The notes below the pieces were generated by a model. That model saw only the letters and a program-made list of their open reading frames with translations, was not told where the DNA came from and made no database searches. Both the position numbers and the translations under genes were made by a program. 64,000 nt of DNA from assembly GCF_020150815.1 (NCBI RefSeq), contig NZ_CP083723.1, positions 1,054,001 to 1,118,000 on the forward strand, written 5' to 3'. Position 1 is the first letter of the stretch, and each line of letters begins with the position of its first letter. Of the stretch, positions 1 to 64,000 are shown one piece after another. This DNA comes from Haloprofundus salilacus (GTDB taxonomy: Archaea > Halobacteriota > Halobacteria > Halobacteriales > Haloferacaceae).

Positions 1-1
1 G

Positions 2-457
2 ACGCGGCCGCTCGACTACACTCAGTATCCGAGCGACGACCCCGACACCGACGGTCTCACCAACGCCGAGGAGCGAGCGACCGGTACGCACCCGTTCGTC
101 GCCGACACTGACGGCGACGGCTACGATGACGGCGAGGAGCGAGAGCGTGGAACCGACCCGACCGTCGCGGACTCGACGCCCGAGACGGGAGGCGAGGGCG
201 AAGAGACCGGCGACGGAACTGACCGCACTGACGCAGGCGTCGTCGATACTGACGGTGACGGCCTCTCGGACGCTACAGAACGCGAGCGGGGAACCGACCC
301 GACCGACGCCGACACCGACGGCGACGGTTACGACGACGATCGGGAGGTGGCGGTCGGCACCGACCCGACGGAACCGACGGAGACGGTGTCGTTCTGGGTT
401 GCGCGCCTGTTCGCGGCGTTCGAGTCGGTCGTTTCGGGGAGTCTAGTCGCTCGGTAG
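2..457 (+). CDS. Thrombospondin type-3 repeat protein, C-terminal part
   Basis: The gene enters from the left edge, so its start is not visible; about 151 residues remain, ending at TAG 455-457. The visible part is a run of Ca-binding type-3 repeats with the pattern DxDxDGxxDxxE followed by GTDP: DTDGLTNAEE, DTDGDGYDDGEE, DTDGDGLSDATE and DTDGDGYDDDRE. Such repeats form calcium-loaded, Asp-rich wires in secreted or surface proteins. The tail after the last repeat is short and mildly hydrophobic (FWVARLFAAFESVV), which could be a weak anchor or simply the end of the protein. The family is clear but the full domain architecture, and so the function, cannot be judged from this fragment. Confidence 0.8.
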   Translation, partial: TRPLDYTQYPSDDPDTDGLTNAEERATGTHPFVADTDGDGYDDGEERERGTDPTVADSTPETGGEGEETGDGTDRTDAGVVDTDGDGLSDATERERGTDPTDADTDGDGYDDDREVAVGTDPTEPTETVSFWVARLFAAFESVVSGSLVAR

Positions 458-551
458 TTCTCGTCGCTTCGGGAGTTCTGAGTGTATGAGAACGCGCACG
501 CTCGCGTACGCGAGAGATGAAATTTGAGCGGTAGAGTGATCGAAGCCCACG

Positions 552-899
552 TCACTCGCTGGCTTCCCGTTCACCGCCGTCGAGCTGTCTGACCGCGACC
601 GTTCCGGGGGAGACGACGACCTCGCACCCGCTGAACGAGAAGACGAACTGTCCGTCTACCGACCTGTCGGTAAACAGGTCGTCGAGTGCGTCGGGGTCGA
701 CCCTCCCGTACAGTTGATCGAGTTCGAGCGGGTCGCGCCCGGTGGTCGTTGCGACGGCCCTGACGACGACTTCGCTGATAGACTCGCCGCTGGCGGAGAA
801 CGTCCAGTATGAGTCGTCGGTCGTGCGGTACGAGTCGTCGGTCATGCGGTACGTGTCCCGTTCGAGATGGTCATCTGCACAATCGGGCATATCGGACAT
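552..899 (-). CDS. HalOD1 output-domain protein
   Basis: This 115-residue acidic protein carries a halobacterial output domain 1 (HalOD1) over about residues 38-110. The diagnostic stretch is VVRAVATTTGRDPLELDQLY followed by VDPDALDDLF and a short beta-rich end (FVFSFSGCEVVV). HalOD1 is found alone or attached to haloarchaeal two-component receivers; its output is not known in detail. The N-terminal 35 residues are low complexity and contain a tandem TDDSY motif produced by a 21-bp duplication. The start at 899 is the most upstream ATG; an internal Met at residue 19 is also possible. A paralogue lies at 26688-27182. Confidence 0.8.
   Translation of the reverse strand: MSDMPDCADDHLERDTYRMTDDSYRTTDDSYWTFSASGESISEVVVRAVATTTGRDPLELDQLYGRVDPDALDDLFTDRSVDGQFVFSFSGCEVVVSPGTVAVRQLDGGEREASE
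811..852. repeat. 21-bp tandem duplication inside the HalOD1 gene
   Basis: Positions 811-831 and 832-852 are adjacent 21-bp copies differing at one base. They encode the repeated TDDSY peptide near the N-terminus of the HalOD1 protein, in frame, so the duplication preserves the reading frame. Confidence 0.85.
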
Positions 900-1193
900 T
901 CCACTCCAGACCGCCAGATATTACCATACACTACGGTCTACGGGCCCTACCTAAGGAGTTATGGTATCTCTGTTCAACGACAGTGTCAGACGAAAAACAG
1001 CAAAAGGGAATCTAGCGTACTCACCGATGACGCGCTCGGTGGGCGTTCGGTGACCGTCCGGAGTGCCGGTTCGTCGCAGCTTGGAAACCGAATTCTATCA
1101 CCGAGAGCGGGTCGAAAACGAAACTCTGAGTCGGCAACAGCGGCACCCTCGCAAGGAAAACGGGCTAAAAGAGAGACGTTGACCATACCGTGC

Positions 1194-1541
1194 ATGGCAC
1201 TACAACAGATCTCACATCTGTCCGACGAACAGCGCGACTGTATCGACAACTGCTTCGAGGCGACGCAGGTCTGCGAGTGGTGCGCCGACGAGTGCATCGA
1301 CGAAGGCGAAGGGATGGAACGCTGTATCCGTCTCTGCCGAGACGTCGCCGACGTGGCGTCGATGCACGCGCGATTCATGGCGCGCAACTCGAACTACAGT
1401 ACCCACCTCGCGGAAGTGTGCGCGGGCGCGTGCGAAGAGTGCGCCGAGGAGTGCGAGCAGCACGACCACGAGCACTGCCAGGTGTGCGCCGATGTGCTCC
1501 GCGACTGCGCGGAGTCCTGTCGGAACATGGCGTCGGCGTAA
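1194..1541 (+). CDS. Four-helix-bundle Cys-rich copper-storage-like protein (Csp/DUF326)
   Basis: A 115-residue protein with 15 cysteines, mostly in CxxxC, CxxC and CxxxxxC spacings along predicted helices (DCIDNC, VCEWCADEC, CAGACEECAEEC, CQVCADVLRDC). This pattern matches the Csp/DUF326 four-helix-bundle family, in which Cys residues lining the bundle bind many Cu(I) ions. No signal peptide is visible, so it resembles the cytosolic Csp3 type; His residues (HDHEHC) cluster near the C-terminal helix. The reading frame is open further upstream, but the ATG at 1194 gives the family's usual length and has an A-rich TATA-like stretch (ctaaaag) about 30 bp before it, implying a leaderless mRNA. 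Copper or metal buffering is an inference from the family. Confidence 0.85.
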   Translation: MALQQISHLSDEQRDCIDNCFEATQVCEWCADECIDEGEGMERCIRLCRDVADVASMHARFMARNSNYSTHLAEVCAGACEECAEECEQHDHEHCQVCADVLRDCAESCRNMASA

Positions 1542-1706
1542 CGTCGACGAACCGCTCGACGGACGGCAGTCCTCGTCTGAACGCCCGCAACTGGTGGACG
1601 AGACCTTTAGATAAACACGATTTTTTGGCCGGAAATATGGTTATTTAGATAGACATTCTTTCAAATAGACTAGTTCTCGGCGATAGTCCGTTCCTACTCG
1701 GCGAGA

Positions 1707-3209
1707 ATGGACACAACGGATAAACCGACTCTTCCCGATGGCCTACCTATGGCCGGACGGATTAGTCTCCGAGTCGTCTTTGTCGCTCTCATCGCACTCT
1801 CCGTACTCGCAGTGGGATTCGGGTACGCGTCGTCTGCGACCGAGTCCACGTTCGAAAGCAATCTCGCCGACGACGGCGTCGCCGACCCGAGCGCCCAAAT
1901 CGCGCCGGAAACGGACGGCATCACCGTCGTTGCCACCGACTCGAACTCGTGGCGCGGCGAGAGCGCCGACGGCCCGCGGGCGCGCGCTGAACTGGTCGCG
2001 TTCAACCCGAACGGGTCGACGCTGTACTACAACGACACCCACACGCGGTACTGGGACGTCGACCCCGTCAAGGGCACCGACGCGACGGTCGAGTATCTGT
2101 ACGCCGATCACCTCGACCCCGACGAGTGTCCCGACGAGTGGAACGCCTCGGAACTCGGGGTCGACCAGGAGACGCTCGACACCTACCTCGACGCGCACAG
2201 CGACGTAAACGCCTGCACGCAGAACGGTATCGAACGCGTGAACCTAACGACCGGCGAAGTCGAGCGCATCTACTCCGTCGAGACGCCCGGCAAGCATTCC
2301 TCGCGCTGGCACGACGGCGACCGCATCAACGAGACGCACTACGCCGTCGCCGACATCCTCTTCGACCGGATGTTCGTCGTGAACACCGAGACCGAGGAGA
2401 TCACGTGGACGTGGAACGCCAGCGAGGAGTTCGAAACGGGCGAGACCGGCGGTCCGTACGCGGAGGACTGGACGCACCTGAACGACGTCGAGGTGCTCGA
2501 CGACGGCCGGTTCATGCTGAGTCCGCGCAACCTCGACCGTGTCATCTTCGTCGAACCCGGCGAGGGCGTCCAGGAGGACTGGACGCTCGGCGAGGAGGAC
2601 AACTACGACATCCTCAACGAGCAGCACAACCCCGACTACATCTCCGAGGAGAACGGCGGTCCCGCCGTCATCATCGGTGACTCCGAGAACAACCGCGTCA
2701 TCGAGTACCAGCGCGAGGACGGCGAGTGGACCGAGACGTGGAAGTGGCGGGACGCCCGGATGCAGTGGCCCCGCGACGCCGACCGACTGCCGAACGGCCA
2801 CACGCTCATCTCCGACTCCAACGGCAACCGCGTCTTCGAGGTGGACGAGACGGGCGAAATCGTCTGGAGCGTCAACATCGCGTTCCCCTACGAGTCCGAA
2901 CGTCTCGGCACGGGTGACGAGTCCGCTGGAGGACAGAGCGCGCAGTCCGCGGATATCGGTTCCCGCGACGCCTCGATAGACGAGCAATTCTGGATCGGCG
3001 TCAAGAACGTGATACCCGGGAAGTACCTCAACGGCCTGATGTACATCACGCCCCCGTGGATGGGAATCCCCGAACTGTTCGCCATCTTCGTCGGTCTCGT
3101 CGGTGTCGTCGGCCTCGTCGTCGTCGAAGCCGCGGGATTCATCTCGCGACGGCGCGGCGGGTCGACGACGGACGGCGACAACGTGACGACGGCTCGTGAC
3201 GACGACTGA
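1707..3209 (+). CDS. Membrane-anchored arylsulfotransferase (ASST)-like protein
   Basis: 500 residues. An N-terminal hydrophobic segment (about residues 18-37, LRVVFVALIALSVLAVGF) and a C-terminal one (about 456-475) flank a large extracytoplasmic domain. That domain has repeated short blades (WTHLNDVEVLDDGRFMLS, NNRVIEYQ, ADRLPNGHTLISDSNGNRVF, GEIVWS) typical of the PF05935 arylsulfotransferase/beta-propeller family, which moves sulfate between aromatic esters. The blade motif with HxND and the DADRLPNGHTLI block are the strongest signatures. The actual donor and acceptor are unknown. ATG 1707 is used; ATG 1749 (residue 15) sits just before the hydrophobic segment and is a possible start. 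It converges with the FemAB-like/phosphodiesterase pair, suggesting a surface-glycan or lipid context. Confidence 0.75.
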   Translation: MDTTDKPTLPDGLPMAGRISLRVVFVALIALSVLAVGFGYASSATESTFESNLADDGVADPSAQIAPETDGITVVATDSNSWRGESADGPRARAELVAFNPNGSTLYYNDTHTRYWDVDPVKGTDATVEYLYADHLDPDECPDEWNASELGVDQETLDTYLDAHSDVNACTQNGIERVNLTTGEVERIYSVETPGKHSSRWHDGDRINETHYAVADILFDRMFVVNTETEEITWTWNASEEFETGETGGPYAEDWTHLNDVEVLDDGRFMLSPRNLDRVIFVEPGEGVQEDWTLGEEDNYDILNEQHNPDYISEENGGPAVIIGDSENNRVIEYQREDGEWTETWKWRDARMQWPRDADRLPNGHTLISDSNGNRVFEVDETGEIVWSVNIAFPYESERLGTGDESAGGQSAQSADIGSRDASIDEQFWIGVKNVIPGKYLNGLMYITPPWMGIPELFAIFVGLVGVVGLVVVEAAGFISRRRGGSTTDGDNVTTARDDD

Positions 3210-3284
3210 CGAACGCTGTCGGATCGCCGACTTCGTCGGGTTCGTCGGGTCCGCCACTGCGCGAACGTCGCCGAGGAACCCGAG

Positions 3285-4328
3285 CTACCGGATGAACCGT
3301 CTGTAGAACTTCGCAGCCACTTTCAGACCCGCATTCCGCCGCCCGAGACTGTGGTACTGGACCACCTCGGGAGCGAACTTCGCCTTGTAGTCGCAGAGAC
3401 GGGGGTTGTTCGCCCCGACGAGGTTGTACGTCGTCTCCCCCCGTTCCATCGCGTCCCGCATGATCTGCCAGTCGAGCAGGTCGTTGACCGGGAGGTCGTG
3501 GTCGGTCTTCGCGCCGCCCTGCCAGCGGTAGACGGTGTCGTCGTGTGCGAGCGTCACCATGCCGCCGACGAATTCGTCGTCCGCGCGGAGCACGTACGGC
3601 CGGACGGAACCGTCGGGCAGCCGACGGTAGAGATCGGTGACGAACTCCGGGGTGACCGTGTACGACTCGCCCTGCTCTTCGTGACGGAGGCGGACCTGTT
3701 CGATGATGCGTTCGATAGCGGCCGCTCCCTCCACGTCGATGTCGTAGTCAGCGTCGGTGCGGACGTTTTGGCGGGCGTCGCTGCTGAAGGAGTCAAGTAG
3801 CTCCTCCTCTCCGGGCGAGAGGTCGACGTGGTAGGTGTACCGCGGCGTCACGTCGAACTCGTTCCACTCGAACGGCCGCGGGTCGTCGTAGCCGCAGGCG
3901 GTCCGAAAGTGAGTGTAACTCGGGTCGAGGACCGTGTCGATCCACTCGACCGCTGCCTCAACGACTCGTCGATGGCGTTTCTCGGCCCGTCGTTGTTTGA
4001 GATGCTCGAAGTTGAGCAGCGCCGGGCCGAGATACGACACCCAGAGGTCCGGCGGCGGCGAGAAAACCCCCTGAATACCGGCTTTCGAGAGCGAGAACAG
4101 CGGGAACAGACAGATCGGTTCCTGTCCTTTGTAGCCGACGAGCGGCGTGAGTTCCGCGCCCGCGTGGTCGGCTTGCACCTCCAGCGCTTCGAGTCGGTGG
4201 TAGACGGTTCCATGCGGGGACTGCGAGACGAGGTCGTTCCAGCGTTTGAGTTCGTCGTCGGTCGCCGGAGCGATACTGACGCCGTGTTTTTCTATCGAGT
4301 CGGTGGGTGGGGTGGTCGATTGTGCCAT
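3285..4328 (-). CDS. FemAB/GNAT-superfamily acyl- or aminoacyltransferase
   Basis: 347 residues. The fold signature is that of the GNAT-like BioF2/FemAB group (PF13480): an N-terminal half with WNDLVSQSPHGTVYHRLEALE and a C-terminal half with FVGGMVTLAHDDTVYRWQGG, NDLLDWQIMRDAMERG and YNLVGANNP...KAKFAPEVVQYH. Members transfer amino acids or acyl groups to cell-wall or exopolysaccharide precursors, or to proteins. The frame stays open into the upstream gene, but ATG 4328 lies 2 nt after the upstream stop (4331-4333), so this is the second gene of a tight leftward operon with the phosphodiesterase. The substrate is unknown; a role in glycan or lipid modification is inferred from the neighbour. 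Confidence 0.7.
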   Translation of the reverse strand: MAQSTTPPTDSIEKHGVSIAPATDDELKRWNDLVSQSPHGTVYHRLEALEVQADHAGAELTPLVGYKGQEPICLFPLFSLSKAGIQGVFSPPPDLWVSYLGPALLNFEHLKQRRAEKRHRRVVEAAVEWIDTVLDPSYTHFRTACGYDDPRPFEWNEFDVTPRYTYHVDLSPGEEELLDSFSSDARQNVRTDADYDIDVEGAAAIERIIEQVRLRHEEQGESYTVTPEFVTDLYRRLPDGSVRPYVLRADDEFVGGMVTLAHDDTVYRWQGGAKTDHDLPVNDLLDWQIMRDAMERGETTYNLVGANNPRLCDYKAKFAPEVVQYHSLGRRNAGLKVAAKFYRRFIR

Positions 4329-4330
4329 CG

Positions 4331-5983
4331 TTATCGTTCGAGATAGCCGAGGTCGGAGAGTCGTGTTTCGACGACGCGGTCGGCCGTCGCTCGGTGCGTC
4401 TCTGCGTCGTACGACGGATACGTGCGCGGACCGACCGCCGTCACGGGGGCAAGCGGTTCGCCGTCCATCCGCTCGTCGTAGGGGACGCCCAGCGTCGACA
4501 GCACCGTCGGGGCGACGTCGAACAGCGAGGCACCGTCGAGGGGCGCGGCGGTATCGACGTCGCCGCCGGCGAGCGCGACGACGCCTTCGAATTTGTGGTT
4601 CCACGACTCCTGCGGGTCGGGGTCGAACACGTCGCCGCGGAGTCGGGCGGTGAGAAAGTAGTTGTAGTCCGCCGGAACGGCGACCACGTCGGGGGCGTCT
4701 TCGACGTACGGTCCCTCGAAGAACGCCTCCCGACGGGCGACGCGCTCGAAGACTGGGTCGCCCTCGTCCGTCGTAGTCGCTCGCAGACAGTCGACGAGCG
4801 CCGACCGGACCGCCTCGTACTCGCTTTCGGGGACGACGCCGCTCGGTTCGCGACCGGCGAGGTTGACGCGGACGCCGAGTTCGATGCGCGAGCGCAGATA
4901 CGCCGACGACGCTGGGAAGTCGACCTGTTCGCTCGCGGCCTCAACCGCCGAGGATGGGACGTGTCTGAGGACGAACGACGCCAGACCCAGACGCGAGAGC
5001 ACGCGGCCGAGTCGCTGACTCGTCAGGCCGACCCGCGCGAGCGTCGAAAGAAGCGCCGTTGTCGCGTCGCTGCCGACAGTTCCGTCACCGATTCCGTCGT
5101 CGCCGTCGGTACCCGGCCGAAGTCGCTCGGTCGCGATGCGGTTCCACGACGGCATTCCCTCGCCCCCGCGCCGAGTTTCGAGGAAGCCGTGGGCCGCCAA
5201 CTGCTCGTTGACCCGCACCTCGCCGCCGCGGTACTCGCCGATGCCGTGGTCGCTGACGACGACGACCGTGTCGGGGTCGCAAGCGTCCAGTATTCCGGCG
5301 AGTTCTCGGTCGACGGCCTCGTAGACGGCGCGCACCGCCTCGTCGTCCCCAGGGCACTCGTGGAAGACCGTGTCCGTCTGCTGGAACTGGACGAAACCGA
5401 ACTCGGGGGCGAACCGGTCGGCGAGGTAGCGGAACGCCTCGCCGCGCATCCGCACCAGCTCGCGGTAGGTTTCGATTCGCGACTCGGTCGTCTCGCCGGC
5501 GTCGGGGGGCGCGTACACCCGATACTCGCCGAGTTCGTCGCGGAGGTCGTCCATCAGTCCCGCCGGGTGGCAGTCGGGGGCTTCGGGGGCGATGTAGCCG
5601 GGGACGACCGCACCGTCTATCTCCGGCGGCGGATGGGTGACCGGCGCGTTGACGACGACGCTCGTCAGGCCCGCCTCGTCGAGATACTCCCACAGCGTCC
5701 GCGCTTTCACGTCGGAGGCGTTGACGACGTCCCAGTCGTACCCCTCGAATCGGAGAAACCCGAACACGCCGTGTTTTCCAGGGTTGACGCCGGTGTACAC
5801 TGACGGCCACGCGCTCGGCGTCCACGGCGGGACCTGTGACGCCAGCGGTCCGGCCGTTCCCTCCTCGAACACCGACCGGAGCGCCGGGAGCGCGCCGTCC
5901 TCGAACAACGGGTCGAGAACCGGCAGGCAGGCGGCGTCGAGGCCGATCAGAAGCGTTCGTACAGTGTTTGATTCGCGCACCAT
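4331..5983 (-). CDS. Alkaline-phosphatase-superfamily phosphodiesterase / nucleotide pyrophosphatase
   Basis: 550 residues with the hallmarks of the type I phosphodiesterase/AP superfamily: first metal Asp in LLIGLDAACLPVLDPL, the nucleophile Thr/Ser region PPWTPSAWPSVYTGVNPGKHG (about residues 52-72), the metal-binding Asp-His pair in VVVVSDHGIG, and a late His in NHKFEGVVAL. There is no obvious signal peptide, so it is probably cytoplasmic or membrane-associated. Haloarchaeal members often lie in glycan or exopolysaccharide clusters. It leads the operon with the FemAB-like gene. Start ATG 5983 directly precedes the first beta-strand of the fold, as expected. The family is secure and the substrate unknown. 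Confidence 0.8.
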   Translation of the reverse strand: MVRESNTVRTLLIGLDAACLPVLDPLFEDGALPALRSVFEEGTAGPLASQVPPWTPSAWPSVYTGVNPGKHGVFGFLRFEGYDWDVVNASDVKARTLWEYLDEAGLTSVVVNAPVTHPPPEIDGAVVPGYIAPEAPDCHPAGLMDDLRDELGEYRVYAPPDAGETTESRIETYRELVRMRGEAFRYLADRFAPEFGFVQFQQTDTVFHECPGDDEAVRAVYEAVDRELAGILDACDPDTVVVVSDHGIGEYRGGEVRVNEQLAAHGFLETRRGGEGMPSWNRIATERLRPGTDGDDGIGDGTVGSDATTALLSTLARVGLTSQRLGRVLSRLGLASFVLRHVPSSAVEAASEQVDFPASSAYLRSRIELGVRVNLAGREPSGVVPESEYEAVRSALVDCLRATTTDEGDPVFERVARREAFFEGPYVEDAPDVVAVPADYNYFLTARLRGDVFDPDPQESWNHKFEGVVALAGGDVDTAAPLDGASLFDVAPTVLSTLGVPYDERMDGEPLAPVTAVGPRTYPSYDAETHRATADRVVETRLSDLGYLER

Positions 5984-6367
5984 CCTCGGTAGTTTAGAGG
6001 GGAAATGCGTCCTTTGTTATGAACCAGCTTGAATATCGTTTTCGTTCGGAAAATACCGTTTTTTGGATAAAAATGGGCTTTCTACCCGTTTTATCGCTGA
6101 ATAGATCCTGTTTTAGAATGTGTTCTACAGCTCACAGTCTGTTATCGGTGAGCGAGCGGACGACGGTGAACCTGCCGAACGGCCGCGGGCGACGTCGTCC
6201 GCCGACGACGTGCTGTGAATGTTCGTTCGGCGTTTTCGTAACGCGACGTTTCGGCGTCGGTCGTCGGCTAACGACTGCTTAGACGGGGCGTTTCTCCGGT
6301 CAATGGCGGTTCTCACGACAGTCGCCGACGGAGGACTGATTTGACAGCGATACAGTCGCTTCGGGGG
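5984..6367. other. Intergenic region between CARF-like gene end and phosphodiesterase start
   Basis: 384 bp with no convincing gene. The part from about 6030 to 6125 is clearly more AT-rich than the surroundings. Read leftward it contains a small GGG/CCC hairpin followed by a T-tract (aaaaa at 6069-6073 on the plus strand), which could terminate the leftward CARF-like gene. The promoter of the leftward phosphodiesterase must also lie here, but no clear TATA box was identified. Confidence 0.5.
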
Positions 6368-7132
6368 TCAGCTGAACTGGAATTTGTGCTCGAAGGCTCG
6401 GTAGACGCTCTCGCCCGTGTCGGTGAGCGAGACGAGCGTTCGCCGTCCTGCCCGGCGGAGGTCGAGGTATCCCTTCGACTCCAGAGGGTCGACGACGTGC
6501 GCGTCGAGGCGGCGATACTTCGACTGCCGGTTCTCCGTCGGCGCGTCGGTCATGAACGTCAGTTCCTCGCGCTCGGCGAACTCGATGAGGTCGCGTTTGT
6601 GGACGGTGTAGCCCTGGTCGGTCTGGTCGCGGACGTACCCCATGACCGCGATCTGTTCGCTCGTCGGCGACTCGATGGGGTAGTCGGGGAGTTGGCCAAT
6701 GTCGACGACGCCGCTGGTCAGCGGTGCTTCGCGGATGTCGTGGCCGTACGTCTCAGGTTCGACATTGAACGCGGTGGCGTGCGTCGTCATGCAGGCGATG
6801 GCCGCGCCGACAGCCGCGACGTTCGTGCCGCTCGAGATATTGACGAACACCTCGTCGTCGGAGTGCTCGGCCGCGATAGTCGTCGTCACGCCCATCACAT
6901 CGCACACGTCGTGGAGGCTCACTTCGCGTTCCTCGATGTCGACGCCGGCGTCTTCGAGGTCGTCGCGCAGCGTCTCGTGATACGTCACGGTCGAGTAGTC
7001 GTCGGCGTTGACGAGGAGGTAGAGGCGGTCGGCGTTGAGTTGCGTTGCGGGGACGAATACGCGGTCGCGTTCGTAGCCGAGCGGTGCGATCTGCACCCGG
7101 CGCATCGACCGAATGTCGCGGATGCCGTCCAT
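6368..7132 (-). CDS. CARF-like / HFX_2341-family (DUF6293) HTH regulator
   Basis: 254 residues. The N-terminal half (about 10-150) is a Rossmann-like sensor with RRVQIAPLGYERDRV at the first strand, LYLLVNADD, YHETLRDDLEDAGVDIEE, and the ligand-loop motif VFVNISSGTNVAAVGAAIACM, resembling the NxSTGT loop of CARF domains. The C-terminal half is a winged helix (SEQIAVMGYVRDQ, SKYRRLDAHVVDPLESKGYL, LVSLTDTG). This is the HFX_2341/DUF6293 layout: a nucleotide-sensing-like domain fused to a DNA-binding domain. The start at 7132 (MDGIRDIRS) is chosen; 7105 (MRRVQ) also fits. The frame runs open to 7405 but that segment is low complexity and contains tandem repeats. No CRISPR or cas genes are near. 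Confidence 0.75.
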   Translation of the reverse strand: MDGIRDIRSMRRVQIAPLGYERDRVFVPATQLNADRLYLLVNADDYSTVTYHETLRDDLEDAGVDIEEREVSLHDVCDVMGVTTTIAAEHSDDEVFVNISSGTNVAAVGAAIACMTTHATAFNVEPETYGHDIREAPLTSGVVDIGQLPDYPIESPTSEQIAVMGYVRDQTDQGYTVHKRDLIEFAEREELTFMTDAPTENRQSKYRRLDAHVVDPLESKGYLDLRRAGRRTLVSLTDTGESVYRAFEHKFQFS

Positions 7133-7834
7133 GTGCGGAGTGTCGTCAACGAGGTAATCAATCTTCGGAAGCAGCGGCGGACGTGGCGACCGAAACAGAA
7201 CGGCCACCGGCGAGAGAAAGGAAGCCGACGAGGGGAAGACCGAATGTCGACGAGTGGAGGACCGAACGTTGACGGATGGAGGGCCGGGTGTCGACGGAAA
7301 CGACCCGGGAGAGGTCGCGTCAGCGGGGACCGAGGACGCCGGGCTTCGAGCACGGGCGACTTCCGAGGGGGACGGACCGACGACGGAGGCGTCGCGTTCC
7401 GGCATGTGCCCGAAACGCTGCGACCGCGCAGCGCGGAGGGGCGTCGGCGGGGACGAACACGGCGGGCAACGGCGACCGCATCAGAGGCGGGTACGGCCGC
7501 GCCATCCGTCGACCGCGTCTGTCGGACACATGCATATTCACTGTCTCGTGAGAGAACATTCAGTATTGACACGCGACGGTCGTGACCGTCGTGACTATTG
7601 TGTCGGCTGCGTCAGGTGCATCGACCCCGCAGGTCACGTCAGTCGACCGTATCGGTGGCGTCAGTCCCGTCGCGCACCAAGTGCGTCACCCCACTTGCAT
7701 CGACGGCGACTGTTGCAAGCGGGATCGCAGCGCATCGACGAGTCAGCCCGTTACGGCGGTACGCGTTCCGTCCCGGAGGAGACGGTCGGTCGCGCTGGCG
7801 AAAGGAAACGAAAGCGAAAGCGACGGGCGGCGAT
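7133..7834. other. Long gene-free stretch upstream of the CARF-like regulator
   Basis: About 700 bp between the TspO gene end and the regulator start, both leftward. Several open frames exist on both strands but all have biased, Arg/Pro/Ser-rich translations without recognisable motifs. It contains a three-copy 22-bp tandem repeat (7238-7303). The only AT-rich patch, around 7528-7570, could hold a promoter, which would give the regulator an unusually long leader. A degraded gene is possible but cannot be shown. Confidence 0.5.
7238..7303. repeat. 22-bp imperfect tandem repeat, three copies
   Basis: Units at 7238-7259, 7260-7281 and 7282-7303 share the core gaccgaa(t/c)gt(c/t)gacg and drift with distance. 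They lie 106-171 bp upstream of the CARF-like regulator start. Confidence 0.75.
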
Positions 7835-8356
7835 TCAATCGTCGGAGCGGTTCAGCCGCCAGAGTCGAGCGTTCAGCAGCGCCGCGAAACTCACCCAGAG
7901 GAAGTACGGGACGAACAACAGCGCCGCGCGCCTGTTGACGCGAGCGAACGCGACGAGGGTTGTCAGCACCGACAGCCAGAGACCCGTGACGACGGCCAGG
8001 CCGCCGAAAATCGACCGCCGTCCGAAGAAGACCAGCGTCCACGAGGCGTTGAGAAACAGTTGGCCGACGAACGCCCACAGCGCCTGTCGGCCGCGGACCG
8101 ACCGGGCGTTGTCGCGGAACACCAGATACAGTGCGACGCCCATCGTGACGTACAGAAACGTCCAGACGGGGGCGAACGCCCATCCCGGCGGCGTCGACGC
8201 GGGACGTTCGAGCGTGGTGTACCAGTCGGAAATCTCGTCGCAAGTCAGTACCCCGGGGACGATACCAGCGAGTTCGCAGAGCGCGATGCACGCCGCGAGA
8301 CCCTTTCGGTCGTCCGCGGAGAGGTCGAACGCGGACGCGACCGTATCGAACACCAT
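7835..8356 (-). CDS. tspO: TspO/MBR family membrane protein
   Basis: 173 residues with five hydrophobic segments, the length and topology of TspO/MBR tryptophan-rich sensory proteins. The diagnostic motif is WYTTLERPASTPPGWAFAPV followed by WTFLYVTMGVALYLV, then ALWAFVGQLFLNASWTLVFF and a last segment with FVPYFLWVSFAALLNARLWRLN. Family members bind porphyrins and related ligands and affect stress and pigment responses in prokaryotes. ATG 8356 is preferred because it begins just before the first amphipathic helix; an ATG at 8404 adds 16 residues. No coupled neighbour. Confidence 0.9.
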   Translation of the reverse strand: MVFDTVASAFDLSADDRKGLAACIALCELAGIVPGVLTCDEISDWYTTLERPASTPPGWAFAPVWTFLYVTMGVALYLVFRDNARSVRGRQALWAFVGQLFLNASWTLVFFGRRSIFGGLAVVTGLWLSVLTTLVAFARVNRRAALLFVPYFLWVSFAALLNARLWRLNRSDD

Positions 8357-8464
8357 GGGCGTCGATACACTCCCGGGGACCAAACTGGTTCCGGCGACTG
8401 GCACTGTTTGATATGCGGGACAACCGTCGGACAGCGGTGACGAACTACAGAGAGGAAGCGAGCG

Positions 8465-8749
8465 TCAGTCGACGTACAACGAGTAGACGATGACCGCGAA
8501 TCCGACGGCGGTGAGACCGCTCTCGACGACGAGGGCGTACAGTTGTTCGGTCGCGAGCACCTGGTCGGCGATACCCGCCAAAAGGGATCCGAGCGTGACG
8601 ATGCCGAACCCGATGGCGAGCAGGCGAAGCGCCACCGCGCCGGTCCGGCGGTACGCCTTGTACGCGAAGTAGGTGATAAGCCCGCCTAAGACGAGAGTAA
8701 GCGTCTTGAGCGCGACGACGAGCACGCTCAGAGAGGCCGGGTCGGTCAC
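8465..8749 (-). CDS. DUF7521-type small membrane protein
   Basis: 94 residues from a GTG start at 8749, three hydrophobic helices (SVLVVALKTLTLVLGGLITYFAYKAY; ALRLLAIGFGIVTLGSLLAG; GLTAVGFAVIVYSLYVD). The K-AYRRTG-ALRLLAIGF block is typical of a haloarchaeal family that is almost always encoded with an HTH protein. An ATG at 8773 exists, but the GTG overlaps the stop of the upstream HTH gene as GTGA (8746-8749), which argues for translational coupling and fixes the start. Function is unknown; the pairing suggests a membrane sensor or anti-regulator for the HTH partner. Confidence 0.75.
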   Translation of the reverse strand: MTDPASLSVLVVALKTLTLVLGGLITYFAYKAYRRTGAVALRLLAIGFGIVTLGSLLAGIADQVLATEQLYALVVESGLTAVGFAVIVYSLYVD

Positions 8750-9123
8750 GTCTCCCTCCGGAGTTCGGACCACATATCCGCGAGACGCTCGTCCGCCGAC
8801 TGCGGACGGCGGGTTATCGTTACCTCGAACTCCCGCTTCTCGTCGAGGCCGATTTCGACCGACTGAAACGATACCCAGTAGCGCGTGGTGTGGTGGCCGT
8901 CGCTGCGGATCTCGGTCTGTTCTTCCAACAGCGACGCATCGGTGAGTCGTTCGAGTTTGCGGTACGTCGTCGACAGGGGGATGTCGCAGGCGTTGGATAG
9001 CTGTCGTGCGGTCATGGCGTCGTCGAGTTGCCGGACGATGGTCCGACAGTCGGGGTCGTCGAGAGCGTCGAGCACCTCCTGAAGCGAGGCTGCGCGAACA
9101 GTCTCCGGGTGCTTACGCACCAT
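8746..9123 (-). CDS. ArsR-like winged-helix regulator paired with DUF7521 protein
   Basis: 125 residues. It begins MVRKHPETVRAASLQEVLDA, then a winged helix: DPDCRTIVRQLDDAMTARQLSNACDIPLSTTYRKLERLTDASLLEEQ and a wing/dimer strand with HTTRYWVSFQSVEIGL. The C-terminus ends ADERLADMWSELRRET. The frame is open 30 codons further upstream, but homologous haloarchaeal proteins start near the ETVRAASLQEVLDAL block, so ATG 9123 is preferred. First gene of a two-gene leftward operon whose stop overlaps the DUF7521 start by 4 nt. Confidence 0.8.
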   Translation of the reverse strand: MVRKHPETVRAASLQEVLDALDDPDCRTIVRQLDDAMTARQLSNACDIPLSTTYRKLERLTDASLLEEQTEIRSDGHHTTRYWVSFQSVEIGLDEKREFEVTITRRPQSADERLADMWSELRRET

Positions 9124-9313
9124 CGACCGAGCAATTCGACGGCAGATAGATAGTTCGTTCGACTCACAGGTGTACCGACTGGTCGCCGTCGGTCGCCGTT
9201 CGGTCGTGGTCATCCATCTTTGTATTCACTTATCGGTATCTGCGTCCGTACCCGTTGGGACCGTTCACATCCGTCCGCACTCATCTGCATCCGTCCGTCC
9301 GTCGACGAGCGGC

Positions 9314-10504
9314 TCAGTTCGTGGTGAGTATTTCGACGACGTCACGGTGACCGAGTTCGTGGCCGGCACCGATCTGGCGGCCGCTACGACAGTCGATGCC
9401 GTGGAGCAGACCGTCGCCGATGTCCGAGTGGAGGTGGTAGGCGAAGTCCTCCGTCGTCGAGTCCGCCGGGAGGATGAAGCAGTCGCGGAAGACGCCTTTC
9501 TCGTCCTTCGAGCCGTTGGCGCTGCCGGGGAAGATGGCGATACAGCCGAGGGCGTCGAACAACGCGGCTTCGAGCGCGGCCTGCACGCCCGTCCCCTCGT
9601 ACTCCTCAACGAACTCCCGAATCTGTTCGAGCCCCGCCTCCTGCTCGACCGAAACGTCGTTGACGATGTCGAACGAGGCGTCGCCCGCGTCATACTCGAC
9701 GACGCCCGCCTCGGCGGCGTTCTTCAGCGCCTTCTCCGCGTGCGCGCTCGCGGGGACGAACGTGAGGTGGTCGTAGTCGGGGTCGGCGGTGATCTCCTCG
9801 TAGTTCTCCTGGGCAACGGGTTTGTCCATCTTGTTCGCCGCGATGACCATCGGTTTCGTCCGCTTGCGAATCTCGCGCGCCAGCGACTCGCGGTCGTCGT
9901 CGTCCCATGCCTCCGGATCGAGTTCGAGTCCCTCCGCGAGGATGACCTGCTTCATCCGGTCTTTGTCGATTTTGAACGCGCTCATCTGCTCCGCGAGGTC
10001 CTCCTCGATGTACTTTTCGTCGCCGTCGTAGCCGCCCTGGTACCGTTCGATACCTTTCTCTAGAATTTCGAGATACCACATGTCGAGTTCGTCTTCGAGG
10101 AAGTCGATGTCCTCGCGGGGATCGTGGCCCTCCGTCGGCTCGCCCTCGATGTCGGTCTCGCCGGAGAAGTCGACGACGTGGACGAGCACGTCCGCCTCGT
10201 TGAGGTCAGTGAGAAACTGGTTGCCGAGTCCTTTCCCCTCGTGCGCACCGGGGATGAGACCGGCCACGTCGACGAGTTTCGCCGGGACGTATCGGGTGCC
10301 GTGACTGCAGAAGCCGACGTTCGGGGTGCACGTCTCGTCGAACTCCGGGGCAGCGCAGTCGACGCGGACGTACGCCTCGCCGATGCTCGGGTCAATCGTC
10401 GTGAAGGGGTACGCCCCCTCCGGTACGTCGTTCATCGTCGCTGCGTTGAAGAAACTGGATTTCCCGACGGAGGGTTTTCCCACCAGACCGATTTTGTAAC
10501 TCAT
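9314..10504 (-). CDS. ychF: YchF/OBG-family GTPase (redox-regulated ATPase-like)
   Basis: 396 residues. N-terminal G domain with G1 GKPSVGKSS (residues about 9-17), G3 DVAGLIPGAHEGKGLGNQFL and G4 ANKMDKP, and a C-terminal TGS domain containing DCFILPADSTTEDFAYHLHS. The G3 region lacks the usual catalytic Gln, as in the HAS-GTPases of the OBG/YchF group. The insert with DMWYLEILEKGIERYQGG is typical of the archaeal subfamily. Members bind ribosomes and are conserved housekeeping factors. ATG 10504 starts the MSYKIGLVG strand; longer frames upstream are not supported. Confidence 0.92.
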   Translation of the reverse strand: MSYKIGLVGKPSVGKSSFFNAATMNDVPEGAYPFTTIDPSIGEAYVRVDCAAPEFDETCTPNVGFCSHGTRYVPAKLVDVAGLIPGAHEGKGLGNQFLTDLNEADVLVHVVDFSGETDIEGEPTEGHDPREDIDFLEDELDMWYLEILEKGIERYQGGYDGDEKYIEEDLAEQMSAFKIDKDRMKQVILAEGLELDPEAWDDDDRESLAREIRKRTKPMVIAANKMDKPVAQENYEEITADPDYDHLTFVPASAHAEKALKNAAEAGVVEYDAGDASFDIVNDVSVEQEAGLEQIREFVEEYEGTGVQAALEAALFDALGCIAIFPGSANGSKDEKGVFRDCFILPADSTTEDFAYHLHSDIGDGLLHGIDCRSGRQIGAGHELGHRDVVEILTTN

Positions 10505-10649
10505 TGGTCGTTCTGGCCGAGCGACGCCCAAAAACCGTTCTACCCGAGTCGCGTGTGCGTGAAACACTCTGTCGTACGCTCCGCGCTCTCGGCGCTACTC
10601 GCCGGCGACGTCCGATGTACATTTGGGGCGTTCGGCCCAACGGCCGCCT

Positions 10650-10928
10650 ATGAGTGACACGTTCGGCGTCGGTATCCACGTCACCGAGACCGACCTCCAG
10701 TTCGTCGTTCACGTTCCCTCGGAAATCGACTCGGGGTGGACCGATCCCGACAAGTTCCAGCGACTCGTCGAGCGCGTCGTCTGGGAACGACTCGACCAAC
10801 AGACGGTGCTCCGAGAGATTTCGTCGACGACGCCGACCGGTGAGACGGTCACTCTGGGGACGGTGACGCTCGACCCCGACGGAACGGTCGTCGACGAGTC
10901 GCTCCGCGCGCCGTCGACGGAGTCGTAA
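10650..10928 (+). CDS. Conserved small acidic protein of unknown function
   Basis: 92 residues, alpha/beta in character, with no domain I recognise (FGVGIHVTETDLQFVVHVPS; FQRLVERVVWERLDQQTVLR; TVTLGTVTLDPDGTVVD). Codon use matches the surrounding genes. ATG 10650 is used because the upstream in-frame ATG at 10623 falls in poor context. It is divergent from ychF and its stop (10926-10928) directly abuts the stop of the convergent gene at 10929. Confidence 0.7.
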   Translation: MSDTFGVGIHVTETDLQFVVHVPSEIDSGWTDPDKFQRLVERVVWERLDQQTVLREISSTTPTGETVTLGTVTLDPDGTVVDESLRAPSTES

Positions 10929-11792
10929 CTACTCGGCCTGCTCTGCGGCCGCCAGCGACTCGCCGATAGCGTCGAGCAGCTCGGCGTCGTACGTGGTCAG
11001 GTCGTAGCGATTTGACCCGACGGTGTCGTTCCACAGTTCGATGACGCCGAGTTCCACGAGCGCTTGTAGCGCGACGCCGAGACTCTGCGGCGTCGTCTCG
11101 GTGTCGGTCAACGCGCCGTGTAACTGCCGGGCCTGCGGATAGCTTCTGGTCGACGCTTCGATCGCGCGGCGCGTATCCCGCCAGTGCCGGCGGAGGTAGC
11201 CGAAGTTCGTCGGGTTCTCGGCGCGGAGTCTGTCGAGGCGTTCCGCCACCGACTCGTCGATGTCGGCGGTGTCGAAGAAGTCAACGACGGCGTCGTCGAG
11301 ACGCTCGACGTCTGCGTGACAGATAGCGGTCACGGGGCGACTCTCGCCGAGTTCGCGGAGCGTCCGGAGGAACGGAACCGCGGAACCACCGTCGAAAAGC
11401 GGCGTCAACGACTCTACCCAGACGAACAGCTGGCGCTCGGGAGCAGGTTGCGCGAGAGCGATTTCGAGCGTGTCGGCGACGACCTCCGCGCGAACTGGAG
11501 CCGACGCTGTTTTCAGCGAGATTCCTCCGAAAATCGGTGTGCTGGATGTCGTCGGCGTCGTCGCAGCGCTTCGTATCCCCTCGTCGATGGCGAGAATGGT
11601 GTGTCCATCCGGCGATGGGCCGACCTCTGTCCGCCAGCGGTCCACCCACTCGTCGGGCGTCGTCTTCGTCAGCAACGCGACGACGTCCAGCGCCGGATGT
11701 CGTGCGAGTTCTGGCGGCAGCGGCTCCGTTTCACCTCGGTTTCGGAGGTGGACTCCGGGGCGAACGGCCGGCGGCGTTGACGAGTCACCCAT
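10929..11792 (-). CDS. Rossmann/RecA-like domain plus C-terminal HTH protein (DUF7504- or TbsP-like)
   Basis: 287 residues. The N-terminal part (about 25-180) resembles a RecA/KaiC-like core without a Walker A loop: LDVVALLTKTTPDEWVDRW, HTILAIDEG, LFVWVESLTPLF, PVTAICHADVERLDDAVVDF. The C-terminal part is a winged helix (FGYLRRHWRDTRRAIEAS; TTPQSLGVALQALVELGVIE; NRYDLTTYD). That combination matches haloarchaeal DUF7504 or TbsP-like regulators, though I cannot choose between them by eye. Start ATG 11792 is preferred over an ATG at 11846. The gene lies just downstream of the rRNA operon and has its own AT-rich upstream region (11793-11880). Confidence 0.6.
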   Translation of the reverse strand: MGDSSTPPAVRPGVHLRNRGETEPLPPELARHPALDVVALLTKTTPDEWVDRWRTEVGPSPDGHTILAIDEGIRSAATTPTTSSTPIFGGISLKTASAPVRAEVVADTLEIALAQPAPERQLFVWVESLTPLFDGGSAVPFLRTLRELGESRPVTAICHADVERLDDAVVDFFDTADIDESVAERLDRLRAENPTNFGYLRRHWRDTRRAIEASTRSYPQARQLHGALTDTETTPQSLGVALQALVELGVIELWNDTVGSNRYDLTTYDAELLDAIGESLAAAEQAE

Positions 11793-11925
11793 GAAGATGT
11801 TCCTTATCAGTGTCGTGCGTGATAGAAAGATAAGTGTGCCGGTCACCTGATGATTGTGTTCAGTTTCCAGGAAATATATCTACGGCTGTGTTTCTAGGCG
11901 AGCTGCTGGGTTTCGAAATAGCGGT

Positions 11926-11953
11926 CGCCCACGGAGCTGTCGCTCGGTGGGCG
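11926..11953 (-). terminator. Hairpin downstream of 5S rRNA
   Basis: Two 12-nt arms (11926-11937 and 11942-11953) pair with a single mismatch around a TGTC loop, 18 nt after the 5S 3' end. Its position suggests an rRNA operon terminator or 3' processing stem. No strong T-tract follows directly. Confidence 0.5.
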
Positions 11954-11971
11954 ATGAATGAAGTATGAGTG

Positions 11972-12093
11972 GGAGGCGGCGAAAACGTGTTCCCAGAGGC
12001 TCGCGCACTCCAGTAGTTGCGTTCACGCTGGTGAGCTTAACTTCCGTGTTCGGGATGGGTACGGGTGTTGCCTCACCGCTGTGGCCGCCTTAA
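11972..12093 (-). rRNA. 5S ribosomal RNA
   Basis: About 122 nt. The 5' end reads TTAAGGCGGCCACAGCGG and the conserved centre CCATCCCGAACACGG and GTTAAGC are intact; the 3' end pairs back with CGCCGCCTCC. Boundaries are set by the terminal helix and are good to a few nt. It is the last gene of the rRNA operon; no tRNA-Cys follows, although many haloarchaeal operons have one there. Confidence 0.93.
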
Positions 12094-12170
12094 CGCCGAC
12101 GAACGGAATCGAACCGTTCTCAAACCACTATCGGTCATGCAAGACGTTTGCATTGGGCTTTCTGTGACTG

Positions 12171-12216
12171 TGAAACCGTTGTATACGTGCAATCCAGTAA
12201 ACGCCTGGACCCGTTC
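12171..12216 (-). other. 3' arm of the 23S rRNA processing stem
   Basis: This segment, downstream of 23S, is complementary over about 45 nt (a few mismatches) to the segment upstream of 23S at 15223-15267. The two arms bring the ends of the 23S precursor together, as in archaeal pre-rRNA cleaved at bulge-helix-bulge motifs. Confidence 0.75.
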
Positions 12217-12271
12217 GATCGATCGAACGAATGCAGCGTCTGAAAACCTCATTTCACCATACTCATGCGGT

Positions 12272-15180
<2,909 letters not shown>

Positions 15181-15222
15181 ACGATGGTATAGTGATGGAC
15201 ACTGTAATCCGTTCAAGTCAAT

Positions 15223-15267
15223 GAACGGGTCCAGTGGACGTCTGGATTGCACGTACACACGGTTTCA
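15223..15267 (-). other. 5' arm of the 23S rRNA processing stem
   Basis: Lies 43 nt upstream of the 23S 5' end and pairs with 12171-12216 (shared blocks such as GTGCAATCCAG and TGGACCCGTTC in complementary orientation). The mismatched internal part is where a bulge-helix-bulge cut would be expected. Confidence 0.75.
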
Positions 15268-15409
15268 TAACACGTGCCGGAGTGAATGGTCACGTGTTCA
15301 ACCCTTCCCACCCACGCTTACACGGGGTGGTGCATCGGTTCTTGCTTCGGATCTGAATCGAGTGTCGTCTCCCACTTAAGGGACACGGTCTTCGATTCAG
15401 TCCGAGTCA

Positions 15410-15481
15410 TGGACCCACAGGGATTCGAACCCTGGGCATCCTCCTTGCAAAGGAGGCACTCTACCACTGAGCTATGGGCCC
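15410..15481 (-). tRNA. tRNA-Ala (TGC)
   Basis: 72 nt in the 16S-23S spacer. Acceptor GGGCCCA pairs with TGGGTCC, discriminator A; D arm GCTCAGTGGTAGAGT; anticodon stem CCTCC/GGAGG with loop TTTGCAA (anticodon TGC); T arm CAGGGTTCGAATCCCTG. CCA is not encoded. Spacer tRNA-Ala is standard in archaeal rRNA operons. Confidence 0.97.
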
Positions 15482-15632
15482 ACTCCTGCTTTCGTCTTGA
15501 TCTCGACGGAGAGCAGGAGCGTCTTTGCGAGCCAACGTAGTTCTAAGGTGCCCGACCGACAGAGCGGTCGTCAGCGAACTCGGGGATGCAATGAAAGGTG
15601 TGCCACCCACGTCGGGGTGGTCACGGGTCAGT

Positions 15633-17105
<1,473 letters not shown>

Positions 17106-17319
17106 GCTCCCGGACACAAGGTCCGGGGGGCGTGGCGGGATTTGCTCTCTTCGAAGAAGAAAGCGAATCACCGTTATAGGTATTGCATGGTCCGAGTTCG
17201 GCGACGAGACCGTCGGTCGGTCGGGTGTCACCGAACTACGTTGGCTCACATCAGATTCCGTCTGTACGGCGGACCGCAGGGGCGGAATCCTCATTTCCTT
17301 CGGACCTGAACCAATGCGA

Positions 17320-17345
17320 TTCGCGGGTATAAACCCGTCGAATCT
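17320..17345 (-). promoter_or_regulatory. Candidate rRNA operon promoter
   Basis: Read leftward: TTCGACGGG, TTTATA (17328-17333), CCCGCGAATCG. The TTCGA-TTTATA-GCGAA arrangement matches known haloarchaeal rRNA promoters. The TATA box sits within a CGGG/CCCG inverted repeat. Confidence 0.65.
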
Positions 17346-17429
17346 CGTTGGCGGTCCGTGATTGGTGACCGGTCGAACGGTCACCGAACCACACTGCGTC
17401 TTGCTGCATTCCTATTGAGTGGTACGTAG

Positions 17430-17442
17430 AACTTAATACTGT
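17430..17442 (-). promoter_or_regulatory. Second candidate rRNA promoter
   Basis: Read leftward, CAGTATTAAGTTC about 330 nt before the 16S 5' end, preceded by GAGCGAATC. Multiple tandem promoters are usual for haloarchaeal rRNA operons; the element is weaker than the one at 17328. Confidence 0.4.
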
Positions 17443-17649
17443 TGATTCGCTCGTATCTACGAAAAATACCGACAAATTCGAGTTACCGTCCAACATGGTA
17501 CACTGATTCACACAACACTCAGTTTCGGTTACGGTGGTGATAACCGGCGACATCGGTAGTGGCTGTCCGAACGAGTAGCGGCCGTCCGAACGAAAAGACG
17601 CGATAGTAATATTATCATTCGCACGCATGTGTGAGACAAGATTCGTGTC

Positions 17650-17660
17650 GGTTTATAAGG
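17650..17660 (+). promoter_or_regulatory. TATA box of tbp
   Basis: gtttataagg ends about 27 bp before the tbp ATG at 17687, so transcription would start at or within a few nt of the start codon (leaderless mRNA). Confidence 0.7.
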
Positions 17661-17686
17661 CCGGGGCGAGGAATCCAGACCGAACA

Positions 17687-18247
17687 ATGACGACGCCGGC
17701 AGACTCAATCGAGATACAGAACGTAGTCGCATCGACAGGTATTGGACAGGAGCTCGACCTGGAGGCGCTCGCGGAGGACCTTCCAGGGGCCGACTTCAAC
17801 CCCGACAACTTCCCCGGCCTCGTCTATCGGACGCAGAATCCGAAGGCGGCCGCGCTCATCTTCCGCTCGGGGAAAATCGTCTGCACGGGGGCCAAGAGCA
17901 TCGACGATGTACACGAGGCGCTTGGTATCATCTTCCAGAAGCTTCGAGATCTGAGCATCCCCGTCGAAGAGAGCCCCGAAATTACCGTCCAGAACATCGT
18001 CTCGAGCGCGGACCTCGGACACAACCTCAACCTGAACGCACTCGCTATCGGACTCGGCCTCGAGGACGTCGAGTACGAACCAGAGCAGTTCCCGGGACTG
18101 GTTTACCGAATGGACCAGCCCAAAGTGGTCATCCTGCTCTTCGGTAGCGGGAAAATAGTGATCACCGGCGGCAAGCGGACCGACGACGCGGAGACGGCCG
18201 TCGAGGAAATCGTCGAGCGGATTCAGAACCTCGGCCTTCTGGGTTAG
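17687..18247 (+). CDS. tbp: TATA-box-binding protein (TBP)
   Basis: 186 residues forming two direct repeats of the TBP saddle (about 8-92 and 98-182). Paired motifs are IQNVVASTGIGQELDLEAL / VQNIVSSADLGHNLNLNAL, FPGLVYRTQNPKAAALIFRS / FPGLVYRMDQPKVVILLFGS and GKIVCTGAKS / GKIVITGGKR. It binds promoter DNA and recruits TFB and RNA polymerase. The upstream open frame is excluded because ATG 17687 matches the family start and the TATA box spacing. It is divergent from the rRNA operon and about 3.5 kb from the origin, so its gene dose may rise during rapid replication. Confidence 0.96.
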   Translation: MTTPADSIEIQNVVASTGIGQELDLEALAEDLPGADFNPDNFPGLVYRTQNPKAAALIFRSGKIVCTGAKSIDDVHEALGIIFQKLRDLSIPVEESPEITVQNIVSSADLGHNLNLNALAIGLGLEDVEYEPEQFPGLVYRMDQPKVVILLFGSGKIVITGGKRTDDAETAVEEIVERIQNLGLLG

Positions 18248-18373
18248 ACGCTCCCTTCGACGAGACGGTTACGCGTTCGACTCAGGCGGCAGCCGTACCA
18301 CTCGAAGGGTGACGGGCACGGCCGGGTCGACGGGACACAACGGTCATATGCGGGCGTCAGAAAACCCGAACCG

Positions 18374-19183
18374 ATGACCGCACGCGAGGACGTCGCATTT
18401 CTCGTCGGGTCGGCGAGCAGAATCGCCGTACTCGAACAGCTGCACCGCACCCCGCAGCGGCCGATAGAACTCGCCGAGACGTGTCCGTGCACGCGCGAGA
18501 CAGTGCAGCGAGCACTCGCCGGATTCGTCAAACGAGGGTGGGTCGAAAAACGGTCACACGAGTATCACCTCACGCTCGGCGGTGAACTCGTCTTGACCCA
18601 CTACCGCGACCTCGCCGATGCGAGCGAGAACGCGGCGAGGTTGACGCCGTTCGTCACGAACGTTGACAGTTCGCTCGCCGGGCTCTCACACTCGGTTCTC
18701 CAACGGGCGACGGTCACGGCCGGAACGACGGAGAACCCCCACGCGCCGATTGATCGGTATCTCTCCGTACTCGGCACGGAGCCAGTTCAGACGTACCGCG
18801 GTATCTCCCCGATCGTCAGCCGCGTGTTCAACGAGGCGGCGGCGAGAGTCATCGGCCCGGAGACCGAGATGGAACTCGTCGTCGACGCGTCCGTACTCGA
18901 AGCGTCGACGACCGCTGACCCAGAAGCGGTGCAGAGAGCGCACGAACTCGATCAGTTCACGCTGTATCTCTCGCCCACGCCGGTCGAGATGGGTCTCGCC
19001 GTCTTCGACGGCTATGCGTGGCTGGGTGCGTACGACCGAGGGAACCTCATCGCGTGCGTCGACGGCGACGACTCCGAACTGCTCGAATGGGCGGAAGCCG
19101 AGTATGACCGCGTGTGCGCGACGGCAACCGAAATCGAACCGGACCCGACGGCGCGAAGGAAGTCACACGAGAATGACGACTGA
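18374..19183 (+). CDS. HTH regulator with FilR1-like C-terminal domain
   Basis: 269 residues. N-terminal winged helix (about 1-85: VAFLVGSASRIAVLEQLHRT, ELAETCPCTRETVQRALAGF, GWVEKRSHEYHLTLGGELVL), a linker, and a C-terminal domain (about 130-255) with DRYLSVLGTEPVQTYRGISP, METELVVD-like and MGLAVFDGYAWLGAYD segments, resembling the methanogenesis-regulator FilR1-like ligand domain. The same architecture occurs in the protein at 52777-53565. Neither ligand nor target is known. The start is the first ATG after an AT-containing promoter patch (gtcatatgcggg). Confidence 0.8.
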   Translation: MTAREDVAFLVGSASRIAVLEQLHRTPQRPIELAETCPCTRETVQRALAGFVKRGWVEKRSHEYHLTLGGELVLTHYRDLADASENAARLTPFVTNVDSSLAGLSHSVLQRATVTAGTTENPHAPIDRYLSVLGTEPVQTYRGISPIVSRVFNEAAARVIGPETEMELVVDASVLEASTTADPEAVQRAHELDQFTLYLSPTPVEMGLAVFDGYAWLGAYDRGNLIACVDGDDSELLEWAEAEYDRVCATATEIEPDPTARRKSHENDD

Positions 19184-19344
19184 TGCTGGGCGTACGACGA
19201 TGCTGTGACTGACCCCATCACACGTGACGGTTTCTTTTACATATTCGGTGATAAAATATATATGGCCCTCTGGCATCGGCCCAAACGCAGTCGCTCTCGT
19301 TGACTCGTTTCGGCCCTCCAACCGACTCAGGGACGCGAAAGCAG

Positions 19345-20550
19345 CTACGAATCGCCGTTTTCGGTCAGCACTTCTTTGACGACCTCGGGGTTCTCGAGCA
19401 GTTGGTGTTTAGTGTAACTGCCTTCCGCGCTTCCGCCGCTGTGTTTCGACTGTTCGATGATGTCGAGAAACGCGTGTTCCTTCAGTAGGTCCCGCACGCG
19501 ACGCAGCGAGAGACTGTCGGAACCTTCCTGCCGACAGATACTCTCGTATATCTCGTAGACGCGACTGGTTCGAAAGCCGTCTTTGCGCTGATTCGACAGC
19601 GAGAGGACGGCGAGCGCCTGCAGTACGTACCGCGAGTGTGGAGTCGACCCGCGGATGAGTTCGCGAAACCGGTCGGTCTCCGCGCGCTCGCGTGCCTGCG
19701 TCACGTAGATTTCCTTGACCGTCGGCGCGCCGTTGGACTGCGCAATCTCGCCGGCGTACCGCAGAATGTCGATGGCTTTCCGTGCGTCACCGTGTTCGCG
19801 GGCGGCGAGTGCGGCCGCCCGCGGAATCGTCGACGGGTCGAGGACGCCGTCGCGGAAGGCGTCGCTGCGAGCGTCCATGATGTCGCGGAGCTGGTTCGCG
19901 TCGTACGGGGGAAAGACGAACTCCCGTTCGCAGAGGCTGCTCTTGACGCGTTCGTCCATGCGGTCCTTGTACTGTATCTTGTTGCTGATGCCGATGACGC
20001 CGAGTTTGCAGTTCTCGATCTTCCCGGCCTCGCCGGCGCGAGAGAGTTGCATGAGGATGTCGTCGTTTTCGAGTTTGTCTATCTCGTCGAGGATGATGAG
20101 GACGACGTCGTACGTCGCGTCGAGGATTCGCCACAGGCGCTTGTAGTACGTCGCCGTGCTGAGCCCTTTGTCGGGTACTTTAATGTCGGTGAGTTCGGGA
20201 CGATTGACGCTGTCGGCGATAGTCTGGACCGCTTGCGTCTCGGTCGTGTCTTGGGCGCAGTCAACGTACGCGAACGTGGCGTTGACCGCCTCATCGCTGG
20301 CAGTCTCGACGAGTCGCTGGGAGACGTACTTCGCACAGAGCGATTTTCCGGTCCCCGTCTTTCCGTAGATGAGGACGTTGCTCGGGCTCTGCCCGAAGAT
20401 GGCGGGGTTGACCGCCGTCGCGAGGTCCGAAATCTCGTCGTCGCGTCCGACGATACGCCCCTCACCAGGGAGGTGGCTGATTTCGAGTAGCTCCTTGTTA
20501 GCGAATATCGGGTCCTCGCGCGTGAAGAGGTCGTCCCCTGCGTCCGGCAT
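19345..20550 (-). CDS. orc1: Orc1/Cdc6 replication initiator
   Basis: 401 residues. AAA+ core with Walker A YGKTGTGKS (about residue 62), Walker B LIILDEIDKL, sensor 1 VIGISNKI and the initiator-specific region, plus a C-terminal winged helix (SLRRVRDLLKEHAFLDII). The N-terminus FANKELLEISHLPGEGRIVGRDDEI is typical of haloarchaeal Orc1/Cdc6 proteins. It recognises ORB elements, melts origin DNA and loads MCM. ATG 20550 is used; further upstream Mets would translate ORB sequence. Two ORBs (20558-20580, 20607-20628) lie immediately before the start codon, so the protein likely binds its own promoter. The gene directly borders the ORB array, as at origins active in related species. Confidence 0.95.
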   Translation of the reverse strand: MPDAGDDLFTREDPIFANKELLEISHLPGEGRIVGRDDEISDLATAVNPAIFGQSPSNVLIYGKTGTGKSLCAKYVSQRLVETASDEAVNATFAYVDCAQDTTETQAVQTIADSVNRPELTDIKVPDKGLSTATYYKRLWRILDATYDVVLIILDEIDKLENDDILMQLSRAGEAGKIENCKLGVIGISNKIQYKDRMDERVKSSLCEREFVFPPYDANQLRDIMDARSDAFRDGVLDPSTIPRAAALAAREHGDARKAIDILRYAGEIAQSNGAPTVKEIYVTQARERAETDRFRELIRGSTPHSRYVLQALAVLSLSNQRKDGFRTSRVYEIYESICRQEGSDSLSLRRVRDLLKEHAFLDIIEQSKHSGGSAEGSYTKHQLLENPEVVKEVLTENGDS

Positions 20551-20557
20551 ACCCGTG

Positions 20558-20580
20558 CACACCACGTTTCCGGTGAAATG
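20558..20580 (-). repeat. ORB element 1 (leftward)
   Basis: cacaccacgtttccggtgaa: full match to the ORB core, 7 nt from the orc1 start codon; overlaps the place where a leaderless promoter's start site or TATA would be. Confidence 0.88.
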
Positions 20581-20606
20581 GTTTCTCATTTCCGAGCGTC
20601 GACACA

Positions 20607-20628
20607 CACACCACGTTTCCGGTGAAGC
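20607..20628 (-). repeat. ORB element 2 (leftward)
   Basis: Second copy of cacaccacgtttccggtgaa, identical over the 20-bp core to element 1, 49 bp further out. Confidence 0.88.
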
Positions 20629-20670
20629 GGCTCGAAGGCGGGAGAGAGTTCAGGTGAAACGGAGGTGTGT

Positions 20671-20692
20671 GTTCACCGGAAACGAGGTGACC
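20671..20692 (+). repeat. ORB element 3 (rightward)
   Basis: gttcaccggaaacgaggtga followed by a C run. A degenerate copy (caggtgaaacggaggtgtgt, 20651-20670) directly precedes it. Confidence 0.85.
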
Positions 20693-20816
20693 CCCCGAGA
20701 GAGGGTGACCTCCGAACGGGTTGAGTTGGTAGTGGACAACGGGAGTCGAGCTTGACCACGCAGACGGAGATGTAGACCACGATATCCGCCATTCCTGAGC
20801 GTTAGGTCCTCATTGG

Positions 20817-20995
20817 ACGGTGAATTCATCGAACAGTCCATTCATTGGATCATCCATCGATCGGACAACCCATTCATTTCGACCCGATAACCGGACCATC
20901 GGTTCCGGTGGCGAGAGGTTGCAACCTTATTATAATACACTTTGCAACCAGTTTACTGGGCTGTTATCTATCTGGTTGTATAAAACAACAGGTTT
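20817..20995. other. AT-rich core of the origin, candidate unwinding element
   Basis: Markedly AT-richer than flanks. Contains two ccattcatt repeats (20837-20845, 20869-20877), a perfect 10-bp palindrome ggttgcaacc (20917-20926), the stretch ttattataatacact, and an inverted repeat caaccag/ctggttg (20945-20951, 20972-20978). Lies between the ORB groups. Confidence 0.6.
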
Positions 20996-21112
20996 AGGAA
21001 CCGCCATCGAATGAGACAATTCGTGGAGAAGTCGTTCGATACTACTCCTTTCGCCCCTTCTGCTTCGCCTTCGAAGCGACTGTTCGGCACCTACCGGTAA
21101 CGCTTCGGGTCG

Positions 21113-21135
21113 CTTCACCGGAAACGTGGTGTGTC
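21113..21135 (+). repeat. ORB element 4 (rightward)
   Basis: cttcaccggaaacgtggtgt: full core match, first box to the right of the AT-rich core. Confidence 0.87.
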
Positions 21136-21293
21136 CGTGACCAACTGCACGACTGTTCACGAATCTCTGTTCGACTGCAAAGATACCAGAAACTCCTCGA
21201 ACTCCTCTCCGTCCAACTGAGGCTGCACTCTGTTCAGCCCTCTCAGTTCGACTCTCTATTCATCTGAGTAGCGGGTTGCGTCCCGTCTGCTGA

Positions 21294-21316
21294 TTTCACC
21301 GGAAACGTAGTGTGTG
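21294..21316 (+). repeat. ORB element 5 (rightward)
   Basis: tttcaccggaaacgtagtgt: one change from the core (gtag for gtgg). Confidence 0.85.
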
Positions 21317-21455
21317 GCTCACTCTCACTCCATCTACCGACACCCGGACGGGGGTCTCGCGTTCCCCGAACTCTTTCGGTCACTATCAACAGAGGCGCCG
21401 TGAGAAAGCATGAACCGCCGTGAGTATCACCTTCCCCAGGGGTCGAAACGGGACA

Positions 21456-21477
21456 TTTCACCGGAAACAAGGTGTCT
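21456..21477 (+). repeat. ORB element 6 (rightward)
   Basis: tttcaccggaaacaaggtgt: core match with the aa variant before ggtgt. Confidence 0.85.
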
Positions 21478-21578
21478 CTCTGCACTCACGTTTACCAAGT
21501 TTACCGAGTACTCCCCTCTCGTCGGGACTCTCAATAGACTCGACCAGACGCCCGACACGCCTCGTCTCACTCTCGGAG

Positions 21579-21600
21579 TTTCATCGGAAACACGGTGTGC
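21579..21600 (+). repeat. ORB element 7 (rightward)
   Basis: tttcatcggaaacacggtgt: the cat variant of the core, shared with element 9. Confidence 0.82.
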
Positions 21601-21633
21601 CTCTGTCACGAAGGTCACCGTTTCCGACCGTCA

Positions 21634-21655
21634 GTTCACCGAAAATCAGGTGTCG
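21634..21655 (+). repeat. ORB element 8 (rightward, degenerate)
   Basis: gttcaccgaaaatcaggtgt: two changes from the core, so possibly a weak site. Confidence 0.7.
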
Positions 21656-21776
21656 CCTCCTTTCTGTCGGCCTGTCACCGACGTTTCCGTCTCCCGATAC
21701 CGCCTGTCAATTAGCGAATAATGGCATCTTCGGACGGTGGTGTCGGCGGATAGCGATACCACTGAACACGACTCTC

Positions 21777-21798
21777 GTTCATCGGAAACACGGTGTGA
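21777..21798 (+). repeat. ORB element 9 (rightward)
   Basis: gttcatcggaaacacggtgt: near-identical to element 7; the outermost box, about 90 bp before the next gene. Confidence 0.82.
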
Positions 21799-21884
21799 CG
21801 GCGTGTCTCGTTCGACGTAGCTACGTTTCACACGGTGCGGACGGGCGTAACAGTCAATATGCACTGTGTGTATACGTGTCAGTA

Positions 21885-22454
21885 GTGGCTACTCGACACG
21901 GCGGTCAACGCGTCGAATCGCCGAGCATCCGCGCCGGGCGGACGCCACACGACCCTCCGCTCAGAGACCCGACTCTCTACGCACTCACCGACCACTTTCG
22001 AGATCGACTCCGACAGCCGGGTCGATACATCTCGATACCCGTCGTGAGTGATGCCATCGAGCACGGGCAACTGCGGTGGAACCGTACCGAAGGGTGGCGC
22101 TTCGCGCTCGTCCGCGACGGCGTTCGATTCGTCGTCGTCGTCGGCGACACGGAGACGACTTCGCCCGTCGTCGTCACTGCGTGGACCGAAATCGCCGATT
22201 GGGAGGGCGCGATGGCCGCCGACCGCTGGACGGTCGACGACGTTCACACGATTCAGTTGCGAGCGGCGCTCAGTGAGACTCCAGAACGCCGGATACCGTC
22301 GCGTATCCGGCCCCGAGTCGTCGGGCGGCCGTTCGAGATCGGCGGACACCGACTCACGACCGTTGCGGGCGAGGGACACGTCGAATGTTGCGACTGCGGC
22401 GGTCGATTCCGGTCGAAATGCCAGTTACTGACGATCTCGTGTCGTCGGAGTTAA
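21885..22454 (+). CDS. Unrecognised origin-adjacent protein with C-terminal Cys cluster
   Basis: About 189 residues if started at GTG 21885; GTG 21876 is an alternative, and no ATG is available without reading through the ORBs. The body contains LYALTDHFRDRLRQPGRYIS, WRFALVRDGVRFVVVVGDTE and VVVTAWTEIADWEGAM, suggesting a small alpha/beta domain. The C-terminus has HVECCDCGGRFRSKCQLLTI then a final Cys, a possible zinc-binding cluster. No family recognised. Codon use is like its neighbours, and it reads away from the origin. The start is uncertain. Confidence 0.55.
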   Translation: MATRHGGQRVESPSIRAGRTPHDPPLRDPTLYALTDHFRDRLRQPGRYISIPVVSDAIEHGQLRWNRTEGWRFALVRDGVRFVVVVGDTETTSPVVVTAWTEIADWEGAMAADRWTVDDVHTIQLRAALSETPERRIPSRIRPRVVGRPFEIGGHRLTTVAGEGHVECCDCGGRFRSKCQLLTISCRRS

Positions 22455-22771
22455 GGACGCCCAAAGGGCTGTCGACACAGAGGCTGTCGATGCGGATCGA
22501 GATACGCCATTCTGTCTCGTCGTCCGCTCCGACGCAGCGTTATCTCGCATCTTCGTTTATCTTCCCCAGTTCCTCTCTTCAGTCTCTCCCTGGTCTCTCC
22601 TCGCTCCTTCTCTCGATTCGATTTCGGCCGCACTATCTACCGTAGTGTACACTCGGACGGTCGAGATAGTTTCTGAGAATACCCCCAAGCAGGGATATAA
22701 CTACCTTCGGCGCGTTGCTACCATGCCGTCTGACGGAAGTCAGACGACCCTCGGGATGAGGAGATTCTACC
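22455..22771. other. Intergenic region
   Basis: 317 bp with no gene visible. Pyrimidine-rich around 22520-22620. A TATA-like gggatataac lies at 22692-22701, followed by a perfect inverted repeat at 22728-22745, 26 bp before the next start codon. Confidence 0.5.
22728..22745. repeat. Perfect 7-bp inverted repeat before the 22772 gene
   Basis: gtctgac (22728-22734), ggaa loop, gtcagac (22739-22745). It lies between the TATA-like element and the start codon, so it could be an operator or an mRNA leader hairpin. Confidence 0.5.
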
Positions 22772-23329
22772 ATGCGAACGCCAGCACTAGATAGAACAGT
22801 GACACGAGCACGACGGACCCTTCGGAGAGTTGCCTCGCCCGTCGTAGAGACGGCTCGGTTCGCCATGAACTGGGCCGAAACTCGACTGTCGGCGGAACAG
22901 CCGTCGAAACCGTGGCAACGCGTCTGGCTCACGCGAAGCGAAGTCCGATGGCGCAAAGCCGACACAGCAGTCGAGTGCTTTGGCGTCGCCGACGGCTACG
23001 TCACGACGGTCGAGTACACCGACCGTGACGTGACGTGGCAGTTGACCAAAGGACCGGCTCCACTCGCGAGTGCGCTCGCCGTCAGCGCGCTGTATCTACA
23101 ACACGGGGTGACGCCGCACGTCGACGCTGACGGGCGGATGTTCGTCGCCGTCGCAAACGAACGACCCGTCGAGGCGTTTCGGAACTTCGAAGAAAAACCG
23201 TACGAGTACACGTATCTCGACGGCTACCGCTCGCTCGAAGAACTCCCGGGATGGGTCGACCGAACCGACCTCAAACCGGTTTACGCCAAACTCTCGCACC
23301 GGCACCGACGCGAACTGCCGCCCGGCTGA
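22772..23329 (+). CDS. Conserved-looking hypothetical protein
   Basis: 185 residues, basic N-terminus (about 1-30, with many Arg) followed by an acidic alpha/beta region: WQRVWLTRSEVRWRKADT, GVADGYVTTVEYTDRDVTWQ, LAVSALYLQHGVTPHVDADG, MFVAVANERPVEAFRNFEEK. No family recognised and no membrane segment. ATG 22772 has good context. The Arg-rich N-terminus might interact with nucleic acid or membrane, but this is speculation. Confidence 0.65.
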   Translation: MRTPALDRTVTRARRTLRRVASPVVETARFAMNWAETRLSAEQPSKPWQRVWLTRSEVRWRKADTAVECFGVADGYVTTVEYTDRDVTWQLTKGPAPLASALAVSALYLQHGVTPHVDADGRMFVAVANERPVEAFRNFEEKPYEYTYLDGYRSLEELPGWVDRTDLKPVYAKLSHRHRRELPPG

Positions 23330-23472
23330 GCCGATTCGAGAAAAACGAGACATCGGAGTCGGCACCGACTCGCTCCGTTACGCTCGCTCGACGGCTCGGC
23401 CGCCAACTCCTCGCTCGAACAGTTACGATCGGCGCAGCTCTACAGACTAGAACGAAACTAAAAACCGCGAAC

Positions 23473-24450
23473 TCACACAGATTCGTCGCCGTCGAACAGC
23501 GATGACAGCGATCGCGCCCCGTCGCTCGTGTACAGGCGGTCGGTCGTCGCTGCCGCGACGACGACGGCCCACGTTTCGTCGACCGATCCCTCGAAGAGCT
23601 GTTCGGGAACAAGCGGCATCGGGATCGGTTCGAAGCCAGCCTCGCGCATGTCCCTCACGCCGTCGAACGACCCGACGACGACTCCCTCCGGGTCCCGGAC
23701 GTGCATCCGCTTGTCACTTCCTCGTCGGTAGGAGTATGGAAACACTGTCGGTAGCGGACAGCGCAGTTCGTCGCAGTCGTCGACCGCTGTCACGACCTCG
23801 CCGTCCGCCCGGAGGACGACCCGCGTCTCGCTTTCGTCACGCGACGGGCCGCCGCCCAACTCCTCGCGCCACGTCAGTTGCGTGTCCGGCCGCGCTACGG
23901 CGCACAGTGCGTAGCCGCCGCCGGATAGCTCGGGTCCGGATTCTCCCCTTCTCGACAGTTCGTTGTCTGCATCCGTGTCGCTCGCCAAGGCGATTCGGTC
24001 GGGGCCGTTGTGGAACTCTCGTTCGCCGCCGTCGGTTCTGACGCCCGCCGGGTCCGAGAGCAGTTCGACGACCGTCGCTGCCAGCGTCTCGTCCACCAAC
24101 GGTAGGTCCGGCGACGGTAGGTCTGGCAACGGTGCGCGGGTCTCTCTCGCGAGACGGCTTCGGTCGGCGGGTGGAACGACGAACAGTGTCTTCCGACCCC
24201 GGTCACGGTTGTCTGCGTGTTTCGAAAGCACTGTCGTCGGCGTCACTTCGTCGACTTCGAGCGGTTCGATAGCGACGGGCGCGTCGGCGACGAACGCAGC
24301 GTCTCCGGTAGAGACCGATTCGACCGGTTCGGCGACGGCGTCAGGTTCGCGACCACTCTCCGGACGCTGAACTGCGTAGCCGAGCCGGGTGCAGCAGTCC
24401 TCGCCGTAGGTCAGGAGGGTCTCGCGCGAGCTCACGACGCCTTTTCTCAT
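23473..24450 (-). CDS. Hypothetical protein, possibly sensor-like alpha/beta
   Basis: 325 residues from ATG 24450 (MRKGVVSSRETLLTYGEDCC). It has strands such as KTLFVVPPADRSRLARETRA, YALCAVARPDTQLTWREELG, RVVLRADGEVVTAVDDCDEL and EETWAVVVAAATTDRLYTSD-like C-terminal text, but no domain I can name. The longer frame toward 24783 would overlap the divergent helicase gene and is rejected. The pair is divergent from the helicase with about 175 bp between starts. Confidence 0.65.
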   Translation of the reverse strand: MRKGVVSSRETLLTYGEDCCTRLGYAVQRPESGREPDAVAEPVESVSTGDAAFVADAPVAIEPLEVDEVTPTTVLSKHADNRDRGRKTLFVVPPADRSRLARETRAPLPDLPSPDLPLVDETLAATVVELLSDPAGVRTDGGEREFHNGPDRIALASDTDADNELSRRGESGPELSGGGYALCAVARPDTQLTWREELGGGPSRDESETRVVLRADGEVVTAVDDCDELRCPLPTVFPYSYRRGSDKRMHVRDPEGVVVGSFDGVRDMREAGFEPIPMPLVPEQLFEGSVDETWAVVVAAATTDRLYTSDGARSLSSLFDGDESV

Positions 24451-24625
24451 CCCTCGAAAGTTGGGTCCGCTCGTTGAATACGGTTTCGTGGGTCGGTAGT
24501 GCACGGCACGCGCGGTGCACACGGTGGCTCTCCAGAGAGCGGTCGTGAACCCGACGCGGCCGGTACCGTTCGCCGACACCGCCAGAGTCGGAAACGGTTT
24601 TCCGCCCGCGTTCGTAGCCCGCACG

Positions 24626-26605
24626 ATGACCGACGACCACGGGGACGACGCTCGTGAGAACCCGGAAACGAACCCGCCCGATCCCGAGACGAACACATCC
24701 TCCCCGGAACGCGCCACTGACGCCGAAGTCACCAAAGACACCGAAGACACCGAAGAATCCGAAGAAACTGAGGAGCCCGTCACGCTTGACTCGTTCTACG
24801 ATGCGCTGCAGGCGGAAGGACGACCCCTCGTCACCGCACAGCAGGTCGCCCGCCGCCTCGGCATCTCCCAAGCGGCCGCCGCCGACGCGCTCGACGCACT
24901 CGCCGACGCCGGAACCGTCCAACGGGTCGAAGTGGAGTCCGACCCCGTCGTCTGGTATCCGACGCAGTGGGGCGAGGTCGCCGCACGCGAGCGCGTCATT
25001 CTCTTCCCCGAACGCCGCGAAATCGTCGTCGACCGCCCGGAGCAGTACACCCGCGCGCAACTGTCGCAGTTCGCCCACCTCGTCGACACCACCGGCGGCG
25101 ACGCAGACGAACGCGGCTACCTCTACACGATTCGCACCGAAGACGTCTGGCAGGCCCCGTTCGACGAATTCGAGGGGCTGCTCCGGAGCATGCGCTCCGT
25201 GCTGCCGCGACGCTCCCCACATCTCGAAGAGTGGGCCGAACGGCAGTGGAAGCGCGCCCACCAGTTCACGCTCAGAACCCACGAGGACGGCTACGTCGTC
25301 CTCGAAGCGGCCAACGAGGACCTGATGGGGAACGTCGCCCGCGAGAAACTCAGCGAACAGCACCTGCACGCCCCTATCTCCGACACCGAGAGCTGGGTCC
25401 GCGATGGCGAGGAGGCGGCCATCAAACGCATCCTCTACGAGGCCGGCTACCCCGTCACGGACGAGCGCGACCTCGACACCGGCGATCCACTCGAAATCGA
25501 CCTCGAGGTCGAGCTACGCGACTACCAGCAGAACTGGGTCGACCGCTTCGTCGACCAGAGGTCGGGCGTCCTCGTCGGACCACCGGGCAGCGGCAAGACC
25601 ATCGCCGGAATGGCCGTACTCGCGGCCGTCGGCGGCGAGACGCTCGTCCTCGTACCGAGTCGCGAACTCGCCGGTCAGTGGCGGCAGGAGTTACTCGAAC
25701 ACACGACGCTCACAGAGGACCAGATCGGCGAGTACCACGGCGGATCCAAGGAGATTCGTCCGGTCACCATCGCCACGTACCAAACAGCGGGGATGGACCG
25801 CCACCGCCGGCTGTTCGACTCGCGCGAGTGGGGACTCATCGTCTACGACGAGGTCCACCACATCCCGAGTCGCGTGTTCAGGCGTAGCGCCGACTTACAG
25901 ACCAAACACCGACTCGGCCTGTCGGCGACGCCCATCCGTGAGGACGACAAGGAGGAGGAGATATTCACCTTGGTCGGACCGCCCATCGGAACCGACTGGG
26001 GCAAACTGTTCGACGCCGGATTCGTCCAGGAACCGGAAGTCGAGATTCGGTACGTTCCGTGGACCGACGAGATGGCCGAGAACGAGTACCGCAGCGCCGA
26101 CGGCCGCGAGCGGTACAAGCTCGCCGCGCTCAACCCCGCGAAAGTCGACGAGGTTCGCCACCTGCGCAGTCAGTATCTCGACGCCAAGGCTCTGATTTTC
26201 GTCGATTGGCTCGAACAGGGCGAGGCGTTAGCCGAGGAACTCGACGTGCCCTTCATCAGCGGTGAGATGCCTCACTATCGCCGCCGGCAGCTGCTCCAGC
26301 AGTTCCGCGATTCTGACGACGGCGACGTCCGAACGCTCGTCGTCTCCCGCGTCGGTGACGAGGGTATCGACTTGCCGAACGCCGAGATCGCCATCGTCGC
26401 CTCCGGTCTCGGCGGGTCGCGACGGCAGGGCGCACAGCGCGCCGGACGGACGATGCGTCCCGTCGGCAACGCCATCATGTACGTGCTCGCCACCCGCGGC
26501 TCTCCCGAGGAAGATTTCGCCGAGCGACAGCTCCGACACCTCGCCGAGAAGGGGATTCGCGTTCGCGAGTCGGGTGCCTGGCCGACCGGTGGCGACGAAG
26601 CGTAG
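24626..26605 (+). CDS. XPB-type DEAD/DEAH helicase
   Basis: 659 residues. The acidic tail of about 55 residues is followed by a winged-helix-like segment (TAQQVARRLGISQAAAADAL), a damage-recognition-like region, then superfamily 2 helicase motifs: Q-like LRDYQQNWVDRF, Walker A GPPGSGKT (about 318), DExH DEVHH (about 408), SATP (about 433), and motif VI GAQRAGRTMRP (about 604). This matches archaeal XPB/Rad25-like helicases, which act in DNA repair or transcription-linked unwinding. ATG 24626 starts MTDDHGDDA; upstream codons overlap the promoter of the divergent gene. The first 50 residues are Glu/Thr-rich and probably disordered. Confidence 0.88.
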   Translation: MTDDHGDDARENPETNPPDPETNTSSPERATDAEVTKDTEDTEESEETEEPVTLDSFYDALQAEGRPLVTAQQVARRLGISQAAAADALDALADAGTVQRVEVESDPVVWYPTQWGEVAARERVILFPERREIVVDRPEQYTRAQLSQFAHLVDTTGGDADERGYLYTIRTEDVWQAPFDEFEGLLRSMRSVLPRRSPHLEEWAERQWKRAHQFTLRTHEDGYVVLEAANEDLMGNVAREKLSEQHLHAPISDTESWVRDGEEAAIKRILYEAGYPVTDERDLDTGDPLEIDLEVELRDYQQNWVDRFVDQRSGVLVGPPGSGKTIAGMAVLAAVGGETLVLVPSRELAGQWRQELLEHTTLTEDQIGEYHGGSKEIRPVTIATYQTAGMDRHRRLFDSREWGLIVYDEVHHIPSRVFRRSADLQTKHRLGLSATPIREDDKEEEIFTLVGPPIGTDWGKLFDAGFVQEPEVEIRYVPWTDEMAENEYRSADGRERYKLAALNPAKVDEVRHLRSQYLDAKALIFVDWLEQGEALAEELDVPFISGEMPHYRRRQLLQQFRDSDDGDVRTLVVSRVGDEGIDLPNAEIAIVASGLGGSRRQGAQRAGRTMRPVGNAIMYVLATRGSPEEDFAERQLRHLAEKGIRVRESGAWPTGGDEA

Positions 26606-26687
26606 AGACTCCTCGACATTCGCGGTCGCGTCGGCGGGCGTGGCTCGCGGTCACCGGAGCGTCGTCTCTCCGATGTCGGTCCCGGAA

Positions 26688-27182
26688 TCAACGCTCCGAC
26701 GGATCGTCGTTCGCTTCGGTCGTTTCGGCGTTGGCCCGGTCTGGCCTGGTATCTGCGTCGTTTCCGTCCGAATCGGTCTCGTCGTTTCCGTCCCGACCCA
26801 GTTCGTCGCATCCTCTGGCGGTCGTCCCCTCGTCCTCACGCTCGGAGGCCGCCCGTTCGCGCTCGGTGTCGCTGAGGGAGATGTCGATTCGACCGTCCGA
26901 CCACACAGTCACGTCGCGTCCGTTGAAGACGAACGAGAGGCGGCCGTTTCGTTCGGCGGTCGTCTCGGAGTCCTGCTGGAAGATCGCATCGAGCGCGTCG
27001 GGATCTATCGCCTCGTACAGCGGTTCGATGTCGTCGGTGTCTCTGCCTTCGATCTCAGCTATCGCGACGATGAGTTCGATGCTCGGAGCGTCTCTCGTCC
27101 GGCTGAACTTGACGCTGTACTGCTCTCTCTCGGGGTCGTAGCTGATGTCTCTCGGTTCGTCTCTGTCGAACTGGCCGGGCAT
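26688..27182 (-). CDS. HalOD1-domain protein with disordered acidic tail
   Basis: 164 residues. The HalOD1 domain covers about 20-100: IELIVAIAEIEGRDTDDIEP, LYEAIDPDALDAIF, LSFVFNGRDVTVW. The last 65 residues are a low-complexity tail rich in Asp, Glu, Arg and Asn. ATG 27182 with a TATA-like tatat at about 27226-27230. The start codon directly follows an AT patch. Paralogue of the 552-899 gene; the tail is specific to this copy. Likely a signalling output protein, partner unknown. Confidence 0.78.
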   Translation of the reverse strand: MPGQFDRDEPRDISYDPEREQYSVKFSRTRDAPSIELIVAIAEIEGRDTDDIEPLYEAIDPDALDAIFQQDSETTAERNGRLSFVFNGRDVTVWSDGRIDISLSDTERERAASEREDEGTTARGCDELGRDGNDETDSDGNDADTRPDRANAETTEANDDPSER

Positions 27183-27308
27183 GTTTATTTCTAATCCCTA
27201 CCCAAGACTAGAAAGCCCTCCAGACATATAATCGACGGGCCTAATTACGTAAGCAGTATCCGAACGCCGGCTCGACGACTCGTTTCGAAGTGAGGGCTAC
27301 GCGTCTTC

Positions 27309-27410
27309 CTACAGTACGAGAGAACCTCCGAGAACGAACGGCTACGGGGAATCTCTGAGAACGAACGACTACGAGAAAACTCCCGTGAATGAACGACTAC
27401 GAGAGAACTG
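27309..27410. repeat. 28-bp imperfect tandem repeats across the aminotransferase 3' end
   Basis: Three units, 27326-27354, 27355-27382 and 27383-27410, share gaacgaacgrctacgrgrraact; a fourth partial copy starts near 27309. The last unit runs through the stop codon (27397-27399) into the coding end of the class V aminotransferase gene. Confidence 0.75.
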
Positions 27411-28461
27411 CTTCGAGCGCGTCCATCGCGCGGTCGACTTTCTCGACGTCGGCACCGTATCCCATGTGGCCGACGCGGAGCACGTCGTCGGCGAGGTCGG
27501 CCAACCCGGTCGAGAGAATCACGTCGTGGTCGTCGGCCAGCCGTCGCTGTAACTCGGTCGCCTGGCCGGGGACGTAAAACGCCGTCACGGTCGGTGACGG
27601 CCGTGCAGTGTCGGCGAACAGCTCCAGTCCGAGATCGGCACCGCGTTCTCGACACACCTCCGCGGCGGCGACGTGGCGACCGTACACCGCGTCTAACCCC
27701 TCCTCTAAGAGCAGGTCGACGGCGGCGTCGAGCGCCGCGACGTTCGCCGCCAGGTGGGTGTACGGGAACTCGTCGCTCACGTCGCGCCACGGCAAGAAGT
27801 TCGTGTACAGCGACGGCGGGTCGCGCGCCCCCATCGCCGCCCACGCCTCGTCGCTGATGGCCGCTGTCGTCAGTCCCGGTGGCGCGCTGAAACACTTCTG
27901 GGAGCCGCCCAGACAGACGTCGATTCGCTCCGTCGGAACGGGGGTCCCGCCGAGCGACGAGACGGCGTCGACGACCGAGAGCACGCCGTAGTCGTCCAAT
28001 GTGTCGAGCACCGGGTCGAGGTTCGCGAGCGTCCCCGTCGGGGTCTCGCAGTGAACCATCGTCGCCAGTTTGAACGGTTCGTCCATCTCCTCGCTCTTCT
28101 CGAGAACCGCCTCCACGGCGTCGACGTCGAGCGCTTCCGTGTGCTCGACCCCGACGAGGACAGGTTCGCCGCCGTACGACTCCACGAAGTCGGCGAAGCC
28201 GTCGCCGTAGAGACCGTTCGAGACGCACAGCACTCGGTCGCCGGGTTCGACCAGCGAGGCGATGGCCGCCTCCAGTCCCAGAATCCCCTCGCCGCCGGGA
28301 ACGACGACGTCGTGGTCGGCGTCGTAAATCTCGGCGAGCTTCTCCGTGAGGTCTTCGTAGCGGAGGCGGAAACGCTCCTCCACGTCGGGATTCGGTTGCT
28401 CGCGGGCCATCGCGCGTCGAACGGGTTCGGGAACCGCAGTCGGACCGGGTGTGAGTAGCAT
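27397..28461 (-). CDS. Class V (alanine-glyoxylate/serine-pyruvate type) aminotransferase
   Basis: 354 residues, PLP fold type I. The N-terminus MLLTPGPTAVPEPVRRAMAR is the class V signature, with GGEGILGLEAAIASL for cofactor phosphate binding, MVHCETPTGTLANL, VDAVSSLGGTPV (the Asp that contacts the pyridine ring) and the PLP lysine in GGSQKCFSAPPG. The C-terminus has VILSTGLADLADDVLRVGHMG. Members swap amino groups between serine or alanine and glyoxylate or pyruvate. Substrate cannot be fixed from sequence. ATG 28461 is the only sensible start. The gene ends inside a 28-bp tandem repeat. Confidence 0.9.
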   Translation of the reverse strand: MLLTPGPTAVPEPVRRAMAREQPNPDVEERFRLRYEDLTEKLAEIYDADHDVVVPGGEGILGLEAAIASLVEPGDRVLCVSNGLYGDGFADFVESYGGEPVLVGVEHTEALDVDAVEAVLEKSEEMDEPFKLATMVHCETPTGTLANLDPVLDTLDDYGVLSVVDAVSSLGGTPVPTERIDVCLGGSQKCFSAPPGLTTAAISDEAWAAMGARDPPSLYTNFLPWRDVSDEFPYTHLAANVAALDAAVDLLLEEGLDAVYGRHVAAAEVCRERGADLGLELFADTARPSPTVTAFYVPGQATELQRRLADDHDVILSTGLADLADDVLRVGHMGYGADVEKVDRAMDALEAVLS

Positions 28462-28598
28462 ACTCGTCTCTCCGCGCTGCGGAACTTTAGCCCGTCGGTG
28501 GCCGACGCGCCCCTCACCCGTTCGCTCCTCACAGTCCGATCCGTTCTGCGCCGTCGGCGACGGGAAGAAACATCACCCGTCCGTTCGGAGTGGTGGTC

Positions 28599-29585
28599 AT
28601 GACTGGGAAGTTCACGCCCGACGATCTCGCAGCCTACGTCTTCTCTCGGGCGGGCGCGCCCAACGACGACCTGCTCGTCGGCCCGGCGTTCGGCGAGGAC
28701 GCCGCCGCCGTGCGAGTCGGCGGCGAGACGCTCGTCGTCAGCACCGACCCCATCTCGCTGGCCGCCGAGCGGATCGGAACGCTCGGCGTCGCCATTGTTT
28801 CGAACGACGTGGCCGCCTGCGGCGGCGTCCCGGAGTGGCTCACCTGCACGATTCTGCTGCCGGACGACGACGCGGCGCTTCTCGACACTATCACCGCGCA
28901 ACTCGACGCCGAAGCGGACCGCCTCGGCATCACCATCGTCGGCGGGCACACCGAGTCCGTCTCGGCGCTCTCGCGCCCGCTCCTGTCGCTCACCTGCGCG
29001 GGCACCGCCGACCGGTACGTCTCGACGAGCGGCGCGCGACCCGGCGACCGAATTCTGCTCACGAAAGCCGCCGGCGTCGAGGGAACGGCCGTCCTCGCGA
29101 GCGACTTTGCCGAGGAGTTCGGCGCACCCGCGGACCTCGTCGCCGACGCGACTGCGTTCTTCGACGACTTGAGCGTCATCCCCGACGCGGCGGCACTCAC
29201 GCCGTTCGCGACGGCGATGCACGACCCGACCGAGGGCGGTGTCGTCGCCGGACTCACGGAGATGGCCGTCGCCGGCGACGCCGTGCTCTCGGTCGACCCG
29301 GACGACGTTCCGGTTCGCGCCGAGACGCGGCGACTCTGCGACGCCGCGGGAGTCGACCCGCTTCGAATTCTCGGATCGGGGGCGCTCGCGGCGACGGTCC
29401 CCGAGGACTGCGTTGACGAGGCGCTCGCTGCGCTCGACGATGCCGGCGTCGATGCGGCCGAAATCGGCATCGTCGAGCGCAGCGAGCGCCTCGCAGAGAC
29501 GGACGCGGAGGCGGCCGGTCTCCGTCTCGGCGACGAGTTCTTCGCGTCGCCACCGGAGGACGAGATGTACGCGCTCTGGGAGTAG
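28599..29585 (+). CDS. AIR-synthase-like (PurM/HypE superfamily) protein
   Basis: 328 residues. N-terminal PurM-like domain with VGPAFGEDAAAVRVGGETLV, the metal/ATP motif DPIS and GVAIVSNDVAACGGVPEWLT; C-terminal domain with GDRILLTKAAGVEGTAVLAS, AMHDPTEGGVVAGLTEMA and RILGSGALAATVP. It resembles the HypE branch, but it lacks the Cys-terminated tail that HypE uses to carry carbamoyl or cyanide groups (it ends EMYALWE). It is therefore probably an archaeal AIR-synthase-like enzyme with another substrate. ATG 28599, not the in-frame 28590, begins MTGKFTPDDL. Divergent from the aminotransferase. Confidence 0.85.
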   Translation: MTGKFTPDDLAAYVFSRAGAPNDDLLVGPAFGEDAAAVRVGGETLVVSTDPISLAAERIGTLGVAIVSNDVAACGGVPEWLTCTILLPDDDAALLDTITAQLDAEADRLGITIVGGHTESVSALSRPLLSLTCAGTADRYVSTSGARPGDRILLTKAAGVEGTAVLASDFAEEFGAPADLVADATAFFDDLSVIPDAAALTPFATAMHDPTEGGVVAGLTEMAVAGDAVLSVDPDDVPVRAETRRLCDAAGVDPLRILGSGALAATVPEDCVDEALAALDDAGVDAAEIGIVERSERLAETDAEAAGLRLGDEFFASPPEDEMYALWE

Positions 29586-29623
29586 CAACCGTCGACCCCG
29601 GAGCCGGTCGACGCCGAGGCGAG

Positions 29624-30388
29624 TCAGAACTCCTCGGGTTCGTCCCACCGCTCGTCGGGATCGACCGGTTCGACGGCGCGGCGGATCTGTTCTTCCGTGT
29701 AGTCGATGTCGTCTAACACCATCGCGAGTCGCTGCCAGCGGGCGCTCAACTCGCTTTCGCCTTCGGGACCGACGCGCGCACCGCGCGTCTTGAAGAACTC
29801 CGTGCCGCGGCCGCGTTTCGAGCCTTCGCCGGTGTGCCCGTCGAAGACCGCGTCGAACTTTCCCCCGACGTCGAGATTGCCGACCACGAAGTCATGCGCC
29901 GGTTCTTCGCCGCGTTCTCGCGCTGCCGCGCGTTCCTCGGCGACTTTCCGGAAATACTCGTCGGCGTTCGACGCCTCCCGCGTCGACGGGGCGCGCGCGG
30001 CCGCCAGCGCGGCGTGAATCGCGCAGAGGCGACCCTTCCACGAGTCCATCGACCACCGGTCAGTCGCCAGTTCCTCGTAGCGCTGAATCGTCAGCGCCAC
30101 CTCGTCGCCCGCGCGGAGGTCCTCGACGACGTAGAGGTTGAGTCGGTCCCAGAGGTTCCATCCGAACCCCGAGCGGGCGAGTTCCCACGCCGCCCACGCG
30201 GCAACCTCCTCGTCGGAGCGTCGGACGGCCTTCTGGAGCAGGCTCGACACGACGTACCGACTGTAGCCGCCGTCGGTCTCGTTTTCGGCCTTCTCCTCGC
30301 CGAAGTCGTTCTCGCCCGTCGCCTCCGGCGGCGTGTCAGCCCGCAGAGTCCCGTCGGACCCGAACGTCGCCTGTCTCTCGTCGGTCAT
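29624..30388 (-). CDS. Stand-alone RarA/MgsA C-terminal-like protein
   Basis: 254 residues with no AAA+ core. The centre, GYSRYVVSSLLQKAVRRSDEEVAAWAAWELARSGFG, then WDRLNLYVVEDLRAGDEVAL, resembles the C-terminal clamp-loader-like domain of RarA/MgsA replication-associated ATPases (pattern YxxxSxLQKxxRxSDxxxAxxxAxxL). It is followed by helical text and an Asp-rich end (DPDERWDEPEEF). In RarA this domain mediates tetramer contacts; here it stands alone, so the role is unknown. ATG 30388 fits. It is divergent from the DNA methyltransferase with about 250 bp between starts, suggesting common control. Confidence 0.65.
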   Translation of the reverse strand: MTDERQATFGSDGTLRADTPPEATGENDFGEEKAENETDGGYSRYVVSSLLQKAVRRSDEEVAAWAAWELARSGFGWNLWDRLNLYVVEDLRAGDEVALTIQRYEELATDRWSMDSWKGRLCAIHAALAAARAPSTREASNADEYFRKVAEERAAARERGEEPAHDFVVGNLDVGGKFDAVFDGHTGEGSKRGRGTEFFKTRGARVGPEGESELSARWQRLAMVLDDIDYTEEQIRRAVEPVDPDERWDEPEEF

Positions 30389-30638
30389 GTTGAACCGACG
30401 GTACGGCGACGTAATCAACGCTCTGCACTCGGACTGCGGGCGTCGCGTCTCCGCCGTTCCTGTTCAGTAGCCCCCACCTGTAACCGCCGCCCGACCGCTA
30501 CGCGCGTGACTATCGTTAAGTCGCTCCCGGCAGACTGTTCACGAGAACTGTGACCTCCGCCTCGTTTGTCGTCCCCGCGTCGCTGACCGACTCATCTGCG
30601 CTGGCCACCGACTCACTCGCGTCGGCGTTGCGTCGGCG

Positions 30639-32942
30639 ATGACCGAGTCGAGTCCGAAACCGACGCTCCTGGCGTCCACCGAGACGCTCTGCGACGCCTA
30701 CCGAGACGCCGCGGCGACGAGGCTCGGTGCTGGCGACCCCTCCATCGTCGACGCAGCGAAGACGTGGGTGGCGTTCGTCCGACACCACCACGGAAACGTC
30801 TTCGAGAGCGACGCCGCTCGCGTTGAGACCGCTGCCGCCGACGCCACTTATCTTGAACCCGCCGACACCGACGCATCTCACGCCGACGACTCTCTCGCTC
30901 CGACGGAGCGGGCCGTCTTTCTCGACGTCCTCGCCGCGGATTTCGCGGTCTCGCGCCTGAGACGGGCAGTCGAATCGGCGTTCGACGTCGATTGCTCGTC
31001 GCCCGATGCGCCGGACTGCGTCGACGTGGACGCCGACTTCGACCGGACGTTCGACGCGGTCCACCGGCGGATTCGCGGCGATTTCGGCGACGAGAACGCG
31101 GTACGACTCGCCCGGTTGGAATCGACGGACGCCGACGCGCTCATCTCGCTGGACGCCGCCGTCGTCGGCGAGCTGTACGAGCGGGTCGTCCCCCGCCGCG
31201 CTCGCCTCTCCCTCGGCGAGTATTACACGCCGCGCGGTCTCGCCGAACTCGCGCTTCCGGCCGACTGCGCCGACGAGACAGTGTTGGACCCGGCGTGCGG
31301 CGCCGGTATCTTCCTCGTCGCGGCCACCGACCGAAAGCGCGCGGCGCTCTCGGGTCTCGCGCCGCAGCGGGCGCTCGACCGAATCACCTCGACCGTCGTC
31401 GGCGTCGATCTCAACCCCGTCGCCGTCCGTTGCGCCCGACTCGCGTACCTCCTCGCGTTGGCGCCGCTACTGGCCGCCGCCGACTCGCCGACGGTCGAAC
31501 TCCCCGTCCATCTGGGCGACTCGCTCGGCCTCCAGGAGGAGTCGACGGCGACGCCCGATTCCGTCACGACACGACCACCGACGACCGACCTCCGCGCCGA
31601 CGTGCTCGTCGGTAACCCTCCGTGGCTGACGTGGGAACGCCTCGGCGAGCGCGCGCGTTCGCGGTGGTGCTCGCGCCACATCGACCGGCTGAACCTCCTC
31701 CCGCGACGGGGGGCCGAGCGGTTACTCGGCCACGCTAACGACGACCTGTCGGTCCCGTTCGTCTGGGTCTGTGTCGAGCGCTACCTCCGGCAGGGCGGCC
31801 GGGCGGCGTTCGTCCTCAAGCGCGACCTGCGAAGCGGTCCGGCGGGGCGGCTGCTCCGCGAACTCCGGGTCGGCGACCGACCGCTCTCGCTCCGCGGCGT
31901 CGAGGATTTCGGCGACCTCGCGCCGTTCGGCGACCAGGTCCGCGCGGCCGCGGCGCTGTACGAGTTCGTCGCCGACGCCGACACCGAGTTTCCGGTGGGT
32001 CTGCGGACGTGGCGCGCGCGCGTTGGCGCGCAATCTCCGGAGTTCGACAGCGGCGACGCGATGCGCCGAACGCTCGACGCCGAGACGACGGGACTCGTCC
32101 CCGTCGACCCTGACGACACCGCGGGGCCGTGGGTCCGCGTCGACGCCGAACGCACGGCGCTCGGTCCGTGCGCACACGACATCCGACACGGTCTCAAAGA
32201 CGACGCGAAGGACGTGTTCACCGTCGACGATGAGACGCTCTCGGCGCTGGAACCCGACCACGTCTACCCGTATCTCCGGTCGAAACACGTCGTGAAGTTC
32301 GGGCTGTTCGGCTACGACCGCCACCTCGTCCCGCAGCGGCGCACGAACGAGGAAAACGAGCCCGAACTCGCCCGAAACGCGCCGCGGACGTACGAGTATC
32401 TCGACGCCCACCGCGAGGCGCTCGACGCGCGGGCGTCGACGTGGTTCGACGGCGGGCCGTTCTACAACCTGTTCGGTCTCGGGACGTACACGTGGGCCGA
32501 CTACAAGGTAGTCTGGTGTCGCCTCGGCTTCAAACCCCACTTCGTGGTCGTCTCGACCGTCGACGACCCCGAACTGGGCGAGAAAACGGTCGTCCCCGGC
32601 GACCACTGTATGTTCGTCGCCATCGACGACCGACGGGAGGCGCACCTGCTCTGCGGGTTGCTCAACTCCGCGCCGTATCAGCGCTGTTTGCGCGAACTCG
32701 GCGGCGAGGGGAAGTCGAGCCTCTCGAAGAGCACCGTCTCGAAGCTCTACCTCCCCGAATGGCGAGACGACCCCCTGTTTCGGCGCATCGCCGACTGTTC
32801 CGAGCGCGCGCACGGCATCGTCCCCGACCACGTCGACGTGAGTAAACGCGCGTACAACCGGACGACGATACCCGAACTGGAGACCGTAACTGGCGAACTC
32901 GACCGCACCGTCGAGCGGTTGCTCGCCGAGCGCGATGAGTAA
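30639..32942 (+). CDS. Orphan N6-adenine DNA methyltransferase (type IIG/Eco57I-like)
   Basis: 767 residues. SAM motif I VLDPACGAGIFLVAA (about 212), preceded by LGEYYTPRGLAELA; catalytic motif IV VLVGNPPWLTW (about 325, NPPW); then RGGRAAFVLKRDL. The C-terminal half (about 520-700) with YPYLRSKHVVKFGLFGYDRH and GPFYNLFGLGTYTW, HCMFVAIDD, LLCGLLNSAPYQ looks like a TaqI-type target-recognition domain. No nuclease motif (PD-ExK) was noticed in the first 190 residues and no restriction partner is adjacent, so it is probably a solitary methyltransferase. Lengthy frames on the other strand are shadows. ATG 30639 has no competing start. Confidence 0.85.
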   Translation: MTESSPKPTLLASTETLCDAYRDAAATRLGAGDPSIVDAAKTWVAFVRHHHGNVFESDAARVETAAADATYLEPADTDASHADDSLAPTERAVFLDVLAADFAVSRLRRAVESAFDVDCSSPDAPDCVDVDADFDRTFDAVHRRIRGDFGDENAVRLARLESTDADALISLDAAVVGELYERVVPRRARLSLGEYYTPRGLAELALPADCADETVLDPACGAGIFLVAATDRKRAALSGLAPQRALDRITSTVVGVDLNPVAVRCARLAYLLALAPLLAAADSPTVELPVHLGDSLGLQEESTATPDSVTTRPPTTDLRADVLVGNPPWLTWERLGERARSRWCSRHIDRLNLLPRRGAERLLGHANDDLSVPFVWVCVERYLRQGGRAAFVLKRDLRSGPAGRLLRELRVGDRPLSLRGVEDFGDLAPFGDQVRAAAALYEFVADADTEFPVGLRTWRARVGAQSPEFDSGDAMRRTLDAETTGLVPVDPDDTAGPWVRVDAERTALGPCAHDIRHGLKDDAKDVFTVDDETLSALEPDHVYPYLRSKHVVKFGLFGYDRHLVPQRRTNEENEPELARNAPRTYEYLDAHREALDARASTWFDGGPFYNLFGLGTYTWADYKVVWCRLGFKPHFVVVSTVDDPELGEKTVVPGDHCMFVAIDDRREAHLLCGLLNSAPYQRCLRELGGEGKSSLSKSTVSKLYLPEWRDDPLFRRIADCSERAHGIVPDHVDVSKRAYNRTTIPELETVTGELDRTVERLLAERDE

Positions 32943-32976
32943 TTCTTAAGTTCGACAGTCGACCTACCTTCAGATA

Positions 32977-33050
32977 CCGCTCTTAGCTCAGCCTGGCAGA
33001 GCAGCCGACTGTAGATCGGCTTGTCCCCCGTTCAAATCGGGGAGAGCGGA
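32977..33050 (+). tRNA. tRNA-Tyr (GTA)
   Basis: 74 nt, no intron. Acceptor CCGCTCT/AGAGCGG with discriminator A; D arm AGCTCAGCCTGGCAGAGC; anticodon stem GCCGA/TCGGC with loop CTGTAGA (anticodon GTA); T arm CCCCGTTCAAATCGGGG. A TATA-like ttcttaag lies about 30 bp upstream. The 3' 22 nt plus 3 following bases recur at 33150-33174. Confidence 0.95.
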
Positions 33051-33053
33051 CTT
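33029..33053 (+). repeat. att-like direct repeat, copy at tRNA-Tyr 3' end
   Basis: 25-bp direct repeat made of the T-arm/acceptor 3' part of tRNA-Tyr plus ctt. Perfectly matched by 33150-33174. This is the usual place for integrase attachment sites. Confidence 0.85.
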
Positions 33054-33381
33054 TTTCTGCGAACAACGTGAGAGTGAAAAGTCTACTTCGACACGATTTG
33101 AGCAGGGAGTGGGAGGTGAGCGAGCCGAGCAAGCGAACGGGAACGACCGCGTTCAAATCGGGGAGAGCGGACTTCGGATTTCTCGTGTCGCTACCCCGCG
33201 AGCGGAGCGAACCGACTACTACGACTTCTCCTCTATAAACTGAACGTACAAAATCTATCTACAATGTTCAGAACTGGAAAATTGCCAAGAAAATGTTAAT
33301 ACACTTCCATATGATATTCTTCTCATTCTGGCTCTCCTTACAATTATATTGACTATCTGAGAATCGACACGTTGCAACGAT
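33051..33381. other. Gene-free stretch after tRNA-Tyr, AT-rich in its second half
   Basis: Contains the displaced 25-bp repeat. From about 33233 to 33381 base composition becomes strikingly AT-rich compared with the window. No ORF of interest was found; it probably holds the promoter of the Tat-exported protein at 33382. Confidence 0.7.
33150..33174 (+). repeat. att-like direct repeat, displaced copy
   Basis: Exact 25-bp copy of 33029-33053, 96 bp downstream. It cannot be a tRNA by itself; it looks like the attR-type remnant of an integration event. Confidence 0.85.
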
Positions 33382-34707
33382 ATGAAATTCGATTCCTCCC
33401 GCCGAAAGGTCCTCGCACTCGGCGCTGGCGCGGCGCTCGCAACTACGGGACTCGGTTCGGCCGCGGATCTCGAAGGCGAACAGAGCATCGAACACCACCC
33501 AACAGTGGACGCTGAAGTCGTCGACTTCTTCACCGACGGGTTGGAACTCAACGTCACGATCAGCGTCACTGACCCGGACAACGCCGTCGACAGAATCGGG
33601 TTCATCGTCGAAGACTACAACGACGAAACGGTCGACATCGCCGCGTACTGGTTCAACGACGCGTCCGGCGAGGCGACGGTTTCGAAGGTAGTTCCGCTGA
33701 ACCGAGCGCCGTACTCCTGCTACGCGTTCGTGAAAGCCGGTTCGGAGTACTACACCATCGACTCAGTAGGCCTCTCACCGGAGACGGAAGCGCCGGCACC
33801 ACAACTGCTCGACGTTTCGGTTTCGGGAACGACGGCGACTATCGAGTACGAGGTGGACCCGCAAGAACCGCTGATTTTCGGCGCGCGAGCGTCGGTCGAC
33901 GGTCCCACTTCGGGGACGCCTCGGTACGTCACCGAACGGGACGACCCGTATCAGGAGCCGTCGTTCTTCCGAACCGTCGTCACGGGACTCGACCCGAACA
34001 CCGAGTACACTGCCACCGCCACGACGATGCTCGACTTCTGGGGCGACCAGGAGGACGCCGACACCGCCGAGAGCGAGTCGACGACGTTCAGAACCGGCGA
34101 CGTGATCGAACCCGAACCGGCGACGGAACGCCGCCTCGTCGTCGGCGGTGGCGACGAAGTCGCCTACTACCGCGTCACCGTCACCGGATCGCTCGAACGG
34201 ACGACCGAGACCGGCGACGCGCCGTTCGACAGCGCCACCGTCGACGACGAGGACTTCGTTTCCGGTCACTCCGCCTGCGGCGGCGTCGCCGGCGGTGCGG
34301 ACGCGTACGTTTTCACCGGCGAGTTGACGAACGTCGGCGTCGACGGCGGCGCGACGGTGTACCTCGACGGCGAGGAGATACATCCCGGCGACTACACCGA
34401 CGAACTGCCCCACCATCTCGCTATCACCGGCGGGTCTGAGCGCACCGATTACGCGTTCAGAACCGCCGGCGACGTCATCAAGACGACCGAAGTCGACGGA
34501 ACCGGGTTGGACCTCAACCCGACGTACGACGACGAGGACACCGTCTCCGACGGCGAGGCCTCAGGTGCAACCGCCGGCGGAACCGACGCCTACCGACTGG
34601 ACGGCGGCGGTTCCAGCGGGGACCCTGTCACGTTCACGAAGTTCGACGGCGACGCGACGGTCTATCTCGACGGCGAGGAGATAGACCCCGACGACTACTC
34701 CGACTAA
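33382..34707 (+). CDS. Tat-exported repeat protein, halophilic surface/secreted
   Basis: 441 residues. A twin-arginine signal (SRRKVLALGAGAALATTGLG, residues 6-25) directs export of the folded protein. Residues about 35-245 form beta-rich, fibronectin-III-like modules (TITID-like GLDPNTEYTATATTML). The C-terminal 200 residues are two degenerate repeats of about 95 residues, each ending in the near-identical block ATVYLDGEEI(H/D)P(G/D)DY, with a Gly-rich GGVAGGADAY / ATAGGTDAYRL core. No catalytic motif was seen. It follows the tRNA-linked AT-rich stretch, so acquisition with a mobile element is possible. The final codons (DYSD) end on the repeat. Confidence 0.75.
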   Translation: MKFDSSRRKVLALGAGAALATTGLGSAADLEGEQSIEHHPTVDAEVVDFFTDGLELNVTISVTDPDNAVDRIGFIVEDYNDETVDIAAYWFNDASGEATVSKVVPLNRAPYSCYAFVKAGSEYYTIDSVGLSPETEAPAPQLLDVSVSGTTATIEYEVDPQEPLIFGARASVDGPTSGTPRYVTERDDPYQEPSFFRTVVTGLDPNTEYTATATTMLDFWGDQEDADTAESESTTFRTGDVIEPEPATERRLVVGGGDEVAYYRVTVTGSLERTTETGDAPFDSATVDDEDFVSGHSACGGVAGGADAYVFTGELTNVGVDGGATVYLDGEEIHPGDYTDELPHHLAITGGSERTDYAFRTAGDVIKTTEVDGTGLDLNPTYDDEDTVSDGEASGATAGGTDAYRLDGGGSSGDPVTFTKFDGDATVYLDGEEIDPDDYSD

Positions 34708-34820
34708 CTCGGCTTCTCCGGGTCGTGGTCGTTCAACACTCGCTACGAACCGAACGCCGGTATCGATCCGGTCGCCGACGAACCGCCGTCGTTTACTCAG
34801 TGGGCCGACGACTACTGTCG

Positions 34821-35228
34821 ATGCCAGAGTTCGCCTACGAAATCGACATCGAAGTGCGCTTTCGGGACCTCGACCCTCTCGGCCACGTCAACCACGCCGT
34901 CTACGCCAGTTACTGCGAACAGGCGCGCATCCGGTACCTTCGCGAGGTACTCGGTCTTACCGTCGACGACCTCCCGATGGTCGTCGCCAACCTCGAACTC
35001 GATTACCGAAAACCGATCATGTTCGACGACGACGACCTCACCGTCGCCGTCTCCGTGACGAATCTGGGCGAGTCGAGTTTCAAGATGTCGTACGAACTCC
35101 GAACCGACGAGGTGGCCGCCACCGCCGAGACGACGCAAGTCGTCATCGACTCGGAAAGCAAGCGCCCGACCGCGGTTCCGACGGCGTGGCGGGAGCAACT
35201 CCTTGACCACGAACCCGCGCTCGACTGA
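34821..35228 (+). CDS. Hotdog-fold acyl-CoA thioesterase (YbgC/FadM type)
   Basis: 135 residues. FRDLDPLGHVNHAVYASYCE is the hotdog thioesterase signature (Asp plus HVN), followed by RYLREVLGLT, LELDYRKPIMFDDDDLTVAV and FKMSYELRT. These enzymes hydrolyse acyl-CoA thioesters; the acyl chain is unknown. The in-frame ATG 96 nt upstream is ignored because MPEFAYEIDIEVRFRDLDP is the family start. Preceded by 113 bp after the Tat-exported gene; no operon partner. Confidence 0.9.
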   Translation: MPEFAYEIDIEVRFRDLDPLGHVNHAVYASYCEQARIRYLREVLGLTVDDLPMVVANLELDYRKPIMFDDDDLTVAVSVTNLGESSFKMSYELRTDEVAATAETTQVVIDSESKRPTAVPTAWREQLLDHEPALD

Positions 35229-35276
35229 GCGTTTCGCCCGGGCCCTCCGAGATTCGCGGCCGAGCTGACGCCACGC

Positions 35277-35284
35277 ATTTATAC
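35277..35284 (+). promoter_or_regulatory. TATA box of the queDEC operon
   Basis: atttatac ends 22 nt before the queD ATG at 35306, implying a leaderless transcript. Confidence 0.6.
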
Positions 35285-35305
35285 AGGAAGCGATATTCTC
35301 TGGAT

Positions 35306-35767
35306 ATGACTCGGAGCGTACTCGAAGACGACTCGGAGACCCTCACCTCGTGGGCGGGCGAGCGAGTCCTCCACGTCGGCCGCGACCGACCCATCCGTAT
35401 CAGCGCGGGTCACCGCCTGCTGCACCACGATGGGAAATGTAGCCGCCCGCACGGCCACAACTACGAGATTTCGGTCCGCCTCGTCGGCGAACTCACCGAG
35501 GAGGGGTGGGTCGTCGACAAGGGCGAGGTGACCGGAGTCATCGACGAGTGGGACCACATGTTCCTGCTCGAAGACGGCGACCCGCTAGTCGAGGCGTTCG
35601 CCGCCGCCGGAGACGCTGATGCGACGGTCGTTCTCGACGCGCCGCCGACCGCCGAGGTGATGAGCGTCCTCTTGGAGGAGAAACTGCGCGAGGCGCTCTC
35701 CGACACCGTGCGCGACATCGCCGTCGAGGTGAGCGAGACGAGCGAACTTTGCGGCGGCCGATTGTAA
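35306..35767 (+). CDS. queD: 6-carboxytetrahydropterin synthase QueD
   Basis: 153 residues, PTPS/QueD fold. The zinc site has an early His in FRIS-like RISAGHRLLHH and the classic CSRPHGHNYEISV; WDHMFLLEDGDPL and the Glu of VEVSETS complete the site. It converts dihydroneopterin triphosphate to 6-carboxy-5,6,7,8-tetrahydropterin, the first committed step toward 7-deazaguanines (archaeosine in archaea). First gene of queD-queE-queC; queE starts 2 nt after its stop. Confidence 0.93.
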   Translation: MTRSVLEDDSETLTSWAGERVLHVGRDRPIRISAGHRLLHHDGKCSRPHGHNYEISVRLVGELTEEGWVVDKGEVTGVIDEWDHMFLLEDGDPLVEAFAAAGDADATVVLDAPPTAEVMSVLLEEKLREALSDTVRDIAVEVSETSELCGGRL

Positions 35768-35769
35768 CC

Positions 35770-36561
35770 ATGCCCGTCACCTCGCGCGTCGACGACCGCG
35801 AACACGCCGGCGATGCGGCGGACGCCGACCTCCCTGACGGCGACGCGCTCCCTATCAACGAGTTGTTTCTCTCGCTGCAGGGCGAGGGGAAACTCGCGGG
35901 CGTGCCGAGCGTCTTCGTCCGGACCAGCGGCTGTAACCTCCGCTGCTGGTTCTGCGACTCCTATCACACCTCGTGGGAGCCGACCCACGCGTGGATGTCG
36001 CTGGACGAAATTCTGGCCAAGATCGAGTCGTTCGACGCTGACCACGTCGTTTTGACCGGCGGCGAACCCTTGATTCACGACGCGTCGGCGACGCTCCTGC
36101 ACGAACTCGCCGACCGGGGGTATCACACCACCGTCGAGACCAACGGAACGATAGTCCCGGACGCGCCGGCCGATCTGGCGAGCATCAGCCCGAAACTGGA
36201 GAGCAGCACGCCGACGCCCGAGGGAGACCCGATGGCCGAGGGCGAGTGGGCCGACCGTCACGAGGAGCGCCGCATCGACCTCGACGCGCTCGCGACGCTC
36301 GTCGACCGCTTCGACTTCCAGTTGAAGTTCGTCGTCACCGGTCGCGACGACATGACCGAAATCGAGGCGCTCGTCGCCGATCTACGCGAGGCGACGAACG
36401 TGCCCGTCTCCGACGACGACGTGCTGCTGATGCCCGAAGGACAGACCCGCGATCAACTCGACGGCACGCGCGCCCTGGTCGCCGACCTCGCCGTCGAGTA
36501 CGGCTACCGCTACACCCCGCGCATCCACGTCGACCTGTGGAACGACGCACCCGAGAAATAA
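35770..36561 (+). CDS. queE: 7-carboxy-7-deazaguanine synthase QueE (radical SAM)
   Basis: 263 residues. Radical SAM cluster with the QueE-type spacing: SGCNLRCWFCDSYHTSW (about 51-67, CxxxCxxC). LQGEGKLAGVP binds the substrate face, and VLTGGEPLIHD is the SAM-contact GGEP strand. It rearranges 6-carboxytetrahydropterin to 7-carboxy-7-deazaguanine. The start at 35770 follows the queD stop immediately; the ATG at 35749 would overlap queD by 19 nt and is less likely. Confidence 0.93.
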   Translation: MPVTSRVDDREHAGDAADADLPDGDALPINELFLSLQGEGKLAGVPSVFVRTSGCNLRCWFCDSYHTSWEPTHAWMSLDEILAKIESFDADHVVLTGGEPLIHDASATLLHELADRGYHTTVETNGTIVPDAPADLASISPKLESSTPTPEGDPMAEGEWADRHEERRIDLDALATLVDRFDFQLKFVVTGRDDMTEIEALVADLREATNVPVSDDDVLLMPEGQTRDQLDGTRALVADLAVEYGYRYTPRIHVDLWNDAPEK

Positions 36562-36573
36562 CCGACACTACCG

Positions 36574-37335
36574 ATGAAACGCGACAACGACAAAGACGAC
36601 GAGTGGACCGCAGACGCAGAACGAGCGCAACCCCAGAACGACAGGAACGACAAGCGCGCCGTCGTGCTCGTCTCCGGCGGGATGGACAGCGCGACGACCG
36701 CCTACGAGGCAAAAGCGCGCGGCTACGAACTCTACTTCCTGCACACCTCCTACGGGCAGAAGACCGAGAGCAAAGAGTACGACTGCGCCACGAAACTCGC
36801 CGAAGAGATGGACGCGCGCGACTTCCTGCACATCGAGACCGACCACCTCAAGCGCATCGGCGTGTCGAGCCTCACAGACGACGCGATGGCCGTCGAAGAC
36901 GTCGACATGGACAGCGAGGAGATACCCGACACCTACGTCCCGTTCCGCAACGCGAACCTCCTCTCGATGGCCGTCTCGTACGCCGAAGCGAACGACTGCG
37001 AGGCCGTCTTCGTCGGCGCGCACTCGGAAGACTACGCGGGCTACCCCGACTGCCGTCCCGAGTTCTTCGAGGCGTTCGAGGCGATGGTCGACACAGGGAC
37101 GAAACCCGAAACCGAGATCGCGGTCGAAGTGCCGTTCGTGAACGACTCGAAGACGGACATAGCCGAGCGCGGCGTCGAACTCGGTGTCCCGTTCGAGCAC
37201 ACGTGGAGCTGCTACCGCACCGAGGAACCCGCGTGCGGCACCTGCGACTCCTGTGCGTACCGACTGCAGTCGTTCCAGAACGTCGGCGTCCGCGACCCGA
37301 TCGAGTACGCCGAGCGGCCGCAGTACGCCGACTGA
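36574..37335 (+). CDS. queC: 7-cyano-7-deazaguanine synthase QueC
   Basis: 253 residues. PP-loop VLVSGGMDSATTAYEA (about 30-46), HTSYGQKTESKEY, the substrate region VGAHSEDYAGYPDCRPEFFE and the C-terminal zinc site CGTCDSCAYR plus an earlier Cys in WSCYRTEEPACG. ATP-dependent amidation and dehydration of 7-carboxy-7-deazaguanine give preQ0, precursor of archaeosine in archaeal tRNA. The first 27 residues are an acidic extension typical of haloarchaea. Last gene of queDEC. Confidence 0.93.
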   Translation: MKRDNDKDDEWTADAERAQPQNDRNDKRAVVLVSGGMDSATTAYEAKARGYELYFLHTSYGQKTESKEYDCATKLAEEMDARDFLHIETDHLKRIGVSSLTDDAMAVEDVDMDSEEIPDTYVPFRNANLLSMAVSYAEANDCEAVFVGAHSEDYAGYPDCRPEFFEAFEAMVDTGTKPETEIAVEVPFVNDSKTDIAERGVELGVPFEHTWSCYRTEEPACGTCDSCAYRLQSFQNVGVRDPIEYAERPQYAD

Positions 37336-37406
37336 CCGGCGCCCCTCTCGGCTTCTACCTCTCCGACGGAAGCTACCGTTTTGACCCCTCCGAGTGACCG
37401 ACGACC

Positions 37407-38225
37407 ATGGCCGAGAACGGGGGCCGAAAGAGGGAGACGGACCGCAAGAGCGAAGTGGGCCACAAGAGCCAGGCGGATCGAAAGCGGGAGAACGCGCGGT
37501 CGTTCGATCGGGCGGCGTCGTCGTACTTCGACAGCGCCGTCCACCGCGACGGCGACGGCGACGACCTGCAGACGCTCGCCGATTGGTGCGCCGACGCCGA
37601 CCGCGCGCTCGACGTGGCGACGGGTGCGGGTCACACCGCCGGCGCGGTCGCCGACGCGGGCGTCTCAGACGTCGTTGCCGCCGACATCGCTCCGGAGATG
37701 GTCACCATCGCGACCCGCGAGTACGACCTCGCCGGCGTCGTCGCCGACGCCGAACGCCTCCCGTTCGCCGACGACGCGTTCGACGCCGTCACGTGTCGCA
37801 TCGCCGCGCACCACTTCCCCGATCCCGAGGCGTTCGTCTCGGAGGTCGCTCGCGTGCTCGACCCCGGCGGCGTCTTCGCCTTCGAGGACAACGTCGCGCC
37901 TGAGGACGTCGACCTCGCGGCGTTTCTCGACGAGATTGAGCGTATCCGCGACCCGGCGCACGTCTCGCTGTATCCTGAGTCGCGGTGGCATGAGTGGTTC
38001 GAAGACGCCGGGCTCTCGGTCGAGGAGTCCGCAGCGACGAAGATGCGCCTCGAATACGACCCATGGGTCGACCGCACCGACGTGCCGGCCGACGAGCGCG
38101 TGGAACTCGTACGCCGATTCCGGAACGCGTCCGCCGAGGCGCGCGACCTGTACGAAATCGAACTCGACGACGACGGGGTTCGAGCGTTCTCGAACCTGAA
38201 AGTGCTGATTCGGGCCGGCGCGTGA
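37407..38225 (+). CDS. Class I SAM-dependent methyltransferase
   Basis: 272 residues. SAM motif I ALDVATGAGHTAGAVADAG (about 69-87), then ADIAPEM, ADAERLPFADDAFDAVTCRI and LDPGGVFAFED; UbiE/Methyltransf_11 type. The N-terminal 35 residues are charged (Lys/Arg/Glu) and probably disordered. The acceptor is unknown (small molecule or lipid). It is near queDEC but separated by 71 bp, so linkage is not certain. Confidence 0.88.
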   Translation: MAENGGRKRETDRKSEVGHKSQADRKRENARSFDRAASSYFDSAVHRDGDGDDLQTLADWCADADRALDVATGAGHTAGAVADAGVSDVVAADIAPEMVTIATREYDLAGVVADAERLPFADDAFDAVTCRIAAHHFPDPEAFVSEVARVLDPGGVFAFEDNVAPEDVDLAAFLDEIERIRDPAHVSLYPESRWHEWFEDAGLSVEESAATKMRLEYDPWVDRTDVPADERVELVRRFRNASAEARDLYEIELDDDGVRAFSNLKVLIRAGA

Positions 38226-38294
38226 AACGAGACGAAGGGCGTTCGACCGCCGAGCGTCTCCGAAGGTGCCGCATCCGCAACCGGTAAACGTCCG

Positions 38295-39248
38295 GTGTTC
38301 GTCGGGCGTCACGTGCGATTCGCCGCCGAAGAGGTCCGCATCTCGCCGCTGGCAGGACTCGCCGTCGCTATTCTGGCAATTAGCACCAGCGCCATCCTCG
38401 TGACGTGGAGCGACGCGCCGAGCCTCGTCAAAGCCTTCTACCGCGTGCTGTTCACGTTCGCGCTCGTCGCCCCCGTCGCCGTCGCGCGAAACGGCGGCGA
38501 CTTCGCCCGAATCGGTCGCCGCGACCTGTTCTTCGCCGGCGTGTCAGGCGCGGCGCTGGCGCTGCACTTCGCCTCGTGGTTCGAGAGCCTCAACTGGACC
38601 TCCGTCGCCGCGAGCGTCACGCTCGTACAGGCGCAACCGCTGTTCGTTGCCGTCGGCGCGTGGGCGCTGTTGGACGAACGCGTCACCGGGCGAACGCTCG
38701 TCGGTATCGGCATCGCGCTCGTCGGTATGGTCGTGATGTCGCTCGGCGATTTTCTCACCGGCGCGGCCGTCGTCGGCACGGATCCGCTCTACGGAAACGC
38801 GCTCGCCGTCGTCGGCGCAGTGACCGCCGCGGGCTACGTGCTCGCCGGACGCTCGCTCCGCCAGCGCGTCGCGCTCTTCCCATACGTGACCGTCGTCTAC
38901 GGCGTCTGCGCTGTCGTCCTCCTCGTACTGACCGTCGCCCGCGGCCTCCCGCTGTTCGACTACCCCGCCCGCGAGTGGCTGCTGTTCGCGGCGATGGCGC
39001 TCGGTCCTGGTCTGTTCGGACACACCGTCATCAACTGGGCGCTTGCGCACCTCGAATCGAGCGTCGTCAGCGTCTCGCTGCTCGGCGAACCCGTCGGCAG
39101 CACGCTGCTGGCGCTCGTGTTGCTCTCGCAGGTGCCGACGCCCGCGACGCTCGCCGGCGGGGCGGTCGTCCTCGGCGGCATCTACGTCACCGCGTCGGCG
39201 CGACGTGGCGACCCAGCCGCCGACGAAGCGGCCGTCGTCGACGCCTGA
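38295..39248 (+). CDS. EamA (DMT superfamily) transporter
   Basis: 317 residues with ten hydrophobic segments in two EamA halves (about 15-150 and 165-300). Signatures: VKAFYRVLFTFALVAPVA and, in the second half, LESSVVSVSLLGEPVGSTLL. A drug/metabolite exporter or carrier; substrate unknown. The start is GTG 38295; an ATG within the first helix would truncate the protein. Downstream VOC gene is convergent. Confidence 0.85.
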   Translation: MFVGRHVRFAAEEVRISPLAGLAVAILAISTSAILVTWSDAPSLVKAFYRVLFTFALVAPVAVARNGGDFARIGRRDLFFAGVSGAALALHFASWFESLNWTSVAASVTLVQAQPLFVAVGAWALLDERVTGRTLVGIGIALVGMVVMSLGDFLTGAAVVGTDPLYGNALAVVGAVTAAGYVLAGRSLRQRVALFPYVTVVYGVCAVVLLVLTVARGLPLFDYPAREWLLFAAMALGPGLFGHTVINWALAHLESSVVSVSLLGEPVGSTLLALVLLSQVPTPATLAGGAVVLGGIYVTASARRGDPAADEAAVVDA

Positions 39249-39272
39249 GTGTGAGAGATCGGCCCGAGTCGG

Positions 39273-39683
39273 TCAGTGCAGTTTCAACTCGACTCGCCGA
39301 CCGTCCGGGTCGCGGACGTACGCCGCCCAGTCGCGGCCGTAGGCTCCGTAGCGTTTGTATGGTTCGTCCTCCTCGACTTTGATTCCTTCCTCTCGGAGTT
39401 CCGAGAGCAGCGACTCCAGTTCCTCCTCGGTCTCCATCTCGTTCGAGCGGAGCAACAGGCAGATGTGCTCGCCGTCCACGTCGATACGCTCGTCCTCGTC
39501 GGTCGGAACGAGGTGGATGTGTCGCCCCCCGGCGACGACGGCGACGTACGGTACTTCGCCCGCGTCGAACCGATCTCGGTCGCGGACTTCCATCCCCAGC
39601 AGGTCGCGGTAAAACGAGAGCGCGCGGTCAATATCCGAAACGCGGATGGCGACGTGGTCGATGTCGACGACGGAAACATCCAT
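39273..39683 (-). CDS. VOC family (glyoxalase/dioxygenase-like) protein
   Basis: 136 residues. Two beta-alpha-beta-beta-beta modules: VVDIDHVAIRVSDIDRALSF YRDLLGM-type first module, with metal-binding His at the start (DHVAIR) and at GRHIHLVP, and a second module with HICLLLRSNEMETEEELES and AAYVRDPDGRRVELKL (Glu ligand near the end). Metal-dependent isomerase, dioxygenase or glyoxalase; specificity unknown. Confidence 0.85.
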   Translation of the reverse strand: MDVSVVDIDHVAIRVSDIDRALSFYRDLLGMEVRDRDRFDAGEVPYVAVVAGGRHIHLVPTDEDERIDVDGEHICLLLRSNEMETEEELESLLSELREEGIKVEEDEPYKRYGAYGRDWAAYVRDPDGRRVELKLH

Positions 39684-39747
39684 AGCCGAGTTTCGATGCG
39701 ACGCGACAAAATCGTACGGGCGGCGGCGCTCGTCGGCCGACGGCAGG

Positions 39748-40227
39748 CTACTCTAACAACTCCTTCGTCTTCCGGTGCCGATACCGGAACATCGGCTCGA
39801 AGCCGATTCGCCCGAGGGGGCTCGCCGTTCGTCCGAGTTCCCCGCCCGGCAGTTCGTACTCGACGGTGTCGGCGACGACGGTCTCGTCGCCATCACCGTA
39901 GAACTCGTGGGTGTGAATCCACTTCTGGAACGGGCCGCCGAGCATCTCGTCGCGGAACCACGGCGACCCGCCGCCTTCCTCGCGATCGACGACGACGGAG
40001 GTCCACCGTTGCATCGGGACGACGCCGAGCGGTCGCATCGTCATTCGAATCTCCGACCCGACGTCGAGAGTCTCGGGGTTCTCCTCGCCGTCGGCACCGC
40101 GGACGCGCTCGACGGTCAGCCCCATCCACTCGGGCGTCAGCGCTTCCAGCCCGTCGATTCGAGAGTGAAACTCCCATACCTCGTGGAGCGGCGCGGCGAC
40201 GCGAACTCGTCGCTTGTAGACGGCCAT
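39748..40227 (-). CDS. SRPBCC (START-like) ligand-binding protein
   Basis: 159 residues. Begins MAVYKRRVRVAAPLHEVWEF, the usual first strand and helix of SRPBCC proteins, followed by TPEWMGLTVERV, MTMRPLGVVPMQRWTSVVVD and the long C-terminal helix (FRYRHRKTKELL). These hydrophobic-pocket proteins bind lipids or polyketides or act as coenzyme carriers. ATG 40227 is used rather than the upstream 40257. Confidence 0.8.
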   Translation of the reverse strand: MAVYKRRVRVAAPLHEVWEFHSRIDGLEALTPEWMGLTVERVRGADGEENPETLDVGSEIRMTMRPLGVVPMQRWTSVVVDREEGGGSPWFRDEMLGGPFQKWIHTHEFYGDGDETVVADTVEYELPGGELGRTASPLGRIGFEPMFRYRHRKTKELLE

Positions 40228-40321
40228 CGGTGTTGATGCTACGGGCGACAGCGGCAAAAGGCCGTCCGTCGGAAAGCGGACTATCTATGTCGACGAACGG
40301 CCCGTCCGTTCCCGGATTCGT

Positions 40322-40570
40322 TCACGCGCGGGTCGCGCGTTCGAACGCCGACTTCCAGCGACGGGCCGTCGCTTCCGAGAGACGCCGCTGGACGGCGATG
40401 ACCGCCAGCGTTGCGAGGACGCCGACGGCGAAAACGGCGGTGAACGCCGCGTACGAGAGTGCGACGAATATCGCCAGGGGGGCGACGGCGAGCGCGACTG
40501 TGACGCCGAACGTGGGATCGGCCGTGGGTGTCGTCTGGGCGGTACTTCTGTGCTGTGACGTAGTGTACAT
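40322..40570 (-). CDS. Small membrane protein, two TM helices
   Basis: 82 residues. A Thr/Gln-rich N-terminus of 20 residues is followed by two hydrophobic helices (VTVALAVAPLAIFVALSYAA and AVFAVGVLATLAVIAVQR) and a basic C-terminus (RRWKSAFERATRA). No family recognised. It precedes the SRPBCC gene by 94 bp in the same direction. The hydrophobic pattern supports a real membrane protein but the short size makes the call moderate. Confidence 0.5.
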   Translation of the reverse strand: MYTTSQHRSTAQTTPTADPTFGVTVALAVAPLAIFVALSYAAFTAVFAVGVLATLAVIAVQRRLSEATARRWKSAFERATRA

Positions 40571-41006
40571 CGTTCTCTGGTGTAGTCGGTGATCGGAAAC
40601 TGGACGGGCGCGCCGACCGGGGGCGGGACCGAAGCGGTGCGGGGACCGACTCGGCGAACCGGTCTCGCGGACCGGTCGCTGGTCGCTCTCGAACGGGTAG
40701 CGCGTCGACGGATTCGGGCGGGTTCAGATTCCGCGCAACTCCGTCGGCAGGAGTGAGACGCGGAGGACCCCGGCCCATTCGCCGAACGCGCGGCGGAGCG
40801 CGCGATTTCGGGCGGCGTCGGTCGGATCGATGTGAAGTGGCATGGGTCGTGTCCTCCGTGCGTGGACGTCAACGGGGGCGTCGCAGTCGTCTCTACATTC
40901 GGTTGTCACTTAACCGTACTCGGAGTGTGTGACGCATGCCCGCGGTACTGTTAAGTATCCGAACAGAACCCAGAGTATTTTAGCAGATAACGTGAACAAA
41001 CTGCCG
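40571..41006. other. Sparse region between small genes
   Basis: 436 bp holding only a possible 39-residue gene (40724-40843). An AT-rich patch at 40905-40990 contains a TATA-like gtattttag before the rightward small membrane protein. Confidence 0.45.
40724..40843 (-). CDS. Possible 39-residue peptide
   Basis: MPLHIDPTDAARNRALRRAF then EWAGVLRVSLLPTELRGI. A GGAGG Shine-Dalgarno-like stretch lies about 10 nt before the ATG at 40843, the main support. No family recognised; could be chance. Confidence 0.35.
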   Translation of the reverse strand: MPLHIDPTDAARNRALRRAFGEWAGVLRVSLLPTELRGI

Positions 41007-41285
41007 ATGGCCCCTCCAACACCACTCTTCGGCGCATTGCCCGGCGGTCCGGAACTCCTCATCATCTTCCTCATCTTCTTGCTCATCCCAGTCGGCGTCG
41101 GCGGATTCGTCTATAGCGACGCGAAACGCCACGGGTTCGACTACGCTCCCGCGTGGGCGCTCGGAGTTGTCGCGCTGTTCTTCGCCGGATTCTTCCCGGG
41201 GCTGCTCGCGCTGGCGGCGTACTTCTATGTCCGAGAGAAGCGGGCGCGCGACGCGCCGCCGCGCCCCGACGTCGGGAGCGGGTGA
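41007..41285 (+). CDS. Small membrane protein, two TM helices
   Basis: 92 residues with two hydrophobic segments (ELLIIFLIFLLIPVGVGGFV; WALGVVALFFAGFFPGLLAL), a YSDAKRHGFDYAPA turn between them and a basic C-terminus (FYVREKRARDAPP). A typical short haloarchaeal integral membrane protein of unknown role. ATG 41007 follows a TATA-like tattttag by about 30 bp; the in-frame ATG at 40929 is rejected because the hydrophobic domain begins just after 41007. Confidence 0.65.
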   Translation: MAPPTPLFGALPGGPELLIIFLIFLLIPVGVGGFVYSDAKRHGFDYAPAWALGVVALFFAGFFPGLLALAAYFYVREKRARDAPPRPDVGSG

Positions 41286-41427
41286 ACGTATACCTGAGCG
41301 GCCCTGATCCGCTTGGTTACTGGCTGTTTTTCTTCGCTTTAACGCTCGTCTTCTACTCATTCGGGAAAAACCCGTCCTGCGCCGTCTACACGTCTACCGC
41401 CGCTAAAAACTGAATTTTCTCTGTCCG

Positions 41428-44400
41428 CTAGAGCGTAAATCGTTTCACCGTCGTCCCCGCCGCTTCGAGGTCTGTGTCGGTCGCCGCGGCGACAATTATC
41501 TGGTTCTCCCCGTGGGAGATACCGACCGTCGCTTCGTAGGTACCATCTTCGGGTTCGACGATCACCGTCTCCTCACGGGTCCTGACCGCGACCACTGCCG
41601 CGTCGGTTTTGCCGGTGACGTGGAGATTGTCACCGCGGAAGTCGGTGTCGACGCGAATCGACGGTCCGTCGGGGCGCTCGGTTTCGAGGTAGCGCTCGGC
41701 GACCGCCGCGGGCATCTCGACGGGTTTCCCGGCGTCGATGCCGTGGGCGAGGCGGACGTACTGCGCCATGCTCCACGCCAGCGGCGTCGCCGACCCGGTG
41801 CCTTCGCCGAACTCCCAGTTGTACTCGGTCTCCTGGTCGCGGTCCCATACCTGCTCGGCGAGCATCCGCCCGCTGTTGGCGAATGCCGCCATCGTCTTCA
41901 GCAGGTTCTCGGGGGCCAGCAGACCGTCTTCGGTCCCGGCGAGCAGTTCGTACTCGCCGCGCTCACCCGTGAAGATGGGCCAGAGTCGGCCCTGTCCTTT
42001 CGTCTCGATGGACCACGGCGCACCCTCCTCGTCGCCGCCCTGCTCGCCGTAACCGTCGCCGTTGTAGCGGTAGAACGCCGGGCCGTACGGCGTGTCGACG
42101 CGGATGGTCTCGTCGACCTCCGTCAGCGAGTTCCGAATCACCTCGTCGTCCCACGGCTTGATGCCGAGTCGGGTGAGTTCGAGGAAACCGCCGTCGATTA
42201 TCTCGCGCTCGTCGAGCGTCGGACCGTTGTTCGCCAGCGTCCGCAGGTGGCCCGCCTCCGGATCGCCGTCGCGGGTCACGCGGACGTAGTACGGCGTGTG
42301 GGTGTGCAGATCCGTCCCCGTCTCGGTGGCGGTCCACTTCTCGACGTTCTCGGTCCAGTCGTCGGCCAGCGCCAACCAGACGAGGGCGTCCTCGGTTCTC
42401 CCCTCGTTGAGCGCGATTGCCGCCGCGCAGGTCAGCCCCGCGATCTCGGCGGCGATGGACGACGGCGAGTAGCCTGCCTCCTCCTCCCAGCGCTCCTGGG
42501 CCGTCGCGGGACCGTTCCGGGCGACGTAGTCCGCCGAGCGCTTGACGTTGACGTAGTCGTAGTTGGTGTCGTCGAAACCGAGACCGTCCTCCCAGAGCTG
42601 GTACGCCATCACCTGCGGGAAGGAGATGTTGTCTATCTGCTCGCCGCCCCACCGGGTGCGACCGTCGAGATAGGAATTCTGCGGGATGAATCCGTGATCG
42701 TCCTGCTGGTAGTTGTAGATGTACGACAGCGCATCCTCCGCCGTTTTGAGGTCGCCCACTGCCTCGAAGACGGTGAACACTTGGTAGAGGTCGCGCGCCC
42801 AGACGAAGTTGTAGCCGTACCCCTTCGCCTCCTCGGCGCTGACCGCCTCCCCCCACGGAACGGAGGGCGAAGCGATGCCCGCTCCGAGGAACGTCTTGTC
42901 CTCGACGGCACGAAGCCCCATCAGACAGCTCTTGTACTGCGCTCTGAGTTCGTCGTCGTCGGCGACGCACGTCGGCAGTTCCTTCGGTTCGAGAAACCGC
43001 TCCCACGAGTCGATGTACGCCGACCGGACCGTTTCGTAGCCGCGGGTCAACGCCCCCGCGGCCTCGCCGAGCGCCGCCGCCGTATCGGCGTTCTCGCCGA
43101 AGCCGAGCGCGAGCGTCTCGCCGAGTTCGCTGCCGCTGCCGACCCGCCCCACGAGGACGATGTTCTCGTCGTCGACGCGCGAGTGCGATTCGGGCTGTTC
43201 GCCGCCCGAGAACAGCCCGTGGAGGTACTCCGATCCGGCGACGCCGACGGTGGCCCACTCGAAGCGGTTCGCCGCCGCCAGTGCGAGAGCGACGCTGTAC
43301 GGTTCGCCCTCCTCGTCGGTCAGAAGCGGGTCGCCCACGTCGTACGCGCCGGCGTCACGGGCGACGAGGTGGTAGCTGCCGGGTTTGCCGAGTCGGAGGC
43401 CGCGGTCCTTCGCGCCGGTATTCGTCAGCGAGGTGTCCGCGACGGCGAACAACTGGTACTCCTTGTCGTCGCGCGCCTCGAAGTCGACGTTGACGAGGAG
43501 CGCGTCGTGTTCGGGGTCGGCGACGTACTCGAGCGTGAGGTTCCACTCGTGTCCGCGGCCGTCACCCCGTTCGACGACAGTGTGGCGGAAGACGAGCGCG
43601 TCTTCTTCGACGATTTCGGCCCGCCGTTCTATCGTCTCGGCGGCGTCGTCGCGGCGGGTCTCGTTGTACGTTCTGGCCGTATAGCTCGACCCCTCGTCGG
43701 CCTCGACGACGAGGAAATCGAGCGTCCGCAGGTTCATCAGGTCGACGCGCGGGAATCGGACCTCTGTCAGCGCGCCCTCGGTGAGCGTGAACCAGACTCG
43801 CGAGGGGTCCTCGTCGTCGTGGTCGGCGACGGTGCCGACGCCGTACTTCTCGCCGGTGGTCCACCGCGGCCACTCCTCGGGACCCGACGGCGCGGGCGTG
43901 CTCATCGGGAGCGCGTCGGTCTCGCGCAGCAGCGCTGTCGTCGCGAGCCGAAGCGAGTGCGACCAGCCCAACGGTGTGGCGCTGTCGTACGTTCCGTCGT
44001 CGAACACCTGCTCGGCGAGATAGCCTGCCTCGGTGGCGAACGGCCCGTCCGGCAGCAGGAGTTCGTACAACGTCTCCGCGCGGGCGAGGAACGGCTCGCC
44101 GTCGTAGCCGGAGCGAGCGAGCAGCGACGCGAGCGTGGCCGCGGCGTTGGCCCCCCACGCCGTCGACACCGACCACACTTTGGGCTGCTCCTGTCCGCTG
44201 CGCCGCCACGTGTCGTCTTCGAAACGGACGAGACCGGCGACCGGCGTTCCCTCGGGGTCGCGGTAGAGACCGTCGAGCGTCTCGCCGACGTGGTCGCGGA
44301 GACGGTCGAGCACCTCCTCGGTCAGCTCTTCGAGGTGGCCGTACTCGTCGAAGGCGTCGACGAGCGCCAGCGTGCTGGAGTCGAGGCGGACGTCGCGGTG

Positions 44401-45954
44401 GTCGCCGTCGAGACGGAGCGCGTAGTGGTCGTCGTCTTCGAGCCACAGTTCGTCGAGTCCCTCTACGACGGTGGTTGCCTGCGCCGCCGCGTGGTCGCTC
44501 AGGTCGTCGTCGACGGGCGCGCGAGCGACGGCGGCGTACGCTTCGAGGAACGTCGCCGCCGTGTGGGTGAACCGCCCGCTCATGTTCTCCCACGCGTTCT
44601 GACAGCGAATCGGGAGACCGTTGGCGCCGAGTGTCTCGTCCATCGCGGTGACCGCGCGGTCGATACTTTCGCGGACCTCCCGGCGCTCGGCCGAACTCAG
44701 TCGCGTGCCGCGCTCGCGGAGGTAGGTGGCGAGGTATGTCGCGACGCTGGCCGTCTGGTCGGCCTGGTACTCGTCGCTGTCGCCGCCCTCGACGCGGCCG
44801 TGCGCCCACCCCGGCGCGAGCGACCCGTCGACGGCCCAGACGCGGTGCGGCCACGACCCGTCGTCCTCCTGGGTCTCGCAGAGGAACCGGACGCTCCGCT
44901 GGAGTTGGTCGTCCACGTCGAGACCGAGCAGTTCGTCGCTCTCCAACAGGTTGGCCGCCACCTCGGCGTCGTCGCGGAACCACGTGTAGCCGTAGCCGCC
45001 CGAGTGCGCGTAGAAGGGGTCGAACTCGGGTCCGGCGATGTGTGCGCCCGTCGGCGCGGTGAGAAGCGACAGCGCTCGGAGGTCGGAGCGGACGACGCGG
45101 GCGTTCGGTGCCCCGTCCGGGACGTACACTTCTGCGCGCATCCGGCCCGCCTCCCGGAGGTCGTCGGCTGTCGCGTGCGAGAGTGCGCAGTCGCGGAGGT
45201 CAGCCAGCGCCTCCTCGCGGGTCAACTCGTTGTGGTCCGACAGTTGCGTGACGAACGTCGTTCGGGCGGCGCGACCCTCGCGCTCGAACGGCGCGGAGAC
45301 TACGATGTCGCCGCTGAGGTGGGTGTCCTCGTACCGGTTTAACACCGCCTCGCGGGGGAACTCGAACGAGCTCTCGGAGAGCATCTCGTCGAACCGCTCC
45401 GGAATCTGCCCCCGCACGTCGGTGAGTCCCGTCGACGCGGTTACGTAGTCGTGTTCGGTCCGGTGGAAAACCTCGACCGCTTTCGTGCCGTTCGGTCCCG
45501 CCGACTCGTGGATGAGGCGGCCGACGCGCGTCTCTCTGCCCTCGGGTGCGAAGGTGAGAAACGCCGTCAGGTGGGCGTCCGTCGGTATCGCGCCGCGGAG
45601 TTCGACGTGCGTGACGTGTGCCCGGCCCAGCGTGAGGTCGTACTGGTGGACGGTGTACGCTCCGGCGTCGTACTCGGTCTCGACGACGTTCGTCTCGCGG
45701 TAGTAGTGCTGTCTGACGGCGTCGAGTTCGTCGAACCAGCGGGTGCCGTCGTCGGTTTCGATGCCGAAACGCGACCGGTCGATGCCGTAAAGCCCGGAGA
45801 GCGAAGATGAATAGTCCCGGAGGCGTCCGCGGGGGTCGACGTAGACGAGACGGTCGCCGTGCGCCGAAAAGGCCCCGTTTGCGGTCGGACACTCCTCCGG
45901 AAAACGCGCGCCACGATTTCTCTTGTAATCGTTCAACGCGGTTCGGAGTCTCAT
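41428..45954 (-). CDS. Tandem double GH15-type glucoamylase/glucodextranase fusion
   Basis: 1508 residues made of two GH15-like halves. Half 1 (about 1-690): beta-sandwich N-domain, then (alpha/alpha)6 barrel motifs GYGYTWFRDDAEVAANL (about 321), ENMSGRFTH (about 453) and YDSATPLGWSHSLRL. Half 2 (about 700-1400): glucodextranase-like N-domain (TTGEKYGVGTVADHDDEDPS), GYGYNFVWARDLYQVFTVFE (about 1041), RWEEEAGYSPSSIAAEI with the likely catalytic Glu (about 1155) and GSATPLAWSMAQYVRL. A small C-terminal sandwich ends the protein. No signal peptide is apparent, so it is probably cytosolic. It should release glucose from alpha-glucans; which halves are active is unknown. Divergent from the GH13 gene. 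Confidence 0.85.
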   Translation of the reverse strand: MRLRTALNDYKRNRGARFPEECPTANGAFSAHGDRLVYVDPRGRLRDYSSSLSGLYGIDRSRFGIETDDGTRWFDELDAVRQHYYRETNVVETEYDAGAYTVHQYDLTLGRAHVTHVELRGAIPTDAHLTAFLTFAPEGRETRVGRLIHESAGPNGTKAVEVFHRTEHDYVTASTGLTDVRGQIPERFDEMLSESSFEFPREAVLNRYEDTHLSGDIVVSAPFEREGRAARTTFVTQLSDHNELTREEALADLRDCALSHATADDLREAGRMRAEVYVPDGAPNARVVRSDLRALSLLTAPTGAHIAGPEFDPFYAHSGGYGYTWFRDDAEVAANLLESDELLGLDVDDQLQRSVRFLCETQEDDGSWPHRVWAVDGSLAPGWAHGRVEGGDSDEYQADQTASVATYLATYLRERGTRLSSAERREVRESIDRAVTAMDETLGANGLPIRCQNAWENMSGRFTHTAATFLEAYAAVARAPVDDDLSDHAAAQATTVVEGLDELWLEDDDHYALRLDGDHRDVRLDSSTLALVDAFDEYGHLEELTEEVLDRLRDHVGETLDGLYRDPEGTPVAGLVRFEDDTWRRSGQEQPKVWSVSTAWGANAAATLASLLARSGYDGEPFLARAETLYELLLPDGPFATEAGYLAEQVFDDGTYDSATPLGWSHSLRLATTALLRETDALPMSTPAPSGPEEWPRWTTGEKYGVGTVADHDDEDPSRVWFTLTEGALTEVRFPRVDLMNLRTLDFLVVEADEGSSYTARTYNETRRDDAAETIERRAEIVEEDALVFRHTVVERGDGRGHEWNLTLEYVADPEHDALLVNVDFEARDDKEYQLFAVADTSLTNTGAKDRGLRLGKPGSYHLVARDAGAYDVGDPLLTDEEGEPYSVALALAAANRFEWATVGVAGSEYLHGLFSGGEQPESHSRVDDENIVLVGRVGSGSELGETLALGFGENADTAAALGEAAGALTRGYETVRSAYIDSWERFLEPKELPTCVADDDELRAQYKSCLMGLRAVEDKTFLGAGIASPSVPWGEAVSAEEAKGYGYNFVWARDLYQVFTVFEAVGDLKTAEDALSYIYNYQQDDHGFIPQNSYLDGRTRWGGEQIDNISFPQVMAYQLWEDGLGFDDTNYDYVNVKRSADYVARNGPATAQERWEEEAGYSPSSIAAEIAGLTCAAAIALNEGRTEDALVWLALADDWTENVEKWTATETGTDLHTHTPYYVRVTRDGDPEAGHLRTLANNGPTLDEREIIDGGFLELTRLGIKPWDDEVIRNSLTEVDETIRVDTPYGPAFYRYNGDGYGEQGGDEEGAPWSIETKGQGRLWPIFTGERGEYELLAGTEDGLLAPENLLKTMAAFANSGRMLAEQVWDRDQETEYNWEFGEGTGSATPLAWSMAQYVRLAHGIDAGKPVEMPAAVAERYLETERPDGPSIRVDTDFRGDNLHVTGKTDAAVVAVRTREETVIVEPEDGTYEATVGISHGENQIIVAAATDTDLEAAGTTVKRFTL

Positions 45955-46085
45955 GCAGGAGAAGCGAGACGAAATAGCATAAGCGTTGGTGGCACTCGCC
46001 GTCGACGCAGCCGAAACCTGTCGGCTCGCGCGGCAACTGTTCGAATGGGCGTAAAGTCAATGGTGTAGGGTGCGATAGCACGCCC

Positions 46086-48071
46086 ATGCACCACCCAGGT
46101 CCGCCGCGGTTCACCGCGACCGGACGAACGCTCGAACTCGCACCGACCGATCCGGACCCCGACGCGACCTATCGCTGGCGCGTCGAGACTGCGCCGCTCA
46201 CTAGCCGGGTGTCGCTCGGCGACGACGCTGTCGAGTTTATCACCCCGGACGTGCCCGGCACGTACGTCGTCGAACTCGACGCGCCCGACGGGACGCACAG
46301 ACAGACGATTCGGGCGTTCCCCGGCGAACTCGCCCCCGCGAACACAGCAGGCGGTGCCAGCGGGATGAGCGGCTTCGCCAGCGGGTCGGCTCGGACGACC
46401 GGTCGGAGCGGCGGCGTCAGCGGCTCCGGGTCGGGCGCCGGCTCGGGCGGCGGCGACGGCGGTGGACGTCCACGAATCCAACTCTATGGCTCCGTCGAGG
46501 GCGACGACGTCGTCGTCAGCGCCAACCCGCAGCCTAACCCGAACAGCGATCGGCCGTGCGACTCGCTCGACGTGGAGTTCCTCGTCGACGACCGCGACAC
46601 GCTCGAAACGCGCGACGTGACGGTCGACGGGTGGGAACTCCGCGTCCCCGTCGAGAAACTCCCCCAACTCGCCCGCGTCCACGCCGTTGCCGTCGGCGAG
46701 TCGTACAGCGTTCCCGACTCCGTCGCCATCGAGCGTGGCCGCGTCACGTCGGCGGGGCGCGTCGACGCCGAAGGTCACTCGACCGCCGACGTCGACGCGG
46801 ACGTCTCTGTCGTCCGCCTAAACGAACCGCCGGAGTGGTCGACGGAGGTGACGCTGTACGAGATCTACGTCCGCGGTTTCGCGTCGGACGACGAGGAGAG
46901 CGGCAACACGTTCGAGGCGCTGACGAAGCGGCTCGACTATCTCGAAGAACTGGGCGTCGACTGCCTCTGGCTCACGCCCGTCCTGCAGAACGACGACGCG
47001 CCGCACGGCTACAACATCACGGATTTCTTCTCCATCGCCGAGGACCTCGGCACCCGCGAGGAGTACGAGGCGTTCGTCGACGCCGCCCACGACCACGGGA
47101 TGAAGGTGCTGTTCGACCTCGTGCTCAACCACTCCGCGCGCCAGCACCCGTTCTTCGAGGACGCGTACAGAAACCCTCAGTCGGAGTACTACGACTGGTA
47201 CGAGTGGCAGGAGAACGGCGAACCCGGCACCTACTTCGACTGGGAGAAGATCGCGAACTTCGACTTCACGAACCTGGAAGTACGACGGCACATGCTCGAC
47301 GCGGCCGACACGTGGGCCGAAATCGCTGACGGGTTCCGCTGCGATATGGCGTGGGCCGTCTCGCGTCCGTTCTGGACTGAACTCCACGAACGGCTCAAGA
47401 CGCGCGACCCCGAGTTTCTGCTCCTCGACGAGACGATTCCGTACATCGCCGACTTCCACGACCTGGCGTTCGACATGCACTTCGACACGACGCTGTACTT
47501 CACGCTCCGGCAGGTCGGCCGCGGCGTCGAACCCGCCGAGGCGATCCTCGACGCCGTCGAACAGCGTCAGGAGGTCGGCTTCCCTGACCACGCGTCGTTC
47601 ATGCTCTACCTCGAAAACCACGACGAAACCAGATACATCGTCGAGTGTGGCGACTCCGAGGCGTACGCCGCGGGCGGGGCGCTGTTCACGCTCCCCGGTG
47701 TGCCGATGCTCTACGGCGGCCAGGAACTCGGCCAGATGGGTCGGCGCGACGCGCTGGCGTGGGACCACGCGAACGAAGCGCTCAGAGCGCACTACGAGTC
47801 GCTCATCGACGCGCGAAACGAGACCGGCGCGCTCCGCTACGACGGCGCGTTCAGCCGCGTCGACTACGAGTGCGATTCCGACCGCGTCGTCGCGTTTGCT
47901 CGCGAGGACGGGCAGAAGTACGTCGTTGCGCTGAACTTCGCCGAGGAGCCGAAATCCGTCTCGTTCGGCCCGTCGGTCGAGAACCGCGACGTCGTCTCCG
48001 GCGAGACGCTCGACGCGGACGAACGCGGCCTGTACGTCGACCACGTCGCGGTGCTCCCGGTCGACGAGTGA
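46086..48071 (+). CDS. GH13 alpha-amylase family enzyme
   Basis: 661 residues. An N-terminal beta domain (about 1-80), a Gly/Ser-rich linker of about 40 residues, a second beta domain (about 130-225) and a TIM barrel (about 250-590). The conserved regions are DLVLNHSA (I, about 344), GFRCDMAW with the nucleophile Asp (II, about 416), LLLDETIP with the acid Glu (III, about 446) and LENHDETR (IV, about 509). Closest in layout to cytosolic maltogenic or pullulan-type amylases. No signal peptide was seen, so it probably acts with the divergent GH15 fusion on intracellular glycogen or imported maltodextrins. Confidence 0.9.
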   Translation: MHHPGPPRFTATGRTLELAPTDPDPDATYRWRVETAPLTSRVSLGDDAVEFITPDVPGTYVVELDAPDGTHRQTIRAFPGELAPANTAGGASGMSGFASGSARTTGRSGGVSGSGSGAGSGGGDGGGRPRIQLYGSVEGDDVVVSANPQPNPNSDRPCDSLDVEFLVDDRDTLETRDVTVDGWELRVPVEKLPQLARVHAVAVGESYSVPDSVAIERGRVTSAGRVDAEGHSTADVDADVSVVRLNEPPEWSTEVTLYEIYVRGFASDDEESGNTFEALTKRLDYLEELGVDCLWLTPVLQNDDAPHGYNITDFFSIAEDLGTREEYEAFVDAAHDHGMKVLFDLVLNHSARQHPFFEDAYRNPQSEYYDWYEWQENGEPGTYFDWEKIANFDFTNLEVRRHMLDAADTWAEIADGFRCDMAWAVSRPFWTELHERLKTRDPEFLLLDETIPYIADFHDLAFDMHFDTTLYFTLRQVGRGVEPAEAILDAVEQRQEVGFPDHASFMLYLENHDETRYIVECGDSEAYAAGGALFTLPGVPMLYGGQELGQMGRRDALAWDHANEALRAHYESLIDARNETGALRYDGAFSRVDYECDSDRVVAFAREDGQKYVVALNFAEEPKSVSFGPSVENRDVVSGETLDADERGLYVDHVAVLPVDE

Positions 48072-48141
48072 GGAGACACTCGGCGGGTTCCGCCTCTCAA
48101 ACACCTGAAAGTATATCACTCGTTCGTCCGCTTTTCTCGGC

Positions 48142-48792
48142 ATGCCCGGCATCGCGATGGTCGTCTTCTCGCTTCCGACGGCCGACGATGAAGTTCGCCT
48201 GCTCCGCGAGTACGTCTTCCCCGCAATGGACTGCCTCGACGACCTCGACGCAGACCACCGAATCCGCGCGTTTCGCTACGGCGCGGACCCCGAGTTACCC
48301 GGCGGTGAGGTGCGCATGGCCGTCGAAGGCGAGTACGAGGCTGTTGTCGCCCGCGAACGCGACAGGTGGGACGACCTCCGCGACTCGCCGCTAGTCGACT
48401 CGTGGTGCGTCGAAGCCCAGCAGAGCGACGCCGAGAGCATCGCCAGCGAACGGTTCGCGGGCGATAGAACGGATGTCGCGGCGCACGCGCCGTTTCTTGC
48501 TACCAGCGCCGCCAAAGAGTGGTACGAGACGTTCGACGGGCCGGTCCCCGCCGTCGTCGACGACGAGGCCGCCGTCTCCGCCGGGTGGTGGATGTTCGTC
48601 CACCTGTTCGCGAACCTCCAGGGCGCAGACTGGGACGACGAGATAGACACGTTGCTCGTCGGCATCGAGAACCGCCTCCGGTCGCTCGAACTATATCATG
48701 GCTCCGATACAGCGCGCGAGCGACTCCGTGAGATACAGACTCGCATCGACGAGTTCGAGACTGTGTTGAACGACAGTGACTCGGCAGTCTGA
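48142..48792 (+). CDS. Hypothetical acidic protein
   Basis: 216 residues, begins MPGIAMVVFSLPTADDEVRL, largely helical with LLREYVFPAMDCLDDLDADH, VEGEYEAVVARERDRWDDLR, WWMFVHLFANLQGADWDDEI and a C-terminal helix (IQTRIDEFETVLND). No family recognised. ATG 48142 is downstream of the GH13 stop by 70 bp and may be co-transcribed; a functional link is not shown. Confidence 0.65.
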   Translation: MPGIAMVVFSLPTADDEVRLLREYVFPAMDCLDDLDADHRIRAFRYGADPELPGGEVRMAVEGEYEAVVARERDRWDDLRDSPLVDSWCVEAQQSDAESIASERFAGDRTDVAAHAPFLATSAAKEWYETFDGPVPAVVDDEAAVSAGWWMFVHLFANLQGADWDDEIDTLLVGIENRLRSLELYHGSDTARERLREIQTRIDEFETVLNDSDSAV

Positions 48793-49112
48793 GATGTATA
48801 ACTACACTGCCCATCCCACTTTTGCGGTGCAAAACCCGTTCGTCGGCACGAACCTCTCGGCCGATTGTCGACAACTGGCGACGTAGCTGTCGTCACACAA
48901 CGTGCTTTTTATAAAGACTTATGACTGTACAGAATCCATGACAGTCAGGAGGTCGACAACCCCGTTTGTCGTGCCATGCACTCGACAGTCGACGCGTCGA
49001 CCTCTCTCTTTACCGAACTGACCTATCCGAACAGTGACGACGATTCATCTCGACGTCGCAGGCGACGACGCGTGCTCTGAGAACGCCGACGACTGGTCCG
49101 AGAACGCGACGA
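48793..49112. other. Intergenic region with an orphan TATA box
   Basis: 320 bp without a convincing gene. At 48905-48921, cttttttataaagactta-type sequence contains a strong, symmetrical tttataaa box. The nearest ORFs are only a few to 27 codons. It could drive a small RNA or a short transcript. Confidence 0.45.
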
Positions 49113-51461
49113 CTAGTCCGACGACGCCGACGACCCGCCGGTCAGCGCGTCGAGTAACTGGACCGCGGGCTCCTTCGCGAGCGGTTCGTTCGCGTTGCCG
49201 CAGTGCGGCGACTGCATGCACGCCGGACAGCCGTCGGAGCAGTCGCACTCCGAGATGAGGCGGGCAGTGCGCACCATCAGCGTCTCCACCTGCTCGTAGC
49301 CGCCGCGGGTGAGGCCGACACCGCCCGGATAGCCGTCGTAGATGAAGATGGTACTCTGGCCCGTGTGCGGGTGGTGCGGCGTCGAGAGACCGCCGATATC
49401 CGCGCGGTCGCAGAGCAAGGTGAGCGGGAACAGCGATATCATCCCGTGCTCGGCGGCGTGGATGCCGCCGTTGAACCCCCGCTCGCCCGCCGTGTCGCGC
49501 ATCTTGCGCTCCACATCTCCGGGGACGGTGAAGTAGAGCGCCTGCGTCCGTAGCGTCGTCTCGGGGAGGTCGAGCCCCTCTCGCCCGATAGCCTCCCCGC
49601 GCTTGGGGTCGCGGCGCTCGAAGCCCGTTATCCGCTCGGTCATCGTCACGTCGGCGAACCGAACCCGAGTGTCGGGTTGCGCCGATAGCGGTTTCTCGGT
49701 CAGATCCTCGTTGACGACGATCTCCTTCTCCGTCAGTACGCGGGTGTAGTAATCAGCCCACGTCGCTTGCACCTCGGCGACGTCGCGGTCCAGATCGAGG
49801 TCGATTACCTCGTAGGACTGCCCTTGGTGGTGGTACACCGCGCCGGGGTGGGCGTCGCGCAAGGCGTCCGAGAACGACAGCGACGCGACGACCTCGTTGC
49901 GGTCGCGGACCAGGAGGTCGACTTCGCGGCGTTCGATGGTCCGGAGGCTCATCGAGTGCTGGGGACTGCCGTCGCCGGAGTGAATCCACCTGACTCCGCG
50001 CGCCGTGTCGCGACGCTGGAGTCTCCCCGCCGATTCGAGCTCCGAGACGACATCGGGGTACGGCGACCCGAACCACGCCTCGTCGTCGACGGAGAGCCAG
50101 TTTTCCGCCGCGGCGGAGGCGACGTGGTCGGGCAGCAGCTCGGTGTTCTCGGGGTCCGAAGCGGCCCGTTCGGGATCTCCGTCGAACAGTTCGTCGGGGT
50201 TCCGCAGCAGGTACTGGTCGAGTTGGTCCTCGCCGCCGACGAGGACGACCAGCGCCGCGTCGGAGCCGCGTCCTGCGCGCCCGGCCTGCTGGAACGCCGA
50301 CATCCGGGTACCCGGATAGCCGTCGAGGATCACGGCGTCGAGTCCGCCGACGTCGACCCCGAGTTCGAGCGCGTTCGTGCTCCACACGCCCCTGAGGTCG
50401 CCGTCGTGCAACCGCGACTCGATGTCGCGGCGCGTGTCGTGTTTGAGCGACGCCTGGTACGCCTGTATCCTCCGCGCGAGGTTGCGCTCTCCCCGTCTAC
50501 GCAACTCCTTGCTGCTGTCGGTGGCGTAGCGCTCGGCGGCCTGTCGAGAGCGGGTGAACGCCAGTGTCTGATAGCCGTTCGCCACGAGGTCGACGAACAG
50601 ATTCTTCGTCTCCATGTGACTCGATTTCCGTCGTCCGCTCTCCCCTCCGCGCTCCCCGCCATCGTACTCCGGCGGGTTCCACAGCACCCAGTGTTTCTCG
50701 CCGGTCGCCGCGGTATCCTCGTCGACGAGCGCGAACGACGATTTCGCCTGTCCGGTGATGCGTGCGGCGTGTTCGACAGGGTTGCCGATGGTCGCCGAGC
50801 AGCAGACGAACTGCGGGTCGGAGCCGAACCGCTCGCAGACGCGGTTCAACCGCCGGAGCGTCAGCGCGACGTGGCTGCCGAAGACGCCGCGGTAGCCGTG
50901 CACCTCGTCGACGACGACCGTTTCGAGCGAGGAGAAAAACCACTCCCAGAGTCGGTGCGAGTGCGGCAGCAGCGCGTAATGGAGCATGTCGGGGTTCGAC
51001 AGCAACACGGTCGGCGCGCGGTCCCGAACCGCCCGCTTCTCGGACTGCGAGAGGCGGCCGGTGTACTGGGCGACGGAGACCCGACTGCCGAACCCCAGCC
51101 CCCGCGCCAACTCGTCTAACGTCTCGGCCTGATCGGCGACGAGCGCGTTCTGCGGGCCGAGATACAGCGTCCGCCCGCCGTGGTCCATCGCTCGCTCGAA
51201 CGCTGGAACCGTGTACGCGAGGCTCTTGCCGCTGGCCGTCTGCGTCGCCAGTACGACGTTTTTGCCGTCTCTGACGGCTTTGACCGCTTCGGTCTGGTGG
51301 CGGTAGAGCCGGTCGATCCCTCGCCCCTCGAGCGCCGACCGAAGTCCGGATTCGAGTTCCACGTCGGTGAATTCGGGGTCGCGCGCCGGAACCGTCCGGT
51401 GGTCGGCTATCTGTCCCTGATAGTACGGTCGGTCCCGGAGCCACGCGATGAACTCATCCAC
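49113..51461 (-). CDS. MrfA/YprA-type DEAD/DEAH helicase with DUF1998
   Basis: 782 residues. SF2 motifs: ATQTASGKS (Walker A, about 72), SNPDML, DEVHGYRGVFGSHVAL (DEVH, about 178), SATIGNP, and FQQAGRAGRGSDAAL (motif VI, about 393). The C-terminal DUF1998 part carries a four-Cys zinc cluster SECDCSDGCPACMQSPHC (about 745-765) as in the YprA/MrfA and Hrq1 helicases, which unwind DNA in repair of mitomycin-type or crosslink damage. The start codon is GTG 51461, which begins the family start (V)DEFIAWLRDRPYY. Function by family only. Confidence 0.88.
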   Translation of the reverse strand: MDEFIAWLRDRPYYQGQIADHRTVPARDPEFTDVELESGLRSALEGRGIDRLYRHQTEAVKAVRDGKNVVLATQTASGKSLAYTVPAFERAMDHGGRTLYLGPQNALVADQAETLDELARGLGFGSRVSVAQYTGRLSQSEKRAVRDRAPTVLLSNPDMLHYALLPHSHRLWEWFFSSLETVVVDEVHGYRGVFGSHVALTLRRLNRVCERFGSDPQFVCCSATIGNPVEHAARITGQAKSSFALVDEDTAATGEKHWVLWNPPEYDGGERGGESGRRKSSHMETKNLFVDLVANGYQTLAFTRSRQAAERYATDSSKELRRRGERNLARRIQAYQASLKHDTRRDIESRLHDGDLRGVWSTNALELGVDVGGLDAVILDGYPGTRMSAFQQAGRAGRGSDAALVVLVGGEDQLDQYLLRNPDELFDGDPERAASDPENTELLPDHVASAAAENWLSVDDEAWFGSPYPDVVSELESAGRLQRRDTARGVRWIHSGDGSPQHSMSLRTIERREVDLLVRDRNEVVASLSFSDALRDAHPGAVYHHQGQSYEVIDLDLDRDVAEVQATWADYYTRVLTEKEIVVNEDLTEKPLSAQPDTRVRFADVTMTERITGFERRDPKRGEAIGREGLDLPETTLRTQALYFTVPGDVERKMRDTAGERGFNGGIHAAEHGMISLFPLTLLCDRADIGGLSTPHHPHTGQSTIFIYDGYPGGVGLTRGGYEQVETLMVRTARLISECDCSDGCPACMQSPHCGNANEPLAKEPAVQLLDALTGGSSASSD

Positions 51462-51623
51462 ACCCGCGCTCGGCGGTGAACGCGCCTAACGGTTGCGGTC
51501 GTCGGGAGACGATCCTCACGTTGCCGTCTCTGTTCGGTGCTCTACGCGCTGTTTCGCGCCCGGATCGCCTCGCCGATTTCGGCGCTAGCGGGATTTTTGT
51601 CCCGATGGTTCCAACCGACGAGT

Positions 51624-52058
51624 ATGGCCGACTACGACGCGGTGCTCATCTTCGACGGCGAGTGTCCGTACTGCTCCGTCGCCGCCCGCGCGCTACGAAC
51701 GCTCGACGACATCGGCGCGATCTCGTGGTACAACGACGCCGCCCAAGAGGCGTTGACGGCGCAGTTCGGCGAGACGCCGTTCGCGATGGTGCTCGTCGAC
51801 GCCCGCCGGAACCGCGTCTACGCCGGTCGCGCCGCCGCCGAAGAACTCGCCGACAGAGCGGGGACGCCCGGCATTGTCGGGTCGCTCGTCCGCGACAACT
51901 ACGACCGCATCGCCGCCGTCGTCGGCGCGGCCAGCGGCCGAGCGCGCGACCCCGACGACGTTCACGATGTGTACCCGCTGACCGACGCGGCCCGCGAGCG
52001 GTTCGACGCGCTCGTCGCCGCGTCGGCCGAACGACCAGACGGGTTTGAGAGCCCGTGA
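51624..52058 (+). CDS. DCC-family thiol-disulfide-like protein (DUF393)
   Basis: 144 residues. The DCC motif is DAVLIFDGECPYCSVAARAL with a CPYC redox-like pair, followed by WYNDAAQEALTAQFGETPFA, VLVDARRNRVYAGRAAA and a C-terminal helix. DCC proteins are annotated as thiol-disulfide oxidoreductase-like; the redox role is unproven. ATG 51624 is preferred to the ATG at 51537. Its stop overlaps the next GTG start as GTGA (52055-52058), coupling the two genes. Confidence 0.85.
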   Translation: MADYDAVLIFDGECPYCSVAARALRTLDDIGAISWYNDAAQEALTAQFGETPFAMVLVDARRNRVYAGRAAAEELADRAGTPGIVGSLVRDNYDRIAAVVGAASGRARDPDDVHDVYPLTDAARERFDALVAASAERPDGFESP

Positions 52059-52486
52059 CCGCCGCCGACGGCGGCACGTACACGCTGGTCGTGAAACTGA
52101 AAGACGATACACGGCTGACCGTCGGCGCGCTCGGATCGGTCGATCTGTTCGCCGGCGGCTACGCGTACACCGGCAGCGCGCTCGGGTCCGGCGGGTTCGC
52201 CCGCGGCGACTTCCCGGTGTCGCTCGACGCGGGCGAACGAGTCGTTCGTCACTGGCACGTTGACTACCTGCTCGGACATTCGGCGGCGTCGATTCGCGAC
52301 GTGGTCACGACTCCCGGCGAGGACGTCGAGTGCGTCGTCTCGCGGGCGCTCAGCGACGGTCCGGTCCCCGGTTTCGGGTCGTCCGACTGCGGGTGTCTGT
52401 CGCATCTCGCCCACTGGCCCACCGTCGACGACGCTCGGCGGGCGGCGATACGAGCGCACGAACGGGCCGGCGGCTCGAAGGAGTAA
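52055..52486 (+). CDS. DUF123 (GIY-YIG-like) protein
   Basis: 143 residues from GTG 52055. The DUF123 pattern is GTYTLVVKLKDDTRLTVGAL then GGYAYTGSALGSGGF, with HWHVDYLLGHS and a Cys pair near the end (SDCGCLSHLAHW). DUF123 proteins are related to GIY-YIG nuclease folds and occur in archaea and bacteria; activity is not known. The GTGA overlap with the DCC gene suggests translational coupling. Confidence 0.85.
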   Translation: MTAADGGTYTLVVKLKDDTRLTVGALGSVDLFAGGYAYTGSALGSGGFARGDFPVSLDAGERVVRHWHVDYLLGHSAASIRDVVTTPGEDVECVVSRALSDGPVPGFGSSDCGCLSHLAHWPTVDDARRAAIRAHERAGGSKE

Positions 52487-52699
52487 ATCGATGAGACATC
52501 GGGAGAGACCGTGGCTGGCGGGCGGTCCGGGCAGAGCCGCCCGCCGGCCGAATGCTCTCCCTTCGACGGCCGTCGTTCCGGGCAAGGGCGACGGCCGACG
52601 AAATGCCGGTTGTCAGAGGCACCCCGGCATCCGAAACTACGACTGGGGGTGTCTTTACATCACCTATCGTGGATTCTCAGCAACCCTCGACAACAAATA

Positions 52700-52726
52700 T
52701 ATAAACACGTCGCTATTTTATATACC
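52700..52726 (+). promoter_or_regulatory. AT-rich promoter patch before the 52777 regulator
   Basis: Two TATA-like stretches (atatataaac near 52698-52707 and attttatata near 52714-52723) lie 50-80 bp upstream of the start codon. Confidence 0.45.
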
Positions 52727-52776
52727 ATGTATCGCATCCGAACGCTTTTACTCGTCGTCTCGGCTACACTACCTGA

Positions 52777-53565
52777 ATGAGCCAGTTGGGTCCCTCCGAG
52801 ATGATGGCCGCTGTCGCTCGGCGCGGTAACGTCCTCCGCGCGCTCGACGACAACGGGACCCGAAAATGCCGACTCGTAAAGGAACTCTCGGTTTCGAGGT
52901 CGACCGTCGACCGTGGCGTACGCGAACTCGAAGGCCACGGGTTGGTCGAACGCATCGACGACGGCTACCGCCGGACACTCGCGGGCCAACTCGTCCTCGC
53001 GGAGTACGACCGTTTCACGTCGCGTCTCGACGGTATCGTCGACTCCCTCGACGCGCTCGACATCTTGAATCCGACGACCGAGTTCGACGCGCGGGTTCTC
53101 GACGGTGCCGACATCGTCTACGCCGAGAAACACTCCCCGCACCAGCCAGTCACGCGGCACGGTGATCTCGTCGCGCGCGCCGATGCCGTCCGCACGCTCG
53201 CCCCGGCTGTGCTCCCACAGCAGGTTCAGATCTACCACGACCGTCTCGTCGACGGCGATCTGACCGCCGAGATCGCGCTCTCGACGGCCGTCATCGAACG
53301 GATACTCGGCGTCTATCAGGACGAACTCCGAGAAGCCCTCTCGACCGGCCGCCTCGACGTACGCGAGACACAGAGCGAACCGCCGTACAGTCTCGTCTGC
53401 GCCGAGACGCCGACGGGTCCCGAAATCAGCCTCCTCCTCTACGGAGACACCGGCGCGTACGCGTTCATCGGCAACGACGACCCCGAAGCGGTCGAGTGGG
53501 CCGAAACGGTGTTCGAGGAGTGGTGGAGCGACGCCACGCCGTTACCGATGCTCTCCGACCAGTAG
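52777..53565 (+). CDS. HTH regulator with FilR1-like domain
   Basis: 262 residues. Winged helix (about 1-80: VLRALDDNGTRKCRLVKELS, SRSTVDRGVRELEGHGLVER, YRRTLAGQLVLAEYD), then a ligand-like domain (about 120-250) with IYHDRLVDGDLTAEIALSTA, EISLLLYGDTGAYAFIGND and VEWAETVFEEWW. Same architecture as the gene at 18374-19183. Not in a clear operon; the aminotransferase starts 33 bp after the stop and may be co-regulated or co-transcribed. Confidence 0.8.
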   Translation: MSQLGPSEMMAAVARRGNVLRALDDNGTRKCRLVKELSVSRSTVDRGVRELEGHGLVERIDDGYRRTLAGQLVLAEYDRFTSRLDGIVDSLDALDILNPTTEFDARVLDGADIVYAEKHSPHQPVTRHGDLVARADAVRTLAPAVLPQQVQIYHDRLVDGDLTAEIALSTAVIERILGVYQDELREALSTGRLDVRETQSEPPYSLVCAETPTGPEISLLLYGDTGAYAFIGNDDPEAVEWAETVFEEWWSDATPLPMLSDQ

Positions 53566-53597
53566 CTCTTTTTACTGCCTCGCGTAGGTGCGCGCAG

Positions 53598-54716
53598 ATG
53601 TTTCCACGGTTACCCTATCTCGAGTGGATCGCCGGACGCCCAGCGGCCGCCGACTACGACCTCGGCTCGAGCGACCTTCGACGGGCGTCGCCGTCGCCGG
53701 AAGTGGTCCCACCGGCGCTCTCGGGGCGCAACGACCCGCCGACAGAGACGACGCTCGAAGCACAGATTGCAGATCTCTACGACGTCTCTTCGAACCAAAT
53801 TCTCGTCACTGCCGGTGCAACTCACGCGAATCTAGTCGTGGCGGCCACCGCCCTCGACATCGCTACCGAGCGAGCGGAGACGACGCCTGACGTTCTCGTC
53901 GAAGCGCCCGGCTACCAACCGCTCGTCCGAACTCCGCAGGCGTTCGGCGCGCGCGTCGAGCGGTTCCGACGCCCCTTCAAGGAGAACTACGGACTCCTCC
54001 CCGAGCGTGCGGCGAACGCCTTCACCGACGAGTTGTCGCTGGTGACGGTGACGAACCGCCACAATCCGAGCGGTCGATTCGCGACGCGGGACACGCTCGC
54101 ATCGCTCGCAGAGCGGACTGCCGACGCCGGCGCGTACCTCCTCGTCGACGAGGTGTATGCCCCGTTCGTCTCGAACTCGGATGCGACTGCGGACGACGGA
54201 GACGCTCCGCGACCGTTCGGCGGCGTCACGGCGACGGGGCTGCCGAACGCCGTCGTCACCGGGTCGCTCACGAAGTTCTACGGACTCGGCGGACTCAAAG
54301 CCGGGTGGCTCGTCGGTCCGCCGGCGTTCGTCGAACGCGCCCGGCGCGTCGTCACCCACGTCCCCTGTCTCGCAGAGCCGAGTACGGCGCTGGCGCGGCG
54401 GGCACTCCACCACGAGGCCGAACTCACGGCGCGCTCGCGCGACCTCCTCGCGACCAACTACGACCTTCTCGCCGCGTTCGTCAAGGGTCGCTCGGACCTC
54501 TCGGGCGAGGTCCACGACGGCTGTAGCTACGCGTTCCTCTCTCACGAGTCGGCCGACGGCGACGCCGTCTCCGAAGCGGCGTGGGAAGAAGGCGTCTTGG
54601 TCGTTCCGGGGCGATTCTTCGACGACGCGTCGTCGTTCCGGCTGTCGCTCGGCCGCGCACCCGACGAAGTTGACGCGGGACTCGACGCGTTCGGAGCGGT
54701 GCTGGACGAACACTGA
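53598..54716 (+). CDS. PLP-dependent class I/II aminotransferase
   Basis: 372 residues. Fold type I motifs: VTAGATHANLVVAAT, PTRNPSG-like NRHNPSGRFATRDTLASLAE, LLVDEVYAPFV (the pyridine Asp) and the PLP lysine in GSLTKFYGLGGLKAGWLVGP. The C-terminal domain has FRLSLGRAPDEVDAGLDAF. Aspartate- or histidinol-phosphate-type aminotransferases share this layout; the substrate is not resolved. ATG 53598, not 53496, avoids overlap with the regulator gene. Confidence 0.88.
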   Translation: MFPRLPYLEWIAGRPAAADYDLGSSDLRRASPSPEVVPPALSGRNDPPTETTLEAQIADLYDVSSNQILVTAGATHANLVVAATALDIATERAETTPDVLVEAPGYQPLVRTPQAFGARVERFRRPFKENYGLLPERAANAFTDELSLVTVTNRHNPSGRFATRDTLASLAERTADAGAYLLVDEVYAPFVSNSDATADDGDAPRPFGGVTATGLPNAVVTGSLTKFYGLGGLKAGWLVGPPAFVERARRVVTHVPCLAEPSTALARRALHHEAELTARSRDLLATNYDLLAAFVKGRSDLSGEVHDGCSYAFLSHESADGDAVSEAAWEEGVLVVPGRFFDDASSFRLSLGRAPDEVDAGLDAFGAVLDEH

Positions 54717-54722
54717 CTCGGC

Positions 54723-57700
54723 TCAGTCCAGCGCCGTCGCGAGTTTCTCGACGGGGTGCGGCGGTTCTTCGTCGGTCGCCACGTCGCCGAGTTGCGTCCG
54801 ACAGGAGGCACCCGGCGCGACGACAGTCCCGCCCGCGTGTTCGACCTGTTCGGCCAGAATCCCGCCGATGGCCTCGCTCATCGAATGGTGCTCGGCCTCG
54901 TAGCCGAACGACCCGGCCATCCCGCAGCAGCCGGAGTCGAGCGCTTCGACGTCGTAGCCTGCCCGTCGGAGCACACCGACGGCGTGGTGGTCTTTCTTCG
55001 TCGCCTTCTGGTGGCAGTGACCGTGGTAGGTGAGGAACTCGCGGTGCTTGCGCTCGGCGAAGGAGATCTCCTCGTCGAGGCGGAACGTGTCGACGTACTC
55101 CAGTATCCCGTACGTCCCGGCGGCGACGACGCCCACGTCGGTGTCGAGCGTCTCGCCGGGGCTTCGCTCTTCGGCCTTCGTCGGCTCCGTCACCGTGGCG
55201 GGCTCCTCCCCGAGCAGGTCGAGGTAGTCTGACTGGAACATCACCGCGTCGGAGGGTTCGACGACAACGACGTCCCAGCCGTCTCGGACCCGCGGGGCGA
55301 GCGTCTCGACGTTCGACTCGGCGGTATCGTACGCTTTGCTCAGAAAGCCCTTCGAGAACGCCGGGCGACCGCTGTCGACGACGTTGCCGGGCACGTCCAC
55401 GTGGACGCCGGCGGCTTCCAACACCCTGACGGCCGCCTTCCCCGCCTCGGGGTGGTTGAAGTTCGTGTACGTGTCCGGCAGTAACAGCGCCTTGCGGGTC
55501 GCCTGCGACTCAGGGACGCGCGACCCGCCGCGACTCTCGAACCACGCCGCGAACGGTTGGGCGTAGAACGTCGGCAGCGTTCGCTCGCTCGCGATACCGA
55601 CCGTCTTCTCCAGCAGTGTCCGCGCGCCGGGTACTTTCGTCGCCCAGTTCGAGAACGGTGCGAAGCGCGACCCGAGCGACGAGAGCCGGTCGATGTTGGC
55701 GAACATGCGGTCGCGGAGGCTCGCGCCGTGGCGCTGGTGGTACTCGTGAGTCACTTCGGCTTTCAGCTTCGCCATGTCCACCTCGCTCGGACAGTCGCGC
55801 GCGCAGCCCTTGCAGCCGATACAGAGGTCCATCACCTCGTGCATGAACTCCACGTCGAACTGCTCGTCTTCGCTCAAATCGCCGCTCATCGCCTGCCGGA
55901 GCATGTTCGCGCGGCCCCGCGTCGACAGACTCTCCTCGTCGGCCGCGCGGTAGGTTGGACACATCACTCCTCCCACCGTGGACTGCCCGCCGCGACAGCC
56001 GCCGCAGCCGTGGCAGAGTTCGACCATCCCCTGAAAGCCGTTCTCGTTCTCCCAGCTCAGCGTCGGCTCCAGTCCAGCGTCGAACTCGTACTCCGGCGAA
56101 AACCGGAGGTTCTCCGTCATGTCGACGTCCCCGCAGACGTTTCCGGGGTTCAGAATCCAGTCGGGGTCGTACGCCGTCTTCAGGTCGCGGAACACCTGCC
56201 ACAGGTGGTCGCCATACAGCTTGCGGTTCCACTGGGTCCGCGCGCGCCCGTCGCCGTGTTCACCCGACACCGACCCGCCGTACTCGACGACGAGATCCGT
56301 CGCCGCGTCGGCGATCGCCTCCATCTCCGCGACGCCCTCTATGGTTTTGGTGTTCGTCAGCGGGCGGATGTGCAGCACGCCCGGCCCGGCGTGGGCGTAG
56401 TAGCTGGCGAACGTCTCGTGGTCGTCGAGAATCTCCTGGAAGTCGGCGACGTACGCGGGCAGGTTCTCGGCCGGAATCGCGGTGTCCTCGATGTAGGCGA
56501 TGTGTTTCGCGTCCGACGTGCGCGACAGCAGGATGGGAAGCCCGGATTTGCGCATCTTCCAGAACTTCGCTATCGTCTCGTCGTCGTGCGCTTCCATCGC
56601 CGTGACCGCGTAGCGTTCCTTGTCGCTCTTTTCGGCTGCGCCCGGCGTCGGGTCGGCCGCCGACACGTCTTTGCTCACGCGGTCGGCGACGAGGTCTGCG
56701 ACCTGCTGGCGGCCGTGGTCGTCGTTCTCGGCGTAGAACTCGACGAGCAGCACCGAGTCGGTTCCCTCGGGGAGCAAGCCGACCACGTCGGCGAACTCGG
56801 CGGTGTCGCGGGCCAAAGAGAGCAACACGTCGTCCATCACCTCGACGGCGGCGGGACCGTGTTCAAGGATGGGTGCGACGTCCTCCATAGCGTCGACGAC
56901 GCTCTCGTACGTCAACAGCGCGACCGACTTCGTGTTCGGGACGGGTTCGAGCGAGACGGTCGCCTCGGTGACGACGGCGAGCGTCCCCTCGCTCCCGGCG
57001 AGCAGGCGTGCGAGGTTGACGACGCTAGGTTCGCTGTCGGGGTCGATTTCCGAGTTGTCCGGCGTGCGACGTTCGCCGCGCGCCTCGTCGACGAGCATGT
57101 CGAGGTTGTAGCCCGAGACGTTGCGCTTCAGCTCCGGGTAGCGGGCGTCGATTTCTTCGGTCTCCTCGTCGAGGATGCGGACGACTTCGGCGTAGATGCG
57201 CGGCAGGAGGTCGCTGTCGGGTCCGTCGTCGCCCCACGCCTCCGCGTCGGGGTCGGCCTTCTCGCGGAGTTCGTCGACTGCGATGTCGCCAAACCTCGTC
57301 ACGGTGCCGTCGGCGAGGACGGCCTCGACTTCCTCGACGTAGTAGTCGGTCTTCCCGTACTTCAGTGAGTGCGACCCCGTCGAGTTGTTGCCGATAGCGC
57401 CGCCGATGGCGCTGCGGTCGCCCCACGCCGGGTCGGGCGCGAACTTCAGGCCGTGCGGGGCGAGTTCCTCGTTGAGTTCGCCGAGTATCGCACCGGCCTG
57501 CGCCGTCGCTCTTCTTTCACCGGGGTCGACGTCGACGACGCCGTCCATATAGCGCGAAAAGTCGAGGACGACCGCCTCGTTGACCGTCTGTCCGGCGAGA
57601 CTCGTGCCGCCGCCGCGCGGGAGGACGGGGATCTGCCGTTGCGCGCAGTAGCGGACGACCGCCGCCACGTCGGCCGTAGAGGTAGGAAAGACGACGCCGA

Positions 57701-57917
57701 CGGGGGTCACCTCGTAGGCGGAGGCGTCCGTCGCGTACAGTTGTCGGGTGTAACTGTCGAAGCGGACGTCGCCGTCGATGCGCGATTCGAGGTCGCGGAC
57801 GACGCCCGGTCTGGCGACGTCGTCGCTCCGGTAGTCGTAGTTCGCGGCGGCGTCCGTCGAGGGGTCTGCGTCCGTCGACGAATCCGCGGACGCGGGAGGC
57901 GAAGAGTGAGATGCCAT
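54723..57917 (-). CDS. FAD/Fe-S D-lactate (or glycolate-type) dehydrogenase fusion
   Basis: 1064 residues. FAD-binding PCMH domain (RGGGTSLAGQTV at 101; DRSAIGGAIGNNSTGSHS), FAD-oxidase C-terminal domain with HAGPGVLHIRPL and SGEHGDGRARTQW, two 4Fe-4S motifs (CHGCGGCRGG about 636; CIGCKGCARDCP about 698) and a Cys-rich CCG domain ending DSGCCGMAGSFGYEAEHHS (about 992). This is the DLD/GlpC-like fusion used to oxidise D-lactate and feed electrons to the respiratory chain. It is membrane-associated or cytosolic with no export signal. It lies divergent from lutC-lutB, so together they form a lactate-utilisation locus. Confidence 0.92.
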   Translation of the reverse strand: MASHSSPPASADSSTDADPSTDAAANYDYRSDDVARPGVVRDLESRIDGDVRFDSYTRQLYATDASAYEVTPVGVVFPTSTADVAAVVRYCAQRQIPVLPRGGGTSLAGQTVNEAVVLDFSRYMDGVVDVDPGERRATAQAGAILGELNEELAPHGLKFAPDPAWGDRSAIGGAIGNNSTGSHSLKYGKTDYYVEEVEAVLADGTVTRFGDIAVDELREKADPDAEAWGDDGPDSDLLPRIYAEVVRILDEETEEIDARYPELKRNVSGYNLDMLVDEARGERRTPDNSEIDPDSEPSVVNLARLLAGSEGTLAVVTEATVSLEPVPNTKSVALLTYESVVDAMEDVAPILEHGPAAVEVMDDVLLSLARDTAEFADVVGLLPEGTDSVLLVEFYAENDDHGRQQVADLVADRVSKDVSAADPTPGAAEKSDKERYAVTAMEAHDDETIAKFWKMRKSGLPILLSRTSDAKHIAYIEDTAIPAENLPAYVADFQEILDDHETFASYYAHAGPGVLHIRPLTNTKTIEGVAEMEAIADAATDLVVEYGGSVSGEHGDGRARTQWNRKLYGDHLWQVFRDLKTAYDPDWILNPGNVCGDVDMTENLRFSPEYEFDAGLEPTLSWENENGFQGMVELCHGCGGCRGGQSTVGGVMCPTYRAADEESLSTRGRANMLRQAMSGDLSEDEQFDVEFMHEVMDLCIGCKGCARDCPSEVDMAKLKAEVTHEYHQRHGASLRDRMFANIDRLSSLGSRFAPFSNWATKVPGARTLLEKTVGIASERTLPTFYAQPFAAWFESRGGSRVPESQATRKALLLPDTYTNFNHPEAGKAAVRVLEAAGVHVDVPGNVVDSGRPAFSKGFLSKAYDTAESNVETLAPRVRDGWDVVVVEPSDAVMFQSDYLDLLGEEPATVTEPTKAEERSPGETLDTDVGVVAAGTYGILEYVDTFRLDEEISFAERKHREFLTYHGHCHQKATKKDHHAVGVLRRAGYDVEALDSGCCGMAGSFGYEAEHHSMSEAIGGILAEQVEHAGGTVVAPGASCRTQLGDVATDEEPPHPVEKLATALD

Positions 57918-58076
57918 TGGTATGTGTTGTGTGGTATCGAACTATAAACGTCCGGACGCGACGGCGTCGACTCCCGGAGTCGTCCGCCTCCCCCGCAGAT
58001 TCCTCGCACTCTGCCCGGTTCGTTTCAGGTTTCTACAACCGGAAACACAATGGTGCGCCCCACGCTACGTGGTGAC

Positions 58077-58574
58077 ATGAGTTCAGGAACGGTTTCGGCG
58101 TTCGAGCGATCACTCGGACGCCTCGACGTAGGGGTGGCCCGAACGAGCGCCGACGCGCTGGACGACGCGCTCGGGTCGGCGACCCTCGACCCAGTCGTCG
58201 GTGCACCGCTGCCGTTCGAGAACTGCTCGCTGCCCGACTGGATTCCGACCGACCCGACGCCCGCCGACCTAAAGCGTGCGAAGACGGGCGTCACGGCCGC
58301 GGAGTTGGCTATCGCCGATTACGGCAGCGTCGTGATTCGCGCGACGCCGGACCCCACCGAGCAGGTGAGTCTGTTCTGCGACCGCCACGTCGCCGTCGTC
58401 CGCGCCGAGGACGTGGTCCCCGGCATGTCCGAGGCGTTCGAGCGACTCGCCGAGTGGACTGCCGCGGGCGACAGCGCCATCATCGCCACGGGACCGAGCG
58501 CGACCGCCGACATGGGCGCGCTCGTGAAGGGCGCGCACGGACCGAAGGAGGTCTGGGTGGTGGTCGTCGAATGA
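58077..58574 (+). CDS. lutC: LutC/LUD-domain protein
   Basis: 165 residues. LUD domain (PF02589) with GVTAAELAIADYGSVVIRAT, LFCDRHVAVVRAEDVVPGM, IIATGPSATADMGALVKGAH and PKEVWVVVVE. LutC-type proteins act with LutA and LutB in L-lactate oxidation. ATG 58077 is used; the stop overlaps the next start (ATGA, 58571-58574), so translation is coupled. Confidence 0.9.
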   Translation: MSSGTVSAFERSLGRLDVGVARTSADALDDALGSATLDPVVGAPLPFENCSLPDWIPTDPTPADLKRAKTGVTAAELAIADYGSVVIRATPDPTEQVSLFCDRHVAVVRAEDVVPGMSEAFERLAEWTAAGDSAIIATGPSATADMGALVKGAHGPKEVWVVVVE

Positions 58575-60784
58575 GTTCGACGCGCGACGAGAAGGCGGCG
58601 AGGATTCGTCACTTCCTCGCCACCGAGGGCGACGCCGTCGCCGAGGGCACCCGCGGGTTCAACGCCGGTCGCTACGAGTCGGTCGCGAGACTCGACGACT
58701 ACGAGGAACTGAAAGACAGCGCCCGCGCCATCAAGAAGGACGCCATCGACCGACTGCCCGAACTCGTCGACCAACTTCGGGAGTCGGTCGAAGCCAACGG
58801 CGGCACACTCTACGTCGCCGCCGACGCAGCCGACGCCAACCGGTACGTTCGCGAGGTGGTCGAGGGCGAGGACGCCGAAACCGTCGTCAAGAGCAAGTCG
58901 ATGACCACCGAGGAACTGGAGGTCAACGACGAACTCCAGTCGGCGGGAGTCGACGTAGTCGAGACCGACCTCGGCGAGTGGGTGCTCCAACTGGCCGACG
59001 AAGCGCCGTCGCACATCGTCGCGCCCGCCATCCACAAATCACGCGAGGGTATCGCCGACCTGTTCGAGGCGACGTTCGACCTCGACGAACCGCTCGAAAC
59101 CGCCGTGGAACTGACGATGTTCGCCCGCGAGAAACTGGGCGAGCGCATCGCCGACGCCGACGTGGGGATGACCGGCGCGAACTTCATCGCCGCCGACTCC
59201 GGGACGCTCATGCTCGTCACGAGCGAAGGCAACGCGAGAAAATCCGTTGTCGTCCCCGACACGCACGTCGCCGTCGCGGGCGTCGAGAAGATCGTCCCCT
59301 CGGTCAGCGACTTCCAGCCGTTCGTCGAACTCATCGGGCGCTCCGGCACCGGACAGGACATCACCTCGTACATCTCGCTTTTCACGCCGCCGGTCGACTC
59401 GCCGACCGTCGAGTTCGACGCACCGGACGTCCCGATGACCGACGGCGACGTAGACCGGGAGTTCCACCTCGTGCTCGTCGACAACGGGCGGATGGCGATG
59501 CGCGAGGACGACCAGTTGAAGGAGACGCTCTACTGCATCCGCTGTTCGGCGTGCGCGAACTCCTGCGGCAACTTCCAGAGCGTCGGCGGGCACGCCTTCG
59601 GCGGCGAGACGTACTCCGGCGGCATTGCCACCGGGTGGGAGGCCGGCATCGAGGGGCTGGACGTGGCCGCCGAGTTCAACGACCTCTGTACCGGCTGTTC
59701 GCGCTGCGTGAACGCCTGTCCGGTGAAGATAGATATTCCGTGGATAAACACGGTCGTCAGAGACCGCATCAACCGAGGAGAAGGAGGAAAACTCGACTTC
59801 CTCGTCGAAGGACTCATCCCCGACGAGGAACCTGGGGGTCTGGACCTCGGCAAGCGCTTCTTCGGCAACTTCTCGACGGTGGCGAAACTCGGGAGTGCGA
59901 CGGCGCCCGTCTCGAACTGGGTCGCGAAGACGCGCCCCGCGCGCCGACTCATGGCCGAGACGGTCGGCGTCGACCCCCGGCGCGACCTCCCCTCGTTCGA
60001 ACGCGAGACGTTCCGCGTCTGGTTCGAAAAGCGCGGCGGATCGCAGGTGCCGCCCGCGAAGGCGAGGCGGGAAGCCGTCGTCTACCCCGACCTCTACACG
60101 AACCACGTGCAGGTCGAGCGCGGGAAGGCGGCGGTGCAGACGCTCGAAGCGCTCGGCGTCCACGTCGTCGTGCCCGACGTGCCGTCGAGCGGCCGCGCGC
60201 CGCTCTCGCAGGGGATGATTTCGACCGCCGAGCGGCACGCCCACGACGTGTACTCGGCCCTGGCCGAACACCTCGACGCTGACCGGGACGTCGTCGTCGT
60301 TGAGCCCTCCGACCTCGCGATGTTCCGCTGGGAGTACGAGAAGTTCCTCGCGCCGAAGTCGTTCGAGCGACTCGATATGCAGAGCTACGAGGTGATGGAG
60401 TACGTTTACGGGTTGCTCCACGCGGGGGCCGAACCGACCCTCCTCTCGACGCCCGACGAGGGCGACTCGGGCGTCGCCTACCACAGCCACTGCCAACAGC
60501 GGACGCTCGGTCTGGAGTCGCACACCGTCGCCGTCCTCGAAGACCTCGGCTACGACGTGGTCACCTCCGAGACGGAGTGCTGTGGGATGGCCGGGTCGTT
60601 CGGCTACAAATCCGAGTACTACGAACTGAGCATGGACGTCGGGGAGCCGATTCGCGAGCAGTTCGAGGCCGCGGACGCGGCGGACCGAACCGTCGTCGCC
60701 TCCGGTACCTCCTGTCTCGAACAGTTGGACGCGCTGCTGTCGCGACCGACGCGACATACCATCGAACTCGTCGCGCCGCGCTGA
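58571..60784 (+). CDS. LutB/LutA-type fusion: LUD, 4Fe-4S and CCG domains
   Basis: 737 residues. N-terminal LUD domain (about 60-310; VGMTGANFIAADSGTLMLVT), two 4Fe-4S motifs (CIRCSACANSCG about 322; CTGCSRCVNACP about 375), a linker, then a CCG-type Cys-rich region with HSHCQQRTLGLESHTVAVLE and ECCGMAGSFGYKSEYYELS (about 668). This places LutB and LutA functions in one chain. Together with LutC and the divergent FAD dehydrogenase it should oxidise lactate; the iron-sulfur clusters pass electrons to the membrane chain. ATG 58571 overlaps the lutC stop. Confidence 0.92.
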   Translation: MSSTRDEKAARIRHFLATEGDAVAEGTRGFNAGRYESVARLDDYEELKDSARAIKKDAIDRLPELVDQLRESVEANGGTLYVAADAADANRYVREVVEGEDAETVVKSKSMTTEELEVNDELQSAGVDVVETDLGEWVLQLADEAPSHIVAPAIHKSREGIADLFEATFDLDEPLETAVELTMFAREKLGERIADADVGMTGANFIAADSGTLMLVTSEGNARKSVVVPDTHVAVAGVEKIVPSVSDFQPFVELIGRSGTGQDITSYISLFTPPVDSPTVEFDAPDVPMTDGDVDREFHLVLVDNGRMAMREDDQLKETLYCIRCSACANSCGNFQSVGGHAFGGETYSGGIATGWEAGIEGLDVAAEFNDLCTGCSRCVNACPVKIDIPWINTVVRDRINRGEGGKLDFLVEGLIPDEEPGGLDLGKRFFGNFSTVAKLGSATAPVSNWVAKTRPARRLMAETVGVDPRRDLPSFERETFRVWFEKRGGSQVPPAKARREAVVYPDLYTNHVQVERGKAAVQTLEALGVHVVVPDVPSSGRAPLSQGMISTAERHAHDVYSALAEHLDADRDVVVVEPSDLAMFRWEYEKFLAPKSFERLDMQSYEVMEYVYGLLHAGAEPTLLSTPDEGDSGVAYHSHCQQRTLGLESHTVAVLEDLGYDVVTSETECCGMAGSFGYKSEYYELSMDVGEPIREQFEAADAADRTVVASGTSCLEQLDALLSRPTRHTIELVAPR

Positions 60785-60839
60785 CCCGTTCTGACGGTCC
60801 TCGCCCCGAGACGCTACCGACCGCGACGGCTGGCGAGGG

Positions 60840-61562
60840 TCAGTCGTCGGTCAACCCGTACGTCGCCGAGCTCTCGTCGTCGCCGCCCTCGTTCGGCGGT
60901 GATTCGTCGAGTTCGCTTCTCAACAGGAGGAACAACCCGAACAGGGTCGGCGAGAGAGCGCCCGCGACGAGGCTGCCGCCGAGGACCCCGAACCAGAGTC
61001 CGTCGCCCTCCGGAATCAGCGACGACCCGCCGGACGCGCCGCTGCCGGACGATGTTCCCCCGGGCCCGCCGTCGACGACGACGGCACCCTTCATCCCCAT
61101 CGCCTGGTGGGGGACGCAGGCGTACTTGACGATACTGTCCTCGTCGAACGTCTGCTCGAAGGTATGACCCGCGTCGCCGACGAGTTCGCTCTCGAAGCTC
61201 CTGTCCTCGGCGGCGACGTTGTGGACGCCGCCCTCGCCGCTCCACTTCCAGACGACCGTCGTTCCGGGGTCGACGCGCACCGCGGCCGGCGCGAAGCCGA
61301 AAGCGCCCCCGTTGCCCTCCGCACCGACGGTCACCGTCACCGTCGACTCTCCGCGCTTGTCGACGGTGCCGTCGAAGTTATCGACGCCGTCGAACCAGCC
61401 GCCGTAGTCCGGCTTGGACGCGGCGGCGACGCCGACGGGGTTCGACCCCGCTCCGGCGGCAGTGACGCCCGCACCGACGGCCAGCCCCCGGAGGACGGTC
61501 CGTCGGGTGGCCCGCGGCACAGACGCGCCCGCCTCGACGTCGCGGGGTGCGTCGACGCTCAT
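60840..61562 (-). CDS. Halocyanin-type blue copper protein, Tat-exported, C-terminal TM
   Basis: 240 residues. A twin-arginine signal (RATRRTVLRGLAVGAGVTAA), a plastocyanin-like domain with type-1 copper ligands: a His in GVHNVAAED (about 117) and the cluster YACVPHQAMGMKG (Cys, His and Met, about 148-160), followed by a Gly/Ser linker and a C-terminal membrane segment (LWFGVLGGSLVAGALSPTLF). A membrane-anchored electron carrier at the outer face. ATG 61562 overlaps the stop of the multicopper oxidase gene (ATGA), so translation of the two is coupled. Confidence 0.9.
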   Translation of the reverse strand: MSVDAPRDVEAGASVPRATRRTVLRGLAVGAGVTAAGAGSNPVGVAAASKPDYGGWFDGVDNFDGTVDKRGESTVTVTVGAEGNGGAFGFAPAAVRVDPGTTVVWKWSGEGGVHNVAAEDRSFESELVGDAGHTFEQTFDEDSIVKYACVPHQAMGMKGAVVVDGGPGGTSSGSGASGGSSLIPEGDGLWFGVLGGSLVAGALSPTLFGLFLLLRSELDESPPNEGGDDESSATYGLTDD

Positions 61563-62715
61563 CGTTCCGCCCCATCGTAGCCGGTGTACTCCATGAGACT
61601 CCGGAAGATGTCGGTGTCCATCGCCTCCTCGTAGACGACGGCACCCAGCATGCCGCCGGGGTAGAAGTCGCCGTTCATCACGTGGTTCACCTTGTGGCAG
61701 TGCATCAGGTAGATGCCCGGTTCGGCGTCGGCGGTGAACTCGATGGTCCGTCGCTCGGCGGGCGCGACGTTCGACACGTCCTGCTCGTACTGCGCGGCCT
61801 CCGGTATCTGCCCGCCGTCCTTCTCGACGAGGCAGAAGCGGTGGTTGTGGATGTGCAGCGGGTGGTTCATGTAGCCCGCGTTGACCCAGTGGACGCGAAC
61901 AGTGTCGCCGCGGCTGACGATGATGGGCGACCCGTCCTCGGGGTGGAACGTCCGGAGGGCGCTCTTGCCGTTGACCGTGAACACGTCCGGGCGACGGTTT
62001 CGCGGGTCGTACTGCGCGCTCTCGCCGGCCATCTGACGCGGAAGCCGCGAGTCCCACTCTTTGACGGTCATGAACACCTCGCGGTCGGCTGGTTCGTACC
62101 CCTTCGGGTCGACGCGGAAGATGCCGTACATCCCCATCTCGATGTGGCGGTGCGTCTGGTAGTGGCAGTGGTAGAGGTGGGTCCCCGGCACGTTCGCCGG
62201 GATGGTGTAGGTGTGCTTCTCGCGGGGTCGATGAGGATACCCGTCGTCGTCGGGACGCCGTCGTCCTTCCACACCTTCTGGACCCCGTGGAAGTGCAGTG
62301 TGTGAGGCCGCATCCCCTCGGTGTTGTCGAACGTCACCTCCATGTCGTTGCCCTCGGTCGTCCAGAGGATCGGTCCGGGGACGCTCGGTTCGCCGTCGTC
62401 GGCTTTGAACGCCCACACCTGCGGCAGTTCGACGGGGATGCCCATCGAGTCGAGCGGGTGGGCGGCGTGCCGCGCCGGTTGCGAGGAGAGCGTCACCTTC
62501 CCGCTCTGTTCGTCGACCTGCACGACTTCGGGCGGACTCGTCCACGGGAGCGATGACTCGGCGGCGTTCGTTTCTCCCCCGCTGCCGCTAACGGTCGCGG
62601 GGTCGTTCATTGGGGCCGAACAACCGGCGAGCGTCAACGCACCCGCGCCACCCGTCGCCGCCAGAAACTCACGTCGCGATACGCCGTTACCGGGTGCGCC
62701 TATCTCTCCCGTCAT
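61559..62715 (-). pseudogene. Multicopper oxidase gene with a 1-nt frameshift
   Basis: Two overlapping frames together encode one multicopper oxidase of about 385 residues. The N-terminal frame starts at ATG 62715 with a Tat/lipobox signal (SRREFLAATGGAGALTLAGC) and runs to VPTTTGILIDP; the second frame continues with HTYTIPANVPGTHLYHCHYQ to the end at 61559. The break is at about 62223, where GACCCCGCGAG would need one more G to read on as DPGEKHTYTIP. Copper motifs: HTLHFHG, HCHYQTHRHIEMGM, HPLHIHNHRF and HCHKVNHVMNGDF. Without a sequencing error or programmed shift the protein is truncated. A stop at 61559 overlaps the halocyanin start. Confidence 0.85.
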
Positions 62716-63000
62716 GCTACACTCGGTGATTGTGAGGCCTCGAGAATAATCCAGGACGATGATTCCCAACAACTGGGAACGGGATCGGTGCGTCGGAATC
62801 CGAACGAAAGCCGCTGACCCCGAGACTCGCCGACCGAGAACGGTCGGGCGTCGAGCGACGACCGCCGAAACGTCGACACCGAACCGCAAACCGCGATAGA
62901 GGGGCCGTTGCGGACGTGTCTGACCGGAGTCCATCCGGTGTCTGACGCTGACGCTCACGTTCTACGAACATTAAAGACCCGGGCCTCCATGAGGATGAGC

Positions 63001-63291
63001 ATGGACGGGACGCCACAAGAAATCACGACGCTCGTCGGCCGAGAGGTCTACTCCAATAACGGGGTGTACGTCGGCGAGGTCGAAGACGTCCGATTGGACC
63101 TCGACCAGGAGGTCGTCACCGGACTCGCGCTCGCCGAACTGAACCGAGAACTGTTCGAAGGTCGCATCCAGCGCGGCAAGGGAGTGCTCATCCCCTACCG
63201 CTGGGTTCGCGCCGTCGGCGACGTCATCCTCATCAACGACGTTATCGAACGCCTGAAACAACCGGAAGAAGAGACGGAAATCGCGGTCTAA
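63001..63291 (+). CDS. PRC-barrel domain protein
   Basis: 96 residues. ITTLVGREVYSNNGVYVGEV followed by DVRLDLDQEVVTGLALAELN, LIPYRWVRAVGDVILINDVI: a single PRC barrel, the fold found in RimM-type and membrane-photosynthesis proteins, here a small stand-alone haloarchaeal version. Starts at 62989 and 62995 are also possible; 63001 begins MDGTPQEI and is closest to family length. A TATA-like cattaaag lies about 30 bp upstream. Its stop overlaps the convergent DHH gene stop. Confidence 0.8.
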   Translation: MDGTPQEITTLVGREVYSNNGVYVGEVEDVRLDLDQEVVTGLALAELNRELFEGRIQRGKGVLIPYRWVRAVGDVILINDVIERLKQPEEETEIAV

Positions 63292-64000
63292 CTGCCGTTT
63301 CCGCTTTCGCTGCCGTCGACGCCCATCGCCTGAAACAGTTTTCGTCGTACTGCCTCCTCGGTGAGCGCCAGCAGCGTGTCCCGGTTGTCCTCGCTCGTCT
63401 CGATGCCGGTGAAGATGCCGAGCGGGATCTCGACGCTCGCCTGCGTAGAGTGACCGGCGGCCTCGCCGATATCTTTGAACGCGTCCTGCAGGATGTTCCC
63501 GATGTTCATCCGGATGTCCTTCGAGCGCGCGGCGAGGTAGATGGTGTTCTCGGCGATACCGAAGACGGCTGTCGTGGTGATGCCTTCCAGATTGAGGAGG
63601 TGCTGGGCTGCCTGCGCGAGCGCTTCGCGGTCGCGGATGAACCCCGCGTTCGAGACGAGGTGGCTGCCCTGCACTTCCCGATTTTGGATGGCCTCGGCGA
63701 GCACGTCAAGCGTCTCCGGCGACATCGACGGTGACTCGACCTGTTCGAGCGTGTCGTGGTTCGCGAACGGGTAGAGATACGCCGCCGCCGTCAGGTCCGC
63801 GGGCGTCGTATCGCGCTTGAAGTCGAGCGTCTCCGCGCGGATACCGTACAGAAGCGCTGTGGCGACTTCCTCGCTGGGGCTGAGGTCGAACTCCTGGATG
63901 TACTTCGTGAGAATCGTCGAGGTGGAGGAGACGTTCGGCCTGACGTCGGTGAACGTCGCGTCGAACTCGCGGTCGGGTTCGTAGTGGTCGATGAAGATGT
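63288..64000 (-). CDS. DHH family phosphoesterase, C-terminal part
   Basis: Runs off the right edge; about 237 C-terminal residues are seen. Motifs: IDHYEPDREF near the edge, STSTILTKYIQEF, ATALLYGIRAETLDFKRDTT and the DHHA1 region GITTTAVFGIAENTIYLAAR with GEAAGHSTQASVEIPLG (the GxxxGH motif, variant). DHH/DHHA1 proteins cleave nanoRNA, cyclic dinucleotides or pAp. The N-terminal part (often a TrkA-N domain in haloarchaea) is not in the window. It ends at 63288, overlapping the stop of the PRC-barrel gene by two bases. Confidence 0.88.
   Translation of the reverse strand, partial: IFIDHYEPDREFDATFTDVRPNVSSTSTILTKYIQEFDLSPSEEVATALLYGIRAETLDFKRDTTPADLTAAAYLYPFANHDTLEQVESPSMSPETLDVLAEAIQNREVQGSHLVSNAGFIRDREALAQAAQHLLNLEGITTTAVFGIAENTIYLAARSKDIRMNIGNILQDAFKDIGEAAGHSTQASVEIPLGIFTGIETSEDNRDTLLALTEEAVRRKLFQAMGVDGSESGNGS

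Follow-up and report, generated by a model that had tools for sequence, protein, structure and literature searches.

The window analysed here is a 64,000-nucleotide stretch (G000:C1:1054001-1118000) of the 3.73-Mb haloarchaeal genome G000. A tRNA-Tyr (GUA) gene was located on its forward strand at 32977-33051 (ARAGORN; Rfam RF00005, 58.5 bits), and two exact copies of the 25-mer CGTTCAAATCGGGGAGAGCGGACTT were present on the same strand: a proximal repeat at 33029-33053, spanning the T-loop to the 3' end of the tRNA plus 2-3 bases, and a distal repeat at 33150-33174, an exact copy of the tRNA-Tyr 3' half. The repeat starts lay 121 bp apart and 96 bp separated the two copies, and both the duplication and this spacing had been read correctly in the first-pass annotation. 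A chance repeat was rejected as an explanation, the probability of an exact 25-mer recurring inside 1 kb being about 2e-12. The gene directly upstream of tRNA-Tyr (30639-32942) encoded an N6 DNA methylase-like protein (PF02384), which was also found in Halogranum, Halorussus, Halogeometricum, and Halobellus. Further upstream, ARAGORN called a tRNA-Gln inside an open reading frame at 28638-28731; this call is probably false, because the Rfam tRNA search of the genome did not list that gene.

The sequence from 33054 to 33174 on the forward strand formed one 121-bp tRNA-anchored unit, delimited by its 121-bp period and by a layout alike to that behind other tRNAs. It was composed of four parts in the following order: (i) a T-rich start with hairpin 1 (TTTTTCTGCGAACAACGTGAGAGTGAAA) at 33053-33078 on the forward strand, identified from its fold and by comparison with other tRNA-Tyr loci sharing this hairpin type (L002, L065, and L076); (ii) an inverted partial copy of the tRNA 3' half (AAGTCT...CGATTTGAGC) at 33079-33103, on the reverse strand, with the pieces AAGTCT at 33079-33084 and GATTTGAGC at 33095-33103, supported by the sequence, the fold, and the own-tRNA specificity of such copies across units; (iii) the hairpin 2 region (AGGGAGTGGGAGGTGAGCG...GGGAACGACCGC) at 33104-33149 on the forward strand, supported by a pattern match (G000:C1:1087095-1087159) and by alignment with L004, the orthologous tRNA-Tyr locus of G001, which carried the same type of hairpin 2; and (iv) the distal repeat. 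In the predicted fold of the unit alone, the inverted copy paired with the distal copy. The Rfam search of the window returned the tRNA itself as the sole match and nothing over the unit, and a search over the units of nine loci gave no credible match. No second copy of the window unit was found elsewhere in G000, and the second tRNA-Tyr of this genome carried only a degenerate version. The inverted partial copy, the hairpins, and the occurrence of the same arrangement behind other tRNA genes had no place in the first-pass annotation.

The unit of the window is one ordinary member of a repeat family. Directly behind the tRNA, units displayed the order hairpin 1, inverted T-loop/T-stem copy, hairpin 2, and direct copy of the tRNA 3' half, the last spanning the T-loop to the discriminator base of the unit's own tRNA. 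Unit length ranged from about 85 to 200 bp with a median period of 123 bp (95 units), and 75 of the 95 had 0-1 mismatches to their own tRNA in this sample, which was enriched for arrays. The tRNA surveys of G000 and of G327, another haloarchaeon, were run on retrieved regions. At least one copy of the own 3' half was present within 450 nt downstream of 9 of the 46 tRNA genes in G000 (controls: upstream 1, inverted 0), namely Gly twice, Ser twice, Met, Asp, Pro, Glu, and Tyr, the layout being alike each time; such downstream copies were present at 17 of the 32 tRNA genes in G327 (controls 1 and 1). Elsewhere, units were found behind Arg, Lys, Val, Leu, Phe, Asn, Gln, and other tRNAs, each with its own tRNA's 3' half, and arrays reached four units among haloarchaea. 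Hairpin-2 types such as AGTCGCAG...ACCGTCT recurred at different tRNAs and in different genera; one hairpin-2 motif had only two occurrences in G000, both behind tRNA-Ser.

The distribution of the family was surveyed with a pattern for the inverted/direct T-loop pair, GATTTGANN{28,57}GTTCAAATC, the same pattern read backwards serving as the control. The pattern was present in 272 of 292 genomes of the haloarchaeal class, covering 74 of 77 genera, and its reversed form in 0. In a phylum-wide draw, it was present in 31 of 33 haloarchaeal genomes versus 11 of 164 others, the latter mostly with a single match; rare single matches aside, the unit family is restricted to haloarchaea within the phylum. 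In family f1, one to three extra copies of the tRNA 3' end lay at about 75-200 bp behind tRNA-Tyr in many genera, and a second copy within about 200 bp was counted by hand at about half of the family's tRNA-Tyr loci, as listed. All 20 pattern matches retrieved from eight genomes outside that family sat behind a tRNA (Ser, Met, Arg, Asp, Glu, Lys, Phe, Val, or Leu), often in arrays of two to four units.

The units match their own tRNA. Direct copies did so by the definition of the search, and the inverted copy therefore provided the independent test: beyond the universal T-loop, it matched its own tRNA over 2.04 nt on average versus 0.75 +- 0.13 after permutation, and over 2.18 versus 1.07 +- 0.15 when tRNA-Tyr was left out, with 0 of 2000 permutations reaching the observed value in either test. 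Some inverted copies matched over 12-13 nt (Arg, Val, and Ser). The copies also tracked the sequence of the host tRNA-Tyr, genera with GGGGAACCCGGAC carrying GGGGAACCCGGAC copies and genera with TTCAATTCGGGG carrying TTCAATTCGGGG copies.

The sequence comparison among five Haloprofundus genomes revealed presence/absence variation of units: (i) both tRNA-Tyr loci of G004 were empty, while G000, G001, G002, and G003 held differing forms; (ii) tRNA-Glu carried a unit in G000, G001, and G002 and none in G003 and G004; and (iii) tRNA-Ser carried 0 to 2 units. At tRNA-Glu and tRNA-Ser, the downstream flank of 0-unit alleles aligned from its first base with the flank after the last repeat of 1- or 2-unit alleles (70-80% identity over 50-89 nt), and it gave no such alignment with the sequence directly behind the tRNA of the latter alleles; whole units are therefore the evolving items, and they were gained or lost with clean junctions. 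L048 contained exact 83-bp tandem copies. At L285 (tRNA-Asp of G001), hairpin 2 had flipped while keeping its place between the two T-loop copies, inverted and direct, and no other unit examined showed such a flip clearly; this points to dynamics at the DNA level. Two further observations may be recorded here. The two tRNA-Tyr loci of G003, L006 and L008, had different outer flanks and about 230 bp of near-identical downstream unit sequence in common, with the similarity stopping near the distal repeat, as expected from gene conversion or unit transfer. At L100 (G000:C1:2475000-2476700), two identical tRNA-Asp genes were separated by about 700 bp, and a short open stretch in this interval looked by eye like a PD-(D/E)XK nuclease; relatives kept the two tRNA-Asp genes, about 500-800 bp apart.

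We favour a reading in which the units are non-coding DNA-level modules whose gain and loss proceed through recombination at the core of the T-loop, and we give this mechanism about an even chance; the joint proposition, that the window duplication marks the far end of a unit belonging to a haloarchaeal family of tRNA-anchored hairpin repeats and that such recombination moves these units, is put at evenly balanced as well. The core site of a tyrosine recombinase generally consists of an overlap flanked by inverted arms. The 7-nt T-loop with its flanking inverted T-stem arms has this form, and a unit arriving at the T-loop core would restore the tRNA with its own copy and displace the former 3' half to a downstream position. 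The direct repeats of 22-25 bp could then serve homologous or slippage recombination that expands, deletes, and shuffles units, and recombination between inverted copies could flip hairpin 2. Archaeal att sites have been reviewed (PMC8371274), and loss through recombination between short direct repeats has been documented in haloarchaea (PMC3119063). Counting for the joint proposition are the downstream copies in the two surveyed genomes, the position of all 20 retrieved matches behind a tRNA, the class-wide pattern, the close match of units and of inverted copies to their own tRNA, the clean gains and losses, the L285 inversion, the L048 tandems, the restriction of one hairpin-2 motif to two tRNA-Ser genes of G000, and the tyrosine integrase element at the tRNA-Tyr of G018 described below. 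Counting against it, no recombinase was linked to the units and no circular or extrachromosomal unit was found, including among the matches listed from viral scans; hairpin 2 almost always pointed the same way with respect to the tRNA, a bias that transcription into RNA would account for as well; and the sense strand folded slightly better than its complement (z -2.04 versus -1.56, p 6e-4). Moreover, simple site-specific recombination could not carry a unit from one tRNA into a different one without damage to the acceptor stem of the recipient, and a further step is needed for spread between tRNA types: for hairpin types shared across tRNAs of different sequence, gene conversion or template switching would be required to fit the flanks.

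An alternative that we regard as possible, though on the unlikely side, is a functional role for the unit as RNA. Transcribed together with the tRNA as its 3' trailer, the unit would switch its inverted copy between two partners, the tRNA's own 3' half and the distal copy, and would thereby affect tRNA folding or processing or release a small RNA. The constant position and orientation behind tRNAs, the complementarity specific to the own tRNA, and the folding bias of the sense strand are all in keeping with such a trailer, as is the minimum-energy fold predicted for the whole transcript of the window's tRNA-Tyr and unit. In that fold, the T-arm of the tRNA was the partner of the inverted copy, and the 5' strand of the acceptor stem was the partner of the distal repeat. 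The base facing the T of GTTC was A in 28 cases and G in 27, and no other base was seen there. Selection on a sense-strand RNA would, however, favour G-T over A-C among helix mismatches, and the counts were 10 versus 22, in a test that is weak owing to the non-independence of homologous modules. Also against a trailer RNA, most tRNAs of G000 had no unit, units were freely lost in close relatives, T-rich stretches that are possible terminators often lay 3' of the tRNA, and the Rfam searches gave no family for the units. Counts of GNA triloops in the units were uninformative.

Passive generation during replication, in which hairpins provoke template switching that yields the inverted and direct copies, and quasipalindrome correction keeps the match to the tRNA with no enzyme or function involved, is an unlikely account of the whole. 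It would produce the direct-inverted-direct layout and the match of both copies to the own tRNA, and it could accommodate the in-place inversion at L285, the exact tandem copies in L048, and the repeat-mediated deletion documented in haloarchaea (PMC3119063), but it leaves unexplained both the recurrence of the AGTCGCAG...ACCGTCT type of hairpin 2 at different tRNAs and genera and the restriction to haloarchaea.

A more elaborate form of the recombination mechanism, which we consider doubtful, is a tRNA-anchored integron-like system, in which a tyrosine recombinase would insert, excise, invert, and shuffle the short modules via folded or cruciform hairpins with a T-loop core; such a system might protect tRNA genes against incoming integrases or add variety to trailer RNAs. 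The attC sites of integrons have the core consensus GTTRRRY / RYYYAAC. Integron attC arrays are like the units in being arrays of imperfect hairpins anchored at one site, with the core in the outer arms and variable apical parts; the unit core, which is the tRNA T-loop and was read by eye as GTTCAAA, does not fit GTTRRRY. No gene cassettes were found between unit hairpins, the spacers being mostly shorter than 200 nt and made of hairpins.

The first-pass annotation had taken the 96 bp as what an integrated element left behind on its loss, or else the site as still in use; with the former generalised, each repeat would be the attR of a lost integrative virus or plasmid, and we consider this very improbable. 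The limits of the repeat, from the T-loop to the mature 3' end, do fit integrase att sites, and a search for tyrosine-integrase elements at the tRNA-Tyr 3' end found one: in G018, of the same family and another genus, two tRNA-Tyr 3' ends lay 13.9 kb apart (L080, G018:C2:1353600-1371000), with a tyrosine recombinase adjoining the distal copy (PF00589, 6.9e-8; PF02899, 1.7e-5). This element also carried a complete-looking type I restriction-modification operon (HsdM, HsdS, and HsdR), and the unit layout was not seen at its ends. Use of the tRNA-Tyr 3' end by integrative elements is thus borne out in this family, and the att interpretation is right for the G018 locus; it is not the common case. 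Against a lost element at each repeat, units of uniform size (85-200 bp; about 120 bp at the typical locus) with a shared inner layout occurred behind many unrelated tRNAs, in tandem and class-wide; the tRNA-Tyr loci listed comprised, by hand count, one large insertion versus about 44 short arrays; and an element that was excised precisely would leave behind a single copy instead of two. The comparison among relatives gave a mixed result for the annotation, which had named conservation in all relatives with no element ever found there as contrary to its reading: empty alleles occurred at both tRNA-Tyr loci of G004, and a filled site occurred in another genus only (G018), none being found within Haloprofundus. 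Its interpretation is, overall, partly supported.

Scans of viral contigs with the T-loop pair and with the hairpin-2 motif yielded, among the matches listed, mainly chance matches in unrelated phages, and the filtered ones lacked the unit layout. In the plasmid search, the two haloarchaeal matches that were opened both lay on megaplasmids, one being a unit 3' of a tRNA-Val and the other a unit 3' of a tRNA-Glu-like gene, and they were accordingly rejected as att sites of free plasmids. On a plasmid of Natrinema thermotolerans (CP031304; L416), a tRNA-Glu-like gene with an apparent insertion in the anticodon region, not called by ARAGORN, was followed by a perfect unit.

Decay of tandem tRNA gene copies of which only the 3' half survives is hardly credible. 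In its favour, L040 and L041 contained tandem intact tRNA-Tyr genes, with a single masked or ambiguous base in each, and in L025, L042, L065, and L076 what was left of an anticodon arm preceded a hairpin inserted into the T-arm. Against it, most units had no other tRNA remnant yet had the inverted copy and hairpins, and decay would not leave precisely this 3' portion intact behind so many different tRNAs. At the four loci with anticodon-arm remnants, the tRNA-Tyr remnant consisted of the anticodon arm and the 5' T-stem strand, with a GC-rich hairpin at the T-loop boundary and then an intact 3' half.

The nearest precedent appears to be the rtT repeat of the Escherichia coli tyrT operon. The rtT repeats are 178 bp long and carry the last 19 bp of tRNA-Tyr. 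Like the units, they are tandem repeats behind a tRNA gene, each with the tRNA 3' end; unlike them, they are bacterial and known only from tRNA-Tyr, whereas the units occur at many tRNA types across haloarchaea and contain an inverted copy and hairpins. Integrative elements of archaeal and bacterial tyrosine integrases at tRNA 3' ends, bounded by attL/attR (PMC8371274, PMC3119063), share with the units a direct repeat of the tRNA 3' half that leaves the tRNA intact; the units differ in having no integrase or cargo, a length of about 120 bp, an arrangement in arrays, an inverted copy of the own tRNA, and a presence behind between one fifth and one half of the tRNAs that were surveyed in two genomes. 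In the window, no integrase or element genes lay between the repeats, the 96 bp being too short for a gene. REP/BIME, MITE, and PATE elements (PATEs in Haloquadratum, PMC3119063) are likewise short non-coding palindromes with turnover, but the units were confined behind tRNAs as far as tested, their repeats changed with the host tRNA, and no transposase-type ends were seen. The dispersal through intergenic regions that marks those elements was not observed, the window unit being single in its genome and the hairpin-2 motif lying only behind the two tRNA-Ser genes. No earlier description of such a tRNA-anchored unit family was found in the open-access literature. Each of the known classes tested is set apart from the units by a defining trait: integrative remnants by element genes, which the units lack; integrons by gene cassettes, likewise absent, and by a different core; and REP/MITE elements by dispersal, which the units do not show.

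Archaeal tRNA 3' ends are a main entry point for viruses and plasmids. With the family present in >90% of the haloarchaeal genomes scanned, many short duplications of tRNA 3' ends would not be prophage scars. The units offer a natural setting in which the gain, loss, and inversion of modules beside tRNA genes can be put to the test, and they raise the question of whether they protect tRNA genes, regulate tRNA genes, or are selfish DNA.
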